DNA of 64,000 nt. Source: an uncultured Methanobrevibacter sp. (lineage in GTDB: Archaea > Methanobacteriota > Methanobacteria > Methanobacteriales > Methanobacteriaceae). The notes under the pieces were generated by a model. That model did not search any database and was not told the DNA's origin. It was given only the letters and a program-made list of their open reading frames with translations. Made by a program: the position numbers and the translations under genes. The stretch is taken from positions 1 to 64,000 of the forward strand of contig OMVX01000015.1 of NCBI GenBank assembly GCA_900314605.1, in the 5' to 3' direction. Positions 1 through 64,000 of this stretch are shown in pieces; position 1 is the stretch's first letter; each line of letters starts with the position of its first letter.

Positions 1-203
1 AAAATACTTAAAATATAAAAACTATATAAAAAATTAAAAATTTTAATTATTTTTTTTAGAGTTGACAAAAATTTATAAAAAAATTTGCGTCCCACTCTCC
101 TTTTGTGATAAAATATCAATCATGTCAATATATATTGAGAAAAATGTTTTGTCTTTTTTTTCTAAACAGATTGATTACTAACTTGAAAATAAATTATTAA
201 ACT

Positions 204-872
204 TTAATCATGTTTTAAAAAGTCCCTAATTCTCCATATTGACTTTCTGTTCATTCTTGAAATTGCCCTCTGGGTTGGTATTCCAACAGGACATGATTCC
301 TCACATGCAAGAGATTTAATACAATGATTATAGAATTTTTCCTTATAATCTTTTTTAATCTCATTTAGATGTTCTGTGTCATTTTCCTGATTAATCAGTT
401 TTGATGCTGAAACTGGAATGTGAGGCCCAACAAAGTTCCCCAAATCATAATTAGGACATGCTTCACAGCAACATCCACATAAAATACATAAAGACATATC
501 ATATTCAAAATCAATTTCTTCGAATTTTATTTTAGCATTACTTTCAAGCCATAACTTAGAATTTTTCATCGAATCATATAATATAGACCTGTCCACTTTT
601 AAATCTTTGATTAATGGGAATTTAGATAAAGGCTCTATTGTTATTGTATCATATTCATATGTCATTTGTTCTTTATTAAGGAATGTCTTGCATGCCAATT
701 TAGGCTCACTATTTATAACCATTGTGCAAGCTCCACATATTCCCTGAAGACAACTGCATGAATATTCAACAGGATTTCCCAATTTTTCAAGTAGGGAAAT
801 GACTGTTATATTTAAATCATCATTATAGTGAAATTTAAGATATTCCTCTCCAACCTTAATTTTAACTTCCAT
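204..872 (-). CDS. Fumarate reductase/succinate dehydrogenase iron-sulfur subunit (SdhB/FrdB-like)
   Basis: This subunit would carry electrons through three iron-sulfur clusters to the flavoprotein encoded just upstream. Numbering from the ATG at 872, the plant-ferredoxin-type [2Fe-2S] cysteines are C41, C46, C49 and C61. The second motif is C129-x2-C132-x2-C135-x3-C139-P and the third is C184-x5-C190-x3-C194-P, as in SdhB/FrdB. I chose ATG 872 over an upstream TTG at 884 because it follows GAGTGAT and begins four bases after the flavoprotein stop. At about 222 residues it is classical SdhB size. The C-terminal HdrD-like CCG part of methanogen TfrB, which oxidises CoM-SH and CoB-SH, is absent, so the electron donor should differ from that of thiol:fumarate reductase. 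It is the last gene of a four-gene leftward operon. Confidence 0.9.
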   Translation of the reverse strand: MEVKIKVGEEYLKFHYNDDLNITVISLLEKLGNPVEYSCSCLQGICGACTMVINSEPKLACKTFLNKEQMTYEYDTITIEPLSKFPLIKDLKVDRSILYDSMKNSKLWLESNAKIKFEEIDFEYDMSLCILCGCCCEACPNYDLGNFVGPHIPVSASKLINQENDTEHLNEIKKDYKEKFYNHCIKSLACEESCPVGIPTQRAISRMNRKSIWRIRDFLKHD

Positions 873-876
873 ATTA

Positions 877-2388
877 TCACTCAAAAAATATGTTTATTTC
901 TCCATCATAAAGGACATTAGATGTTTTTTCAAATTCTAAAACAGTTTTAGGATAATCAATTCTTTGATGTGCTCCTCTGCTTTCTTTTCTTTCAAGAGCT
1001 GATAGTATACATGCCTTTGCAAGAATGATAATTGGAGTCTCTTTCATATTACTCAACTCATCTAAACCTTTATTAAGATTTTCGTCATCCCTGTATAAAC
1101 CCATTGAACGAGACATAATTTCAGCCAATCTCACATCATTTTGAGTTGGAAGAGTAGTTTCCTTTTGAATGATTTTACCAGAGGGATTTTCTAACAAAGC
1201 ATTCTCAGCAGCTATCCAACCTCCATGAATGGCTCCTAAAAGTGAATTACCACCTAATCTGTTAGCTCCATGATACTGAGAAGAGCATTCTCCTGCAGCA
1301 TACAACCCACGAATGTTTGTCTTATGATTTGCATCTGTTTTGATTCCCCCCATAAAATAATGAACTCCTGGAAAAACCGGAATAGGCTCTACAATAGGAT
1401 TTAAATTCAAGTATTGAGTGCATACATCATAAACCTCATCCAACTTGACTTTTATAGTATCCTTATCCAAATGAGTAATGTCCAAATATACCTCCTTTTC
1501 ACCACCAGAAGATGCCTTGTAGATACTTCTTGAAACAACATCTCTTGGCATTAGTTCCGCCATTTCAGGATACCATTCCTGCATAAAATAGTATTTTGTA
1601 TTATCTCTCATAACATAAAGTTTACCCCCTTCACCACGTGCCGCTTCAGTAATAAGCATTCTTTTGTTAGGAGTTAGGACAGTTGTAGGATGGTATTGAA
1701 TCATTTCAAGATTTGATAGCTGTACTCCTTGAGTCAATAATTTTGCTGTAACATAACCATCATTCTGTGTTGATCCAACCGTCTTACCGAATAATGAATT
1801 AAGACCTCCAGAAGCTATAATCACTGCATCACCAACAAATGACTTAATCTCTCCATCATCTTCATTTACACAAACAACACCTACACACTCATTATTATCT
1901 GTAAAAATCAAAGAAAGAAATCTCCAACCGACATGTCTTATAATATTCCCATAATCTTCATATTTTCTACATTGATTCACAAGGGCAGTTACGATTTGTT
2001 TTCCAGTTCTTGCACCTGCATAGGCAGTTCTTTGCTTTTTCTGACCTCCAAAATACCTTAAATCAATGTTTCCATAACTATCTCTTGTAAAGTTTGTTCC
2101 TATTTTTGAGAGCCACTCAACAATTTTAGGAGCATCATTAGTTAGTTTAAAAACTGCATCAACATCATTGATTTCACATCCTCCCCTCATAGTATCAATA
2201 AAATGCTGTTCTGACGAATCATTCTGACCTTTTGTATTTAAAGAAGCATTAATACCTCCCATAGCCATTACTGATTGTGAACGTTCAGAATAGTCAGGAG
2301 ATATCAAATCTACAACTGCATTATCAGAAGCTTTTATAGCAGCAGTCAAACCAGCAACCCCTGCTCCGACTACAATTATCCTCTTCAT
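877..2388 (-). CDS. Fumarate reductase/succinate dehydrogenase flavoprotein subunit (FrdA/SdhA-like)
   Basis: This FAD-dependent subunit should interconvert fumarate and succinate. The N-terminus has the dinucleotide fold (VVGAGVAGLTAA). Family motifs follow: GGINAS near residue 45, the YHPT histidine, EAARGEGG, the catalytic MPRDVVSRS arginine, HYFMGGIKTD, and HGANRLGGNSLLGA near the FAD ribityl site. At 503 residues it is shorter than typical SdhA (about 570-640) and closer to TfrA or NadB. The residue that carries covalent FAD in canonical SdhA (the His in SHTVAAQGG) appears as Gln here (SQSVMAMGG), so FAD is probably non-covalent, which favours fumarate reduction. GGGAG precedes the ATG. 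It overlaps the upstream membrane-anchor gene by 4 bases. L-aspartate oxidase is an alternative, but the adjacent FeS and membrane subunits argue against it. Confidence 0.87.
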   Translation of the reverse strand: MKRIIVVGAGVAGLTAAIKASDNAVVDLISPDYSERSQSVMAMGGINASLNTKGQNDSSEQHFIDTMRGGCEINDVDAVFKLTNDAPKIVEWLSKIGTNFTRDSYGNIDLRYFGGQKKQRTAYAGARTGKQIVTALVNQCRKYEDYGNIIRHVGWRFLSLIFTDNNECVGVVCVNEDDGEIKSFVGDAVIIASGGLNSLFGKTVGSTQNDGYVTAKLLTQGVQLSNLEMIQYHPTTVLTPNKRMLITEAARGEGGKLYVMRDNTKYYFMQEWYPEMAELMPRDVVSRSIYKASSGGEKEVYLDITHLDKDTIKVKLDEVYDVCTQYLNLNPIVEPIPVFPGVHYFMGGIKTDANHKTNIRGLYAAGECSSQYHGANRLGGNSLLGAIHGGWIAAENALLENPSGKIIQKETTLPTQNDVRLAEIMSRSMGLYRDDENLNKGLDELSNMKETPIIILAKACILSALERKESRGAHQRIDYPKTVLEFEKTSNVLYDGEINIFFE

Positions 2389-2939
2389 AAAATAACTCCC
2401 CTATTATAAACTAATTCTGCCAGTACCAAAATCACTAAAATTATAAATAGTACACAGTTAGTCTTATACTTAAAATTCAAATATTGATTTTGTCCATCTA
2501 AAAATCCTAATGATATCATCAATCTTGGAATTGAAACTCTTAAATGAAAAATCAATGAAATAAAGAATAAATTATCAACTACAAAATGAAACACACCCAC
2601 CCATGAAGCATAAACTGAATTCAAAGGAGCTAAACTATAACTGATAATGTGCATACTCAAAAAAATAATTATAAAAATTCCTGTAACAATTTGCTGTGTT
2701 GTATCCTTAATTAATTTAGAATATCTGTTGCCTCTTTTGGACTTATCTTTCAAATAAAGATATAAACTAATGAAAATATGTGCAACAACCGGATAAAAAA
2801 TTCGTCTACCAGTTATCTGAAAGCTGGCAGAATAACCGATAATACCAAACAGATGCAAAACAGATAAAATTGCATGATGTAAAAGCAATAATAATATAAT
2901 TATTACTATAATAGTATCAATTTTTTTAAGTGAAATCAT
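2385..2939 (-). CDS. Predicted membrane anchor of the fumarate reductase, possible diheme cytochrome b (SdhC-like)
   Basis: This 184-residue protein has five hydrophobic segments (about residues 9-32, 46-63, 84-103, 114-134 and 160-178). That is the length and topology of the single-anchor cytochrome b of Bacillus SdhC and Wolinella FrdC. The first four helices each hold at least one histidine: H21/H22 and H29, H54, H97, and H132 (H118 is also present). Spacings H22-H97 (75) and H54-H132 (78) resemble the paired axial ligands of diheme anchors. Its gene lies between the CDP-alcohol transferase and the flavoprotein with 4-base overlaps on both sides. Heme binding is an inference from the histidine pattern. 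Methanobacteriales are regarded as cytochrome-free, so a heme-free anchor remains possible. Confidence 0.6.
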   Translation of the reverse strand: MISLKKIDTIIVIIILLLLLHHAILSVLHLFGIIGYSASFQITGRRIFYPVVAHIFISLYLYLKDKSKRGNRYSKLIKDTTQQIVTGIFIIIFLSMHIISYSLAPLNSVYASWVGVFHFVVDNLFFISLIFHLRVSIPRLMISLGFLDGQNQYLNFKYKTNCVLFIILVILVLAELVYNRGVIL

Positions 2940-3427
2940 TTTATCACATTTCTAATTCTTGAAATGGAAGATATAACTGCACAGACTGTTATAAATATTG
3001 CCAAAAATGTATTAATCATTTCTGAATGGATTAAAAGTGCAACTATTGGATATACATAAAACATTAAAGCAACAATATGGCCAAATTTTTCATAATATAA
3101 ATCATTCCTTGATGAAATAGAAAAAAACTCTACTAATTTAAATATAATGATAAATAAGAACCAAAATGGAATAATATTTCTCATAATAACAGCAAAAGTA
3201 GAAAGAATAATAAATATAAAATCACAAATCACATCTAATTTTGCACCTTCATTTGTGTTTAATTTGTATTTTATAGCTATTTTACCATCAAAATAATCAG
3301 AAAATGTCGTTAAAATAAAAATTAATAATAAAAAATATATATTAAAATCTATTAATGTGAAATATAAGAATAACAATCCAAAAAATATTCTACATAAAGT
3401 CAAAATATTTATATAACTCTTTTGCAT
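2936..3427 (-). CDS. CDP-alcohol phosphatidyltransferase family membrane protein
   Basis: Members of this family transfer a phosphoalcohol group between CDP-activated lipid or alcohol substrates in phospholipid synthesis. The signature D44-xx-D47-G48-xx-A51 ... G61-xxx-D65-xxx-D69 is present with its four acidic residues. The usual Arg after Ala is Ile52. The 163-residue protein is mostly hydrophobic, with about five membrane helices, and is short for the family. It is the first gene of the fumarate-reductase operon and overlaps the membrane-anchor gene by 4 bases (ATGA), so the two are translationally coupled. GGTGT lies before the ATG. The substrate cannot be told from sequence. A link between a lipid headgroup enzyme and a reductase complex is unusual. 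Confidence 0.75.
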   Translation of the reverse strand: MQKSYINILTLCRIFFGLLFLYFTLIDFNIYFLLLIFILTTFSDYFDGKIAIKYKLNTNEGAKLDVICDFIFIILSTFAVIMRNIIPFWFLFIIIFKLVEFFSISSRNDLYYEKFGHIVALMFYVYPIVALLIHSEMINTFLAIFITVCAVISSISRIRNVIK

Positions 3428-3440
3428 AATACACCATTTA

Positions 3441-3554
3441 CTATAATAAGTATTAATAACTATAATAAGTATTAATAACTATAATAAGTATTAATAACTA
3501 TAATAAGTATTAATAACTATAATAAGTATTAATAACTATAATAAGTATTAATAA
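3441..3554. repeat. Tandem repeat, six copies of a 19-bp unit
   Basis: Six head-to-tail, essentially identical copies of tataataagtattaataac start at 3442, 3461, 3480, 3499, 3518 and 3537. The array ends 14 bases before the start codon of the first gene of the fumarate-reductase operon, with only the ribosome-binding site between. A TATA-like element lies on the far side, so the array is probably transcribed as part of the 5' leader. The copies are pure, which suggests recent expansion or slippage. Confidence 0.95.
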
Positions 3555-3556
3555 AT

Positions 3557-3570
3557 TATTATATAAAAAT
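3557..3570 (-). promoter_or_regulatory. Putative TATA box for the fumarate-reductase operon
   Basis: Read leftward, the sequence is TTTTTATATAATAA, close to the archaeal TATA consensus. If transcription starts about 25 bases downstream, the start would fall inside the 19-bp tandem array and most of the array would be in the mRNA leader. In DNA this AT-rich, a TATA match alone is weak evidence. Confidence 0.4.
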
Positions 3571-3601
3571 ATTTATCCCTAATTTTATTATTTCTTATAA
3601 T

Positions 3602-3632
3602 CTTTCAAAAACTTAAGTGATTTTAATTTTTA
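3602..3632 (+). mobile_element. Solitary terminal-inverted-repeat relic (same family as the 10.4-kb MITE)
   Basis: Thirty of 31 bases match the left end of the MITE at 10365 (CTTTCAAAAACTT...GTGATTTTAATTTTT), but the outermost GGCA is lost. No partner end was seen nearby. It probably marks an eroded insertion. The rest of the gap between the tandem array and the ABC fragment (3633-3936) is AT-rich, with no recognisable gene. Confidence 0.55.
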
Positions 3633-3936
3633 AAAAAATATTCTGATAAAATTTTTGTTTGTCAATTTTTATTATTTTAATTCAATATTATTTAATTCAA
3701 TAAACATTCATTTCCCAAAACTTTAAAGAAATAAATTAAACTTATACTTAAAAAAAATATCTGAAATTTTATTTTGATAAGATTATCTAATTCTTTGTTT
3801 TGTTTAATTTTTAATACTCGGATATTTACCTCTATACTCTTTCATAATAAGTTAAACAGATTGTAACAAGTATAATAACATAAATTAAAAGAGAAATACA
3901 AATTAATAATGAAATAATATTAGCAATATAAGAAAG

Positions 3937-4540
3937 TTATTCATCTTTTTTATAGTCAATAATCGCAAATATCCTTTTGATACTTGAAAATGATGTTTCA
4001 ATTGAAGCCATCGAGGAACTTAAGTCTTTAATAGGTTTTGTTAATAATTCTCCATACATAATAATTGCCAAAAGAGTTCCTAATTGTATTTCATGACCTA
4101 CTAAAAGGTAAATCCCTGCAATATAAACAGTAATATTACTTATATTTGTTAAAAAGGTTGTAATAGGCACCATAACCTTAGCAATGTTTCTGGATTTGAT
4201 ATAATAACCATTTACAGTTTGATTGATTTTTTTAAACCCTTTTACATGAGATGAATCACGATTTGCTAGTCCTCTTTCAAAATAACCCATCATTCGCCCC
4301 ATATGATTTTGATGACCATTGAAATTGGTTTTAGATTTAATATGACATACATATAAGCAAATTGCATAAATCGGAAATATCAACAGATAAACTAAACCCA
4401 GTCTAAAGTCTGTCATTAAAATCAACACAAATACAAAAATTATCAACAAAATTTGTGCATAGATTTCAGAAAAACGAAAAGTGATGAACTCCCTAATGAG
4501 CATTAAATCGTTGTTTAGTCTAGATAGAATATGGCCTTTT
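3937..4540 (-). pseudogene. ABC exporter transmembrane-domain fragment (truncated at both ends)
   Basis: The frame encodes the middle of a type-1 ABC exporter membrane domain. The KGHILSRLNNDL segment, encoded before the first in-frame ATG (4503), matches the conserved GDLLSRLTND region of such exporters. About four membrane helices follow, and the end resembles the SIKRIFAIID linker. The first two helices and the whole nucleotide-binding domain are missing. The open frame begins exactly at the edge of a 37-bp repeat (4541-4577), so the upstream break coincides with that element. From the ATG at 4503 it could still make a 188-residue protein, but that would have no ATPase domain. Confidence 0.8.
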
Positions 4541-4577
4541 GTTTAATTTAATTCTTTAAACACATATTTTACGAAAC
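4541..4577. repeat. 37-bp interspersed repeat, copy 1
   Basis: Begins GTTTAATTTAATTC and ends TTTTACGAAAC. It differs by one base from the copy at 6187 and by one from the copy at 7188. It directly adjoins the broken 5' end of the ABC-exporter fragment. GTTT...GAAAC ends and the 37-bp length resemble a CRISPR repeat, but no array or cas gene is present. Confidence 0.85.
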
Positions 4578-4678
4578 TATATTAGAAATAATAAAAATAA
4601 GATTTTAGGAAGAATATTTTTCTAAAAAATTCAGACCCCTAAAGCATTTGTTAAATATCCTAATGTTAACTAAATTAT

Positions 4679-4714
4679 GTTTATTTTAGTTCTTTAAACA
4701 ATTTTTACTGAAAC
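4679..4714. repeat. 37-bp interspersed repeat, diverged copy 2
   Basis: This 36-base copy reads GTTTATTTTAGTTCTTTAAAC then AATTTTTACTGAAAC and is clearly related to the other three. It ends immediately before the stop codon of the MATE gene. It is 101 bases from copy 1. No further copy lies between them. Confidence 0.65.
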
Positions 4715-6076
4715 TTAATTAAAACTTAGTTTTCGAATATAATACCATACATATGAAAATTCAATTAAAGAACCTAACATTCCACCGGTAAGCATTCCAT
4801 AATAAATCCCATCAGGACCTAAACCTAAATAAAAAGCAAAAATGAATGAAAACATGTAAAACATTGATTCTTTAATAAATGTTAAACACATGGAAGTTAT
4901 TCCCTTACCCATAGCCTGAAGTACATTTATTACAATAGCTCTTAAAGGAACTGTAAATACTGAAAATCCTAGAATATATAGGATATGAGTAATATATTCA
5001 TTAATATTTTGACTTGATTCACCATAAGCAAATAATTCGGCAAGATATGGTGCAAATATTAATATAAAAGAACAGGTAACAATAGCAATTTTTAAAGTCA
5101 TTTTGGTTGAATAATTAAAAGACTTAGAGATATTTGCCTTATTCTTTTCTCCATATGCCATTCCAACAACAGTAATATTGGCAACTCCAATACCAAATAT
5201 TGGGGTAATAAGGACAGAAAGTATTCTCAATGCAACACCATATCCCCCAACAGCGATGATTCCACCAATGCTTGAAAGTAAAGAATTGATGAAAATAGTT
5301 ACAATACATATGCAAATAGTTTCAAGGCTTGAAGGAATTCCTACAGTTAAAATATCTTTGTATATTGCAAAGTTTCTGTGATATTTGCTAAAATCAACTT
5401 TGGCAAATGTATCCTTTTTTATGAATATCCAGTAAGCTAATGGAATAATACTTAATGCACTGGAGACAACAGTTGCAAGAGCTGCTCCTTTGATACCTAA
5501 ATTTAAAAAATATATCAATATCGGATCTATAATCATATTGATAATAGTTGCTCCAATTAAAGGACCCATAGATTTATATATTGCCCCTTCACTTCTTATG
5601 ATTGCTGCAAGAACTATAGATACAAATTCAAAAATTATTCCAGCAAATATAATCCATGCATATGAAATTGCATAGTCAATCACTTCACCCGCACCGAAAA
5701 ACATTAAAATATTTTTAATGAAAGGTAGAAGAATCAGACTTAGTACAATAGAAAAGCAAATTGTTAGAATAATTGAATGAACTGAAGCATTCACTATTTT
5801 ATCATCGGTACCTTCACCAATGAAACGGGAAATAATACTGTTTGCACCTATGCCCAAACCATTTCCTAAGCTGGATATAATCATTATTAATGGAGATACG
5901 AATCCAATCGCTGCCAATACCTCTGGACCTAATCCAGAAATCCATATGCTATCAATCAATGAATTGAATGTAATTAAAAGCATACTAATAATTATTGGAG
6001 TAGATAATTTATTTATTGCTTTTTTTGGATAGTTCTTAATTAAATCAATATCCGAAACCTCGCCATCACTAAACAT
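4715..6076 (-). CDS. MATE-family multidrug/cation efflux protein
   Basis: This 453-residue polytopic protein belongs to the MATE (NorM/DinF) family, which exports drugs or metabolites using a Na+ or H+ gradient. It starts with a short cytosolic tail, then LSTPIIISMLLITFNSLIDSIWI. It has the characteristic FNSLID..WI and GLGIGANSIISRFIGEG segments in the first half and a matching pseudo-repeat in the second (about residue 250 on). Length and about 12 helices are normal for the family. GTGATG precedes the ATG at 6076. The substrate is unknown. It stands alone, flanked by 37-bp repeats on both sides, which suggests that it may be part of a transferred or rearranged block. Confidence 0.9.
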   Translation of the reverse strand: MFSDGEVSDIDLIKNYPKKAINKLSTPIIISMLLITFNSLIDSIWISGLGPEVLAAIGFVSPLIMIISSLGNGLGIGANSIISRFIGEGTDDKIVNASVHSIILTICFSIVLSLILLPFIKNILMFFGAGEVIDYAISYAWIIFAGIIFEFVSIVLAAIIRSEGAIYKSMGPLIGATIINMIIDPILIYFLNLGIKGAALATVVSSALSIIPLAYWIFIKKDTFAKVDFSKYHRNFAIYKDILTVGIPSSLETICICIVTIFINSLLSSIGGIIAVGGYGVALRILSVLITPIFGIGVANITVVGMAYGEKNKANISKSFNYSTKMTLKIAIVTCSFILIFAPYLAELFAYGESSQNINEYITHILYILGFSVFTVPLRAIVINVLQAMGKGITSMCLTFIKESMFYMFSFIFAFYLGLGPDGIYYGMLTGGMLGSLIEFSYVWYYIRKLSFN

Positions 6077-6186
6077 TTCATCACTTTAATGTATTTAATA
6101 TAATCGAATATAACTTTTTCCATATTTATCATTTATACTTATAGTTTTTTTTGGGTTTTGACAAATAAGTTTTTAAGTTAATTTAA

Positions 6187-6223
6187 GTTTAATTTAATTC
6201 TTTAAACATATATTTTACGAAAC
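6187..6223. repeat. 37-bp interspersed repeat, copy 3
   Basis: Same orientation and near-identical sequence to copies 1 and 4. It lies between the MATE start and the transporter gene at 6251. An internal imperfect palindrome (GTTTAA...TTTAAAC) is shared by all copies. Confidence 0.85.
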
Positions 6224-6250
6224 TTAAAAGAGAATAATAAAAAAATAGTA

Positions 6251-6883
6251 TTAATTATTTGGTAGTGCTTTAATAAAATTAATAATATATTTTGTAATAG
6301 GATAAAGTATAATTTCATAAATTACTTTAAATGATGCTTGTCCAAAAATCATTATTAATATTGCATATAAAGGTATTGTTCCATAAAATACAAAGGAAAT
6401 GAAAATTATTGCATCTAACCCTTCTCCAATAATAGTAGAAAAAATACATCTAAAGAATAATTTATTATAATATTTTTCTTTTAGAATTACCATAATCTTA
6501 GCATTAACTAATGAACCAATGAGATATGAAAGTATACTACCAACCAGTACTCTTATGGTAGACCCTAAAACTGTAGAATATGCTTCAGCATTTATAAAAA
6601 ATGGTGGTGTAGGCATTAAAATCGTTATATTAAAGCAAACTACAGCTATGAAATTCATTAAAAAACCAAGTAAAATAACACGTTTTGCTTTTATATAGCC
6701 ATAAATTTCAGCTAAAATATCATCTAAAATATATATAATGGGAAATATAATAATAGCACACGGGAGTATAAATATAGAAATTTTAAAAGTTTTAGTTGCA
6801 ATAACATTTGAAATAATCAAACTAGCAGTGAAAATTCCAGTTAAAATAGAATACAATTCTGTTTTTGTAAGGTTTTCAAACAT
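6251..6883 (-). CDS. VUT-family queuosine-precursor transporter (YhhQ-like)
   Basis: Family members import 7-deazaguanine precursors or related heterocycles. This 210-residue protein has about six membrane helices. Family-like segments are ASLIISNVIATKTF at the start, YILDDILAEIYGYIKAKRVILLGF with its acidic residues in the second helix region, and GEGLDAIIFISFVFYG near residue 150. Length is typical. It lies by itself between the MATE gene and an IS630 remnant. Archaea make archaeosine, not queuosine, in tRNA, so scavenging of preQ0-type bases is plausible but not shown. Confidence 0.8.
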   Translation of the reverse strand: MFENLTKTELYSILTGIFTASLIISNVIATKTFKISIFILPCAIIIFPIIYILDDILAEIYGYIKAKRVILLGFLMNFIAVVCFNITILMPTPPFFINAEAYSTVLGSTIRVLVGSILSYLIGSLVNAKIMVILKEKYYNKLFFRCIFSTIIGEGLDAIIFISFVFYGTIPLYAILIMIFGQASFKVIYEIILYPITKYIINFIKALPNN

Positions 6884-6959
6884 ATTTTTCTTATAATTTT
6901 TCTATAATATAATATTTTTGGTGAAATATGGCAAAATTATATTTTATTATAGTTTTTCT

Positions 6960-7187
6960 CTAAAAGATGATACCAAATTGGTCTAGCCAATTTTCATAAA
7001 ATGTTTCAGAGTCAATAATTTCATAATATTTATCCTTAAACAATTTAATTAATTCGTTTTTACTGTTATATAGAGTTTTATATATTGTTTTTTTAATAAC
7101 TCTCCATACATCATCAATTGGATTTAAATCTGGTGAATATGGACTTAAAAAAATTAAATTTATATTTAATATTTCTGCTGCTTTTAA
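6960..7187 (-). pseudogene. IS630-family transposase C-terminal remnant
   Basis: Read leftward, an open frame gives AAEILNINLIFLSPYSPDL then NPIDDVWRVIKKTIYK and ends FGIIF-stop. The YSPDLNPID..W segment is the hallmark of the IS630/Tc1 DDE domain just before the last catalytic acidic residue. Only the last 75 or so codons remain. The upstream break is at 7187/7188, exactly where a 37-bp repeat begins. No intact IS copy is in the window. Confidence 0.85.
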
Positions 7188-7224
7188 GTTTAATTTAATT
7201 CTTTAAACACATATTTTATGAAAC
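7188..7224. repeat. 37-bp interspersed repeat, copy 4
   Basis: One base different from copy 1 (TTTTATG instead of TTTTACG). It abuts the broken end of the IS630 transposase remnant, so it sits at a second gene-truncation junction. Confidence 0.85.
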
Positions 7225-7311
7225 AAAAGTAGATTTAAATATTACACAACTAAAAAAAACTGTAAAATATAATTATTAAAAAATAAAGAAAATAAAGAAA
7301 AAATTTAAAAT

Positions 7312-7977
7312 CTAAAAATACTTTGTAACATCAAAACTAAGATATCTATGCAATCGTGGACTGTAAATAGCTTCAGTATGGAAATCTCCTTTTCTAAAAT
7401 AATTTATACCATGAGCACCATATATAAGATAAACATAACCATCTCCAGCACTAATTTGCCAGTAAATAGGTAATCGTTTAATAAAATATTTTCTGGTAAG
7501 CTGACAATTTACTTTCCACCTGCTCTTGTCCCCTGTAGGCCTAATCATTACACCTGTGATGACATAACCATTTTTTAAATATGGTCTTATAGTCTTTAAT
7601 TCCATCTTGATAGCAGTTCGTTTGTTTTTATGAAAAGAATTAAAGTATAATCGTTGTATTGTTTTCATTTTCTTTTTAATAACATAATGATCCCTTGTTG
7701 GTTTAATAAAGTCATAACCATCATACTTATGAGCTTTGATTCTATAATATTCTTTTTCTGTAATTCGTAATGTTTTACCATCAACTTTAAAGGTTAAATG
7801 TGGTTTCTTTTTAGAAAATTTAAGCATTCTATTTTTATCAACAACATTTTTAGTTTTAATTTTACATTTTTCTTTAGATATTGTAGTTGTATTATCAGAA
7901 GCAGAAACAGAACCAATAAACAAAAACAAAATACTTAATATAATTAATATTTTTATTAATTTTTTCATATTTCTCAT
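7312..7977 (-). CDS. Secreted protein of unknown function, Lys/Tyr-rich
   Basis: I do not recognise this 221-residue protein. Residues 4-26 form a signal peptide (KKLIKILIILSILFLFIGSVSA). The mature part is very basic and rich in Lys, Arg and aromatic residues, with no membrane helix, so it may bind the cell wall or another anionic polymer. The ATG at 7977 is preceded by GAGGTGA at a 9-base spacing. Its upstream region (7985-8162) is nearly the same as that of the large adhesin at 18.3 kb, including this ribosome-binding site, so the two genes probably share regulation. Confidence 0.7.
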   Translation of the reverse strand: MRNMKKLIKILIILSILFLFIGSVSASDNTTTISKEKCKIKTKNVVDKNRMLKFSKKKPHLTFKVDGKTLRITEKEYYRIKAHKYDGYDFIKPTRDHYVIKKKMKTIQRLYFNSFHKNKRTAIKMELKTIRPYLKNGYVITGVMIRPTGDKSRWKVNCQLTRKYFIKRLPIYWQISAGDGYVYLIYGAHGINYFRKGDFHTEAIYSPRLHRYLSFDVTKYF

Positions 7978-7984
7978 TATACAA

Positions 7985-8162
7985 ATTCACCTCAAAATTT
8001 AATATTTCTAAAAATATTTATATAATCTATTATATTCTTCAAACAAAATAAATATTTCGCAATAATAAGTGACAAAATAAAATAAAAAAATGTTTAAATC
8101 AAATATAAAATAAAATTCCAAGCGTACAACCCTAATAATATAAGGTTACCCCATATAACTTG
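7985..8162 (-). promoter_or_regulatory. Conserved upstream region, copy A (secreted-protein gene)
   Basis: About 178 bases align along their whole length with 20831-21009 with few gaps. They include the GAGGTGA ribosome-binding site, an AAGTGACA block, the block around TTTAAATCAAATATAAAATA, and GTACAAC...TAATATAAGGTT. Both copies lie immediately upstream of leftward genes for exported proteins whose coding parts are unrelated. The conservation over poorly constrained AT-rich DNA suggests either shared regulation or a recent recombination. Confidence 0.85.
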
Positions 8163-8590
8163 TGTACTTATTTTTAAAATTACATAATACTTTAAATTTA
8201 TGATTAAAAGTTTATGCACTGCATTAAGAACAAATATGAATTACTAATATAATCCTTTTTTTTAGTGATTAATCTGTCCTTATTATAATAATTTGAAATT
8301 TAGATGAATTTTTCGTAAATAAGTATTTAAGTATATTATTGATGGAGAAAATGTAGAATAATAATCATTATTTTTGTAGAAGTTACTTTGAAATACGATT
8401 TTAAAAACTGAATATAAAGCAATATTATCTAAAACAACACTTATTTAAATAAAAATATTTAAACTTAAAAAAAACATAAAATAACTAAATTTATGTAAAT
8501 AAGTTAAAATCCATAAAAAAATACAAAAAACCACTATCAAATTGCTGGAACTTTAATTTTTATAGAATTTTGGAATATTAAAAGAATAAA
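8163..8590. other. Non-coding AT-rich stretch, possibly containing further transposase debris
   Basis: No open gene is visible. Around 8338-8450 the forward strand reads in short, shifted pieces (IDGENVE, then YFCRSYFEI-like) that could be an eroded upstream part of the transposase remnant at 8594. This is a weak reading. Confidence 0.3.
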
Positions 8591-8593
8591 GTA

Positions 8594-8874
8594 AACTTAT
8601 ATATGATAAAGAAAAATCTAATAATATTGATTGATAAAAAATACTCTAAAAATGACTTTATTAATAAAATATTATGGAAATTTATCATTCCTAACTTAAT
8701 AAATTAATTATACCAATTGAAAACTCTAATATCCCGTCGACAAATAATAAAATTGAAAATATCTTTCAAAAAATATTTCCAAAAAATATAAAAAGAAGAA
8801 TGAAAATAGAAAAAGGGCTTTTAACAAGATTTATGTTAAAACTAAATTATTGGAACATGAATAATGCCAATTAA
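8594..8874 (+). pseudogene. Transposase C-terminal remnant with a frameshift
   Basis: One frame reads LIDKKYSKNDFINKILWKF, then a shift near 8690 leads to a frame containing PIENSNIPSTNNKIENIFQ, IKRRMKIEKGLLTRF and LKLNYWNMNNAN-stop. The pattern 'IPSTNNKIEN.F', 'K..K...G....' and a terminal 'WN' is typical of C-terminal ends of archaeal transposases. The remnant ends five bases before a 24-bp sequence identical to the right end of the MITE at 10.4 kb. That suggests this element family could have mobilised the MITE. The family name cannot be assigned without a search. Confidence 0.65.
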
Positions 8875-8879
8875 AATTT

Positions 8880-8903
8880 ATCACACAAGTTTTTGAAAGT
8901 GCC
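8880..8903 (-). mobile_element. Right terminal inverted repeat of the decayed insertion element
   Basis: The sequence (ATCACACAAG...GAAAGTGCC, 24 bases) is identical to 10492-10515, the right end of the MITE. It directly follows the transposase remnant and probably marks the IS end. Its left partner was not found. Confidence 0.75.
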
Positions 8904-9060
8904 CCATTTTTTTTGTTCTAAAACTTTATTAATATAAACAAAGTAATAATTTAATGGTTAATAAAAAACAATTTTAAATTTATATATTTTTTTATTTAAA
9001 ATGTTTTATTTCATATTTATAATTAGAATTTTTCTTATTTAGGTTAATTGGAGATTTTAA

Positions 9061-10083
9061 ATGACATGTAGTATTTTAACTGGTGGAGCATGGGGAGATG
9101 AAGGTAAAGGTAAATGTATTACTTACCTTTGCAGAAATGATAAACCTGATATTATTGCACGTGCAGGTGTAGGTCCAAATGCAGGACATTCTGTTGAATT
9201 TGATGGTGAAAAATATGGTTTAAGACTTATTCCATCTGGTTTTGTTCACACTGGTGGGGAATTAATGATTGGTGCAGGGGTTTTAGTTGACCCTGAAGTG
9301 TTTTTCCAGGAAATTGAAGAATTAAAAAAGTATAATGTTGGTGAAAGAACATTAATCGATAAAAGATGTAGTATTATTAAACCAGAACATCGTGAAAGGG
9401 ATAAGAAATCTGATCATTTATCTAAAAAAATTGGAAGTACTGGTTCTGGATGTGGTCCTGCTAATGCTGATAGGGTTTTAAGAGTTTCTGATTTGGCACA
9501 GGATATTCCTGAACTTGAAGATTACATTACTGATGTTTCACTTAATGTAAACAATGCTTTAGATGAAGGTAGAGATGTTTTTATTGAAGGTTCACAAGGA
9601 TTTTCTTTATCTTTATTTTATGGTACTTACCCTTATGTAACCAGTAAAGATACATGTGCAAGTACTTTTGCTGCTGATGTTGGTATTGGTCCAACTAAAG
9701 TTGATGAGGTTATTAATGTATTTAAAGCATATATTACAAGAGTAGGTGAAGGACCATTCCCTACTGAAATGACTCAAGAAGAAGCTGAAGCAAAAGGCCT
9801 TGAAGAGTATGGAGTAGTAACTGGTAGACGTAGAAGAATTGGTCATTTTGATATGGATCTTGCAAAAGAATCTTGTAGAATTAACGGTGCAACTCAAATT
9901 GCTTTAACTTGTGTTGATAAATTATATCCTGATTGTGCAAGAACACAGGATTATTCAGTTTTATCTGCTGATACTAAAAAATTCATTGATGAGATTCAAA
10001 CTGCTACTGGTGTTCCAGTAACTATTATCTCTACCGGTCCAGACTTAAAGGACACAATTGATTTAAGAGACGAATTATTATAG
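9061..10083 (+). CDS. purA: Adenylosuccinate synthetase
   Basis: PurA joins IMP and aspartate with GTP to make adenylosuccinate, the first step from IMP to AMP. The N-terminus has the phosphate-binding [11 protein letters not shown] motif, followed by [13 protein letters not shown] with the catalytic His. Other motifs are [18 protein letters not shown] and [10 protein letters not shown]. At 340 residues it is the short archaeal form (bacterial enzymes have about 430). GGAG lies 8 bases before the ATG. The gene is alone, downstream of an insertion-element end and upstream of a MITE. The enzyme acts in the cytoplasm. Confidence 0.95.
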
Positions 10084-10364
10084 TTTTAACTTATTTTCTA
10101 ATAAGATTATTATTATAAAAACTTCTTTTTTATTTTTATTCTTCCATAACACAATTTCTTTTTTTTTATGATTTTTAGTTTTATCAATTTCAAGAATTTT
10201 TTAAAAATTTAATATAATATTCCTTATTTAAATTAGTATCTTATTAATTTGAATAAAAATTAGCTGAATAATTTTATTATATTTAATTAAATTATAAAAT
10301 CTATAATATTCTAAACATTTTAATAAGTTTGAAAATATTTAAAAATTCTTAATTGAGAGATTAT

Positions 10365-10515
10365 GGCACTTTCAAAAACTTATGTGATTTTAATTTTTAC
10401 AAGTTACACAACCCAAAAATTATCCATCGATTTATGATTTATTTTTAATTTAAAAATTTATTCTAAGGTAAAAAAAATGGAAATAAAAGTTATCACACAA
10501 GTTTTTGAAAGTGCC
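10365..10515. mobile_element. MITE-like element, 151 bp with 24-bp terminal inverted repeats
   Basis: The left end (10365-10388, GGCACTTTCAAAAACTTATG...) and right end (10492-10515) are inverted copies with 23 of 24 bases matching. The interior is non-coding. The right end is identical to the terminus beside the transposase remnant at 8594-8874. It lies 51 bases upstream of the adhesin start codon at 10567, so it may contain or disrupt that gene's promoter. The rest of the purA-adhesin gap shows no gene. Confidence 0.85.
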
Positions 10516-10566
10516 GAGATTATTTTTCTCTAAAGTTTTATATTAGTATATAACTAATATATATTT

Positions 10567-12387
10567 ATGAATAAGGTATCAAATTTTTTTATATTAAAAA
10601 TTTTTATTATAATAATTTTAGGATTTTCATTAATATCAGCTATTAATGCTGAAGAATTTGAAACAGATATAAATGATGCTTTTTTATCTGACGATGCAAA
10701 TGAAATTTCTCAAGATATTAGAGAAGACAAACCAATTTCTAATGTTTCAAATGGTTCATTTGCAGATTTATCTAAAGAAATTAACAATACTCCTGAAGGA
10801 GATGTTTTAGTTTTATCTAAAGATTATAAGTATTCTAATACAGATAATTCATCTAATAAAGGTATAATTATATCTAAAGCAATAACCATTGATGGTAGCG
10901 GCCATACTATTTATGGTTGTTTACTATCAAGGATTTTTAATATTACTGCTAATAATGTAATTATTAAAAATTTAACTTTTGTCGGTGGCTGTGCATTTGG
11001 AAGATATGATAATATTCCTGTTGGTGGTGGAGCAATCTATTGGGCTGGAACTAATGGATATTTAGAGGATTGTCAATTTATAAATAATATGGCTTCAGGT
11101 ATTGAAGATGATCCATATGAAAAAGCCATAGAATATTATGATGAACAATCCGGTTTGTATTATTATTCATATAACCTAAGGCCTGTTGGGGCAAGAACTA
11201 ATGAAGGTGGTGCTATTGTTTGGTTTGGAGAGAACGGAACTGTTTCAAGGTGCTTATTTAAGGAGAATTCTCTTGATTATCCTAATGGTGGTGGAGCAAT
11301 TTTTTGGAGAGGAAATAATGGTAAAGTTTTAGATTCCGAATTTTATAATAATTGGGCTTTTGTTGGTTCAGCTATTTATTGGACAGGGTCTAATGCTTAT
11401 ATTAACTCTTCCATTTTTATAAATGAAGGAGTTTCGGATGATGGTATTTTTTGGAAGGCTAATAAGGGGTCTATAGAAAATTCAGTTTTACTTTCATCTA
11501 ATAACAGGGATGTTATATATTTATATAGTGGTAAAATAAGTGCTGAACATAATTGGTGGGGTCAAACTTTAACTAACATTAATTTGATTCAAAAATCTTT
11601 AAAAGTTAAGAGTTTTTATATTTTAAATCTTACTGCAAATAAGAATTTTGTTAAAAAGGGTGAAAAATTTACTATTTATGGTGATTTAAACCTTTTAAAA
11701 AATGCTAGTGGTATTTATAAAGTTCCTTTTAATCTTAGTCTTGATTTCAGATTACCTGGAGGAAAAAAAGTAAGACTTGTAAATGGGACTTTTAGTTATT
11801 CTTTTATTGCAAAAAACACAGGATTTATTAATTTAACTTTAGATGCTAATAAAATTATTGTAAAAATTAGTCCTAAAACTAGATTTGCAGATAATAAAAA
11901 TATTACTGCTTATTATGGTTCAAATGTTCTTTATAAAATCAGAGTTTTTGATGAAAATGGCCATTTAGCTAAACATCAAAAGATCAAATTTACTATTAAT
12001 AATAAAGTAAAATATATTTATACTAATGCAAATGCTTATGTATATTTAAAATTTAAAAAAGTTGGAAAAAATATTATTAAAGCAGCATATAAAGACATAA
12101 AAGCTATTAATACAGTAAATATTAAATCTACTTTAATTACTAAAAATTTAACTAAAAAATATAATAGATTGGCTATATTTCCAGTTAAAGTTTTAAATTC
12201 TAAAGGTAAAGCTTATTCTAATAGACTTGTAAAAGTAGCATTTAAAGGAAGATATTTTAAATTTAAAACTAATTCTAAAGGATATGTTTTTTTGATTATT
12301 CCTAAAAAATTAAAAGTTGGTAATCATCTTATAAAAATATCTGCAAACGGTTTGGTCAATACAAATATTATAAAAGTTATAAAATAG
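10567..12387 (+). CDS. Adhesin-like secreted protein with parallel beta-helix and Ig-like domains
   Basis: This 606-residue surface protein has an N-terminal signal segment (residues 8-28) followed by an acidic linker. A right-handed beta-helix region runs from about 60 to 340 (GGGAIYW, GGAIVWF and GGGAIFW turns with buried Asn/Cys/Phe strands). Two or three Ig-like repeats complete it (about 350-606). The last ones contain KTNSKGYVFLIIPKKLKVGN, the type found in methanogen adhesin-like proteins. No obvious C-terminal anchor is seen. Such proteins are thought to bind host or microbial surfaces. No clear ribosome-binding site precedes the ATG, and a MITE ends 51 bases upstream. Confidence 0.82.
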   Translation: MNKVSNFFILKIFIIIILGFSLISAINAEEFETDINDAFLSDDANEISQDIREDKPISNVSNGSFADLSKEINNTPEGDVLVLSKDYKYSNTDNSSNKGIIISKAITIDGSGHTIYGCLLSRIFNITANNVIIKNLTFVGGCAFGRYDNIPVGGGAIYWAGTNGYLEDCQFINNMASGIEDDPYEKAIEYYDEQSGLYYYSYNLRPVGARTNEGGAIVWFGENGTVSRCLFKENSLDYPNGGGAIFWRGNNGKVLDSEFYNNWAFVGSAIYWTGSNAYINSSIFINEGVSDDGIFWKANKGSIENSVLLSSNNRDVIYLYSGKISAEHNWWGQTLTNINLIQKSLKVKSFYILNLTANKNFVKKGEKFTIYGDLNLLKNASGIYKVPFNLSLDFRLPGGKKVRLVNGTFSYSFIAKNTGFINLTLDANKIIVKISPKTRFADNKNITAYYGSNVLYKIRVFDENGHLAKHQKIKFTINNKVKYIYTNANAYVYLKFKKVGKNIIKAAYKDIKAINTVNIKSTLITKNLTKKYNRLAIFPVKVLNSKGKAYSNRLVKVAFKGRYFKFKTNSKGYVFLIIPKKLKVGNHLIKISANGLVNTNIIKVIK

Positions 12388-12604
12388 TTTTCAGCTTTAA
12401 TCCAATTTATTTTCTTTTTTTTATTTATTTTCTTTTTTGTTTTATATGTTTATTCTATTATTTTATTGAAATTTATAATAAAATAAATAATCAATTAATA
12501 TTAAAATGAAATTCTTAATTTTTTAATTTCTAAGAGACTATTTTAATCAATTAACTTTAAATTATAATAAATTATCATAATAGTTGTCAAGATTATATAT
12601 GAAA

Positions 12605-13357
12605 TTATTTTATCTCTAATTCAAATAATGGATTTAATGTTTTATATCTACCATACTTAATACTATTATATACATAATCTCCAGATTTTTGAATAGACTC
12701 TTTAAGTTCGTTACCTTTAATCATATATCCTGCAAGTGCAGCAGCAAAGGTACATCCACTGCCGTGTGTATTATCTGTTTCTATCAAGTCTTGTTTTAAA
12801 ATCTCAATTTCTCCATCATAGATAATATTATTTCCATCAAGATGTCCACCTGTAATTATAGTATTAGATTTTTTTCCAATAATCTCTGCTGCTTTAATTC
12901 CATCATCTAAATTATTAATTTTCATATTAGCTAATTGTTCTGCTTCACTAATATTTGGACATACAATTAATCCTTTAGGAATAAGATATTTCATTAAATA
13001 TTTAGGAAACTTATCTTTTGATAGATTTCCTCCTGAAGTAGAAACCATTACCGGATCAATTACAAGTTCCAAGTCATATTCATCTATTTTTTCACTTACA
13101 AGTTTAATAATTTCTTTTGAATATAACATACCGGTTTTTCCGTAATGAAGATGGTAATCATTAGCTATAGCATCAATTTGCATAGATATAAAATCAGTAT
13201 CAACCTCTTCAATACCATAAACCTTTGAGGGGCCCTGTGCAGTAATTGCAGTTATTACACCTGTTCCATGTATTCCAAGTGCACTGAATGTTTTAATATC
13301 TGTAAATATTCCTGCTCCACCTGATGGGTCTAATCCTGCAATACTAAATCCTATCAT
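12605..13357 (-). CDS. thiD: Hydroxymethylpyrimidine (phosphate) kinase
   Basis: ThiD phosphorylates HMP and HMP-phosphate in thiamine synthesis. Ribokinase-fold motifs are visible: AGLDPSGGAGIFTDIKTFSALG at the start, VIDPVMVSTSGG near residue 105, and the C-terminal DNTHGSGCTFAAALAG anion hole with its catalytic Asp. It is 250 residues long, so it is single-domain. The larger archaeal form carries a fused ThiN domain, which is absent here. It lies 14 bases downstream of cofC and is probably cotranscribed with it and proS. Confidence 0.93.
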   Translation of the reverse strand: MIGFSIAGLDPSGGAGIFTDIKTFSALGIHGTGVITAITAQGPSKVYGIEEVDTDFISMQIDAIANDYHLHYGKTGMLYSKEIIKLVSEKIDEYDLELVIDPVMVSTSGGNLSKDKFPKYLMKYLIPKGLIVCPNISEAEQLANMKINNLDDGIKAAEIIGKKSNTIITGGHLDGNNIIYDGEIEILKQDLIETDNTHGSGCTFAAALAGYMIKGNELKESIQKSGDYVYNSIKYGRYKTLNPLFELEIK

Positions 13358-13371
13358 ATTATCATCTATTA

Positions 13372-14064
13372 TTAGTCTCTTTCAACAATTAGTCTTTCAG
13401 GGCCATGAACACTTCTAACATGAATATTTAATGACTGTAAATATTCTTTAGTTTTAGTTCCATCTCCATGGATAATTATTTCCCCTAAATCTTCAGTAGT
13501 ATTCACATCCATTGCCATATAAAATGAATCATGAACAATTGGTGTAAATTTATTTATATCTGCCTGTTTTATATGTTTTATGAAACTAAAATCTCCAAAT
13601 TTCATTTCAATAGAATTAGGACTAATAAGAAGTGCATTTGTTCCTCCACCTTTAGATGGAACGATTACAAAATGCATTAATTGTGTCTGTTCAATAAACA
13701 TGCCTATATTAGTTTTACCAATTAGTGGAACATCAGAAGGTAGTATAATAACTTTTTGAACCTTATCTTTAACTTCATCCATTGCCTGTTTTAGGGCATT
13801 ATTTAAACTTTTTTCTTTAGGATTATCCTCTTCAACAATAGTTTTTAAATCCATATTATGAGCATATTCTAATACTTCTTTATCAGCACTGATTATGTAT
13901 ATATCATCAACATTATCTCTAAGTGCTTCTGTAACATCATTGAGCATAGCTTTTAATAAATTTTCCCTTTCTTCTAAAGTTAAAAAAGGAGATAACCTGG
14001 TTTTTGCATTGGAAAATTTACTTACCGGAATTATAGCATATATTTTATCCATTTCTTCATCCAT
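13372..14064 (-). CDS. cofC: 2-phospho-L-lactate guanylyltransferase
   Basis: CofC activates 2-phospholactate (or phosphoenolpyruvate) with GTP for coenzyme F420 side-chain assembly. The nucleotidyltransferase fold is recognisable: IIPVSKFSNAKTRLSPFLT near residue 10, the ILPSDVPLIG metal/nucleotide motif near 115, and PSKGGGTNALL near 145. At 230 residues the length fits archaeal CofC. GGGG lies before the ATG at 14064. A second ATG four codons later is possible. It lies between proS and thiD, all leftward. F420 is central to methanogenesis. Confidence 0.92.
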   Translation of the reverse strand: MDEEMDKIYAIIPVSKFSNAKTRLSPFLTLEERENLLKAMLNDVTEALRDNVDDIYIISADKEVLEYAHNMDLKTIVEEDNPKEKSLNNALKQAMDEVKDKVQKVIILPSDVPLIGKTNIGMFIEQTQLMHFVIVPSKGGGTNALLISPNSIEMKFGDFSFIKHIKQADINKFTPIVHDSFYMAMDVNTTEDLGEIIIHGDGTKTKEYLQSLNIHVRSVHGPERLIVERD

Positions 14065-14128
14065 TTATATTCCCCGATATTTTTTTTAAGTCTGAATATA
14101 ATTTTTATAAATGTTTATTTAAGAAAAA

Positions 14129-15538
14129 TTAATATGTTTTAGCAATCGAACCAATATGTTTAGCTTTCTTTCCACAGTGAATACAGACTTTTTCTGTATC
14201 ATCATCTAAATCTTCATAAATACCTAAAACGTCCATATCAGTTTCTTCTTCAATTGCTTTTCCACATTCAGTATCTCCACACCAGTAAAATTTGCTAATT
14301 TTTCCATCTTCTGTAGTGGATTTTAAATTTTCTTTTTCTTCTACAAGTTCAAGAGATTCATTAAATTTTGCCCATGCCTTATCATATAAGTTATCATGGA
14401 TTGTATTTAAGAGGTTTTTTATGTTTACTGGAAGGTCATCATCTATACTTAGTTCTGATTTTTCACCGTTATCTCTTCTAACATATATTATTTTATTATT
14501 TTCCAAATCTCTTGGTCCGAGTTCAATTCTAAGTGGACTGCCTTTTTGTTCTATATCAAAGAATTTTTTTCCAGGTCTTAAATCCCTATCATCAATACTA
14601 ACCCTAATATTCAAATCTTCAAGTGATTTTTTTATCTCCCTACATTTAGATAAAACTTCTTCCTGACCTTTTTTAAATAGAATAGGTACAATAACAACCT
14701 GCTTAGGTGCTACAGTAGGTGGTAAAATTAGTCCTTTATCATCTCCATGTATTGCAATTAAAGATGCAATTACCCTATCAGATAATCCATAACAGGTCTG
14801 ATATCCATATTCATGTTGACCTTCTTTATTTTCAAAGGTAATATCAAAGGTTTTTGCAAAAGTTTGACCTAAATTATGTACAGTTGCAATCTGTAAGGTT
14901 TTACCATCAGGGAAAATAGTATCAAATGCTATAGTATACTCTGCACCTGGGAATTTATCCCATACTGGTCTGTTACTAATCAAATAAGGAATTGCTAATT
15001 TATCAAAAATATCTTTATAAATTTCAATACCTGTTTGAACCTGTTTATCTGCTTCTTCAGCTGATGAATGAACAGTATGTACTTCTGCAAATGATGTAAT
15101 TTCACGAACCCTTATAAGGGGCCTTGTATGTTTAGTTTCATATCTGAATGTATTTACTTTTTGATAAACTTTGATTGGTAAATCAATATGTGATCTTATC
15201 CAAAGTGAAAACATAGGATATATTGCAGTTTCACTTGTTGGTCTTAGAGCTAATTTTTCATTTAGTTCTTTTTGACCTCCATGTGTAATCCAGTATACTT
15301 CATCTTCAAATCCTTTAACATGTATACCTTCTTTTGCAAGTTCACTTTCTGGAATTAAAAGAGGAAATAAGGTTTCATCATGATCCTTATCAAGTAAATC
15401 AGTTAAATAATTATAAAAATGTTTTCTTATTTGAAATCCGTAAGGTCTCCATACAGACATACCTTTAATAGGATATCTGGAATCAATTATATCTGCAGTT
15501 TCTAGAATATTATGAAACCATTCACTAAAATTCTCCAC
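14129..15538 (-). CDS. proS: Prolyl-tRNA synthetase (archaeal/eukaryal type)
   Basis: Charges tRNA-Pro. Class II core motifs are present: [17 protein letters not shown] near the N-terminus, [17 protein letters not shown], the motif-2 region [24 protein letters not shown], and motif 3 [10 protein letters not shown]. The C-terminus is the archaeal zinc-binding extension with C-x4-C (CGDTEC) and C-x2-C (CIHCGK), ending in Tyr as is typical of this class. The 469-residue length is normal. The start is a GTG, chosen because GGTGAT sits just upstream. It leads the proS-cofC-thiD cluster. Confidence 0.95.
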
Positions 15539-16013
15539 TATATCACCTAATTTTATTACAATATATATTAAATTTTATATTATTAAAAATTATTATTAAA
15601 ATTTCAGTATTTTTATAAACAATTTTTCCATTTAATTTAAAAGAATTATTTTATTATAGTTTTAAAGTATTTTTTGTATTTTTTTAATTAATTTTTAAAA
15701 TTAAATTCAATGAATTATTCTATTATAGTTTAAAAATAATTTAAAAACAATAATTGGAAATGTAATTTATTAATGATTTAAACAATTATAAAATTATATC
15801 TTAAAGAATAATTCATAAGTACTAATACATTTAATATCTTTTTTTTAATTAATAAAATTATATTATAATATTTAATATTAATTGAATATAGTGAAAAATA
15901 TACTTAAAATCTGAATTTATCAAAAATTATTTTATTGAATATTAACAAAATTATAAATATAATATATAAAATTATTTTTTTAATATTAATCTCTAATTAT
16001 AGGTGAAAATATA
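15539..16013. other. Divergent AT-rich intergenic region
   Basis: This separates proS (leftward) from egsA (rightward) and should hold both promoters. No gene, RNA or clear repeat is visible. Several TATA-like strings exist, but they cannot be distinguished from background AT-richness. Confidence 0.5.
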
Positions 16014-17057
16014 ATGGATTCTAAAACTATTCAAATGCCAAGGGAAGTTCATATTGGTCCCAATGTTATAAATGACACTGGTAAAATATCCAAAGACCTT
16101 AAACTTCCAGGTGAACCTTTAGTTGTTACAGGAAACCGTACATTAAAAATTGGAGGTCAATTAGTATATGATAGTTTAGAAGATGCAGGTTTCAATCCTG
16201 AAATTATTCAGATTAAAAATGCTACTCCAAGGGATGTTGAATCTGTTGAAAGTAAACTTTCAGAAAATTCATTTGCTTTAGGAGTTGGTGGTGGAAAAGT
16301 TATTGATGTAGCAAAACTTGCTGCAACCAATAAAAAGTCTTATTTTATTTCAATTCCAACTACTGCATCACATGATGGTATTGCTTCACCTATGGCATCT
16401 ATTAAAAATTCCAAAGAATCAGTTTCACTTAAAGCACAAGCTCCTATGGCGCTTATTGCTGATTCTGAAATTTTAAAAAATGCCCCATTCAGATTTTTAG
16501 CTTCAGGATGTGCAGATATTGTATCAAATTATACTGCAGTTAAAGATTGGAGACTTGCAAAAAGACTTCAAAATGAAAATTTCTCAGAATCTGCTGCTGC
16601 ATTATCTATTATGTCAGCAAAATTAATTATACAATCTGCAGATAGTATTAAAGAAGGTTTAGAACTTTCATCAAGACTTGTAGCTAAAATGTTATTTAGT
16701 AGTGGTATGGCTATTAGTATTGCAGGTTCAAGTCGTCCTGCAAGTGGTAGTGAGCATTTATTTTCCCATGCTCTTGATCAAATTGCTAAAAAACCAGCAT
16801 TACATGGTGAACAATGTGGTATTGGTACTATAATGATGATGAAATTATATGGTGGAAACTGGAAATGTATTAGAGATTCATTAAAACGTATGAAAGCTCC
16901 TACAACTGCAGAAGAAATAGGTATTGATAAAGATGAAATTATTGAAGCTTTAACAATTGCTCATACTATTCGTCCTGATCGTTATACAATTCTAGGTGAT
17001 AGAGGAATTTCACCAGATGCAGCACGTAGATTAGCTATTGATACTGGAGTAATTTAG
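16014..17057 (+). CDS. egsA: sn-glycerol-1-phosphate dehydrogenase
   Basis: EgsA reduces dihydroxyacetone phosphate to sn-glycerol-1-phosphate, which sets the stereochemistry of archaeal membrane lipids. The protein has the iron/zinc alcohol-dehydrogenase-like fold: [15 protein letters not shown] (dinucleotide binding) near residue 90, [17 protein letters not shown] near 115, and metal ligands in [28 protein letters not shown] and [13 protein letters not shown]. It is 347 residues, which is normal. GGTGA precedes the ATG. A UPF0179 gene follows after 10 bases. This gene is a firm archaeal marker. Confidence 0.95.
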
Positions 17058-17067
17058 AGGAATTAAA

Positions 17068-17505
17068 ATGATAACTTTAGTAGGTAAAGATTTTGCAAAA
17101 GAAGGAGTAAAATTCATATTTTATGGTCCTGCAGAGGAATGTGAAAATTGTAGATTTAAAGCTTCTTGTATTGAACCTTTAGAAAAAAATCGGATGTATG
17201 AAATACTTGCTGTTAGACCAAATTTTCAAAAATGCCCTATTCATGATGATGATAAAGTTGTTCCTGTTGATGTTGAGAGAGCAGATATTCCTATTTTATT
17301 TGATTCTAAAAAGGTATTTGAAGGTTCTACTATAGTTTATGAATATCCTGACTGTGATGAATCATGCCCATATCATGATTTATGTTTTGCAGAAGGTTTA
17401 CTTGAAGAAGATAAAGTAATAATTGTAAAAGATCATGGTAAATTCTCCAAAAAATGTAAAAAAGGGTTTACATTAAATAAATTAGATGTAAATTTTGTAG
17501 AATAA
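17068..17505 (+). CDS. UPF0179 family cysteine-rich protein
   Basis: This small archaeal protein has unknown function. Its 145 residues include Cys clusters CENCRFKASC (about residues 25-34), a CPIHDD motif, CDESCPYHDLC (about 97-107) and a final Cys near KKCKKGF, which suggests metal or Fe-S binding. A GAGG ribosome-binding site lies before the ATG. Only 10 bases separate it from egsA, so the two are probably cotranscribed. The family is recognised by resemblance. No role in lipid synthesis is established. Confidence 0.85.
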   Translation: MITLVGKDFAKEGVKFIFYGPAEECENCRFKASCIEPLEKNRMYEILAVRPNFQKCPIHDDDKVVPVDVERADIPILFDSKKVFEGSTIVYEYPDCDESCPYHDLCFAEGLLEEDKVIIVKDHGKFSKKCKKGFTLNKLDVNFVE

Positions 17506-17632
17506 ATATCATATTTTTATTAAATTTTTAACTATTAACGATATTTTAATTATTTTGTTGTATATATGCACTCATATTTGTTTCAGATGCTCCATAGTGT
17601 ATTTAAACATTAAACATTTAGAGGCATATAAT

Positions 17633-18225
17633 ATGAAAGACATAGAATATTTTAATAAACTATTAAACTAAAAAAAATGGTCTGATAAAACAATAACCAA
17701 CTACAAAACTTTATATATAGTGTATTGTGGAAAATCTTTTATGGAATTACTTGATGGGGCATATCAAGATGAGGAGGATAAAACACCACATTACAGATTA
17801 AAACTTCGTAATAACTTATAGTTGGATAAACCATCTAAAAAACAAATGATTAAGCAAAACACCATCTCCACAAAGAAAAATGGAGTGAAACTACTCTACA
17901 AATATATAGGTATACACATACCTGAATTAGATAAAATAGGTGGAAAAACATTTAACAACAACCCTTCTCAAGAGTTACAATATGAAGATATTATAATAAA
18001 AAAGAAATCAAAGAATCAATGGAAATATCAGACTCTCCCCTTCGGGCATTAATAATTACAAGTGCATTAACTGGCTCTCTGCAAAAAGAAGAAGTGTTAA
18101 TTATGACTATAAGACACTTCATTGAAGATACAAAAGATTATCATCAAATGAAAATTAAAAATAAAAAAAGAAATTATTTAAAAAATATAATTTTGGTGAA
18201 CACCTTAAAAAAAGAAAAAATATAG
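17633..18225 (+). pseudogene. Tyrosine recombinase/integrase pseudogene
   Basis: From an ATG at 17633, one frame gives MKDIEYFNKLLN-stop, then KKWSDKTITNYKTLYIVYCG and KTPHYRLKLRNNL-stop, then a continuing piece with QNTISTKKNGVKLLYKYIGI. A frameshift near 18018 leads to EISDSPLRALIITSALTGS. This matches an integrase N-terminal SAM-like DNA-binding domain followed by the start of the catalytic domain. The segment where the first catalytic Arg belongs (after ALTG) is garbled, and the rest of the catalytic domain is missing. There are two in-frame stops and at least one frameshift, so the gene is dead. No attachment site was found nearby. Confidence 0.8.
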
Positions 18226-18260
18226 AGTTTATTGTAAAAACTCTTAATTATTAAATTATT

Positions 18261-20822
18261 TTATATTCTTACAATTATTTTTACTTTTTTGGATACTTTG
18301 TTATAGTATTTGTTTGCTGGGAAAGTTATAACTGCAATATAGTAACCTATTTTTCTAAGGTTAGTTATTTTAAATATACCTTGACCTTTTTTATTAGTTT
18401 TAACATTGTAAGTTTTTCCATTGACTTTTAAGCTTACTTTTGTATTTTTTATAGCTTTGTTTTTATTGTTTTTAAAGGTTGCAGTGTATTTTTTAGTTTT
18501 TAATCTATATTTAAAGATTGTTGATTTTGCAGTTATTTTTGGTTTAGCTTTTTTAACTGTAACTTTCACAGATGCAGTAGAAGGATTAAAAATATCTGAT
18601 CCTGCATAGGTGATTTTTGCATTATATGTTTTTGGTGTCAATGTACCGACATTGATTTTAACCTGGCCATTAGCATTAGTAGTATATTTTTTAGAATTAG
18701 CTAATTTTACTGTTAATACAGCACCTCTAATAGGATTACCATTTCCATCTTTTAATGTAATAAGCAAATATTTACCTATATTGTAAGTAGTACTTACAGG
18801 ACTCGCTATAATGTTACTTTTTGATTTTTTTGCAGTGAATGTGGTTTGGTTTGATCCTGCTGTGTAGTAATCATTTTCTTCAAGCTCTACAATAACATTA
18901 TAAGTACCCTCTTTAGTTGGGGTGAATTTACCCTCAGTTATTGGTTGACCATTTACTTTAATTGTTGCTGTTCCATTACTGTTTGTAGTGTAGGTTATTG
19001 TTATTTCTTTTCCTACTACAACATCAGTTATAGGAGTAATATTAACAATTGTATTTTCTTTTAAAACAGTGATTGTTGCATTTGATGGTTGTTCATCAGG
19101 ATAATCTGTGAGACTTAACACTGCAGTATATTCGCCAGGGTCTAAATCTATAATCGCTCCTTCGCCAGTTAAACCATAAACAGTAGTGACTAATTCTTCG
19201 CCTTTGTATATTTTAATGGTAGTATTAAATCCGTCCAAAAGCATATTATCTGCTGTTAAATTAAATATTAAGCGGTCTCCTGATTGATAAGTTGATGTAT
19301 AATTTAATACATTAATAATAGCAGGAATAATATTTGTCTCATAAGTTGTATCTCCATTAAATCTGCATAAAATTGCGCTTCCTTTGTATATTGCTCCCCC
19401 TTCTGTTGCATTGTTTCCGGTGAAAGTACAGTTGTATGCATTTCCTTGGTATATTGCTCCACCCATTTCTTTTGCAGTGTTGTTTGTGAATGTACAGTTG
19501 CTTGCATTTGATAAGTGTAATGCTCCACCCATTTCTTTTGCAGTGTTTCCTGTGAAAATGCAGTTGTACGCATTACCATTAAGTATTGTTCCACCATAAT
19601 CTGCTGTGTTGTTTGTGAATGTACAGTAGTACACATTTCCACTATGTATTGCTCCACCATCTGCTGCTGTGTTGTCTACAAATCTACAGTTGGTTGCATT
19701 ACTTTCACTTATTGCTCCACCTCCATTTGCATTATTTCCGGTGAATATACAGTTGTATGCATTTCCTTGGTATATTGCTCCACCATGTTGTAGTGCAGTG
19801 TTAGCTGTGAAATTACAGTTGGTTGCATTACTTTCACTTATTGCTCCACCATCCGCTGCTTCGTTTTTTGTGAATGTAGAGTTGGTTGCATTACTTTCAC
19901 TTATTGCTCCACCACTTTTGTTTGCTTTATTCTCATTAAATATACAGTTATATGCATTACTCTTTGTTATTGCTCCACCATATTCTGCATTGTTATCTGA
20001 GAATATACAAAAGGTTGCTTCTACACTACGTATTGCTCCACCAAAATAAGCAGTGTTAGATATGAATGTACAATTAGTTGCATTTCCATAGGACATTGCT
20101 CCACCATCTTCTTCTGCACTGTTTTCTATGAATGTACAGTTGTATACATTACCATCATACATTGCTCCACCATCATATGCACTGTTTTTTGTAAATGTAC
20201 AGTTGTATGCATTACCACCTCTCATTGCTCCACCAAAATGCTTTGCTTTGTTTTCAGTGAATGTACAATTGTATGCATTTCCACCGACTATTGCTCCTCC
20301 TTCATCTGATGAGTTACCATTTATGAAATTTATATTATAAAAATTAACATTTAATTTTGAATCAATAACATTAAATATTCTTGCCATCTTGTTTCCATTT
20401 ATTGTTATTCCATTCCCATAAATCGTTAAATTTCTGTCAATATCGATTCCATTTTCTAATTTAGAGTCAGAAGCTTTATTAAATTTGTAATTATTATATA
20501 AATAAATTGTAGAATTAGTGTTACTATTAATAGTTCTATTTAAATCAGTGAAAGTTAATGGATCTTCATTATCTGTTGTGGTTTCATCTGTTCGGGACTT
20601 ATCTTGATTATCATTATTGTTTTTTTCTTCTAATTTAATTTCAAAATTCTCTTTATTTGTTAAAACTTCATCATATTGGATGTTTGTTTGCAAATTAGTT
20701 TCTTTATTATTAGTATTAATTATTTCTTTGTTAGTAGTATTTTCCGTTGCACTAATTGCTGAAATACTTAAAATACAAACAAGAATCAATAATACTAAAA
20801 AATATATTTTTTTATTTTTCAT
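18261..20822 (-). CDS. Large adhesin-like protein with 15 beta-helix repeats and Ig-like domains
   Basis: This 853-residue exported protein has a signal peptide (residues 4-26) and an Asn/Thr/Glu-rich linker. About 15 consecutive 21-22-residue units follow (roughly 165-490) with consensus GGAIxxGNAYNCTFTxNxA, which should stack into a right-handed beta-helix. Ig-like domains then follow, including PTKEGTYNVIVELEENDYY, DGNGNPIRGAVLTVKLA and KNKAIKNTKVSLKVNGKTYN. It lacks an obvious membrane or wall anchor. The family is the methanogen adhesin-like proteins. The repeat DNA is highly similar between units, which would promote slippage and size variation. GAGGTGA precedes the ATG at a 10-base spacing. 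Confidence 0.88.
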   Translation of the reverse strand: MKNKKIYFLVLLILVCILSISAISATENTTNKEIINTNNKETNLQTNIQYDEVLTNKENFEIKLEEKNNNDNQDKSRTDETTTDNEDPLTFTDLNRTINSNTNSTIYLYNNYKFNKASDSKLENGIDIDRNLTIYGNGITINGNKMARIFNVIDSKLNVNFYNINFINGNSSDEGGAIVGGNAYNCTFTENKAKHFGGAMRGGNAYNCTFTKNSAYDGGAMYDGNVYNCTFIENSAEEDGGAMSYGNATNCTFISNTAYFGGAIRSVEATFCIFSDNNAEYGGAITKSNAYNCIFNENKANKSGGAISESNATNSTFTKNEAADGGAISESNATNCNFTANTALQHGGAIYQGNAYNCIFTGNNANGGGAISESNATNCRFVDNTAADGGAIHSGNVYYCTFTNNTADYGGTILNGNAYNCIFTGNTAKEMGGALHLSNASNCTFTNNTAKEMGGAIYQGNAYNCTFTGNNATEGGAIYKGSAILCRFNGDTTYETNIIPAIINVLNYTSTYQSGDRLIFNLTADNMLLDGFNTTIKIYKGEELVTTVYGLTGEGAIIDLDPGEYTAVLSLTDYPDEQPSNATITVLKENTIVNITPITDVVVGKEITITYTTNSNGTATIKVNGQPITEGKFTPTKEGTYNVIVELEENDYYTAGSNQTTFTAKKSKSNIIASPVSTTYNIGKYLLITLKDGNGNPIRGAVLTVKLANSKKYTTNANGQVKINVGTLTPKTYNAKITYAGSDIFNPSTASVKVTVKKAKPKITAKSTIFKYRLKTKKYTATFKNNKNKAIKNTKVSLKVNGKTYNVKTNKKGQGIFKITNLRKIGYYIAVITFPANKYYNKVSKKVKIIVRI

Positions 20823-20830
20823 ATGTAAAA

Positions 20831-21009
20831 ATTCACCTCAAAATTTAATATTCGTAAAAATATTTATATCAATAATATATTCTACAAACCAATTAAATAT
20901 TTTGCAAAAAATAAGTGACAATATAAATTTAACAAAAAAAGTTTAAATCAAATATAAAATAAAATTCCAAGAGTACAACTTAATAATATAAGGTTCTCCA
21001 TATAACTTG
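20831..21009 (-). promoter_or_regulatory. Conserved upstream region, copy B (large adhesin)
   Basis: It is the partner of 7985-8162 and has the same ribosome-binding site, AAGTGACA, TTTAAATCAAATATAAAATA and GTACAAC...TAATATAAGGTT blocks. It ends at the start of the large adhesin gene. The third exported-protein gene in the window (10567) lacks it. Confidence 0.85.
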
Positions 21010-21054
21010 CATATCTCTATATACATATATAATTCTTAAAAAAAGTTTTAATAA

Positions 21055-21536
21055 TATGAGCAATCTGAAAGTTGATTAAAAATGATGGATTAATTAGCAT
21101 AATTAATTCCAATATGTTTTTAACAACTGGATATGACAAACCATAAGAGAATTTTTACTATATGGCATACAAATCTTACAAATCATTAATTTCGGAGATT
21201 TAAATGTCTTTGATGATGTAATGACTTATGTAATCATTTTTATATTTAAAAAAAATAACAAAATTGTTTTAATTATTATCATGTATCATCATTAGATATC
21301 AATTTGGAAGATATCTCCTTTAAGAAAATAGACATATCACAATTAAATTCGAACCAATTGAATTTAAAAATTTCCAATAAAACACAATTTTTAATAAAAT
21401 TAAAAAATTTTCAACTTAAAAGATGGGATTGGAAAATGTTTGACTGATTTAATAATTGGTAAAGATGATTTATTAGTTTTTGATGAAATAAAAAACTCCC
21501 TATTGACAAAAAAATATTTTTCCCATATTGTCGGCT
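21055..21536 (+). pseudogene. Decayed Eco57I/TaqI-type restriction-modification methylase fragment
   Basis: Successive shifted frames read LIKNDGLISIINSNMFLTTG, then IREFLLYGIQILQIINFGDL followed by NVFDDVMTYVIIFIFKKN, then SLDINLEDISFKKIDISQLN, then DLIIGKDDLLVFDEIKNSLL. The order 'LLK..G.ISFI.SN.F....YG..LREFLL' and 'IIDFGDLKVF.DA.TY..IFIF' is characteristic of the end of the methyltransferase domain and the start of the specificity domain in Eco57I-like enzymes. The catalytic NPPY region is not visible. There are at least three frameshifts or stops, so it is a relic. Confidence 0.72.
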
Positions 21537-21979
21537 AAAGACAGTGGAAATTATAAATACTCAACCCATACATTTAAATCTCCTATGTATATTCAATTGA
21601 TGTATAAATAGTAGGAATTTGAGTATTATATTGATTATTCTTTCTACTAAATGTTTTAACTAATTCATAATTTTCTTCACTAATTTTTACAGTTAAAATT
21701 TTTTTTTAATTTTCTCATGATAAATAAATAAAAAAAAGAAATATTTAATAAAAAATTACTATATTTTTATATTAGATTATTTTATACTCTTATAATGATA
21801 TATTTTAAATCTAATAAGAGAGCGGATGTGTCTAATAGTTTACTTTTTTTTTGGAGATATTATGTAATTTTATATGCTATTTTTGTGAATATAATATGGT
21901 TAGTTTTATATACTTACTATCATTAAAATACTATAATAGTGTTGTATATATACAATTATATTTAATTATAGGTGTAATT
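21537..21979. other. AT-rich gap upstream of rpiA
   Basis: No clear gene is present. On the reverse strand about 21600-21712, a short frame reads LTVKISEENYELVKTFSRK without a good start. It faintly resembles a VapB/Arc-type antitoxin N-terminus, but this is too weak to call. Confidence 0.3.
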
Positions 21980-22651
21980 ATGAATCTTAAACAAGACGTA
22001 GGTTATAAAGCTGCTGAACAAGTTAAAGATGGTCAAATTTTAGGTCTTGGAACTGGTTCTACTACTCATTATTTTATTGAAAAAGTGGGTATGAGAGTTA
22101 AAGAAGAGGAAATTGAAGTCATGGGAATTCCAACTTCATATCAATCAGCACTTCTTGCTCAACAGTGGAATATACCAGTTACCAGTCTTGATGAATATTC
22201 AATTGATTTGGCAGTAGATGGAGCGGATGAAATTGATCCTAATTTAAATTTAATTAAAGGTGGAGGAGCAGCACATACCTTAGAAAAGATTGTTGATTAT
22301 TCTGCAGATGAACTTATTATTATTGCTGATGATTCAAAATATGTTGAAGTTTTAGGGGGCTTTCCAGTACCTGTTGAAGTTATTCCAAAATCAAAAACAC
22401 CTGTGATGAATGCTTTAATGGATATAGGTGCAAAACCAGAAGTTAGGATGGGTGTACAAAAGGATGGTCCTGTAATAACTGATAATGGAAATTTTATTAT
22501 CGATGCTAAGTTTGATGAGATTTTATCTCCTGTAGATATGGAATTTGAGTTAAATACAATTCCGGGTGTTGTTGAAAACGGTTTGTTTACAGAGATGGTT
22601 GATAAAGTTATTTTAGGTTCTAAAGAGGGTATTAAAGAATTAAAACTTTAA
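21980..22651 (+). CDS. rpiA: Ribose-5-phosphate isomerase A
   Basis: RpiA interconverts ribose-5-phosphate and ribulose-5-phosphate. In archaea it supplies ribose for nucleotides, often with the ribulose-monophosphate route. Motifs are [13 protein letters not shown] near the N-terminus, [21 protein letters not shown] (substrate loop with catalytic Asp) and ADDSKYVE. I chose the ATG at 21980, preceded by GGTG. The frame extends upstream, but the extra 43 codons are hydrophobic and unlike the family. The resulting 223 residues match the usual length. Confidence 0.93.
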
Positions 22652-22760
22652 ACTTATATTTTTTCTGTAATTAATTTTTTAATTATTTATTCAATTTTTA
22701 ATTTTAATTATTTTTTAATCAATTAACTTTATTATAATAATTATCATTTCAGGTGATTTT

Positions 22761-22958
22761 ATGACTATTCCTTATGAAGTAGAGAGGAAATTATACGAAG
22801 TTTTACTTATTATGGGTATATTTATTGTTGTCTATGCATTAATTTGGATTTTTGTAGGTTTAGGTATTATTCCTTCTTTGTTGCTGACATTATTCCCTCC
22901 AGCACTTTTATTAGTTGTAGGAATCTATGTAATTTATATATCCTATTCCCGTAGATAA
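22761..22958 (+). CDS. Small two-helix membrane protein
   Basis: I do not recognise this 65-residue protein. Residues 12-33 and 37-60 are hydrophobic helices separated by a short Gly/Pro turn, and the tail ends SYSRR, consistent with a cytosolic basic end. An AGGTGATTTT ribosome-binding site stands before the ATG at 22761. It is convergent with the disulfide reductase downstream. The good ribosome-binding site and clean membrane topology support a real gene. Confidence 0.65.
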   Translation: MTIPYEVERKLYEVLLIMGIFIVVYALIWIFVGLGIIPSLLLTLFPPALLLVVGIYVIYISYSRR

Positions 22959-23096
22959 CTTATTTTCTTTTTTAATTTTATTTTATTTATCTATTTATTT
23001 TTTCTTAAATTCTTTTTTTTATTATTTTAATTATTATTCTTTTTTATTACCAGAGAACATTGAAGATTTCTAATAGTAGTATCTAATTATAAAGAC

Positions 23097-23217
23097 TTAA
23101 GGAAAATAAAAAATAAGAAAATTAAGGAAAATAAAAAATAAGAAAATTAAGGAAAATAAAAAATAAGAAAATTAAGGAAAATAAAAAATAAGAAAATTAA
23201 GGAAAATAAAAAATTAT
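23097..23217. repeat. Tandem repeat, 25-bp unit, about 4.8 copies
   Basis: Units starting at 23097, 23122, 23147, 23172 and 23197 (the last partial) read TTAAGGAAAATAAAAAATAA plus GAAAA with no visible change. The array lies between two convergent genes, 23 bases from the stop codon of the disulfide reductase, so it would be at transcript 3' ends. Confidence 0.95.
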
Positions 23218-23239
23218 TAAAAAAGTTTATTAAAATATT

Positions 23240-24571
23240 TTAATTAAACTTTTTACTTACTTCTTCTACAGCAAGAACAAGTGGATCGGTCACCATTGAT
23301 ACTGGTGGAGCATAAGCAAATTCTACATTACTTAAATCAAAGCAGTCTAAACCTTCTGTTATAGCAAGTGTCATAGTATCAATTCTTTCTGCTACACGTT
23401 CTTCTGCAATAATCTGACAACCAATAATTTTACCGTCAGCATCACAGATTACTTTAATATCCATAGGTTTAGCATTTGGATAATATCTTGCCCTTGTAAA
23501 TGCTTCAACTTTTTGTGAAATAGTTTTAATATTATTTTGTTCTGCAAAATGTGTTGTAAGTCCAACTGCACCAAATTCTAATTTACCGACTTTTGTAACC
23601 ATTGAATTTAATACAGGGTAGAATTTAGATTTTTTACCTGCAATTGTTTGTGCACATGTTTTTGCTTGACGTACTGCAGTTGTTCCAAGTTGTGAAATTG
23701 TATTTGACTGTAAGATTGCATCATAGGATTCTACACAATCACCTACAGCATAAACATCCTCAACTGTTGTTTTCATACTTTCATCAACAAGAATAGCCCA
23801 TTTACCAATTTCACATCCAATCATCTTAGCAAGTTCTAATTCTGGTCTAACTCCTGTTGCAAGAATAACCATATCTGCAGGATATTCCTCTTCATTATCG
23901 ATTACAACTCCTGTAACCTTATCTTCACCGGAAATTTTAGTAATAGGTTTTCCAAGAATAACATTTATTCCTTCATCTTCTAAATATTCAGTTACGATTG
24001 AAGCCATATCCGGGTCTAAAGATTTTGGCACTATCTGTGGTAACATTTCATTTAAAATAACATTTAATCCTAGTTCTTTAAATGCATAAGCGATTTCAAT
24101 ACCTATAAGTCCTGCACCAGTAACTACAACATTTTTACAGTTTTTAACCCATTCCTGAACATTTTTACCGTCATTGAGATTTCTGATTTTAAATACACCA
24201 TCTAAATCAGATCCTGTAATTGGAGGTACAAATGAATTTCCACCAGTTGCAAGAACAAGTTTATCATATTCCATAGTTTTAACTTGTCCCTCGTTTGTAT
24301 AGGTTAATTCTTTCTTTTCATGGTCTATTTCACTTACCTCTGAATTGATTAAAACATCTATATTGTTTTCTTTATAATCTTCAGGGGTTTTCATTACAAT
24401 ATCATCAAAAGATTTAATAGTTTGTCCTAGTACATAAGGTATTGCACATGGAGAATATGCTATGTAGTTATCTCTTGTTATAACAGTTATTTCTATGTCT
24501 TTATCTAATTTTCTGATATTAGAAGCTGTAGGCAAACCTCCAGCTCCTCCTCCAATAATTACAACTTTCAT
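23240..24571 (-). CDS. FAD-dependent pyridine nucleotide-disulfide oxidoreductase (NADH oxidase/CoA-disulfide reductase family)
   Basis: This flavoprotein uses NAD(P)H to reduce oxygen, a CoA disulfide or another thiol substrate. The FAD site is GGGAGGLPTA at the N-terminus. A single redox cysteine (C42 in AYSPCAIPYVLG) marks the NADH oxidase/CoA-disulfide reductase branch, not the glutathione-reductase type with CxxxxC. VVVTGAGLIGIEIA near residue 150 is the NAD(P)H site. VEDVYAVGDCVE near 270 contacts FAD, and a dimerisation domain follows. Its 443 residues are typical. In an anaerobic methanogen it probably helps in oxygen or disulfide defence. The exact substrate is not shown. Confidence 0.85.
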   Translation of the reverse strand: MKVVIIGGGAGGLPTASNIRKLDKDIEITVITRDNYIAYSPCAIPYVLGQTIKSFDDIVMKTPEDYKENNIDVLINSEVSEIDHEKKELTYTNEGQVKTMEYDKLVLATGGNSFVPPITGSDLDGVFKIRNLNDGKNVQEWVKNCKNVVVTGAGLIGIEIAYAFKELGLNVILNEMLPQIVPKSLDPDMASIVTEYLEDEGINVILGKPITKISGEDKVTGVVIDNEEEYPADMVILATGVRPELELAKMIGCEIGKWAILVDESMKTTVEDVYAVGDCVESYDAILQSNTISQLGTTAVRQAKTCAQTIAGKKSKFYPVLNSMVTKVGKLEFGAVGLTTHFAEQNNIKTISQKVEAFTRARYYPNAKPMDIKVICDADGKIIGCQIIAEERVAERIDTMTLAITEGLDCFDLSNVEFAYAPPVSMVTDPLVLAVEEVSKKFN

Positions 24572-24949
24572 TATTTTTCTTCCTATAAATTAATAATTTT
24601 AAAATATTTATTAATTGAATAATTAATATTAATATTAATATATTATATAACTATTAGCATTAAAATTTGTTATTTTTTCATTATTTTTTTAAATTTTAAA
24701 GATTAATTATACATTTTTAATTAAGATAATGTTTATCATATTTTTGATTAATAGATATAATACATTAAAATTTTTCTCTAATAATTAATATTTTTTAAAT
24801 AATTCCTATTTCTTTTATAGGGTTTTAATTTTTTATTATATTTTAGATGTTGTGATGAATAGAAATTTTTAAAACATTTTTTTTTTTTTATAAGATGTTA
24901 AATGTTTTTAAGTTTATACCTTTTTTATTTTTTATATAAAATTTAATCA
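24572..24949. other. AT-rich intergenic region
   Basis: It lies between two leftward genes. Poly-T and poly-A runs occur, but no gene or repeat could be supported. Confidence 0.5.
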
Positions 24950-25513
24950 CTATGAACCTGTAACCTTTACTGATTCTAGTATTTTAACAATGGTTTTATC
25001 ATCTTTTCCTATAAATGCAAATGTATAATCATCGACTTTCCGTTCAATGTAATATAAATCCCCACCTTCATTGTCTTTAAATACTTTAATGTCTCCTTCT
25101 GTTCGCTCCAGACTGACTTGGCTTGGAGGAGTTGAAGGTTTTACATTTGAAACTAAAAAAACACTAACTTCTTTAGAGTATTTTCCACTATTTTCCATTT
25201 TAACAAAACCTCCATAGCCATAATTTTGCATGGAGCCTGTTTCAACGAAGTCAGATCCAACTGGAAGGTCTATTTCAAATTTTGAAAAATCTTTGGTTTC
25301 TAAAGGAACATGTCCTTTTAAAAATCCTCCTGCAAAAATCACAGATATAGCTAAAACAATCACTACTGCCACTAGTGCAATTATTATTATTTTACTTTTA
25401 TCCGATGTTTTTTTAATTTCTGTTGGTTTATCATTTTTTTCCAATTTAGATCCACATTTTTTACAAAATTTCGCATTTTCTTCATTGGATTCGCCACATT
25501 TTGAACAATACAT
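24950..25513 (-). CDS. Zinc-ribbon membrane protein with extracytoplasmic domain
   Basis: The 187-residue protein starts with a zinc ribbon (CSKCGESNEENAKFCKKCGS, residues 3-22), then a charged linker, one transmembrane helix (about 42-66) and an outside domain of about 120 residues. The domain resembles the one at 30394-30849: both start with a DF..F..-(I/L)P pattern and end in a K.I..-L.S(V/I) strand. The function is unknown, and a sensor or anchor role is possible. GGAGG gives a strong ribosome-binding site at ATG 25513. It stands about 2.4 kb from the related zinc-ribbon operon, on the other side of mch. Confidence 0.78.
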   Translation of the reverse strand: MYCSKCGESNEENAKFCKKCGSKLEKNDKPTEIKKTSDKSKIIIIALVAVVIVLAISVIFAGGFLKGHVPLETKDFSKFEIDLPVGSDFVETGSMQNYGYGGFVKMENSGKYSKEVSVFLVSNVKPSTPPSQVSLERTEGDIKVFKDNEGGDLYYIERKVDDYTFAFIGKDDKTIVKILESVKVTGS

Positions 25514-26178
25514 TATTCTCCTCCTATTTTCAGTTTAATTCATATTAAAATAATATTCTTTGGTCAATTTAAAAATTTAAAGTTAAAAAAATACATATAT
25601 TATATAAAGAAGAATTTTAGATTATATCTATGGAGTTGATTTAATACTTCTAATTTAATATATTGAATACATATTTAAATATTTAAAAATTTAAATTCTC
25701 TAAATATTTTAGTATATTTTAGTATAATATTATTATTAATTAATAATTTATATTATTTTTTTAGCTAAAAATTTATTTTATAAAAAAATATCCTTATGTT
25801 TTTGCTCTTCCCGTTTTAATAACTGTTTTTTTTTTAAATGTTTCTATCAGTATTTTTCAATTTATTTCTATTCTTTTTTAATTTATAAGAAGTAAATTTA
25901 GTATATGGGGTGAAACTAATTAAGTAATATTATAAACATAAATATATTTAATCTACACACTATACGACTCATTTATCATTTTAATCTTTCAGATTTTATT
26001 TTGTGTTTTTAATTTACTATAAAATTTTAAATAATATTATATAATAAACTATTAATAGTTAGCTTATATTTATTGTGTAAATTTTTTAAATTAGATTAGT
26101 TATTTTTTTAATTTAATATTTAATTTTTAATTATAAGCTTATTTTTACATTTTACATAATTATTTTGAGGTTTAAACT
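25514..26178. other. Long divergent intergenic region upstream of mch
   Basis: About 660 bases with no recognisable gene. It must contain the promoters of mch and the zinc-ribbon gene. I see no convincing RNA structure or repeat. Confidence 0.5.
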
Positions 26179-27141
26179 ATGGTTAGTGTAAACATAGAAG
26201 CAAAAAAAGTTGTAGACGAAATGATTGAAAGAGCAGATGAAATTAATGTTGCTGTTTCAAAATTAGGAAATGGTGCTACTGTCATTGATTGTGGTGTCAA
26301 TGTTAAAGGTAGTTTTAAAGCAGGTGAATTATATACCAAAATCTGTCTTGGTGGACTTGCTGATGTAGGAATTTCAATTCCTGGTGATTTATCTGAAAAA
26401 TTCGCACTTCCTTCTGTTAAAGTAAAAACTGATTATCCTGCTATTGCAACCTTAGGTTCACAAGAAGCTGGTTGGTCTGTTGGTGTTGGAGATTTCTTTG
26501 CATTAGGTTCTGGACCTGCAAGAGCTTTATCTTTAAACCCTGCTGAAACTTATGAAGAAATCGGCTATAAAGATGATGCTGATTTAGCAATTTTAACTTT
26601 AGAAGCTGATGTTATACCTGGTGAAGATGTAGCACAATATGTTGCTGATGAATGTAAAGTTGATGTAGCAAATGTTTACTTACTTGTTGCTCCTACTTCT
26701 TCTCTTGTTGGTTCTATTCAAATTTCTGGAAGAGTTGTTGAAAACGGTACTTATAAAATGTTAGAATTCCTTAAATTTGATGTTACTAAAGTTAAACATG
26801 CTGCTGGAATTGCACCTATTGCACCAGTTACTCCTGATGGATTAAAAGCTATGGGAAGAACTAATGATGCTGTATTATTTGGTGGAAGAACTTATTATTA
26901 TCTTGAATCTGAAGAAGGTGATGATATTGAAGCTTTAGCTAAAGAAGTTCCATCATCTGCTGCTGATGGTTATGGAGAACCATTCTATGATACCTTTAAA
27001 GCAGCTGGATTCGATTTTTATCAAATTGATAAAGGAATGTTTGCACCTGCAGAAGTAGTTATAAATGATTTAACTACTGGTAAAGTATATAAAGAAGGAT
27101 ATGTAAACGCTGAATTACTTAAAAAATCATTTGGTGTTTAA
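26179..27141 (+). CDS. mch: Methenyltetrahydromethanopterin cyclohydrolase
   Basis: Mch interconverts formyl-H4MPT and methenyl-H4MPT in the C1 pathway of methanogens. The 320-residue length is typical. Recognisable segments are VIDCGVNVKGSFKAGELYTKICLGGLADV near residue 35, SQEAGWSVGVGDFFALGSGPARAL near 95, and HAAGIAPIAPVTPDG near 210. GAGG precedes the ATG. It stands alone, with a strong T-rich terminator hairpin just downstream. In a methanol-reducing organism it could still act oxidatively or supply C1 units. In a CO2 reducer it is on the main pathway. Confidence 0.97.
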   Translation: MVSVNIEAKKVVDEMIERADEINVAVSKLGNGATVIDCGVNVKGSFKAGELYTKICLGGLADVGISIPGDLSEKFALPSVKVKTDYPAIATLGSQEAGWSVGVGDFFALGSGPARALSLNPAETYEEIGYKDDADLAILTLEADVIPGEDVAQYVADECKVDVANVYLLVAPTSSLVGSIQISGRVVENGTYKMLEFLKFDVTKVKHAAGIAPIAPVTPDGLKAMGRTNDAVLFGGRTYYYLESEEGDDIEALAKEVPSSAADGYGEPFYDTFKAAGFDFYQIDKGMFAPAEVVINDLTTGKVYKEGYVNAELLKKSFGV

Positions 27142-27157
27142 GTAGATTTCATTTATT

Positions 27158-27182
27158 AAATTAGTTTTTTTTTTACTAATTT
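27158..27182 (+). terminator. Hairpin with T-rich tract after mch
   Basis: AAATTAGT and ACTAATTT pair perfectly over 8 bases around an all-T loop, and more T-runs follow. This fits an archaeal T-rich terminator. Confidence 0.6.
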
Positions 27183-27327
27183 ACTTTTTTTATTTTTTTA
27201 TTTTACATATTTTTTAATATTCAAGACTTTTTTGTTATTAAGTGATTTTATTTTCACATAAAAATTTTATACTATTTTTAATAAATTTTAAAATTAATTA
27301 TTATCTAATTTTTTTTAAGGTGTGAGA

Positions 27328-27738
27328 ATGATTATTAAAGATAGTTTAGTTATTAATTCTAGAACCCGATTTCAGATTATTGATATAACTTCATATATTA
27401 ATGAAAAAATAGATAAATCTTCAGTTTCACTTGGGTTAATAAATATCTTTACAAAACACACGACCTCAGCAATAATCATTAATGAAAATGAAGAAGGTCT
27501 TGGTTATGATATTCAAAATCTTTTATATGATTTAATACCTGAGAGCAATGAGTATAGTCATGATCTTATAGATCATAATGCTCATTCACATTTAAAATCA
27601 TTATTTTTATCTCCTCAGGAAACTGTTCCTATTGTTGATGGCCGTATGGACTTAGGTACATGGCAGTCAGTCTTTTTTATTGAACTTGATGGGCCACGGT
27701 CTAAAAGAAAAATAGATTTGACCATAATGGGAGAATAA
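27328..27738 (+). CDS. YjbQ/UPF0047 family protein (thiamine-phosphate synthase-like)
   Basis: Members of this family have weak thiamine-phosphate synthase activity and can rescue thiamine mutants, but their main role is unsettled. Family motifs are INIFTKHTTSAIIINENE near residue 33, the HNAHSHLKSLFLSPQE His-rich stretch near 85, and the conserved DLGTWQSVFFIELDGPR end. I chose ATG 27328, with AAGGTG five bases upstream. A GTG two codons earlier lies inside that site. Length (136) is normal. thiD is about 14 kb away, so no operon link is seen. Confidence 0.87.
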   Translation: MIIKDSLVINSRTRFQIIDITSYINEKIDKSSVSLGLINIFTKHTTSAIIINENEEGLGYDIQNLLYDLIPESNEYSHDLIDHNAHSHLKSLFLSPQETVPIVDGRMDLGTWQSVFFIELDGPRSKRKIDLTIMGE

Positions 27739-27790
27739 GTATTTTTTAAAAACTAATTTTTTTCTTATAGTTTATAAAAAATATCTTATT
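27734..27790 (+). terminator. Large imperfect hairpin at the end of the YjbQ gene
   Basis: The arms AATAAGTATTTTTT...AAAACT and AGTTT...AAAAAATATCTTATT pair with small bulges and enclose a T-rich loop. The left arm overlaps the stop codon. Confidence 0.5.
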
Positions 27791-27946
27791 TTGACTATTG
27801 AATATTTATAATTATATCTTTTGAGCTAACAGATGAGGAAAAGAATCCGCTAAACAATTCCTAAAAAAAATTAGTGTTGCTGAATAACAGCTTCAATCTG
27901 GTTTAATTTTACCTCAGAAAAATCTATTATTACCCCTCAACTACAA

Positions 27947-28606
27947 CTAATTTTTGTTTTTTTTGAACAATTTTGTTGCTTTAGAAATACCTAATACTGA
28001 AACGTTGCCTAAAGCAGATTCCTTTATTTTATTTTTATAGAATGTCTCTTCATCAAAAGTACCTTTTTCTTTTTCTTGATTAATTTCACTAACAATATTA
28101 TCTACCATATCCTGGTAAAACTGCACTGCTTTGTCATGAGGCATATCTTTTGTTGGAGTGTAAATTTGAGATGCTGTAACACCAACAATACTACTTGTAC
28201 TTCCCATCATACTTCTTTCATACATAAAAATGTCTTTAACCAATAAATCATCTATAGAGTCATATACTTCAAGAAATACGGGTTCAATTTTTTCAAAATA
28301 TTTCCTATCCATTGGATTATTGGTACTTTTAGAAATATTTTTATATTTATAAGAAGCAGTTTTATCTAAGACAAGGTCCATCACTTTACTTTTTCCAAAT
28401 AAACCACCTAATTTTCCTGAAATTTTATCATCAAAATTGATTATATTATCTCCAATATCTTTATTTTCATCATCTGATAATTGTTTATCTTTAATAATTA
28501 TATCATTATTTTGAATAGGAGAACTGGTTTTAATTATCTTTGATCCACAATTTGGACAAAAATAACTTTCTCCTGCTTCATTTCCACAAGTGGTACATTT
28601 TACCAT
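27947..28606 (-). CDS. Zinc-ribbon protein of unknown function
   Basis: I do not recognise the 219-residue protein beyond its N-terminal zinc ribbon (CTTCGNEAGESYFCPNCG). No transmembrane segment is clear. The middle is acidic with a Gly-rich piece (GKLGGLFGKSK), and the rest looks helical, ending KLFKKNKN. GGAGGG before the ATG is a strong ribosome-binding site. It is the last gene of a five-gene leftward operon, 47 bases after the preceding gene. Bacteria have zinc-ribbon proteins that tether unrelated domains. The role here is not known. Confidence 0.7.
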   Translation of the reverse strand: MVKCTTCGNEAGESYFCPNCGSKIIKTSSPIQNNDIIIKDKQLSDDENKDIGDNIINFDDKISGKLGGLFGKSKVMDLVLDKTASYKYKNISKSTNNPMDRKYFEKIEPVFLEVYDSIDDLLVKDIFMYERSMMGSTSSIVGVTASQIYTPTKDMPHDKAVQFYQDMVDNIVSEINQEKEKGTFDEETFYKNKIKESALGNVSVLGISKATKLFKKNKN

Positions 28607-28653
28607 ATAAACCCTCCAATTAATTTAGATAATAAAATCTATATATTCTTTAT

Positions 28654-29487
28654 TTAATGTATAGGAGCCACATCTTCATTTATATGTCCAATTACTAAAT
28701 TTTTTTCATCGGTTGTGTTTATTACAATATCTGCTTTAATATGTGATATTTTATAATATTTTTCAATATTTTCACCCTTTTCACCTAATGTTTTAGTTAT
28801 TGAAAATTTATAATTAGTATCTTGAAGGTATGTCTCATCAGCATTAAATGTAAAATTTCCCCAATTTTCAGTTCCACCATTATCAAATGACACTTCAACA
28901 TTAGTTAATCTTAATCCAGTTACTCTTGTAATGGTTTCTTTAGGCATTAATGAAAATTTAGTTACAGCAGTACCTATTTGATAATCTTTATGATTAGTAC
29001 TAGATTTATTTAAATATTTAGTCCACTCATCTTCAGTCATTCCGCTTTGTTCTAACTCCAGTTTATACTGTTGAGGATTATTTTCTTTTAAATATTGAAG
29101 ATTCTCTGCTTCTTCTATCTTTTGAGCGTTTGCACTTTCAACAGCTCCACCAAAAGGAGTATCAGTATAACTTACAGACATTTCAATACTAGTTACATCA
29201 ACAAGATCATTATTAAATATGTTTCCTGCAAATGAAAAAATTCCAATTAATGCAACAATAATTATAATCAATATTATTAATTTGGGATTAGATAAAAAGG
29301 AATTAATAAAATTAGTATTGTTATTAGTATTGTTATTAGTATTGTTATTAGTATTGTTATTAGTATTGGATTCTTTTGATTGTTTTGTATTAGGGTTATT
29401 TTTATCTTTTACTATATTTCCACAGTTAGGGCAGATTTTTGAATTATCATCCACTTTTTCTCCACAATTAGAACAAAATTTACTCAT
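28654..29487 (-). CDS. Zinc-ribbon single-pass membrane protein with Asn/Thr repeat linker
   Basis: The 277-residue protein has an N-terminal zinc ribbon (CSNCGEKVDDNSKICPNCG), a low-complexity linker of four-residue NTNN units (about 41-59), one transmembrane helix (about 69-91), and an extracytoplasmic domain of about 185 residues rich in beta strands. The function is unknown. The linker is encoded by a pure 12-bp DNA repeat, so linker length may vary. The start overlaps the upstream gene's end by 8 bases, which indicates an operon. Confidence 0.75.
   Translation of the reverse strand: MSKFCSNCGEKVDDNSKICPNCGNIVKDKNNPNTKQSKESNTNNNTNNNTNNNTNNNTNFINSFLSNPKLIILIIIIVALIGIFSFAGNIFNNDLVDVTSIEMSVSYTDTPFGGAVESANAQKIEEAENLQYLKENNPQQYKLELEQSGMTEDEWTKYLNKSSTNHKDYQIGTAVTKFSLMPKETITRVTGLRLTNVEVSFDNGGTENWGNFTFNADETYLQDTNYKFSITKTLGEKGENIEKYYKISHIKADIVINTTDEKNLVIGHINEDVAPIH
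29307..29367. repeat. 12-bp tandem repeat inside a coding sequence, about five copies
   Basis: The unit attagtattgtt is repeated head to tail and encodes NTNN units in the reverse-strand gene. Because 12 is a multiple of three, gain or loss of a unit changes linker length without shifting the frame. Confidence 0.9.
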
Positions 29488-29920
29488 TTTTTATGTCTCC
29501 ATTATTTAGTTGCACATATTTTCCAATGAAAGCTCCACTTAATGATGATATTAAGAAGTATCCAAATATAAATCCTCCAAGCCAATAGAATATACTTCCA
29601 AATATCCCAATTATAGCTCCATATATTAAAGCATGAATATATGTCTGTTTTGTTAAATATCCTGCAACTAATGAACCAATAAATGCTCCAAATATGGCCA
29701 AATAACTATAAAAACCAGATATTCCAACAAATATTAATGCTATAATTAATCCAATAACTATCGGCATTAATTCAATATTTTTAAATACTCCTTCAATATT
29801 ATTTGATGAAATATTATTATTGTTGTTAAGGTTATTATTTTGTTTTTTAATTTCAGAACCGCATTTTGGACAAAATCTTTTATTACCTACTTGATTTCCA
29901 CAAACTGGACAGTATGCCAT
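29480..29920 (-). CDS. Zinc-ribbon multi-pass membrane protein
   Basis: The 146-residue protein has an N-terminal zinc ribbon (CPVCGNQVGNKRFCPKCG), an Asn-rich linker, then about three or four Gly-rich hydrophobic helices (residues 46-140), of the sort found in small DUF-type membrane proteins. I chose ATG 29920 because GGTGATT lies just before it. A GTG at 29929 is inside that site. It is the third gene of the operon, starting one base after the stop of the gene before it. Function unknown. Confidence 0.72.
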   Translation of the reverse strand: MAYCPVCGNQVGNKRFCPKCGSEIKKQNNNLNNNNNISSNNIEGVFKNIELMPIVIGLIIALIFVGISGFYSYLAIFGAFIGSLVAGYLTKQTYIHALIYGAIIGIFGSIFYWLGGFIFGYFLISSLSGAFIGKYVQLNNGDIKNE

Positions 29921-29921
29921 T

Positions 29922-30353
29922 TTAATCACCTAAATTTAACAAGGATATGTCAAATTTTATGAATCCTAATTCAATTGTCTTATACAAATCAGAATCACGA
30001 TCAATTATTTCTATATCCTCTGTATTAAATAAATCCATAATTTTTAGAAAAACAAATTCATGATGTTGTTTTTCATATTCCGGAATATTTACATCCTCAT
30101 ATATCTGGTCTAATAAAATTTTGACAAGGTTTATTAAATCTTCTTTTTCTCCAGCATTTTGATCTAATTTAAATTCATCAGGAGACAAATTAGTATTGAT
30201 TAAAAACATATCATTCTCTTTGCCGTTTACATAAATACAATATCCTTTATTTTTAATATAAACAGCACATAGTTTATCTTCTCCAAATATATTTGTTTCA
30301 ACTTTTTTATAACCATCAGGAGGCATTAAAAAGCTTAATTTACGAACATTCAT
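29922..30353 (-). CDS. Conserved-looking soluble protein of unknown function
   Basis: I do not recognise it. The protein is 143 residues, acidic, with no signal peptide or membrane helix and no zinc ribbon, unlike the rest of the operon. The N-terminus is MNVRKLSFLMPPDGYKKVET. AAGGTG precedes the chosen ATG at 30353. A GTG three codons upstream would destroy that spacing. It lies second in the operon, between a secreted protein and a zinc-ribbon membrane protein, so a role as a cytoplasmic partner is possible. Confidence 0.65.
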   Translation of the reverse strand: MNVRKLSFLMPPDGYKKVETNIFGEDKLCAVYIKNKGYCIYVNGKENDMFLINTNLSPDEFKLDQNAGEKEDLINLVKILLDQIYEDVNIPEYEKQHHEFVFLKIMDLFNTEDIEIIDRDSDLYKTIELGFIKFDISLLNLGD

Positions 30354-30393
30354 TATTTTCACCTTAAAAATTAATAAAGAAGTAATTTCCTAC

Positions 30394-30849
30394 CTATTTA
30401 AATTCAATGCTATTTAATGCATCTTGTAGTCTAATGTCAGAACCAGTCACAATAATTACTTTCGAATTATCATCAGAGGATACTATATATCCATGCATTC
30501 CATGACCCAGTTCCTCTTCAGCATCCCAAGAATAGATTCCATCTTTAAATTCAACAGTATGATTAGTTTTAATTTTCTTTAAAACGAAATCTGTTGTATT
30601 GTTATTTCCATTAGTATTTGAGGTATCCACATATGAAATAGTAGCAAAATTACTCAAATCACTATTAGGGATTTCATATATAGTTTGATTAGCATCATCT
30701 TGTGTTTCGGTGATGTTAGCTGAACTTTCAGGTATATTCATTTTAAAATCACCAAAATCATGTGATGTTAATTCTTCACTTGCAGAAACACTAACTACTG
30801 AAACAATTGTTGTTAGTATTATCAACAAAACAATTATTTTTCTATTCAT
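30394..30849 (-). CDS. Secreted small protein, first gene of the zinc-ribbon operon
   Basis: The 151-residue protein has a signal peptide (residues 4-24, ending VSVSA) and one exported domain with the pattern DFGDFKMNIPESSA...DALNSIEFK. That resembles the outer domain of the zinc-ribbon membrane protein at 24950-25513, so the two are probably homologous domains with and without an anchor. A gap of only 40 bases to the next start suggests it begins the operon. Function unknown. Confidence 0.7.
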   Translation of the reverse strand: MNRKIIVLLIILTTIVSVVSVSASEELTSHDFGDFKMNIPESSANITETQDDANQTIYEIPNSDLSNFATISYVDTSNTNGNNNTTDFVLKKIKTNHTVEFKDGIYSWDAEEELGHGMHGYIVSSDDNSKVIIVTGSDIRLQDALNSIEFK

Positions 30850-31031
30850 AACCTTTATTCTCCATGAAATTTTTATACAAAAATTAAATCTTGCAATATA
30901 ATTTATTGGTATATAATAATATATATCTTGTGTTTAAATCGAATTATTAAGAATAATAAATAATGATTATAGATTATTATGAACATTTGAATAACTATCA
31001 AAGTAGTTTATAAACAATATAAAAAATAAAT

Positions 31032-31310
31032 ATGAGTCAAAAAGAATCTGAACCAAATTTTTGGTCATTAATTGGATATATCAAAGTATCTCCAGCTCGT
31101 TTAAATTGTATTAAATCTATTGGTACAGAATATAAAATGCCAACTGAAATATCAAAAGAAAGTAAAATGCGAATAAGTCAAATATCAAATGCATTACATG
31201 ATTTAAAAGAAAAAGAAATAGTATATTGTTTAAACGAAGATAATGTTAAAGGCAGATTATATCAAAACACAAAATTAGGATTAAAGCTATTAAAAGAACT
31301 GGAAAAGTAA
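31032..31310 (+). CDS. Winged-helix transcriptional regulator
   Basis: This 92-residue protein is almost entirely one winged helix: helices around SPARLNCIKSIG, PTEISKESKM and RISQISNALHDLKEKEIVYCL (recognition helix), then a wing at KGRLYQNTKLGLKLLKEL. It resembles ArsR/MarR-like archaeal regulators. It is convergent with a homologous regulator at 31327-31575 and divergent from the zinc-ribbon operon 182 bases away, which it may control. The ligand is unknown. Confidence 0.82.
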   Translation: MSQKESEPNFWSLIGYIKVSPARLNCIKSIGTEYKMPTEISKESKMRISQISNALHDLKEKEIVYCLNEDNVKGRLYQNTKLGLKLLKELEK

Positions 31311-31314
31311 AAAA

Positions 31315-31333
31315 AAAATAATAATATTATTTT
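31315..31333. terminator. Short hairpin between convergent regulator genes
   Basis: AAAATAAT and ATTATTTT pair around a 3-base loop and are flanked by A-run and T-run. It could terminate both genes. Confidence 0.45.
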
Positions 31334-31575
31334 ATTTTTTCTATTATTTTTAATCCTTTAGATGTTGAACGATATAATCTACCTTTTCTCACATCAGGAT
31401 TAATACATTCAACTAAGTCATAATGTTTTAATTCAGACAATACCTTGCTAATATGATTTATAAGGATTCCAGTCTTTTGTGAAATTTCTTTAGGCATCAA
31501 TATCTCTTTTTCAAGTGATTTTAATACATCTACTCTATATTTTGACCTTTTTACATATTGAACTATATCTTTCAT
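31327..31575 (-). CDS. Winged-helix transcriptional regulator (paralogue of 31032 gene)
   Basis: This 82-residue regulator aligns with its convergent neighbour: KYRVDVLKSL, MPKEISQKTGILINHISKVL (helix-turn-helix), then DLVECINPDVRKGRLYRSTS (wing). The shared KGRLY and TxxGLK endings suggest a duplication. GGTGG precedes the ATG. It has no extra domain, so it probably works as a dimer sensing a small signal or responding to concentration alone. Confidence 0.82.
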   Translation of the reverse strand: MKDIVQYVKRSKYRVDVLKSLEKEILMPKEISQKTGILINHISKVLSELKHYDLVECINPDVRKGRLYRSTSKGLKIIEKIK

Positions 31576-31846
31576 TTAACCACCAAAATTATTTAAAACA
31601 AATTTTTATCATCAACTAAACCATATTCTCAAATAAAAATTACTTCACAGGAAATAATTTAGTATTTTAATTACTTTCTTTATTAATTTATTGATATAGG
31701 TCATCAATATTTATAAAAAAAGGAAAAATGATTTAAACACAGTTTCAATATCTGTTAAAGAAAAAAATATCATTTAGACTTTACAGAAATTAATTATAAT
31801 TATGGTAATAAAGCAAAAAATTAGATAAAAAAAGTATTTAAGAGAT

Positions 31847-33505
31847 TTAATCTCTTAAAAATTCAATTTCAAACATTATAACAGGATATTCTAAATCAAA
31901 ATTAGTAATTACTTCAGGTGATATTTCACCAAAGAATCCTTTAATATTACCGTTTTTAGAACTTCCTTTAATATTTGCAACTCTACCTGTAATAAAACTT
32001 GGATTGTCTGAGGAGGATACTTCCATAGTATAATCTAAGTTAGAAAGCACATTTGATACAATAGATTTCATTTCAGTAAAGTTTGCATTTGAATGACATA
32101 TTGCCCCTGCAAGTTTTTTACCCGCTCTTACATTAAATTGGGTAGTGTCATCTAAGTATAGAACATCTCCAATTTCAAATATTTTTTGTGGTAAATCTTC
32201 TGCTTTGTTATCTTCTAAGAATTCAAGAAGATTATTAAGTAAACTGGTTCTAATCATAGTACCTTCAATACTAATAGGTTTTGATACTTGAACATGTTCG
32301 GTTTCTTCCTGTAACATCTTTTTATAGTGTGACTCTTCAGATGTTAACATTAAACTCATAACTTCATTAAAACCTAAACCTACCATTAGCTCACGAATGG
32401 TTTTTTCACCTTTAAACCAATCATGTTCATATGCAACAGTGCTGATTTCTGGAAGTTTACTTGGGATTTTATTTATACAGTATTGTATTGCTACATTTTC
32501 AACAATATCTACTTCATGTAAAATATCACATCTAAATGGAGGAACTTTAACTTTTACTTCATTTTCATTTATGATTTCTCCATCAAATCTTGCTTTTTCT
32601 ATTAATCTTTTTACATCTTCAGCATTAAGTGATGTTCCACCAATAAGCTCATTACATAAATCAACGTGTACTATTTTTTCTTGTGGAGTTAAATCTGGGG
32701 TTAAAAAGTTTTCATCTTCATAAACCATTTCCATACTTTTAATTTGTCCTCCAGCTTCTGCAAATGAGGTAACTATAATATTTAAACTTTCTTCTACTGC
32801 TTTTTTATCAGTACCTGTTACATCAACAATAATAGTATGGGTGTCTTCTGTAAGTTTGGTTAATTCTCCATTGATGATTGGAGGCATTGATAAAACTTTA
32901 TCTTCACTATCTAAAATTAATGGATATTTATCATAATCTTCAAGAAGATGTGCATATTTTTTACCGGTTTCATGTTCTGTAAATATTTCACCAGGTTTAA
33001 GTTCCTTATCCATTTCAAGAGGGATAAATGAATTTTCATCTTTTCCAGTAGCTATATATTTATAATCTCCAGTAATTACATCTGCATTATGTATTCCTAT
33101 TGCGACTTTTTTCCTATCTCTTCCAATTACCCAATGTAAGTTTTCCTGAAAGTCCATAATATATTTGATTTTGTTTCCAGTAAAATCTACATTTTCTATT
33201 TTTGCAAATGCAATATATGGTCTGATATTTTCTACTTCTTTTGAAATGTAAACCTTTTCACCGGAAGGTTCTACGTTGTATTGTGGAAGACCTGTTTCCT
33301 CAGATAAAAATCCTTTAAGAGATCTTGCAACCCCTTCAACAGATAAATTATCTGGACGATTTGGGAAGAATTCTACTTTTATTTCATTGTCATCATAATC
33401 TTCAATGTCACTTCCCATCATAGGTAAAGTATTAATAAGTTTATCTTTTTCAATATCTATTCCTAAATCTTTTAAGTCCTCGTATTCGAATGTAATTACG
33501 GGCAT
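31847..33505 (-). CDS. pheT: Phenylalanyl-tRNA synthetase beta subunit (archaeal type)
   Basis: PheT pairs with PheS to charge tRNA-Phe. The archaeal beta chain is about 550 residues, as here (552). It contains the B1 region ([15 protein letters not shown]), B3/B4 tRNA-binding parts, the B5 domain ([13 protein letters not shown] onwards) and a catalytic-like core ([21 protein letters not shown]). I start at the ATG encoding [11 protein letters not shown] (33505) because GGAG lies 9 bases before it. An upstream ATG at 33520 is less likely. pheS is not in the window. Confidence 0.95.
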
Positions 33506-33579
33506 GTAAGTTTTCTCCATTAATTATTTGATAAAAATGAATTATAATTTTATAAATTTTGTAAAGAATTAATTATTTT

Positions 33580-33936
33580 TTAAAATCCAAATATTGCAAT
33601 AAAGAACAGGGATTCAATAACAAAATGTAATGCTCTGTGTTGTATTGGAGGCATATGATTTATAAAAAATGAATGTGATAAATCAATAAATAAATGTATT
33701 AATGCTGCCAGTATTCCTATTTCCACTTGCTCAAAAAGAATGGATATTACTAAAAAATGGAATGCTGCTTCTAAAAGTTCATGTAATAACCAGGATATTA
33801 TATGGTCTTTTGTTGCAATATTTAGTATTCCTCCAAAAACTATGTAGAAATCAGCAAAAATATTCCAGACTAATTGACCATGTAATAAATCACTTAATGC
33901 TAATGCTACAGCAACATAAAACCATAATAATTCCAT
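33580..33936 (-). CDS. Small His-rich integral membrane protein of unknown function
   Basis: The 118-residue protein has about four hydrophobic helices and eight or so His residues at helix ends (DLLHGQ, WLLHELLEAAFHF, LIHLFIDLSHSFFINHMPPIQHRALHF). Several are near acidic residues, as in membrane metal-dependent or metal-transport proteins. I do not recognise the family. GGAG before the ATG is clear. It lies upstream of pheT in the same direction, separated by 74 bases. Confidence 0.65.
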   Translation of the reverse strand: MELLWFYVAVALALSDLLHGQLVWNIFADFYIVFGGILNIATKDHIISWLLHELLEAAFHFLVISILFEQVEIGILAALIHLFIDLSHSFFINHMPPIQHRALHFVIESLFFIAIFGF

Positions 33937-34223
33937 TTTTTATTTCTCCATGGATATTTAAAAAATATTTTAATAAAAGTTTCTCTTAAGTTTTTTTATA
34001 TTTTGTATCTATTTTAAAAAGTTGATTTTTTTTTTCAAGATACTAAAATTTATATAAATATAAATTATCATTATCTATTTATTTTATTAATTATATTAAT
34101 AAATATTTATTTATTATTAAAATTATATTATTATTATAATCAAAAGATTTATTTAAGTTTATAAATATTCTTAAAAAATTTATAATTTATTATTTTTTTA
34201 AAAAAGTTTCATATAGGGAGATT

Positions 34224-36953
34224 ATGTCTGCTAAAAATATTGAAAAAGATTATGACCATAAAAAAGAAAAATTATGGTGTGAAAGATGGCAAGATGATGA
34301 AATTTTTAAATATATTGGTGATGGAACAAGACCAAGATATATTATAGATACTCCACCACCTTATCCAACTGGAAAATTACATTTAGGACATGTATTAAAC
34401 TGGGTATATATGGATATGGATGCACGATTTAGACGTTTAAAAGGTTATGATGTATTGTTTCCACAAGGTTGGGATTGTCATGGTCTTCCTACTGAAGTAA
34501 AAGTTGAAGAAACTCACAATATTAAGAAAAATGATGTTTCAAGAGCAGAATTTAGAAAAATGTGTGTTGAATTAACTACAGAAAATATTGAACTTATGCG
34601 CCATCAGATGCAGAAAGTAGGATTTTCACAGGATTGGAGTCGAGAATTTATAACAATGACTCCAGAATATAGGAAAAGAACCCAGTTATCTTTTTTAAAA
34701 ATGCATGAACAGGAATTAATTTATAGAGGTATACATCCGGTATACTGGTGTCCAAGATGTGAAACAGCTATTGCTTTTGCAGAAGTTGAATATTCAGATA
34801 ATAAATCTCATTTAAATTATGTTAATTTCCCACCTGCAGATTTATCTGATGTTAGTAATATTCCAGAAGATAATTCTTATATTAGACCTGATTCTAATAA
34901 GGCTGATTCTAAAGAAAAAGGAATTTTAATTGCAACATCAAGGCCAGAACTTATGTCTGCATGTGTTGCAGTTGTTATTCATCCAGAAGATGAAAGATAT
35001 AATCATCTATTAGGTAAATATGTAGAAGTACCTTTAACATCACAAAAAGTTAAAATCATAGCAGATGAGGAAGTAGACCCTGAATTCGGTACAGGTGCTG
35101 TAATGATTTGTACTTTTGGTGATAAAACTGATGTATCATGGGTAAATAAATATGATTTAGAAGTTATTGAAGCTATTACAGAACAAGGTATTATGACCTC
35201 TGCTGCAGGTAAATATGAGGGTATGACGTTACAGGATGCTAAGAAAGCTACTATTAAGGATTTAAAAGATGAAGGATATCTTATAAAACAGGAAGAACTT
35301 GATCAGAATGTAGGTCAATGTTGGAGATGTAAAACACCTATTGAAATTTTAGTTAAAAAACAATGGTTTATTGCAGTTAGAAAATTAATAGATGATGTTA
35401 AAAAATCTTCTAGTGAAATCAGATGGGTACCAGACCATATGGAATCAAGACTTTTAAATTGGGCTGATTCTATGGAATGGGACTGGTGTATTTCAAGACA
35501 AAGATTATTTGCAACCCCAATACCTGTATGGTATTGTAAAGAATGTGGTAAAGTAATCTTACCAAATGAAGAAGATTTACCAATAGACCCAACTGAAGAT
35601 ATGCCAAAACAACCATGTGAATGTGGTTGTAATGAGTTTATCCCTGAAACAGATGTTTTAGATACTTGGATGGACAGTTCAATTTCCCCACTTTCTGTTG
35701 CTGAGTGGCCTAATCCAGGTTATGAAAATAATTTCCCTTCAACTATACGTCCTCAGGGCCATGATATTATTCGTACCTGGACTTTTTATACTATGCTTAG
35801 ATGTTTAGCTTTAACTGGTAAAAAACCATGGGAAGATATAATTATTAATGGTATGGTATTTGGTGAAGACGGATATAAAATGAGTAAATCCAGGGGAAAT
35901 GTTATTGGCCCTGAAGAAGTTATTGAGGAATATGGTGCAGACGCTTTAAGAATATGGGCATCAAACAGTCTTCCAGGTTCTGATGTTGCATTTGCATGGA
36001 AGGATATTAAACACGGATATAAATTCTTTAGAAAATTCTGGAATGCATTTAGATTTATCAGTATGCACATATTCTCTGATGATGATTTATCTAATCCATG
36101 TGAAATAGAAAAATACTTAAATCCTATGGATAAATGGATTGTATCTAAATTTAATTCATTAAATAAAATTACAAATCAGGGTTTTAATGATTTTGAATAT
36201 GCAAAAGCAGTTACCACTATAGAACAGTTTGTATGGCATGATTTCTGTGATGAATATATTGAGGCAGTAAAATACAGGTTATATGGTGATGATGTAAGTG
36301 ATAATTCAAGAATTGCTGCAAAATTCACATTAAAATATATTGTTGAAAATACTTTAATTTTACTTTCTCCAATTGCTCCATTCTTTACAGAGGAAGTATA
36401 TCAACACTTTAACAGTGAAAGTATTCATGTTCAAAAATGGCCTGATGTGATTGAGACATTGGATGAAGATTCATTAAGGGATAATGGTGATTTAACAATA
36501 GAATTAATTGATGAGGTAAGAAGATTCAAATCTTCAAATAAAATCCCCTTAAATGTACCATTAAATACTGTAAATGTTTACACAAATGGGGATTTAGAGA
36601 AAATATTTAATCTATACTCTGAAGATATTAAAGGAACCTTAAAAATCTCAAACCTTAATATTCTAATTGGTAAACCAGATGTTCATGAAAATGTCATTGA
36701 AGTAGAACCAGATATGAGTAAAATCGGCCCAGAATTTAGAAAAGATGCAGGTAAAATCATAGGATATATTAATTCTCACAGTGCAGATGAGATTGCAAAA
36801 GAACTTGAAGAGTCTGGTAATCTTACAATTGATGATTTAGAGGTATCTTCTGATTATCTCAATCTTAAAACAGAAGTTGTTGGTTCAACAGGTGAAAAAG
36901 TAGATATTTTCCAATCTGAGAAATTAGATATTATTTTAGAAGTAATTCGTTAA
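34224..36953 (+). CDS. valS: Valyl-tRNA synthetase
   Basis: ValS charges tRNA-Val and edits mischarged threonine. The HIGH-like motif is HLGH in [16 protein letters not shown] near residue 50. The editing domain lies around 220-350 ([24 protein letters not shown], then [10 protein letters not shown]). The tryptophan-rich [20 protein letters not shown] segment and the KMSKS loop ([15 protein letters not shown] near 555) follow. Zinc-binding Cys pairs CPRC and CWRC occur. The 909-residue length fits archaeal ValS. GGGAG precedes the ATG. Confidence 0.97.
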
Positions 36954-37115
36954 TTACTTCAAATCTATTTAATCTTTTTTTTCTTAAGTATTTAATTTAA
37001 GAAATATATTATTGGGTAGAATTATAGTTTAAGTTATTTGAATTTATTTAGTTTATTTAGAACTATATTTTCTTCTAAAAATATAATATATTTCTAGATT
37101 TTAACAAATTATAAA

Positions 37116-38453
37116 ATGATTATTATGAAATTAAAATTTAAAGGATGTATAGAATTATCTGGAGAAGTTAAAGCACCTTCTTCTAAAAGTTATACTCACA
37201 GAGCAATTATTCTAGCTTCACTTGCAAAAGGTAGAAGTTTAGTTTTTAATCCATTATTATCTGAAGATACTCTTGCAACTTTATCTGCATGTAATGATTT
37301 AGGTGCTAATATTACTAATTTTGGAGATTATCTTGAAATTGAAGGTGTATCAGGTAAAATTAGCCCTGATTTTGAACCTTTAATTGCAGATGTAAAAAGA
37401 GAACCTGTAATTAATCTGGCTAACTCCGGTACATCTTTAAGACTTTTAACATCTATTGCAGCATTAGGAGATAAAAAAGTTATTTTTACAGGTGATGAAT
37501 CACTACAAACAAGACCTATGAATGACCTTTTAGATGCATTAAGTCAATTAGGAGTAAAAACTGAATCAACAGATGGTAAGGCACCTATTACTGTTTATCC
37601 GGGTTTTGATGGTGGTGAAGCTACTATTTCAGGAAATATTTCATCACAGTTTATATCATCTATTTTAATTTCTGCTCCACTTACAGAAAATGGTGTTAAT
37701 TTAGAGGTTTTACCAGAATTTGTATCTAAACCTTATGTTGATATGACTATAGATGTTATGAATAATTTCTCTGTAAATCTTAAAAGCCAAATTTTAGAAG
37801 ATAATATTACTAAATTTACTGTTTCTCCTCAGGAATATACCTCATGTGAATATATTGTTGAAGGAGATTATTCTTCTAGTTCTTATTTACTTGCAGCTTG
37901 CGGAATCTTTGGTGGTGAACTTAAAATATTAAATCTCTTTAAAGATTCTAAACAGGGAGATAAAATAATATTGGATATTATTGAAAAGATGGGTCCTACT
38001 ATTATTCGTGAAGATACATATATAACAATTAAATCAGATGGTAATTTAAAAGCTATTCCTGAAATTGACCTATCAGATGCTCCAGATTTATTAATTACAG
38101 TTGCTGTTTTAGCAGCTCTTGCTGAAGGTACAACAAAAATAACCGGTATAGGTCATACCAGATTTAAGGAAACTAACAGAATTGCATCTACATGTGAGGA
38201 ACTTAGAAAATGTGGTTGTAATCTAGAAGAATTTGATGATGAGATTATAATTCATGGTCAGACATTTGATGATAATCGGGATTTTACTGTTTCTTCTCAT
38301 AAGGATCATCGTTTAGCTATGGCTTTTAGTTTAATAAATCTTAAAGGATACAATATTACTATTGAAGATGGACATGTATTTAATGTATCTTTTCCTAATT
38401 TCCTTGATGTAATGTCTGAGATTGGTGTTGAATTAGATTTAAGCTATGAATAA
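37116..38453 (+). CDS. aroA: 3-phosphoshikimate 1-carboxyvinyltransferase (EPSP synthase)
   Basis: AroA transfers enolpyruvate from PEP to shikimate-3-phosphate in the shikimate pathway. Motifs are APSSKSYTHRAIILASLAKG near the N-terminus (substrate-binding Lys/Ser), LANSGTSLRLLTSIAALG near 105 (PEP-binding), SQFISSILISAPL near 170, and GIGHTRFKETNRI near 348. It is 445 residues from the first ATG. The ATG at 37125 (MKLKFKG) is equally plausible, as neither has a clear ribosome-binding site. nth follows after 15 bases. aroC lies 16 kb away. Confidence 0.94.
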   Translation: MIIMKLKFKGCIELSGEVKAPSSKSYTHRAIILASLAKGRSLVFNPLLSEDTLATLSACNDLGANITNFGDYLEIEGVSGKISPDFEPLIADVKREPVINLANSGTSLRLLTSIAALGDKKVIFTGDESLQTRPMNDLLDALSQLGVKTESTDGKAPITVYPGFDGGEATISGNISSQFISSILISAPLTENGVNLEVLPEFVSKPYVDMTIDVMNNFSVNLKSQILEDNITKFTVSPQEYTSCEYIVEGDYSSSSYLLAACGIFGGELKILNLFKDSKQGDKIILDIIEKMGPTIIREDTYITIKSDGNLKAIPEIDLSDAPDLLITVAVLAALAEGTTKITGIGHTRFKETNRIASTCEELRKCGCNLEEFDDEIIIHGQTFDDNRDFTVSSHKDHRLAMAFSLINLKGYNITIEDGHVFNVSFPNFLDVMSEIGVELDLSYE

Positions 38454-38468
38454 TTTGTGGGGGATTTT

Positions 38469-39122
38469 ATGAGTGATGAGAGAGTTTTTAAAATTAATAA
38501 AATTATGGAAATATTAAGAGAAAATTATACAATAAGGGTTTTACGTGAAAGAGACCCTTATGAGGTTTTAATTAGAACTATTTTATCTCAAAGAACTCGA
38601 GATGAAAATACAGATCAGGCTACAGATAATTTGTTCAATGTTTATCCGGATATTTATGCTGTATGTGATGCTCCTATAGAAGATGTTCAAAAACTTATTA
38701 AACCTGCAGGTTTTTATAGAGTTAAAGCAAGCCGTATTAAGGAAGTTTCTAAATTATTAATAGATCAATATGGTGGTGTTGTTCCTGATAATATAGAAGA
38801 ATTAGTTGAACTTCCAGGTGTTGGTAGAAAAACTGCAAATTGTGTTTTAGTTTTTGCATTTAACAAACCTGCAATTCCTGTTGATACTCATGTTCACAGA
38901 ATTTCAAATAGATGGGGCCTTGTTAATACAAATAAACCGGAAGAAACTGAAATTGCTTTAATAGATTTTGTTCCTAAAGACTTATGGATTGAATTAAATG
39001 ATTTAATGGTCCAGTTTGGTCAGACTATATGTAGACCTATCTCTCCTCAGTGTGAAATATGTCCTCTTACAGATTATTGTGATTATGACCCTTTAACTGA
39101 TGAAAAAAATAAGAAAAAATAA
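38469..39122 (+). CDS. nth: Endonuclease III (base-excision DNA glycosylase)
   Basis: Nth removes oxidised pyrimidines and cuts the abasic site. The helix-hairpin-helix is [15 protein letters not shown] with its catalytic Lys, and the catalytic Asp is in [11 protein letters not shown]. The C-terminal [4Fe-4S] motif is C-x6-C-x2-C-x5-C in [18 protein letters not shown] chose ATG 38469 because GGGGG sits about 6 bases upstream. A GTG at 38457 overlaps that site. It is 217 residues, normal for the family, and coupled to aroA with a short gap. Confidence 0.93.
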
Positions 39123-39603
39123 TATATTTTTTAAATTTAACTATTTTTTTAATTTAAAAATTTTTATCATAAAGTATTTAAGTGATAAACTATAATATAA
39201 CTATAGTTATATATTTTTTTAGAATTTTTTTTAAAGAAATTTAATCTTTAAAAAATTATAACAATTGTTATATAAAATAATATATAACTAAATTTTTAAT
39301 AGTGAATTTTTGGATAAATAAATTGTAAGATATATCTATTGAAATGAATTATATATTGATAAAATTGAATCAAAATTTATATTTGATTTTTTCTTTATAT
39401 AATTTGTTTCAAAGTAAAATATTAAATTCATATTTAATAAGTCTATTAATATTTAATTAATTTTAGTAAAAAAATTAATTATAAAATAAACAATTACTAA
39501 ATAAAATAATTTAATAGATTTTTTATAAATAATTTATTCATTTTAATAAAATTAAAGTAAAATAGAATAAAATAAAGTATTTAAATAAATTTATGGTGAT
39601 AAA
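39123..39603. other. AT-rich intergenic region
   Basis: No gene, hairpin RNA or repeat could be supported. It should contain the cysK promoter. Confidence 0.5.
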
Positions 39604-40596
39604 ATGGTGAATATTCCTAAGATAACTAGGCCAATAGCAGAAAACATAACTGAAACAGTAGGTAATACCCCTCTTGTAAGATTGAATAAATTAGCTGGTG
39701 ATTTAGAGGCAGATGTACTTGTTAAATTAGAATCTTTTAATCCAATTAGTAGTGTAAAAGATAGGGTAGGTTTAGGATTAATCGAAGATTTAGAAGAAAG
39801 AGGACTTTTAAATAAAGATTCAACAATTATTGAAGCTACAAGTGGAAATATGGGAATAGGTCTTGGTTTTGTAGCTGCACAAAGAGGATATAAAGTAATC
39901 TTTACCATGCCTGATACAATGTCTATGGAAAGAAGAAAATTATTAGCTATTTTCGGTGCAAAAATAGTTTTAACTCCAGGTAGCGAAGGTATGGGCGGAG
40001 CAATTAAAAAAGCAAATGAATTATTAGAAGAAATACCAAATTCTATTAACCCGGGACAATTTGTAAACCAGGCTAATCCTAAATTCCATAAAAAAACCAC
40101 AGCACAGGAAATTTTAAGAGATACTGAAGGTAAAGTAGATATTGTTGTAGCGGGTGTTGGTACTGGCGGAACTATAACTGGTATTTCAGAGGCAATTAAA
40201 GAGGTTAATCCTAATTTAAAAGCAGTTGCAGTAGAACCTGAAACTTCACCAGTTTTATCAAAAGGTACTCCAGGAGCTCATAAAATTCAGGGTATTGGTG
40301 CAGGTTTTGTTCCAGAAACTTTCCATGGTGATGCAATTGATGAAATTTTCACTGTAAAAGATCAGGATGCAGCATCAACATTACTTGCTCTTGCTAAACA
40401 GGAAGGTATTCTTGCAGGTATATCATCTGGTGCAGCAACATTTGTAGCATTAGAATTAGCTAAAAAAGAAGAAAACAAAGGTAAAACTATTGTTGCTATT
40501 TTACCTGATACGGGTGAGAGGTACTTATCTGTTGACTGGGTATTTCAAGAATTATATGATGAACATGGTCCTGAAATATTCCCAGTGGATAAATAA
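39604..40596 (+). CDS. cysK: Cysteine synthase (O-acetylserine sulfhydrylase)
   Basis: CysK uses pyridoxal phosphate to make cysteine from O-acetylserine and sulfide. The PLP Lys is K52 (NPISSVKDR). TSGNMGIGLGF is the substrate loop, GVGTGGTITG binds PLP phosphate, and SSGAA is near the end. Its 330 residues fit the family. GGTGAT precedes the ATG. The cysE gene for the O-acetylserine-forming partner follows after 283 bases, and tRNA-Cys and cysS are a few kb on. Many methanogens instead make cysteine through Sep-tRNA, so this direct pathway is notable. Confidence 0.93.
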   Translation: MVNIPKITRPIAENITETVGNTPLVRLNKLAGDLEADVLVKLESFNPISSVKDRVGLGLIEDLEERGLLNKDSTIIEATSGNMGIGLGFVAAQRGYKVIFTMPDTMSMERRKLLAIFGAKIVLTPGSEGMGGAIKKANELLEEIPNSINPGQFVNQANPKFHKKTTAQEILRDTEGKVDIVVAGVGTGGTITGISEAIKEVNPNLKAVAVEPETSPVLSKGTPGAHKIQGIGAGFVPETFHGDAIDEIFTVKDQDAASTLLALAKQEGILAGISSGAATFVALELAKKEENKGKTIVAILPDTGERYLSVDWVFQELYDEHGPEIFPVDK

Positions 40597-40879
40597 ATTT
40601 AATTTTATTCTATCCTTTTATATTTTTTATTTTTTTATATTATTAAAATTTAAAAATTTTTCAAATAAAGTTTAAAACACTATTATTTTTTAAAACTTAT
40701 TAAAGATTAATATTTATAATCTATTTTTATTATAAAATTGTATTAATTAATTTGTATAATTTAATCAATTAATTTCAATAAAAAAATTAAGATATATTTA
40801 TATATTTTAATTTTAAAAAATTATATTAGGTTTTATTATTGTTCTAATTTTATTAAATTTTTTCTAAATTGGTGATTTA

Positions 40880-41590
40880 ATGTTTAATCGGATGAGAGAA
40901 GATATTCAATCAACTAAAGCCAGTGATCCTGCTAGTCGTAGTAGTATTGAAATAATTTTCTGTTACCCTGGGATATGGGCTATTTGGTTTCATCTTTTAA
41001 ATCATTGGTTATGGAATAAAAATCTGAAATTTCTAGCAAGATTCTTATCAACATTAAGTAGATTTTTAACAGGGATTGAAATACATCCTGGTGCCCAGTT
41101 TGGAAGAAGAGTTTTTATAGATCATGGTATGGGTGTAGTTATTGGTGAGACTGCAATTGTTGGTGATGATGTATTATTATATCAGGGAGCAGTTTTAGGT
41201 GGAACTTCCCTTGAAAAGAAAAAAAGACATCCTACAGTTGAAAATGATGTAGTAGTTGGTGCTGGTGCTAAAGTACTTGGAAATGTAACTATTGGAGCAC
41301 ATTCAAAAATTGGTGCAGGTTCAATTGTTCTTAAAGATGTCCCACCACATTCAACATGTATAGGTGTACCTGGACGTGTTGTTAGATGTGAGAAAATGTC
41401 TTCTCCTTTAAATCTTGAACATAGTAAACTTCCAGATCCAGTTAAAGCATCTTTAAAACGTTTACTTAAACGTCAAGATGAACTTGAAGAGGAAATTCAA
41501 ATACTTAAAAAATTCCATAATCTTGATAATCCTGATTTTGAGTATAATAACTGTAAAGAATTTGAAAATGATATGATTTTTGAAAAATAG
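40880..41590 (+). CDS. cysE: Serine O-acetyltransferase
   Basis: CysE acetylates serine to O-acetylserine for CysK. The protein has an N-terminal helical part (residues 1-55 with [17 protein letters not shown]) and the left-handed beta-helix of hexapeptide repeats: [20 protein letters not shown] with the catalytic His, [21 protein letters not shown], then [28 protein letters not shown] longer C-terminal coiled tail (about 180-236) is present. The classical CysK-binding C-terminal Ile is not obvious. It lies after cysK. Confidence 0.93.
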
Positions 41591-41945
41591 TATTTTTTAT
41601 TTATTTTTGATGATTAAACTGAATTTTTAATAATTTTTTTTTAATAGTTTTCATGTTTTTATCTATACTTTCTGCTTTTTTACATATCTTTATTTTTTTA
41701 TTCTTAAATGATTTGTTTAATATTGTATTTATCTTATTTTTCTAATATATTATAATAATTTACCTATAATCTTTTAATTTTTAAATTCTTTCAATTTTTA
41801 AGAGATTATTTATTTATAAGGACATATAAAAAAATATAACAATAGTTTTATATATTATTAAAATATATCTATATTAAAAGTTTACTTAATATTATTATTT
41901 TTATTCAAAATTAAGAAAAATTATTTGTTAATAAATGGTGATTTA
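41591..41945. other. AT-rich intergenic region
   Basis: It lies between cysE and the regulator gene. Nothing beyond T-rich stretches could be supported. Confidence 0.5.
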
Positions 41946-42323
41946 ATGAAACCGCCTTGTGAAATGGTAGTTTGGTATGTTATTCCAGCAATACGATCTG
42001 AATTAGCTAAACAGCTTTTATCATTAGGAATGAAACAGAAAGATATTTCTGAATTAATGGATATTACACAACCAGCTGTAAGTCAATATATTACTGATAA
42101 AAGAGGTAGTGAATTAGTTCTTCCAGATATTATTAAAAAATTAGTAGAGGAGTTTGCATTAGATTTATATAATAAAGATGCGACTAAACTCGATATTATA
42201 CCTCGTACATGTAATATATGCAAACAAATCAAGGCAGAGGATGTTATGTGTCAGTTACATCATGAAAAAGCTAATATGCCTTTAGAATGCCATGCATGTT
42301 TAGGTTCTCATGCAGATTATTAA
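41946..42323 (+). CDS. Helix-turn-helix transcriptional regulator with C-terminal cysteine cluster
   Basis: The 125-residue protein has an N-terminal XRE-like HTH (LAKQLLSLGMKQKDISELMD, then ITQPAVSQYI; residues about 18-55). The C-terminus has Cys residues in RTCNICKQIKAEDVMC and LECHACLG, able to bind zinc or an Fe-S cluster. I start at ATG 41946 because GGTGATTTA sits just before it; a TTG farther up is inferior. It resembles a conserved archaeal regulator group without known targets. Its place after cysK-cysE suggests a role in sulfur or cysteine control, and the Cys cluster could sense redox state. Confidence 0.8.
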   Translation: MKPPCEMVVWYVIPAIRSELAKQLLSLGMKQKDISELMDITQPAVSQYITDKRGSELVLPDIIKKLVEEFALDLYNKDATKLDIIPRTCNICKQIKAEDVMCQLHHEKANMPLECHACLGSHADY

Positions 42324-42681
42324 TTTTTTTTAATTAAATATTTTGATTTTTTATTAATTCTTTTATTTAATATTAAATATTTAATTTTCCAAATTGAGTA
42401 TTTAATGGATTAAACTAAAAAGTGTTAGCTCATTTTATATATTATTAGAAAATTATTTCATTATAGTTGATTACTAAACTTTTGTTATATTTATTTATAA
42501 ATGATTTAGAATAAAAATTAGGTAAACAACTATTTTAATATTTAAGGATTTTTTGAGCTTTTTTTTTAAATAATATTAATACTTTCAGTGGACACCTGAA
42601 AAGTAAAATAAAACGAATTTTAAAGAAAGAAAATATATTTCTAAATATTGTGAAAATTTTATTAAATCTTCTTTTAGATTT
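42324..42681. other. AT-rich gap with a possible IS-end scar
   Basis: Around 42583-42604 an imperfect palindrome contains TGGACACCTGAAAAG, which loosely resembles IS3/IS481-type termini. There is no matching partner or transposase, so only a short scar is possible. Confidence 0.25.
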
Positions 42682-43134
42682 TTAATATATTGTTCCTCCA
42701 TTTTTTTCATATTCTTCAAAGGCTTCTATTGTTTCATCACGACACATATTTTCTAAATCAAGTGTTGATTTTTCAGGATTTTCAAAAAAATCATAGATGA
42801 ATTTATCCCTAAAACCTATTTTATCTGCATCTTCGTGAGTATTACCATAATAAACTTTCTTAATATTGGACCATATTATAAGTGATAAACACATTGGACA
42901 TGGATAACATGAGGTATATAGTTCACATCCACTTAAATCATATGAATTAATATTTTTACATGCATCTCGAATAGCCATAACTTCTGCATGTGCAGAGGGG
43001 TCATTGTTTATAATTACATGATTAGATCCTTTACCAATGATTTCACCATCTTTAACAACACATGCCCCAAAAGGCCCTCCATTTTCATCATTATCCTCTG
43101 ATAACTCTTTTGCTACTTTCATAAATTTATTCAT
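42682..43134 (-). CDS. Cytidine-deaminase-like nucleoside/base deaminase (guanine deaminase type)
   Basis: The zinc active site is HAEVMAIRDAC with the catalytic Glu, plus PCPMC about 30 residues later. The layout, and the C-terminal segment FRDKFIYDFFENPEKSTLDL, resemble GuaD/CDD-superfamily guanine deaminases more than TadA. That points to a role in purine salvage. The protein has 150 residues, and TGTGAGATT lies before the ATG. It lies convergent to the regulator gene. Substrate assignment is by resemblance. Confidence 0.8.
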   Translation of the reverse strand: MNKFMKVAKELSEDNDENGGPFGACVVKDGEIIGKGSNHVIINNDPSAHAEVMAIRDACKNINSYDLSGCELYTSCYPCPMCLSLIIWSNIKKVYYGNTHEDADKIGFRDKFIYDFFENPEKSTLDLENMCRDETIEAFEEYEKNGGTIY

Positions 43135-43543
43135 AATCTCACAACCTCATATTAAAAAATGATATTATACATTCTTAAATACTTTTTCATTATTTAATTT
43201 AGTTCATCTAGGTAAAATTATTGTAAACTGAATTAAATTAACTATAAAATTTTATAATTTAAATACATATAAAGATTTATATTTCTCATTCTGAGGTATT
43301 AAATATTAAATCTGAAATTTTTAATCAATTTCAATCTAATGCACCGTTAATAGTTATTATAATTTTAAATATATACCATGAATATTATGAAAATACTATA
43401 TATTTTTATTAAAGATACTTAATAATTTATTAAAATCATTAAATATTGAATTTATTAAATTAAGTAAAAATTAAAGATTATATATAGGAATTTTTATAAA
43501 TCAAAAAATTATTAAGTTTATTCTATTGTAGCATTTTAAAAAA
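43135..43543. other. AT-rich intergenic region upstream of tRNA-Cys
   Basis: No gene seen. It separates the leftward deaminase from the tRNA gene. Confidence 0.5.
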
Positions 43544-43556
43544 CTTTATATATTAG
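43544..43556 (+). promoter_or_regulatory. Putative TATA box of tRNA-Cys
   Basis: CTTTATATATTAG lies about 41 bases before the mature tRNA start. The archaeal box A usually lies about 25 bases before the transcript start, so a short 5' leader is implied. Confidence 0.55.
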
Positions 43557-43596
43557 AAAAAATACATATACTTATACACTGTTTTATATTATTTAT

Positions 43597-43668
43597 GGCA
43601 AGGTGACCGAGAGGCTTAGGTGCGTGGCTGCAGACCATGATACTGGGGTTCAAATCCCTATCTTGCCT
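43597..43668 (+). tRNA. tRNA-Cys (anticodon GCA)
   Basis: A complete cloverleaf can be folded. The acceptor pairs GGCAAGG with TCTTGCC with a wobble at the last pair, the D stem is ACC/GGT, and the anticodon stem CGTGG/CCATG encloses loop CTGCAGA with anticodon GCA at 43630-43632. The T arm has the TTCAAAT loop. The base after the acceptor is T, the discriminator typical of tRNA-Cys. CCA is not encoded. It lies upstream of cysS and downstream of cysK-cysE. Confidence 0.95.
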
Positions 43669-43841
43669 TTTTAATTATTTTTATCGATTTATTTTATTTT
43701 ATTATATTTTACTTATAATTCGTTCTATTTTTTTTTAAAATCAGATTAAATTATTTTATAAATATTAATTTAATATATTTTTCATGAATATTAATAATGA
43801 AATCTTTAAAAATTTAATGGTAAATGTTTTTTTTATTTTCT

Positions 43842-43947
43842 AGCTTTGTAGAAAACTATTAAAGGTTTGCAAATTTTTTCTTAATAAAACAAATTTTCTA
43901 ATATTTTTTATTTAATTTTTAAATATTCTGAGGGTTTCTACAAAGCT
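43842..43947. mobile_element. MITE-like inverted-repeat element, 106 bp
   Basis: AGCTTTGTAGAAA at the left is perfectly inverted as TTTCTACAAAGCT at the right. The interior is AT-rich and non-coding. It is unrelated to the 10.4-kb MITE. It is located between tRNA-Cys and cysS. It could alternatively be a long hairpin transcript. Confidence 0.65.
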
Positions 43948-44244
43948 CATTTTATATAAATTTTTCTTTTAAATTTTAAAATAGGATTTTTATTGGACTA
44001 TTTAGAGAATGAGTATTAATCTTATTTATTTTCATCAAAATTAATTTATAAAATTACAAAATTTTATATGTTAGCATTTTAAAAATTATTATATTATATT
44101 TATTATATTATATTAGTAAAAAAAGTAATAAATTATAAATAATGAACTTTTTTAACAAAAGTTAACAAATGTTTTTATTCTATTAATTTTAACTATAATT
44201 AATTTTATATTAAATTTATTTACTATTATATAGTTGGAGATAAA

Positions 44245-45702
44245 ATGGAGAGTAATACTGACAGTAAAACTAATAATTTAAAAGTATATTCTACCCTTAG
44301 TCGCAGTAAAGAGAATTTTAAATCAATCAATAAAACTAAAATTAAATTCTTTGTTTGCGGGCCTACTGTTTATAATGATGCTCATATAGGTCATGGTAGG
44401 ACTTATGTTTCCTTTGACATGATAAAAAGATATTTAGAATATATTGGCTATTCTGTAGTATACATGCAGAACATTACAGATATAGATGATAAGATAATTA
44501 ACCGAGCAAAAGAAATGGCAGGGGAAGATGAGAATTTAAGTCTTTTATGTTCTAATTTAGCAAAAAAATATGAACGTAGATACAAAGAAGATATGGAATC
44601 CTTAAATATTAAAGGTGTAAATCTTTTTATGAGAGCAACAGATCATATTGATGAGATCATTTCACAAGTTCAAAGATTAATTGATAAAGGATATGCATAT
44701 GCAACTGAAAATGGAGTATATTTTGAAGTTAATAAATTTGAAGAATTTGCAAAGTTATCAAATAGAAATATTGAAGAACTTGAAGGCCATAGACTTCAAA
44801 CAGATTCAACTAAAAGAGATGAAAAAGACTTTGCATTATGGAAACTTAGAACTTCAAGTGAATATACTGGTGAACCGGTATGGGATTCTCCATGGGGTAA
44901 AGGTAGGCCTGGATGGCATATTGAAGATACAGCTATTACTGAAGAATACTTTGGTGAGCAGTATGACATTCATGGAGGGGGTTTAGATTTAATTTTCCCT
45001 CATCACGATGCAGAAATTGCTCAAATGGAAGCTTTATCTGATAAAAAACCAATGGTAAATTACTGGTTCCATACAGGATTTTTAAATGTTAATGGGGAGA
45101 AAATGTCTAAATCTCTTGGAAATTTCATAACAATTAGAGAATTACTTAAAGAGGTTTCTGCTGAAACATTTAGATTTTTTGTACTTTCAACTCATTATAG
45201 AAGTCCTATTGATTTTTCAAAAGACAGTCTTCATCAGGCAGGTAAAAGTTTAAATAAAATCAAATCCTATATTGCAGAGCTTGATACTATATTAAATAAT
45301 CATTTTAAAGATAATGATGAAATTGAAGAGAGGATGGATCTTTTAGAATCTTCAACTTATAATGTTTTAAATGAATCTAGTTCTTCATTTTTCAATGCAA
45401 TGGATGATGATTTTAATACACCTAAAGCTATATCATCACTATTTGAATTAATTAATAATTCAAAAAATCAATTAAATGAATTAAATCTAGATGATATTTT
45501 AGCTATTAAAAAGTTTTTCATTATAGTTAATGATATTTTAGGAATTTTCTTCCTTAAGGATGAAAATACCGGGGATCATGAAGAAGAATTATTAGATTTA
45601 ATTGGGGATGTGAGAGCTAAACTCAGATTAGAAAAGCAGTACGAATTATCTGATGAAATTCGTTCCCGTTTAACTGATTTAGGTTATGAAATCAGTGATT
45701 AA
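44245..45702 (+). CDS. cysS: Cysteinyl-tRNA synthetase
   Basis: CysS charges tRNA-Cys directly. Zinc ligand Cys lies in FFVCGPTVYND, the HIGH motif is HIGHGRTYVSFDM, GGGLDLIFPHHDAEIAQ follows near residue 245, and the KMSKS loop is KMSKSLGN near 288. A C-terminal anticodon-binding helical part is intact. It is 485 residues, which is normal. GGAGAT precedes the ATG. Its presence beside cysE/cysK and tRNA-Cys indicates free-cysteine charging and not sole dependence on SepRS/SepCysS. Confidence 0.96.
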   Translation: MESNTDSKTNNLKVYSTLSRSKENFKSINKTKIKFFVCGPTVYNDAHIGHGRTYVSFDMIKRYLEYIGYSVVYMQNITDIDDKIINRAKEMAGEDENLSLLCSNLAKKYERRYKEDMESLNIKGVNLFMRATDHIDEIISQVQRLIDKGYAYATENGVYFEVNKFEEFAKLSNRNIEELEGHRLQTDSTKRDEKDFALWKLRTSSEYTGEPVWDSPWGKGRPGWHIEDTAITEEYFGEQYDIHGGGLDLIFPHHDAEIAQMEALSDKKPMVNYWFHTGFLNVNGEKMSKSLGNFITIRELLKEVSAETFRFFVLSTHYRSPIDFSKDSLHQAGKSLNKIKSYIAELDTILNNHFKDNDEIEERMDLLESSTYNVLNESSSSFFNAMDDDFNTPKAISSLFELINNSKNQLNELNLDDILAIKKFFIIVNDILGIFFLKDENTGDHEEELLDLIGDVRAKLRLEKQYELSDEIRSRLTDLGYEISD

Positions 45703-45999
45703 ATCTTATTTTTTATACTTTTTTTATATATTTTTTTTGAGCATGTGATTTTTCATATTTCAAATACTATAATTATTTATATTATATTAATTAAAAATTA
45801 GATAAAAAATAAAATTATAAAAAAAATTATATTTATTATTCCTTTAATATATTTTTTAAAGGTAAATAAGATATAATATATAAATTTCATCGATAATTAA
45901 ATAAATTTTATAAAAGACATGATTAAATTAATCAAAATCAGTATCATGTAATTATTAATAATTATTAAGTTATCAATAGATTTATAGGAGACAAATTAT

Positions 46000-48099
46000 A
46001 TGGTAAAACTTGATAAAATGTTTAAACCAGATTCTGTTGCTATAATTGGAGCATCAGATTCTGAAGGTAAAATTGGATATATTATTGTGGATAATATGAT
46101 TACTTGTGGTTTTGCAGGTAAAATTTTCCCTATTAATCCTAAAAGTGATGAAATTCAAGGTTTAAAAGCTTATAAAAGTGTTTCAGATTTACCTGAAGTT
46201 CCTGATTTAGCAGTTATATGTATTCCTTCCTTTGGAGTAAATGGTGTTCTAGAAGAATGTGGTCAAAATGGTGTTAAAAATGTAGTTGTTATTACTGCAG
46301 GATTTAAAGAAGTTGGTGGAGAAGGAATAGAATTAGAGAACCAACTTATTGAAATTAAAGATAAATATGGTTTGAATATTATCGGACCTAATAGTTTAGG
46401 TATTACTGATTCTCAAACTCCTCTTAATGGATCATTCTCCCAATCTATGTCTCCGAAAGGAAATATGGCTTTTGTTTCACAAAGTGGAGCAATGATGGTA
46501 GCTATTATTGATTGGAGTAAAATTTCTGGAATAGGATTTAGTAAATGTATTTCCTTAGGTAATAAAGCAGGAATTAATGAAATTGAACTTATTCAAGAAT
46601 TAGCTGATGATGATGATACTGCTGTAATTTTACTTTATCTTGAAAGTGTAACTGAAGATAAAAACTTCATTAAAACTATAAGAGAAGTATCTAAGAAGAA
46701 ACCTATTGTTGTTCTTAAATCTGGTTCAAGTGCTGCAGGAGCAGCAGCTGCATCTTCACATACCGGTGCACTTGCAGGTAGTGATAATGCATTTACTACT
46801 TCATTTAGACAATCTGGTATTTTCCGTGTAGAAACTATGGATGAGTTATTTAAAGTCGGTTTAGCATTCTCTAATTGTCCACTTCCAAAAGGGTCTAATG
46901 TAGGTATTATCACAAATGCAGGTGGAGGAGGAGTTATTTCTGTAGATGCTATGGAAAAATGCGGACTTGAAATAGCAAAATTATCTTCTGAAACTAAAAA
47001 ACAATTAGATGAAGTAATTCCTGAAGAAGGTACAAGTAATAATCCTATAGATGTATTAGGTGATGCACCTGTAAGTAGATATGAAGATACTTTAAATATT
47101 CTTTTACACTCTGATGATGTAGATTCATTAATTGTTATTGTTTGTCCTACTGCAAAAGCTGATACAAATGGTATTGTTGATTCATTAGTAGAAGAATATA
47201 AAAAATGTGATAATAAACCTGTTTTAGTTGTTAACATGGGTGGACCTTCATTTGAATATGCAAACGAAGTTTTAATGGAAAATGGTATTCCAACTTATGT
47301 TTTCCCTGAAGCTGCAATTGAAGCATTAAGTTATTTAACTAGGTTTGCTGAGTTACAAGATAGAAAATATGATTATCCTGTAGAAAATTTAACTGATGTT
47401 GATAAAGATGCTGTAAGTAAAATATTTGATAAAGTTAAAGCTGACGGAAGGGATACATTACTTGGAAGTGAAGCTTATGCAGTAGCAGAAGCATATGGAA
47501 TTTCTGCTGCACCAATTAAACTTGCAACTAGTGCAGATGAAGCAGGTAAACTTGCAGAAGAAATGGAATTCCCTGTTGTACTTAAAATTGCATCAGATAA
47601 AATTTTACACAAATCTGATATTGGTGGTGTAAAAGTAGGTATTAATTCAGTTGATGAGGCTAAAGCAGCATTTGATGAAATTATTGCAAATGCAAAAGCA
47701 GTTCATCCAGATATTACTCCTGATGGTGTAGAAGTACAAAAAATGATGGATACAGGTATTGAAGTACTTGTCGGTATGATTCGTGATAAACAATTTGGAC
47801 CTATGATAGCATTTGGTATGGGTGGAATTTATGTAAACCTTATTGAAGATGTTGAATTCCAAATTGCTAATGGTTTAACTTCTGATGAAATAGATCAATT
47901 AATGGAAAACACGAAAGTTTATAAATTACTTGAAGGTTTCCGTGGTGAAGCACCTGGAGATATTGATGAAGTTAAAGATACCATCAAACGTGTTGCACGT
48001 TTAACACTTGACTTTGATGAAATTTCAGAATTAGATATAAACCCTATTTTTGTTTATGAAAAAGGTTCAAGTGCTTTAGATATTAAAATTAAATTATAA
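46000..48099 (+). CDS. Acetate-CoA ligase (ADP-forming), fused alpha-beta subunits
   Basis: This enzyme interconverts acetyl-CoA, ADP and phosphate with acetate, CoA and ATP. The alpha part (about 1-460) has a CoA-binding fold (SVAIIGASDSEGKIGYIIVDNM) and SSHTGALAGSD with the phosphohistidine near 254. The beta part (about 475-699) is an ATP-grasp domain (FPVVLKIASDKILHKSDIGGV, then MIAFGMGGIYV). The 699 residues match fused archaeal forms. GGAG precedes the ATG. In an organism that takes up acetate, the direction could be acetyl-CoA formation or energy recovery. Confidence 0.9.
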   Translation: MVKLDKMFKPDSVAIIGASDSEGKIGYIIVDNMITCGFAGKIFPINPKSDEIQGLKAYKSVSDLPEVPDLAVICIPSFGVNGVLEECGQNGVKNVVVITAGFKEVGGEGIELENQLIEIKDKYGLNIIGPNSLGITDSQTPLNGSFSQSMSPKGNMAFVSQSGAMMVAIIDWSKISGIGFSKCISLGNKAGINEIELIQELADDDDTAVILLYLESVTEDKNFIKTIREVSKKKPIVVLKSGSSAAGAAAASSHTGALAGSDNAFTTSFRQSGIFRVETMDELFKVGLAFSNCPLPKGSNVGIITNAGGGGVISVDAMEKCGLEIAKLSSETKKQLDEVIPEEGTSNNPIDVLGDAPVSRYEDTLNILLHSDDVDSLIVIVCPTAKADTNGIVDSLVEEYKKCDNKPVLVVNMGGPSFEYANEVLMENGIPTYVFPEAAIEALSYLTRFAELQDRKYDYPVENLTDVDKDAVSKIFDKVKADGRDTLLGSEAYAVAEAYGISAAPIKLATSADEAGKLAEEMEFPVVLKIASDKILHKSDIGGVKVGINSVDEAKAAFDEIIANAKAVHPDITPDGVEVQKMMDTGIEVLVGMIRDKQFGPMIAFGMGGIYVNLIEDVEFQIANGLTSDEIDQLMENTKVYKLLEGFRGEAPGDIDEVKDTIKRVARLTLDFDEISELDINPIFVYEKGSSALDIKIKL

Positions 48100-48127
48100 T
48101 TTTAAATTATAATTTTTTTTTTTATAA

Positions 48128-48220
48128 TTTTGAAGATGGGTCATGAATAGGATTTAGTAAAATCTAATTAAACAATTTTATTATATTTAATTTAATATTA
48201 AATATTTTTTAATTTTATAG
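48128..48220. repeat. About 91-bp dispersed repeat, copy 1 (after acd)
   Basis: It shares TTTTGAAGATGGGTCATGAA and the rest through ATTAAATATTTTTTAATTTT with 61551-61641, with only a few mismatches. Both copies are non-coding, lie just downstream of rightward genes and include the palindrome ATTTAATATTAAAT. Remaining DNA to 48688 shows no gene. Confidence 0.9.
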
Positions 48221-48688
48221 ATATTTTTTTCTATTTTTGTTTCAATTTTCAAATGCTTTAAGAATTTTAATTTTTCTAGTTGGGTTTTATATCTTGATTT
48301 AACTTGATATTACTACTAATTTTATTTGATTTATTTGATTTATATTTTGATTAATATTATCGATTGTTTTAATTAAAATTCTACATATTTATTTTTATAT
48401 TATTCTTATATTCCTTGCTTTTAATTAATTGTTCTATTAATTATTTGTGTGTTACTTTAATATTTGTATTTTCATATGATGGAGATGTATATTATTAATC
48501 TTTTTCTATATTTTTTATTTCTGTTTTTTGAGATTTAGGAAATTACTATGTTTTTTTTTTAAAAAAAAAGTTACAAAAAGATTGGGCATTATAATTTTAA
48601 TTTATACAAAAAATTAAGTCATAATAAATATTTAAAACAAATTCAGAATATTGAGGATTATTAAAATTGATAAAATACATAAAAAAGT

Positions 48689-49537
48689 TTAAATTTTAAA
48701 AATTTCATCACTGAATTTTCCAGGAATTTCTCTTGATTTTAAAGTTTTAATATATGATTTTCTAGGGTCATTATAATCAATATCTATACACATTCCATCT
48801 GTTGCAGCAATTGTTCTAACACCAGTTTCTCGTTTAATCTCTTTTGCTTTATTAAAAGGATTTTCTTTTAAAAATTTATAGCCAAAATGGGTCATTATTG
48901 CAAGTTTAGGTTTTATTTCTTCTATCAGGTTTTTAAAATCATCACTACACATATGTCCTTTAAGTCCTTTATCTCCTGAACGTAAAACACTTCCAATTAA
49001 AATATCTGCTCCTTTATGATATTGGCTAAGTTCTTCAAAATATCTGGTATCTGATGTATAGGATATTTTAAAACGATTAGTATCTATTTGAAAACCTACA
49101 CCATAGGGGTCACCATGTATTGTTTTGGTTCCTTTTATTTTAAATTGATCAAAATCGATTGTTTCATCAGGAGTTAAAGTGTAATTTTGGGAATTACTTT
49201 TATGATAATTGGAAATACTAGGACCCCATCTTTCTGCCCCTTCCATAACACTTTTACTTCCAATTATATTACCATAATTTTTTGTCATTCCTTTTGTCAT
49301 TGCTTCAATTAATATTTCCGCATCATTATAATGGTCAGTATGACAGTGTGAGATAAAAACTCCATTTATGTGCCCTGGATTAAGTCTATATTCTAAACTT
49401 CTTATAAGTGCACCTGGGCCAGGATCTACATGGAGGTTAAAACCATGAATATTGTCTATTCTAAACCCTCCACTCATTCTTTTCTGGCTAATGGTGGTAA
49501 ACCTTCCGCCTCCGGTTCCTAAAAATGTAATTTTCAT
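48689..49537 (-). CDS. Metallo-beta-lactamase-fold hydrolase
   Basis: The zinc motif HxHxDH appears as ISHCHTDHYNDAEILIEAM near residue 63, with further ligands in TKTIHGDPYGVG, SYTSDTRYF, SDDFKNLIEEIKP and MTHFGYKFL. The N-terminus ITFLGTGGGRFTTISQKR is typical of RNase Z/AtsA-like or phosphodiesterase-type proteins. It is 282 residues. The substrate is unknown: it could be a nuclease or a small-molecule hydrolase. It shares direction with the gene before it (49616-50581), 78 bases away. Confidence 0.8.
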   Translation of the reverse strand: MKITFLGTGGGRFTTISQKRMSGGFRIDNIHGFNLHVDPGPGALIRSLEYRLNPGHINGVFISHCHTDHYNDAEILIEAMTKGMTKNYGNIIGSKSVMEGAERWGPSISNYHKSNSQNYTLTPDETIDFDQFKIKGTKTIHGDPYGVGFQIDTNRFKISYTSDTRYFEELSQYHKGADILIGSVLRSGDKGLKGHMCSDDFKNLIEEIKPKLAIMTHFGYKFLKENPFNKAKEIKRETGVRTIAATDGMCIDIDYNDPRKSYIKTLKSREIPGKFSDEIFKI

Positions 49538-49615
49538 TTATCTCACTAGTTTTATTTTAAAAAATTATTTATTTATATTTTATTTATTTAATCAGTGGTA
49601 CACAAATTTTTTGTG

Positions 49616-50581
49616 TTATTTGGTATTACATAAAACAATATTACAGCTGAGTATAATATCATTTTTATCAATACATAAGTTTCCATCTTTTATGACTACT
49701 TTATCATTTATACTTACTAAATCTGAGATGTCTTCATTAGTTATATTATTTCCATTATTATCCATATCAACTAACATTATTACTTCTTCATTTGATTTAG
49801 ATAATAATTTCCATTTAGTATCATATGCTTCTACATTATTTGCTAATTTAACATTGAGAATGTTATCATTAATGTTTGAAACATAACCAATATCTCCTTT
49901 TGTAATGAGTCTGCTAGTAATTTCCATACTTTTATTTGCTTTAGTAAGTTCATCAGTTAATTGGTTTCGATATTTTTCTAAAAGTCTTTTATCCATATCT
50001 ACTGTGTCATCAAGATATTTTTGAGCACTTGTTGTTGTTAAAGTATCATCTTTTACAATTAAGACATCTATTTTTTTTCCTACAGATGGTGTCTGTTCAG
50101 CTATTTCTTGAATAATCTCTTCGAATATATCTCCCATATATTTAAGACTAACATTTGCTGTCCATTTTTGTTTAACAAGTGTATTTGCCTTAGCCTTTGC
50201 AATTTTATTACCAAAGATAATTATTCCACTTTTTCCATAATCTTTATTTTTTAAATCTGAACCTAGAAGTTCAATTATTTGATAACCATTGGTGGTCCCG
50301 TAAATACGTTTTCTTTTAATTTCCATAGTCGTTTTAGTTGATACTTCTCCCATAATAGCATTACCGATTTTTCTAATCTTATTTGATTCATCTGAAATTT
50401 TTATGGTAATGCCTCTTTTTTCAGCTTCATTTTGTAATTCTTCATCACTTTTTACTTTTCCAGCATATAGGTCAGATTCTAATATTTCCCTTTCATTTTT
50501 ATTTCCAAAATATGCAATTCTTCTTTTGTCACTAGCCATTACACAGCCTTTTTTTCCAACATATGCAATTATTAAACTCAT
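49616..50581 (-). CDS. DUF2121-type methanogen protein
   Basis: I recognise this 321-residue protein as resembling an uncharacterised archaeal family (DUF2121). It starts MSLIIAYVGKKGCVMASDKRR, a pattern reminiscent of the N-terminal strands of proteasome-type Ntn folds (GCV-x-ASD-x-R). No signal or membrane helix. A C-terminal domain (about 225-321) contains an S1-like or SH3-like barrel pattern (ITKGDIGYVSNINDN, then EVIMLVDMDNNGNN). GGTGT precedes the ATG. It may be cotranscribed with the metallo-hydrolase. Function unknown. Confidence 0.65.
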   Translation of the reverse strand: MSLIIAYVGKKGCVMASDKRRIAYFGNKNEREILESDLYAGKVKSDEELQNEAEKRGITIKISDESNKIRKIGNAIMGEVSTKTTMEIKRKRIYGTTNGYQIIELLGSDLKNKDYGKSGIIIFGNKIAKAKANTLVKQKWTANVSLKYMGDIFEEIIQEIAEQTPSVGKKIDVLIVKDDTLTTTSAQKYLDDTVDMDKRLLEKYRNQLTDELTKANKSMEITSRLITKGDIGYVSNINDNILNVKLANNVEAYDTKWKLLSKSNEEVIMLVDMDNNGNNITNEDISDLVSINDKVVIKDGNLCIDKNDIILSCNIVLCNTK

Positions 50582-50974
50582 AATGACACCTATCTTTTAA
50601 TCAGTATTATTTTTAAACTGTAATAATGAATTATTATATTTTTAAAGAATATTAATAAATTTACTATTTGATACTATTTTTATTAATTATCCTTTTTATA
50701 AATTATTGTAAACTAATTTGTTTGAGAAATAAAATTTTTATTTTTTTTAAAATAGAATACATATTTATTTTAAATAGAATTAATTTAATTATATTTTTGT
50801 ATATTATTTTTAATATTTTTTTTATTTTCTAATATTTATTCAATATAACTTAATTAATTTTTATGTGATTGTGAAATTTTTAAATAATCTTCATATTATA
50901 AAAAATTATATATTAAACTTAGTATAAATTTTTATTTAATAAAATATATTTTATTAAATTTAGGATGTGATAAT
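50582..50974. other. Divergent AT-rich intergenic region
   Basis: It separates the DUF2121 gene from the superoxide-reductase gene. No structure could be supported. Confidence 0.5.
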
Positions 50975-51358
50975 ATGGTTGAAATCAATCAGATTTATAA
51001 ATGTTTTACATGCGGAAATATTGTTGAAGTTGCAAGTGCTGGTGCAGGAACTTTAGTTTGCTGTAATGAAGAAATGGAATTATTAACTCCAGAGATAAAA
51101 GAAGAAGGTGGAGTAAAACATATTCCTGTAATCGAAAAAGTTGATGAAGGAATTAGTGTAAAACTTGGTGAAGTTCCACACCCTATGGATGAAGATCATT
51201 ATATTAATTTCATTATTTTAACTGATGGTGAACAAGTTTATAGAGCAAATTTAAAACCTGGTGATGAACCTAAAGCTATATTCAAAGTTGATGGTGAAGT
51301 CTCAGATTTTAAAGCTTGTGCATACTGTAATGTTCATGGTCTTTGGCCATCACAATAA
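50975..51358 (+). CDS. Desulfoferrodoxin (superoxide reductase)
   Basis: The enzyme reduces superoxide to peroxide in anaerobes. The N-terminal desulforedoxin centre has C-x2-C (CFTCG) and CC (LVCCNEEM). The neelaredoxin domain binds the active iron with His ligands at KHIPVIEK, HPMDEDHYI and CNVHGLW plus Cys. The family's EKH active-site triplet appears as VKH here, so the flexible Glu is missing. The Lys is kept. It is 127 residues. GATGTGAT precedes the ATG. It stands alone. Confidence 0.92.
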   Translation: MVEINQIYKCFTCGNIVEVASAGAGTLVCCNEEMELLTPEIKEEGGVKHIPVIEKVDEGISVKLGEVPHPMDEDHYINFIILTDGEQVYRANLKPGDEPKAIFKVDGEVSDFKACAYCNVHGLWPSQ

Positions 51359-51945
51359 TTAATTAATTTTATTAAATAATTTATTATTTTTATTATTATT
51401 TTTTTTTAGTTTTAGTAACTTTAATTTTTTTATTTTTATCTTACTTTTTTATTATCTTTTTATTTTATTTATAATGTTTTATTTCTATTTTATATTTAAT
51501 TTCATTCATTTATTTAAACATTTTACATTTAATTATATTTTTTTTAGGGTTTTGAGTTTATGTTTCTATGTTTTCGTATAAAATTTATATAATGGTACTG
51601 AGTATTTTAATAATTTTATGAGTAAATTTGGTCCAAACATGTTTGTTTAATTGAAATATTATATTAGATTTAAGTATTTTATAATGTAGATAATTAGTAT
51701 AATAATCAAACTTACATTAAACTAATTTCTTAATACCTGTATAAAATTTATTGTTATCTAATATTCAAGAAAATAAATTATTAGGCAGTAAATATGTATA
51801 AAATTTTAAAAATGAAAAAATTTCATACAAAATATTTTTAAGTTTCAGTGTATGAGAATAAATAATAAAATTTATTATAAATAAATAATTAAATAATTAA
51901 ATAATATAAATCTTTGATTTTATAAAATTTTTAAAAAGGATAATT
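51359..51945. other. Long AT-rich intergenic region
   Basis: About 590 bases. A ten-codon frame (ATG at 51618) occurs, without a ribosome-binding site. I see nothing I can support. Confidence 0.5.
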
Positions 51946-52467
51946 ATGAAAAAAAATATTTTAATAATTTGTTCTATTGCTTTTATAGCTATACTTTCAT
52001 TTGTTTTTATTACTACTACTCTGAATAATGTTAATCATTCTATTGAAGAGTTAAATAAAGAGCTTATTAATGGTGATGAAAACTATAATAAAGCAGTTAT
52101 TGATTTGAATAATCAGAATTTTGATTCTGCTGCTTCTGAATTTACAAATGCAGTTTATTCATTTCAAAAGGCAAGAGATATTTTAAAAGATTTAGATAAC
52201 AATAATAATCTTCCTTTGAATAATGAACTTTATTCAACTTATTTTGATCTTACTTCTAAAGAATTAGAAAATAAACAATCTGCTTCTACTCTTTTATTAA
52301 ATGCTACTATTGCTCTTAAAAGAGGAGATGTAAGTAGTGGTAATAACTATATTTACAATGCAGGATATGCAATGAGTGAAGCTTTAAATTATCAGTCTCA
52401 AAGATCAGATTTAGTAAAAAATTATCCAGATAAATTTGAAAATAGTACAAATTCAACAGAATCATAA
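51946..52467 (+). CDS. Membrane-anchored helical protein of unknown function
   Basis: I do not recognise the 173-residue protein. Residues 4-24 are a signal/anchor (ILIICSIAFIAILSFVFITTT). The rest is predicted helical and TPR-like (NYNKAVIDLNNQNFDSAASEFTNAVYSF), ending in an Asn/Thr/Ser-rich tail. It could be an anchored helical-repeat scaffold outside the membrane. AGGAT precedes the ATG. It lies 90 bases upstream of the DHH phosphoesterase gene in the same direction. Confidence 0.65.
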   Translation: MKKNILIICSIAFIAILSFVFITTTLNNVNHSIEELNKELINGDENYNKAVIDLNNQNFDSAASEFTNAVYSFQKARDILKDLDNNNNLPLNNELYSTYFDLTSKELENKQSASTLLLNATIALKRGDVSSGNNYIYNAGYAMSEALNYQSQRSDLVKNYPDKFENSTNSTES

Positions 52468-52557
52468 TTTATAATGATATTGTCAGATTTAATAAAATCA
52501 TTATTTAAGTAATTAGCACATTTAATTTAGTAATATTAATTTTTATGAGTGGAAAAT

Positions 52558-54792
52558 ATGAAAAAAGAATGTCCGAATTGTCATGGAAAAGGGATAATTG
52601 TAGTAGATTATAAGGATTGTGATGCCTGTGGTGGAACAGGTTATGATAACACTATAGAGTTAGGAGGCCATTTTAAAGGAGTAAATAACCGTGCTAAAGA
52701 AAAATTTGGCCTAGATGCAAATGAAGATGTTCCATGTGAAGTATGTAATGGAAAAGGACAAGTGGAAGTTAAAGATAAATGTCTTAGATGTGATGGAACA
52801 GGATTTATTAATGTATGTGGTGAATGTGGAAAAATTTTAAAATCTGATACTAAAGAATATTGTGATGATTGTATGAAAATCATTAAAGATAAAAAGGATA
52901 AAGAACAGGAACGTATAGAGCAGGAAAAGAAAAATAATATTGTTTACACTTTAGACCCTTTATGTGAAATGAGTGATTTAAAGGTCAATAATTGTTATCA
53001 TGGAAAAATTTCAAAGGTTACTAATTTTGGAGTTTTTGTTAGTTTAAATAATCAGGTATGGGGTTTAATGAGAACTGGTAAATCAGGTTATAAGGTTGGA
53101 CAAACTTTAAATGTTAAGGTTATTGAAATTAAATCACGTCGAAATGAAGTTGATTTAGGTCCAGTATCATTTAAACATTATACTCTTAAAAAACTTAAGA
53201 AAAAAATTGAAAGAACACCTATTGGATTATTAAATGACGACTATTTAGGTAATGTTATTAAAATTCAGGGTATGGCTTCACAGATTCAGCAAACATCAGG
53301 TCCAACAATATTTACTATAACAGATGATACATCTGTGACTTATGTTGCAGCATTTGAAGAAGCAGGTGTAAGAGCTTATCCTGAGATTGAACTTGAAGAT
53401 ATGGTAGAGGTAGTTGGAGAAGTAAATAAACATGATGGTGATATTCAAATTGAAGCAGCTGGTATGGAAAAATTAACTGGTGAAGAAAAAGATAACCTAT
53501 ACCGCTTAATTGATGAAGCATTAGATAAAAAGGCAGAAGTGGAATTTAATGGCTTTTTAGTAGAATCTGATGTTTTAGATAAATTAAAACCTAAAATGTT
53601 AAATGCTGCAAAAAGAATAAGACGTGCTATTTTAGATGGTCGAACTATTCTTTTACGACATCATGCAGATGCAGATGGTATATGCTCTGGTGTTGCAATG
53701 GAAAAGGCAGTAATACCTGTTATAGAAGAATATAATCCAAGTGGTGATGCTAAATATCATTATTTTAAAAGGTCCCCTTCTAAAGCACCATTCTATGAAC
53801 TTGAAGATGTTGTAAAAGATTTATCCTTTGCCCTTGAAGATTTGGACAGACATGGTCAAAAATTACCTCTTCTTGTAATGTTAGATAATGGGTCTACTGA
53901 AGAAGATATTGCATCACTTATGCAGGCAAAGATTTTTGGTATTGAAATTGTTATTATAGACCATCACTCTCCAGGTGAGGTTGTTGATGGTCGGGTAGCT
54001 GTTGATGATTATGTTGATGTTCATGTTAATCCTTATCTTGTTGGTGGAGATTCACAGATTACTGCAGGTGCACTTGCAAGTGAAGTTGCATGTTTAATAA
54101 ACCCTGAAGTTAAAGATTTAATTAAACATCTTCCGGCAATTGCAGTTACTGGTGATCATGCAGAATGTGATGAGGTAGACCAGTATATTAAAATTGCAGA
54201 AGATTTAGGTTACACTAAGGAGAATCTTAAAAAAATTGCGGAGTGTACAGATTTTGAAGCTTATTTCTTAAAATTCAGAGATGGTAGGGGAATCATGGAC
54301 ACTATACTTAATGTTAATAACCATGATATGCATGATGCTTTGATTGAAGCATTATATAAAGAGTATGAGAAACGTGTTAATACTCAACTTAAAGCAGCAT
54401 TACCTAATGTTAAGCAAACATTATTTGATAATGGAATTTATCTTAATATTATTGATGTTGAAAGATATGCTCATAAATTTACTTTCCCGGCACCTGGTAA
54501 AACATGTGGTTTTGTACATGATAAAATGTCAAAAGAAATTGGTACTGATAAGCCAATTGTAACTTTAGGGCACGGTCCTGATTTTGCTGTTATAAGAGCA
54601 ACTGAAACAGTTAATAAGGATTATGGTTTTGATATTAATCAGATTATTATAGATTTATTAGAATCCCTTCCTAATGCAGGTATTGATGGTGGAGGACATG
54701 AGGTTGCAGGTTCTATTAAATTCATAGAAGGATTTTCAGAAGAAGTTCTTACAGGATTTGTTAATGAAGTACAGTCTATGAATCCTAATTAA
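52558..54792 (+). CDS. DHH-family phosphoesterase (RecJ-like) with zinc-finger, S1 and OB domains
   Basis: The 744-residue protein is a multi-domain archaeal nuclease or phosphodiesterase. Domains in order: a DnaJ-type zinc finger with CPNCHGKG, CDACGGTG, CEVCNGKG and CLRCDGTG (residues 1-90); an S1 RNA-binding domain (about 145-200); an OB-fold (about 225-310); and the DHH catalytic domain from about 370 with HHADADGICSG, LDNGST, IIDHHSPGE and TGDHAEC. It ends with a DHHA1 domain (DGGGHEVAGSI). I chose ATG 52558 over GTG 52549 because GAGTGG lies six bases before it. Archaeal relatives work with replication or RNA decay. Confidence 0.88.
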   Translation: MKKECPNCHGKGIIVVDYKDCDACGGTGYDNTIELGGHFKGVNNRAKEKFGLDANEDVPCEVCNGKGQVEVKDKCLRCDGTGFINVCGECGKILKSDTKEYCDDCMKIIKDKKDKEQERIEQEKKNNIVYTLDPLCEMSDLKVNNCYHGKISKVTNFGVFVSLNNQVWGLMRTGKSGYKVGQTLNVKVIEIKSRRNEVDLGPVSFKHYTLKKLKKKIERTPIGLLNDDYLGNVIKIQGMASQIQQTSGPTIFTITDDTSVTYVAAFEEAGVRAYPEIELEDMVEVVGEVNKHDGDIQIEAAGMEKLTGEEKDNLYRLIDEALDKKAEVEFNGFLVESDVLDKLKPKMLNAAKRIRRAILDGRTILLRHHADADGICSGVAMEKAVIPVIEEYNPSGDAKYHYFKRSPSKAPFYELEDVVKDLSFALEDLDRHGQKLPLLVMLDNGSTEEDIASLMQAKIFGIEIVIIDHHSPGEVVDGRVAVDDYVDVHVNPYLVGGDSQITAGALASEVACLINPEVKDLIKHLPAIAVTGDHAECDEVDQYIKIAEDLGYTKENLKKIAECTDFEAYFLKFRDGRGIMDTILNVNNHDMHDALIEALYKEYEKRVNTQLKAALPNVKQTLFDNGIYLNIIDVERYAHKFTFPAPGKTCGFVHDKMSKEIGTDKPIVTLGHGPDFAVIRATETVNKDYGFDINQIIIDLLESLPNAGIDGGGHEVAGSIKFIEGFSEEVLTGFVNEVQSMNPN

Positions 54793-54913
54793 ATCTTTTT
54801 TTATTTTTTAATCGTATTTCGAGGATTAAGAGGGAGTGTTGTGTTGTACTGCTTATTTTCTCTATATTTTAATTAATTTAGAGGATATATTTGTTCCAAT
54901 TGATTTTTTCTAC

Positions 54914-56020
54914 TTATTTTTTCATTTTATCTAAATCATTTGGGTGTATGAATCCTGAACGTATCATATGATCTGCTAAAACCATAGCTATTGTTGATTC
55001 ACTTACGGTAGTTATTCTTGGACAGATACATGGATCATGTCTACCTTCAATATTAATTATACAGTCTTCACCTTTAGATAAGTCAATAGTGTTCTGATTT
55101 TTAGATATAGATGGTGTAGGTTTTACTGCAATTCTTGTAACTATAGGCATTCCATTGGATATTCCTCCAAGTATACCTCCTGAGTTATTAGTTTTAGTTA
55201 AAATCTTATCTTTTTTATAATAGAATTCATCATTTATCTCTGATGCAGATGCAGTTGCAACATCAAATCCTAAACCTATTTCTACACCTTTTACAGATCC
55301 TATCTCCATTAGTGCTTTTGAAATATCTCCATCAAGTTTTCCAAATACTGGTTCACCAATTCCTGCAGGTACATTTACAGCAATAGTCTCTACTATACCT
55401 CCAACAGAATCTCCTTCTGCTTTTTTTTCAAGTATTAATTTTTCCATAGCTTTTCCAGCTTCTTTATCACAGCACCTTACATCATTTAACTGGACTTTTT
55501 CTTCTATCTCATTAATATCTGTACTTGAAGTTTTAATATTTCCGATTTGCACTACATGGGATATTACTTTAATATTATATGTTTCTTGTAATAGTTTTTT
55601 TGCAATTGCACCACCAATTACATGGCCGATACTTACTCTTCCACTTCCACGGCCTCCTCCATTATAATTATAATTACCATATTTTTCTATCCATCCTAAG
55701 TCTCCATGACCTGGGCGAGGAGTATTTTTTATACCTTCATAGTCTTTTGATACTTGGTTTTTATTATAAACTACTCCACATATTGGTGTACCATCTGTTT
55801 TTCCATTGAAGAGACCGGATAATATTTCTATTTTATCTGCTTCTTTTCGTGGACTTGTAATTTTACTTGTTCCAGGTTTACGTTTATCTAATTCTTTTTG
55901 TATATCTTCTTCATTTAAATCAAGATTAGCAGGACAACCATCTACTATTGCACCTATTGCTTTTCCATGACTTGTACCGAAACTTGTTGTCCTAAATGTT
56001 TTTCCACTACTATTAGACAT
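54914..56020 (-). CDS. aroC: Chorismate synthase
   Basis: AroC makes chorismate from EPSP using reduced FMN, the final common aromatic step. Motifs are [21 protein letters not shown] at the start, [14 protein letters not shown] and [12 protein letters not shown], and [25 protein letters not shown] near 325. The 368-residue length is normal. AGGTAAAAAT stands before the ATG. It is a single gene, apart from aroA. Confidence 0.96.
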
Positions 56021-56112
56021 ATTTTTACCTTTTTTTTATAATTTTAATTAGAATAATTTTATTGATTTTTAAAGTAATAAATTTATTTAGAGTTAAAGGA
56101 TAATAAATATTT

Positions 56113-57459
56113 TTATTTTATTCCGAATAATAGATAATAAATAAATAGTATAGTTAATATCCATACTAACCAATGTAATTCTTTTGCTCTACCCATTCCA
56201 ATTGATGTAATAGTATATATTACAAATCCAAATGCAATACCCAGTGAGATTGATGAGGTTAAAATCATCATACTAATAGTTGTAAATAATGTGGCAAGGG
56301 AAACAAAATCACTCCAATCAATTTCTTTCAATTGACCAATCATCAGTATACCTATAATAACAAGAGCAACTGCTGTTACGGATGGAGTGAATAAGAATAT
56401 TATTACAGGAGCGAAAATCATAGATATTAAAAAAAATAAACCTGTAAAAATAGCACTTAAACCTGTCCTACCACCAACACCAACTCCTGCTGAACTTTCT
56501 ATATATGTAATTAAAGGACTAGTACCGAAAATAACACCAATAAAATTACTTATAGCAATTGATAAAAATCCTTTATCTGTTCCTTTATATTCTCCTTTTT
56601 CATCTTTAGGAAAATCTCCCTGTTTACCTAAAATAATAAATGTTCCTGCAGTATCAAAGAATATTAAAAAGATGAATGAAAAAATAACCATAATTAAATC
56701 GTTTAGGTTTCCAAATAATTCTTTAAATCCAGATATAAATGCAAATGTAGCAGAGGTGTCAAAGTTCAAGGTAACAAACTCAGAAGGTATCATTGGCATA
56801 TTTATTGCTGAGTGAACACCAAATCCGGTTGATGTAAAAACAATACCAATAATTGAGGTAATTAATAATCCTATAAATATAGCAGCAGGTATTTTTCTAA
56901 TAAATAATATTAAGGTAATCCCAATACCAATTAGAGCTAAAAGTGGAGCCGGAGAAGTTAAATGAGATAAACCAACAATATTTGTAGGGTGACTTATAAT
57001 TATTCCTGCATTTTTTAAACCAATAAAGGTTAGGAAAAATCCTACACCTGAACCCATTGCTAAATGTAATACTTCCGGTATAGCTTTTATAATTTTTATT
57101 CTTAAACCGGTTACTGTAATTAAAAAAAAGATTATTGCAGATAAAAATACTGCTGCAAGAGCTGCATTCCAACTGTATCCTAGTGTTTTTATAACAGTAA
57201 TAGCAAACAAAGCATTTACACCCATACCCGGAGCAACACCAAGAGGATAGTTAGATAAAAGCCCCGTTATTATACAAGATATGGTTGCAGAAATAACAGT
57301 CGCAAAAAATACACTTTTTAAAGGCATACCTGCAGTTGAAAGTAAATAGGGATTTACTCCTAAAACGTAGGACATTGCAAGGAATGTAGTTAAACCGGCA
57401 ATAAATTCGGTTTTTAAATTTGTATTTCTCCCACTCATGTCAAAAAATTTATCTAACAT
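56113..57459 (-). CDS. NCS2/AzgA-type purine permease
   Basis: This is a purine (adenine/guanine/hypoxanthine) proton symporter family member. The N-terminus KTEFIAGLTTFLAMSYVLGVNPYLL is the AzgA signature. GVAPGMGVNALFAITV and later TYIESSAGVGVGGRTGLSAI line the substrate site, with about 12-14 helices. I start at ATG 57459 because TTGAGGAATATT precedes it with GAGG at a 6-base spacing. A TTG at 57471 overlaps that site. The result is 448 residues. It probably feeds purine salvage. Confidence 0.92.
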   Translation of the reverse strand: MLDKFFDMSGRNTNLKTEFIAGLTTFLAMSYVLGVNPYLLSTAGMPLKSVFFATVISATISCIITGLLSNYPLGVAPGMGVNALFAITVIKTLGYSWNAALAAVFLSAIIFFLITVTGLRIKIIKAIPEVLHLAMGSGVGFFLTFIGLKNAGIIISHPTNIVGLSHLTSPAPLLALIGIGITLILFIRKIPAAIFIGLLITSIIGIVFTSTGFGVHSAINMPMIPSEFVTLNFDTSATFAFISGFKELFGNLNDLIMVIFSFIFLIFFDTAGTFIILGKQGDFPKDEKGEYKGTDKGFLSIAISNFIGVIFGTSPLITYIESSAGVGVGGRTGLSAIFTGLFFLISMIFAPVIIFLFTPSVTAVALVIIGILMIGQLKEIDWSDFVSLATLFTTISMMILTSSISLGIAFGFVIYTITSIGMGRAKELHWLVWILTILFIYYLLFGIK

Positions 57460-58128
57460 AATATTCCTCAAAAATATTTTTTTTTTTTTTTTTATTGGTT
57501 TAAAAATATTCTAATCATATAATGTTCTTATATATTTTATTTAATAGATTTAATAAATTATAATTAAATACTAATGTTCTAAATTCTTATCATTTATATT
57601 ATGATTTTTTTGTTTATATATATTCAGTCTATATTTAGAATTTATCAAATGTTTATAATTTATAATAGTTTAATAAAATATAAATTTATTAGATATTATA
57701 TATAATATTGGTTTTTAATTTCTTTAAAATTTAATTATATTTCAATATTTTTTGGATAAAAAATAATTTTTTTATAAATTTTTATTATTCTTAATTTTTA
57801 TTGATTATTTAATATTTTTAAAGGAATATTCTCAATAATTTAGCTATAAAACTAAAAATTTATTCAAATCATCCAAATATTATAAGTTATAAGTGTTCAT
57901 TTTTTTTGTTAAATAAAATTTTACTTTATTTTTCTATTTAACATTATAAAAATCTCAAAAATTTAATTTAAGATATTTTGCGGTGTATTTCTATAAATTA
58001 AACTTTAAATATTCTTAAAATATTATAAAATATTATATAATTTACACTTGAAATTAATGACCAATTTTAATTAATTTCATAATAATTTTTTTTAAAAATT
58101 TTTTTGTTTTAGATGTTTAGGTGTTAAT
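57460..58128. other. Long divergent AT-rich region
   Basis: About 670 bases between the permease and hemB. It begins with a T-run of more than ten bases next to the permease start. No gene, RNA or repeat could be supported. Confidence 0.5.
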
Positions 58129-59142
58129 ATGGACTATCCATTAGTTAGAATGAGAAGACTTAGAAAAAATGCAAACATACGTGATATTGTAAGGGAAACT
58201 AAATTAAATAAAGAAGATTTAATTTATCCTATTTACTTTAAGGAAGGATTAAAGAAGGGTCAAAAAGAAGAAATTTCTACAATGCCTGGTCAATACAGAT
58301 ATTCTATTGAAGATGGTGTAGCATATGCAAAAGAATTAGAAGCTAAAGGTCTTAAATCCATAATACTTTTCGGAATTCCAAAAGAAGAAACAAAGGATGA
58401 AATAGGTTCACCTGCATTTGATGATGAGGGTATTGTTCAAAATGCAATAAGAGCACTTAAAAAAGAAACAGACCTTATTGTAATTGCTGATGTCTGTTTA
58501 TGTGAATATACTTCTCATGGACACTGTGGTTTAATTAGAACCTATGATAAAGGTGATATTAATGATGATACTGATGATGGCATAAAAATTTTAAATGATG
58601 CATCATTAAAATACCTTGTAAAAACTGCAGTTTCACAAGCTAAAGCAGGTGCAGATGTAATTGCTCCTTCTGATATGATGGATGGAAGAGTTCAGGCAAT
58701 TAGGCAGGCTTTAGATGAGGAAGGATTTTTTGATGTAATGATTATATCCTATTCAGCTAAATATGCTTCATCATTTTATGCACCATTTAGAGAAGCTGCA
58801 TGTTCAACACCGGGTCTTGGTAATAGAAAATCTTATCAGATGGATCCTGCAAATAGTCGTGAGGCTGTTCGTGAATGTGAACTTGACCTTATTGAAGGAG
58901 CAGATATGTTAATGGTTAAACCAGCACTTCCATATCTTGATATTATAAAAACTATTAAAGAAGAATTTTCACTACCTCTTGTAAGTTACAATGTAAGTGG
59001 AGAATATTCAATGATTATGGCAGCTATTGAAAAAGGTTATTTAACTGAAGAGTCTATAATGGAATCTTTACTTTCAATTAAAAGAGCAGGTTCAGATTTA
59101 ATTATAAGCTATTTTACACCATATTTACTTGATAATTTATAA
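58129..59142 (+). CDS. hemB: Delta-aminolevulinic acid dehydratase (porphobilinogen synthase)
   Basis: HemB condenses two 5-aminolevulinates into porphobilinogen. Methanogens need tetrapyrrole for F430, cobamides and siroheme. Motifs: [13 protein letters not shown] supplies zinc ligands (three Cys), [31 protein letters not shown] with the first Schiff-base Lys near 200, and [16 protein letters not shown] with the second near 253. Length (337) is normal. GGTG precedes the ATG. Confidence 0.96.
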
Positions 59143-59237
59143 TTTCATAATTTATTTTACACAATTTCTTGGTCATTTAAATTTTATAAGATTTTACACT
59201 ATATTATATTTATAATCTATTATTATGGGGAAAAATT

Positions 59238-60143
59238 ATGTTAAAACCAGAACAAATAGGAAAAATTGTAGAAATTGCTTCTGTATTAGAGGTAAGTGGT
59301 TATCCAAAACCTGGAAATGTACATAGGACTAGAGACTATGATGATATGGTTTTTGAAGACTTTTTAATAAGTGGAGTAGTTATTGGAGATTGTATTCGTG
59401 ATTTAGCTAAAAGAACTATTGAAAACAAAGATAATCTCTCTAATATCCAACTTGGAAAAACAATTTATGATGCTGTTTTAGAAACTGATAATTGGATAAA
59501 TAATAATACAAATCTTGGAATTGTAATGATGACTTCACCTATAGCTGCAGCAGCATCTATAAGCAGTAATATGGATGAGCTTAGAGAAAATATTGGCCGT
59601 ATTATGAAAGCAACTACTGTTGATGATGCTATTTATTTATATGATGCAATTAATATTGCATCTGCAGGTGGAATGGGTGATCAGGAGGAATATGATGTAA
59701 CAAGTGATTCTGCAAAAGAGGATCTTAGAAAAAATAATCAAACAATGTATGATGTTTTAGAAATATCTGCACCATGGGATGATTTAGCATCTGAAATGAC
59801 AAGTCAGATGCCTATAATATTTGAGTTTTCATATCCAAAATATAAAGAACTTAGGAAAAATAACTCACTTAATATGTCTACTGTATTAATTTTTCTTGAA
59901 ATTTTACAAGCTATTCCGGATACTTTAATTTCCCGTAAATATAATGATGATGTTGCAAGTGAAGTATCATTAAAAGCAAAGGATTTGTTAAAATACAAAG
60001 ACTTAGAAAATTTTGATGATTACCTTTATGAATTTGATGATTACCTATATGAAAATCATCAAAATCCTGGTACTACTGCAGATTTAACTGCTGCAACTAT
60101 AATGGTATATTACCTTTCTAAGGAATTTGACAAAGGAAATTAA
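59238..60143 (+). CDS. CitG-like triphosphoribosyl-dephospho-CoA synthase family protein
   Basis: CitG homologues make the triphosphoribosyl-dephospho-CoA precursor of the citrate lyase prosthetic group. Archaeal members occur without citrate lyase, and their role is unclear. The characteristic VSGYPKPGNVHRTRDYDDM segment lies near residue 20, and YDAINIASAGGMG lies near 140. The C-terminus keeps the GTTADLTAATIMVYYL segment. A duplicated FDDYLYE phrase near 260 is unusual. GGGG precedes the ATG. It is separated from hemB by 95 bases and may be cotranscribed. No citrate lyase is in this window. Confidence 0.75.
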   Translation: MLKPEQIGKIVEIASVLEVSGYPKPGNVHRTRDYDDMVFEDFLISGVVIGDCIRDLAKRTIENKDNLSNIQLGKTIYDAVLETDNWINNNTNLGIVMMTSPIAAAASISSNMDELRENIGRIMKATTVDDAIYLYDAINIASAGGMGDQEEYDVTSDSAKEDLRKNNQTMYDVLEISAPWDDLASEMTSQMPIIFEFSYPKYKELRKNNSLNMSTVLIFLEILQAIPDTLISRKYNDDVASEVSLKAKDLLKYKDLENFDDYLYEFDDYLYENHQNPGTTADLTAATIMVYYLSKEFDKGN

Positions 60144-60226
60144 TTTAATAAATTTTATATATTTTATAGAAAAAATATAATATTGAAAAATATTTTTTAT
60201 TTTAAAAATAAAATGAGGCGTTAAAC

Positions 60227-60703
60227 TTGAAAAGTAAAATGTTAAATATTCTTACAATAATATTAGGTTTAATAATAATTATATTCCCAATTTTAGGAGT
60301 TGCAAGTGTATCTGCAATATTTGGTATTGCATTTTTATTTATGGGCTTTTTTATAACATTCTCCTATTTCAATGATGAGCATGCTGCTATGAAATATATG
60401 GCTTTAATTATAGGAATTATTTTAATGTTATTTGGAATAACTTTAATTGCTGTTCCAAGTTTATTAGTAGCATTTACAACATTGTTTGTATACATTGCAG
60501 GATTGATTTTACTTGTAATTGGTGTTATAGGATTATTCTCAGCAGACACTCCAGCTTTAAAATATTTAAGTTTATTAAATACAGTTTTAGGTATATTTTA
60601 TCTAATTTTAGCATACTTTATGAAAGATGTTAAACTCTTTGGTATTTTAATTGGAATCTGGTTAGCATTGTCAGGTATACTTAGTTTATTAAATAATGAC
60701 TAA
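60227..60703 (+). CDS. DUF308/HdeD-type membrane protein
   Basis: The 158-residue protein has about six short helices in three pairs, with repeating patterns of 'G..L...G...' (GLIIIIFPILGVASVSAIFG, LMLFGITLIAVPSLLVAFTT, YLILAYFMKDVKLFGILIGI). This is typical of DUF308/HdeD proteins, which lack a settled function. The start is a TTG at 60227 with GAGG 8 bases upstream. An ATG four codons later is too far from it. It stands 83 bases after the CitG-like gene. Confidence 0.75.
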   Translation: MKSKMLNILTIILGLIIIIFPILGVASVSAIFGIAFLFMGFFITFSYFNDEHAAMKYMALIIGIILMLFGITLIAVPSLLVAFTTLFVYIAGLILLVIGVIGLFSADTPALKYLSLLNTVLGIFYLILAYFMKDVKLFGILIGIWLALSGILSLLNND

Positions 60704-61035
60704 TTTTAGTTAGATAATATCAAATTATTTCTAAATAAAATTTCTAAATTATTTAAATAAGTAAATTTACTTATTTTCTCTTTTTTTTTATTTTTTTTTC
60801 AATTTATCTTTTAAAAATAGTTATATTTATTAAATAAAAAAATTTTTATTAATTTTACAAGTATTAGTACTTATATTATATTTATTTTAATTTATTTAAC
60901 TTTTTTTAAACATTTCAATAATAAATCTATATAAAAGATAAATTTATTTATTTATAAAATCAAAATATTAATAATTAAATATAAATAATAAGTTCTCATT
61001 TAATTTTTTTTTAAATTTTATTTGAGGGGATATAA
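60704..61035. other. AT-rich intergenic region
   Basis: Homopolymer T and A runs only. It should carry the promoter of the Usp gene. Confidence 0.5.
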
Positions 61036-61464
61036 ATGTATAAAAAAATTTTATTACCTACAGATGGTTCTGAATATGCAAACCAAGAAATTGAAAGAGC
61101 ATTAAATGTATTGGCCGATGATGGGGAGCTTTTATTGGTTTCTGTTGCATCAAAAATTAAACCTTTTCAGTTTCAATCTAAAAGACATGTTAATGAATTA
61201 AATCAAAGAGCTATTAAAGAAGCTGAAGAAAATGTAGATCAAATGAAAGCTGAAATTGGAGATGTGGGGGTTAAAATTAGTACTAAGGTTGTCTCTGGTT
61301 TTCCAGCTGAATCTATTAAAAAGGTTGCAGAAGAGGAGGATGTTGATTTAATTGTAATCTCATCTTCTGGTAGAACTGGTTTACATAAACTTTTAATTGG
61401 AAGTGTTGCTGAAAAAGTTGTTTCAATAGTTGATATGGATGTATTATTAATCCATAATAAATAA
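61036..61464 (+). CDS. Universal stress protein (UspA family)
   Basis: Usp proteins are small nucleotide-binding dimers that respond to stress. The N-terminus KKILLPTDGSEYANQEIERAL and the SSSGRTGLHKLLIGSVAEKV nucleotide-binding type segment near residue 110 show the family. It is 142 residues, single-domain. GAGGGG just upstream of the ATG is a strong ribosome-binding site, suggesting high translation. A copy of the 91-bp repeat lies downstream. Confidence 0.92.
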   Translation: MYKKILLPTDGSEYANQEIERALNVLADDGELLLVSVASKIKPFQFQSKRHVNELNQRAIKEAEENVDQMKAEIGDVGVKISTKVVSGFPAESIKKVAEEEDVDLIVISSSGRTGLHKLLIGSVAEKVVSIVDMDVLLIHNK

Positions 61465-61550
61465 TGGATTAATAAGTTTTTTTATTTTATTTATTCAACT
61501 TTTATTCATATTAACTGTTTTAATTTTTTAAGATTCGTTTTTTTTTACTG

Positions 61551-61641
61551 TTTTGAAGATGGGTCATGAATAGGCTTTAGTAAAATCTAATTAAATAATT
61601 TAATTATATTTAATTTAATATTAAATATTTTTTAATTTTAT
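61551..61641. repeat. About 91-bp dispersed repeat, copy 2 (after usp)
   Basis: Near-identical to 48128-48220. Here it lies between the convergent Usp and exchanger genes. GATTTAG in copy 1 is GCTTTAG here, and about three further differences occur. Confidence 0.9.
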
Positions 61642-61684
61642 TAATGTATTTCTCTTCGTTTTTAGATTATTTAACAGATTTTTT

Positions 61685-62623
61685 TTAATTTCTAATTATA
61701 ATAAAAGCCATATATATTATAAAGAGTATAACTAATATAAGCCCTTCTTTTCTATCTATTTCTTCTTGTGTTCTAGCAAATGTTGATCCAAGTATGATTA
61801 TTAAAGTCATAATAAAAATATCCAAAATCATTTTTGGTTCAATAGGTGTAGGTAAAATTACGCTGGTTATACCTGTAATAAATAAAATATTAAAAATACA
61901 TGACCCTATTACATTTCCAATTACCATTCCATGTTCTCCTTTTTTAAGTGCAGTAAGGGAAGTTACAAGTTCTGGTAATGATGTACCTATAGCTACGACA
62001 GTCAGTCCAATTAATGCATCACTTAAACCAAAGGTAGATGCAATATAACTTGATGAGTTTACAACTAAATCAGAGCCCACAATAACTCCAACTAAACCAA
62101 TTATAATAAAAATTATAGATTTAGGAACGGATATTTTTGCTTCTACAATATCATCTTCTGTAATAGATTTTTTATATTCCTTAACGGTATTATAAACATA
62201 AACTATTAAAACTATTAAGAATATTAAACCAAATATTCTATTAATTTCACCAAAAACATATGCAATAAGAAGTAGACCAATGCTTGAGATTACGGTAAAT
62301 GGAAAATCTCTTTTAATTATTACTTTATCAACACTTAAATTACTAATCAATGCACTAATACCAATTACACATAGAATATTAAATATATTACTTCCAATAA
62401 TATTTCCCATATAAAGTGAACTGTTTCCATCAAGAGCTGAGGTAATAGATACTGCTGCTTCTGGTGCACTAGTACCAAATGCAACTATTGTTAATCCAAC
62501 TACAACGGTAGATATTTTAAAGTAATATGCAATATTACTTGCACCGTCAACAAAAATATCTGCACCTTTAATTAAAAGAACAAATCCAACAAGGAGTAAA
62601 ATAATTTGTATTATTAATTCCAT
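61685..62623 (-). CDS. Na+/Ca2+ exchanger family membrane protein (CaCA, YrbG-like)
   Basis: The protein should exchange Na+ or H+ for Ca2+ or another cation. The two inverted alpha-repeats carry the ion site: VVAFGTSAPEAAVSITSAL with GNIIGSNIFNI (about residues 44-85), and VVAIGTSLPELVTSLTALKKG with GNVIGSCIFNILFITG (about 210-250). Ten helices are expected. It has 312 residues, which is normal. GAGAAT precedes the ATG. Convergent with Usp. Confidence 0.92.
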   Translation of the reverse strand: MELIIQIILLLVGFVLLIKGADIFVDGASNIAYYFKISTVVVGLTIVAFGTSAPEAAVSITSALDGNSSLYMGNIIGSNIFNILCVIGISALISNLSVDKVIIKRDFPFTVISSIGLLLIAYVFGEINRIFGLIFLIVLIVYVYNTVKEYKKSITEDDIVEAKISVPKSIIFIIIGLVGVIVGSDLVVNSSSYIASTFGLSDALIGLTVVAIGTSLPELVTSLTALKKGEHGMVIGNVIGSCIFNILFITGITSVILPTPIEPKMILDIFIMTLIIILGSTFARTQEEIDRKEGLILVILFIIYMAFIIIRN

Positions 62624-62793
62624 ATTCTCAAACCAATTTTTTTTTAATAAGTTTTTTACTATTCTATTAAATCATTTATATTTTATTTATTTATTTATTT
62701 TTTTATAAATCAATCTAATTAGATTAATAAACTATAAATTTCATATAATATAACAATTGATATTAATAATTATAATTATTTGGAGGAATTTTT

Positions 62794-63594
62794 ATGGAAT
62801 ATATTAAAGAAATTCCTGCTATCAAATGGAAAAATGGGAATTATGTAAAGGTTTTAGAGCAAACGGTTAATGATGAAAATATTTTCTTATATATAGATGA
62901 TCTGGAACATAGAAAGTTTTCCACATATCCTAAAGATTTAAAAGATTTTACAATAGGTTATGCATTAGCTGAAGGTTTAATAAAATCTTTTGAAGATGTA
63001 GAATCTATTCAAATAAAGGATAAAAACATCTTTTTAAAAACTAAATATAATCATAATCTTAAAAAAAACAGTTCTACCCCTCATGATAATAGTGAAGGTC
63101 AAGAACATACCTACGAAAGTATAATGTCTGACAGTGCTGGTGGATGGAGAAGTGAACTTAACAATATCGAACCTGTATCCTCTGATTTAAAAGTTAAAGC
63201 AAGCGATATTATTAAAAATATTCAAGAGTTAAAGGAAAATGCTAAGATATGGCAGAAAACTGGCGGTGTTCATGTAGCACAATTAATTTATAAGGATAAT
63301 GTTATTTTACGTGAAGATGTTAGTCGTCATGTAGCTGTAGATAAAGTTATTGGTGCTGCTGCACGTAAAGGTTATGATTTAACTAATTCTTATATTTGTT
63401 ATAGTGGAAGAATCCCTGCAGATATGCTTATAAAATTTGTTAGGGTTAAAATTCCTATAGTAATATCTAATGCAGCTCCTGCAGGTTCAGGTTATATGAT
63501 TGCAGATAAGGCTAACATTACAATGGTAGGTTTTGTAAGGGATAATAGATTTAATTTGTATACTGCTCCTGAAAGAGTTTTATTAAATGAATAG
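62794..63594 (+). CDS. fdhD: Formate dehydrogenase accessory protein FdhD homologue lacking the CxxC pair
   Basis: FdhD transfers sulfur to the molybdenum/tungsten cofactor of formate dehydrogenase. Recognisable segments are DFTIGYALAEGLI near residue 50, the TGGVHVAQL strand, LREDVSRHVAVDKVIGAA near 175, YSGRIPADMLIKFVRVKIPI and SNAAPAGSGY. The loop that holds the sulfur-carrying CGxC motif in E. coli FdhD reads SDSAGGWRSE here, without cysteine, so persulfide relay by that loop is not possible. GGAGG precedes the ATG. It has 266 residues. No formate dehydrogenase is in the window. Confidence 0.88.
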   Translation: MEYIKEIPAIKWKNGNYVKVLEQTVNDENIFLYIDDLEHRKFSTYPKDLKDFTIGYALAEGLIKSFEDVESIQIKDKNIFLKTKYNHNLKKNSSTPHDNSEGQEHTYESIMSDSAGGWRSELNNIEPVSSDLKVKASDIIKNIQELKENAKIWQKTGGVHVAQLIYKDNVILREDVSRHVAVDKVIGAAARKGYDLTNSYICYSGRIPADMLIKFVRVKIPIVISNAAPAGSGYMIADKANITMVGFVRDNRFNLYTAPERVLLNE

Positions 63595-63953
63595 GACTTA
63601 TTTAATTTTAATTGATTATTAATATGGTGAAAGATTGATAGGTTAATATAAGTTTTATATTTCCTTTTTAACAGATTTTATCTAATACTGAACTTATTTT
63701 TTTAAATAACCTTAATTGTTTTTTTTTTTAATATTTTGCTTTTTATATTGATTTTAGATTCCTTTTTTTTAAGTATTAAAAAATCAATAAATTTGCCATT
63801 CATATTTAAAATTTTCATTTGTGTGAAATAATTTCATGATTTTTTATTTACTTTTCATTTAAATTAAAACAATATTTATTTTAGAGTATAGTTTTTAGTT
63901 AACTGAAAACATTTATATTAGAGTTTAGATTAAAGTAGTATTAAGTGATTTCA
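63595..63953. other. AT-rich intergenic region
   Basis: No gene, hairpin RNA or repeat could be supported between fdhD and the next gene start. Confidence 0.5.
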
Positions 63954-64000
63954 ATGATTATTCAAAGACAAGATTATATTGAAAAAATTAAGCCATTCAT
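63954..64000 (+). CDS. Start of a probable archaeal AAA-type ATPase (partial)
   Basis: Only 15 codons are in the window: MIIQRQDYIEKIKPF. This start resembles archaeal ATPases of the DUF4143-containing type, in which 'MIIQRQDYL.KL.PFI' precedes a Walker A segment. AGTGATT stands before the ATG. The identity depends on sequence beyond the window. Confidence 0.5.
   Translation, partial: MIIQRQDYIEKIKPF

Follow-up and report, generated by a model that had tools for sequence, protein, structure and literature searches.

The window, i.e. the whole stretch of 64,000 nucleotides that was analysed, carries on its minus strand (positions 204-3427) a tight operon of four genes, in which a CDP-alcohol phosphatidyltransferase gene (P) precedes the genes of a membrane anchor (FrdC), a fumarate reductase flavoprotein (FrdA) and an iron-sulfur subunit (FrdB). 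FrdCAB has the single five-helix anchor, the four axial His, the three cluster motifs of FrdB and the dicarboxylate-site residues of FrdA that characterise class-B complex II. Its membrane subunit makes it a class-B complex II, while its flavin site marks it as a variant, and neither heme nor a quinone is expected in its host; the Methanobacteriales are the usual textbook case of methanogens that lack cytochromes. On balance, we lean towards the explanation that it is a diheme fumarate reductase with non-covalently bound FAD, which was obtained from gut Firmicutes and works with scavenged heme b and probably with scavenged menaquinol.

Operon layout and source genome

Inspection of the open reading frames showed that P (2936-3427, minus strand, 163 amino acids), the first gene of the operon, overlaps FrdC (2385-2939, minus strand, 184 amino acids) by four bases, and that FrdC overlaps FrdA (877-2388, minus strand, 503 amino acids) by four bases as well. 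FrdB (204-872, minus strand) comprises 222 amino acids when read from the ATG at 872 (MEVKIK...) and 226 from the alternative TTG at 884 that was listed for it. Close relatives have 221-222 amino acids, and ATG 872 seems the likelier start. With this start, FrdA and FrdB do not overlap. Hence, of the overlapping four-gene operon described in the original prediction, the overlaps of P with FrdC and of FrdC with FrdA stand, while that of FrdA with FrdB does not.

All four genes are under purifying selection, with dN/dS values of 0.07-0.31 against the nearest relative, and the C-A-B gene order is kept in dozens of genomes. The conserved order and the low dN/dS values imply that the operon is more than a chance arrangement. 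The source genome is a Methanobacteriaceae draft of 2.37 Mb in 103 contigs, with 3.83% contamination. The operon lies on contig 13, which also bears mch and an archaeal pheT and is therefore methanogen DNA. A separate TfrA-like flavoprotein, 37% identical to FrdA, is encoded elsewhere in the genome (contig 51, C51:7982-9385).

Fold and histidines of the membrane anchor

Searches with the single FrdC sequence gave no match in Pfam, NCBIfam or PDB, and its relationship became visible with profiles only. A profile built from 35 anchor sequences matched the diheme FrdC of Wolinella succinogenes (E = 1.3e-4); the alignment pairs the histidines of helices II-IV with histidines in the Wolinella protein, while helix I falls outside the main aligned stretch. 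The profile search could have put the anchor in an unrelated family. Its match to diheme FrdC instead bears out the proposal of a classical FrdAB with a diheme-type anchor, separate from TfrAB.

The AlphaFold2 model of FrdC (pLDDT 90.3) consists of five helices, at residues 4-30, 38-66, 74-103, 112-143 and 150-183. Its best PDB matches in Foldseek were two diheme anchors of complex II, Chloroflexus SdhC and Wolinella FrdC, with TM scores of 0.53-0.69 by query length and weak E-values of 0.003-0.22. The first four predicted helices contain one His each of the set H22, H54, H97 and H132, exactly as originally proposed. These four are among the eight invariant columns in an alignment of 22 methanogen anchors. 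Among 35 archaeal and bacterial anchors, which are 15-72% identical to the window FrdC, the only invariant columns were H22, H54, G87, H97, H132 and G145. In a larger set of 72 sequences, three of the four His occur in 72/72 and H22 in 71 (one gap), and the other histidines of the window FrdC (H21, H29 and H118) are variable.

In the model, H22 and H97 lie near the outer ends of the helices and H54 and H132 near the inner ends. In Desulfovibrio gigas FrdC, the distal heme is bound by His of helices I and III and the proximal heme by His of helices II and IV (His-C38/C129 and C79/C166; PMC6175931). The predicted distal (H22/H97) and proximal (H54/H132) heme b ligands of the window FrdC are on the same helices as those of D. 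gigas, and their depths correspond as well, provided that the N-terminus faces inwards. At the level of helix placement, the model thus agrees with a pairing of the histidines across the membrane. Positive charge is found on the N-terminus and on the II-III and IV-V loops of FrdC; the number of Lys and Arg residues is two on the N-terminus and seven on the II-III loop, compared to zero on the I-II and III-IV loops. This pattern places the loops on the FrdAB side in the cytoplasm, in agreement with an N-terminus inside.

The fold and the four-His site are thus well supported as those of diheme complex II anchors. Since the four His stayed invariant after transfer between organisms and at low sequence identity, heme binding would be their best explanation, and FrdC probably carries heme b. 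An equivalent of the glutamate of the Wolinella proton pathway (E180) was not found: position 130 is not acidic in any of the 72 sequences, and the window residue there is hydrophobic. This counts against the favoured explanation.

Flavoprotein and iron-sulfur subunits

FrdA matched the Pfam family FAD_binding_2 (E = 1.6e-81), and matches to complex II flavoproteins cover most of its length. The top NCBIfam model was the Bacillus-like SdhA PRK08641, and TIGR01812 gave 386 bits, which is under the cut-off of that model. The dicarboxylate-site residues H233, E248, R282, H343 and R377 are kept in all 88 aligned FrdA sequences.

Alignment with solved SdhA and FrdA structures showed that the His that binds the flavin covalently is replaced in the window FrdA by Gln38. 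Gln occupies this position in 85 of the 88 sequences, a frequency that is overstated for bacteria because one of the two patterns used to retrieve bacterial FrdA demands it; the remaining three are TfrA and two FrdA of a different type. Covalent attachment of FAD via His is usual in class-B complex II, but the class is defined by its membrane region and not by this bond. The presence of Gln38 predicts that FAD is bound non-covalently. Covalent attachment lifts the potential of FAD by about 100 mV, a rise that is needed for succinate oxidation (PMC10238741). Without it, FrdCAB should work solely as a fumarate reductase, as far as its direction can be read from Gln38. The lower potential of non-covalent FAD would also make menaquinol a less favourable donor, which speaks against the favoured explanation.

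FrdB scored 114.6 bits with TIGR00384 (dhsB), over the cut-off of 88, and contains Cys motifs for the [2Fe-2S], [4Fe-4S] and [3Fe-4S] clusters at residues 41, 129 and 184 (CLQGICGAC..C, CILCGCCCEAC and CIKSLACEESC, respectively). The view of FrdB as a classical subunit without an HdrD-like part was confirmed, as the Pfam search of its 222-226 amino acids found no CCG/HdrD domain; the TfrB model gave a score of 98 against a cut-off of 385.

Distribution and origin

The operon is not peculiar to this genome, as the family is present in about 31 of the 139 Methanobacteriaceae genomes and in many gut Firmicutes. FrdA of this clade was found in 31 of the 139 genomes (46-81% identity over the full alignment), and the anchor profile matched a slightly different set of 31. 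The named methanogens among the relatives belong to Methanobrevibacter and Methanosphaera from rumen and gut; the remaining three genomes of the genus to which the window belongs do not have the operon. Two genomes (G117 and G124) have intact frdAB and no detectable anchor, two others (G095 and G069) have a broken anchor, and in G066 a remnant of 30 residues adjoins P. These losses imply that FrdC is dispensable in some hosts, a further point against the favoured explanation. In G112, the anchor is located at a contig end.

Named bacterial relatives are Firmicutes such as Paenibacillus, Mageeibacillus, Blautia, Faecalibacterium and Ruminococcus. In the FrdA tree, for which TfrA served as outgroup, Paenibacillus and Mageeibacillus join the main methanogen group (27 sequences), and Lachnospiraceae-type sequences join another one (L091, L033 and L035). 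A single clade for both methanogen groups was rejected by the AU test (p-AU = 1e-4), a result that is not final since the groups were defined after a first tree and the tree search was a quick one. The rejection makes two acquisitions likely, and methanogens probably acquired frdCAB from gut Firmicutes by horizontal transfer in two events. In the open-licence literature (titles, abstracts and some full papers) we found no report of such an enzyme in methanogens, and the main text of a 2026 survey of Methanobacteriota mentions neither fumarate nor Frd (PMC13135261).

P matched PF01066 (E = 4e-17) and contains the motif D..DG....G...D...D; its best NCBIfam matches, cardiolipin synthase ClsA and PgsA, were under cut-off. 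Orthologues of at least 49% identity occur in 18 of the 139 genomes, 14 of them within the frd operon and one beside the anchor remnant of G066, while less similar P genes are found next to frd in Methanosphaera and G011. This linkage suggests that P accompanies frdCAB as an accessory gene with a supporting role. Our guess is that it makes a lipid required by FrdC.

Heme and quinone supply

Neither AhbD nor ferrochelatase was found over cut-off in any of the 139 Methanobacteriaceae genomes, including the window genome. MqnA/D were also found in 0 of the 139 genomes, with the classical men pathway covered via UbiA alone. The window genome has one UbiA-family gene, as do all genomes with the operon except G097 and G103, which have two; a single gene is the number expected for the membrane-lipid enzyme. 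The original prediction had proposed heme in the anchor and perhaps a membrane carrier; in the genome search for their synthesis genes, AhbD, ferrochelatase, MqnA/D and an extra UbiA were all not found. With neither a heme-completion gene nor a quinone-specific prenyltransferase detected by these searches, any heme or carrier would have to be scavenged. According to the literature, too, these organisms are unable to make heme, and heme uptake is known from a relative, as the catalase of M. arboriphilus requires the addition of hemin (PMC13135261, PMC5467289).

The bacterial carriers of the operon show a similar pattern, as UbiA is absent in 19 and ferrochelatase in 21 of 23. The enzyme thus occurs mostly in organisms that are seemingly unable to make its cofactor and its usual electron donor. 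A Faecalibacterium isolate without quinone synthesis was induced to grow by Escherichia coli only if the latter makes menaquinone, and Faecalibacterium has been modelled with an NADH dehydrogenase and a fumarate reductase (PMC5738691). Faecalibacterium bears a homologous frdCAB operon (L119 and L120), and its dependence on the menaquinone of a helper leads us to favour, with modest confidence and by analogy, scavenged menaquinol as the electron donor. Purified menaquinones alone failed to induce the isolate (PMC5738691), which counts against this explanation, as does the fact that neither a quinone reductase nor a heme importer has been recognised in the window genome.

Proposed mechanism and alternative explanations

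According to the favoured explanation, FrdC would take up scavenged heme b. A two-electron membrane-soluble carrier, most likely menaquinol from neighbouring gut bacteria, would be oxidised close to the outer, distal heme (H22/H97). From this heme, electrons would pass to the proximal heme (H54/H132), and further via the [3Fe-4S], [4Fe-4S] and [2Fe-2S] clusters to FAD, which would reduce fumarate to succinate in the cytoplasm. P would probably make a polar lipid for the membrane subunit.

Alternatively, a heme-bearing FrdC might draw its electrons from a protein or extracytoplasmic reductant, without any quinone pool. We regard this as unlikely, though far from fanciful. It would agree with the scarcity of UbiA-family genes in the bacterial carriers and their low number in the methanogens, and with the gene of an FMN_bind lipoprotein directly upstream of frdCAB in Ruminococcus-type operons. 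However, the FMN_bind protein is present in 0 of the 139 Methanobacteriaceae genomes, by which it was rejected as a partner of FrdCAB in methanogens, and to our knowledge all diheme class-B anchors with a known function use quinols.

FrdC could also serve for docking only, being often free of heme, while FrdAB is supplied by a cytoplasmic donor. Although the negative searches for AhbD and ferrochelatase and the two genomes with intact frdAB and no detectable anchor are in line with this idea, a mere anchor needs no histidines, whereas all four persist in anchors of as little as 15% identity, in which other residues, including other His, drift. We therefore hold it to be quite unlikely. Still more improbable is a substrate other than fumarate, i.e., an unsaturated acid such as urocanate or acrylate. 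Urocanate reductases and L-aspartate oxidases do belong to the same flavoprotein superfamily, but the invariance of the five dicarboxylate-site residues and a subunit set that is that of complex II point to fumarate.

A fumarate reductase of the TfrAB type, dependent on CoM-SH and CoB-SH, was rejected on domain content and is very hard to maintain: the TfrA and TfrB models do match, but the best complex II models score higher, FrdB has no HdrD-like part, the genome has a separate TfrA, and FrdA groups with bacterial FrdA. Likewise, bacterial contamination, suggested by the fragmented draft, its contamination estimate and the bacterial origin of the genes, was rejected as exceedingly improbable on contig content and recurrence, since mch and the archaeal pheT share the contig and many other assemblies have the operon as well, the one-contig G114 among them, with diverged methanogen-specific sequences that form one branch.

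The favoured explanation, a diheme enzyme with scavenged cofactors, has wider consequences. About 30 genomes of rumen and gut methanogens keep the conserved four-His anchor under selection, which implies that some of these methanogens use heme b in the membrane without being able to make it. We suggest, tentatively and with more doubt than conviction, that gut methanogens classed as cytochrome-free build a b-type cytochrome from scavenged heme, that they respire fumarate, with either a scavenged quinone or a donor of another kind, as an energy-conserving electron sink beside methanogenesis, and that this orphan enzyme is also at work in many gut Firmicutes without the heme and quinone genes searched. 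If some methanogens do use heme b in this way, fumarate would compete with methanogenesis in the rumen as a second electron sink, which would depend in part on the heme and menaquinone that other gut microbes supply. The related operons in culturable Firmicutes, such as Faecalibacterium, make a clear test possible.

Comparison with known systems

TfrAB of the Methanobacteriales resembles FrdCAB in that it reduces fumarate and in the homology of its TfrA to FrdA (37%). In contrast to FrdCAB, it is soluble, has an HdrD-like part in TfrB and has no anchor.

With FrdCAB of W. succinogenes and D. gigas, the window enzyme shares the one five-helix anchor, the His in helices I-IV and the complex II residues in FrdA and FrdB. 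It differs in the Gln at the place of the FAD His, in the absence of an equivalent of Glu-C180 and in an anchor that is about 70 residues shorter than Wolinella FrdC; furthermore, neither heme synthesis nor quinone synthesis was detected in the window host. Bacillus-type SdhC (b558, TIGR02046) is the best NCBIfam family for the more distant anchors, with weak matches for 7 of the 22 methanogen anchors (best E = 7.7e-5), whereas the window FrdC has no match to this family (sdhC_b558_fam) and the window FrdA misses the flavin His.

Some bacterial frdCAB operons have an FMN_bind lipoprotein, an ABC transporter or a metal-ATPase as neighbours. While P was not found beside the operons of Paenibacillus and of gut Firmicutes such as Blautia, Faecalibacterium and Ruminococcus, these operons have the gene order, the Gln38 and the four His in common with the window operon, at about 45-55% identity of FrdA.

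Surroundings of the frd operon

A perfect tandem array of a 19-bp unit in 6.1 copies occupies window positions 3440-3554, immediately 5' of the CDP-alcohol phosphatidyltransferase gene P, the first of the frd operon, at the expected promoter site. Variation in the copy number of this array could influence expression of the operon. Elsewhere in the window, an MsbA-like ABC transporter gene (3937-4503) is an apparent fragment, covering only model positions 139-316 of 572, and is possibly a pseudogene. A flavoprotein gene (23240-24571) resembles CoA-disulfide reductase and NADH oxidase, and scores under the family cut-offs.

Variation among methanogens

Four genomes have P and frdC separated by a CfbC-like gene (F430 synthesis reductase; L016:3671-4468, also at loci L015, L017 and L045), which scores over the NF033200 cut-off. 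The gene run there is purF, U32 peptidase, P, cfbC and frdCAB.

Two Methanosphaera-type genomes (G117 and G124; loci L030 and L031) carry frdAB without the anchor, and FrdC is broken in genomes G095 and G069 (L024 and L046). Hence, loss of the anchor is under way in some lineages. Genome G070 contains two diverged frdCAB copies (L018 and L044).

A distinct type of SdhA-like flavoprotein was found at L037-L039 (G134-G136) and L036 (G007). It has kept the FAD-binding His, as checked in L036 and L037. At all four loci it is adjoined by an iron-sulfur subunit of 250-256 aa, and at L037-L039 also by a rhodanese gene. The host genomes have three to seven UbiA prenyltransferase genes each.

Bacterial operons

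Among the bacterial loci (L095-L145), Ruminococcus-type operons have frdCAB preceded by genes for ABC transporters of the FtsX type and for an FMN_bind lipoprotein. In Blautia-type operons, the genes upstream of frdC encode a metal P-type ATPase together with a DUF6921 protein. FrdA copies are near-identical in Blautia, Peptostreptococcus, Megasphaera and others, which points to a mobile element.
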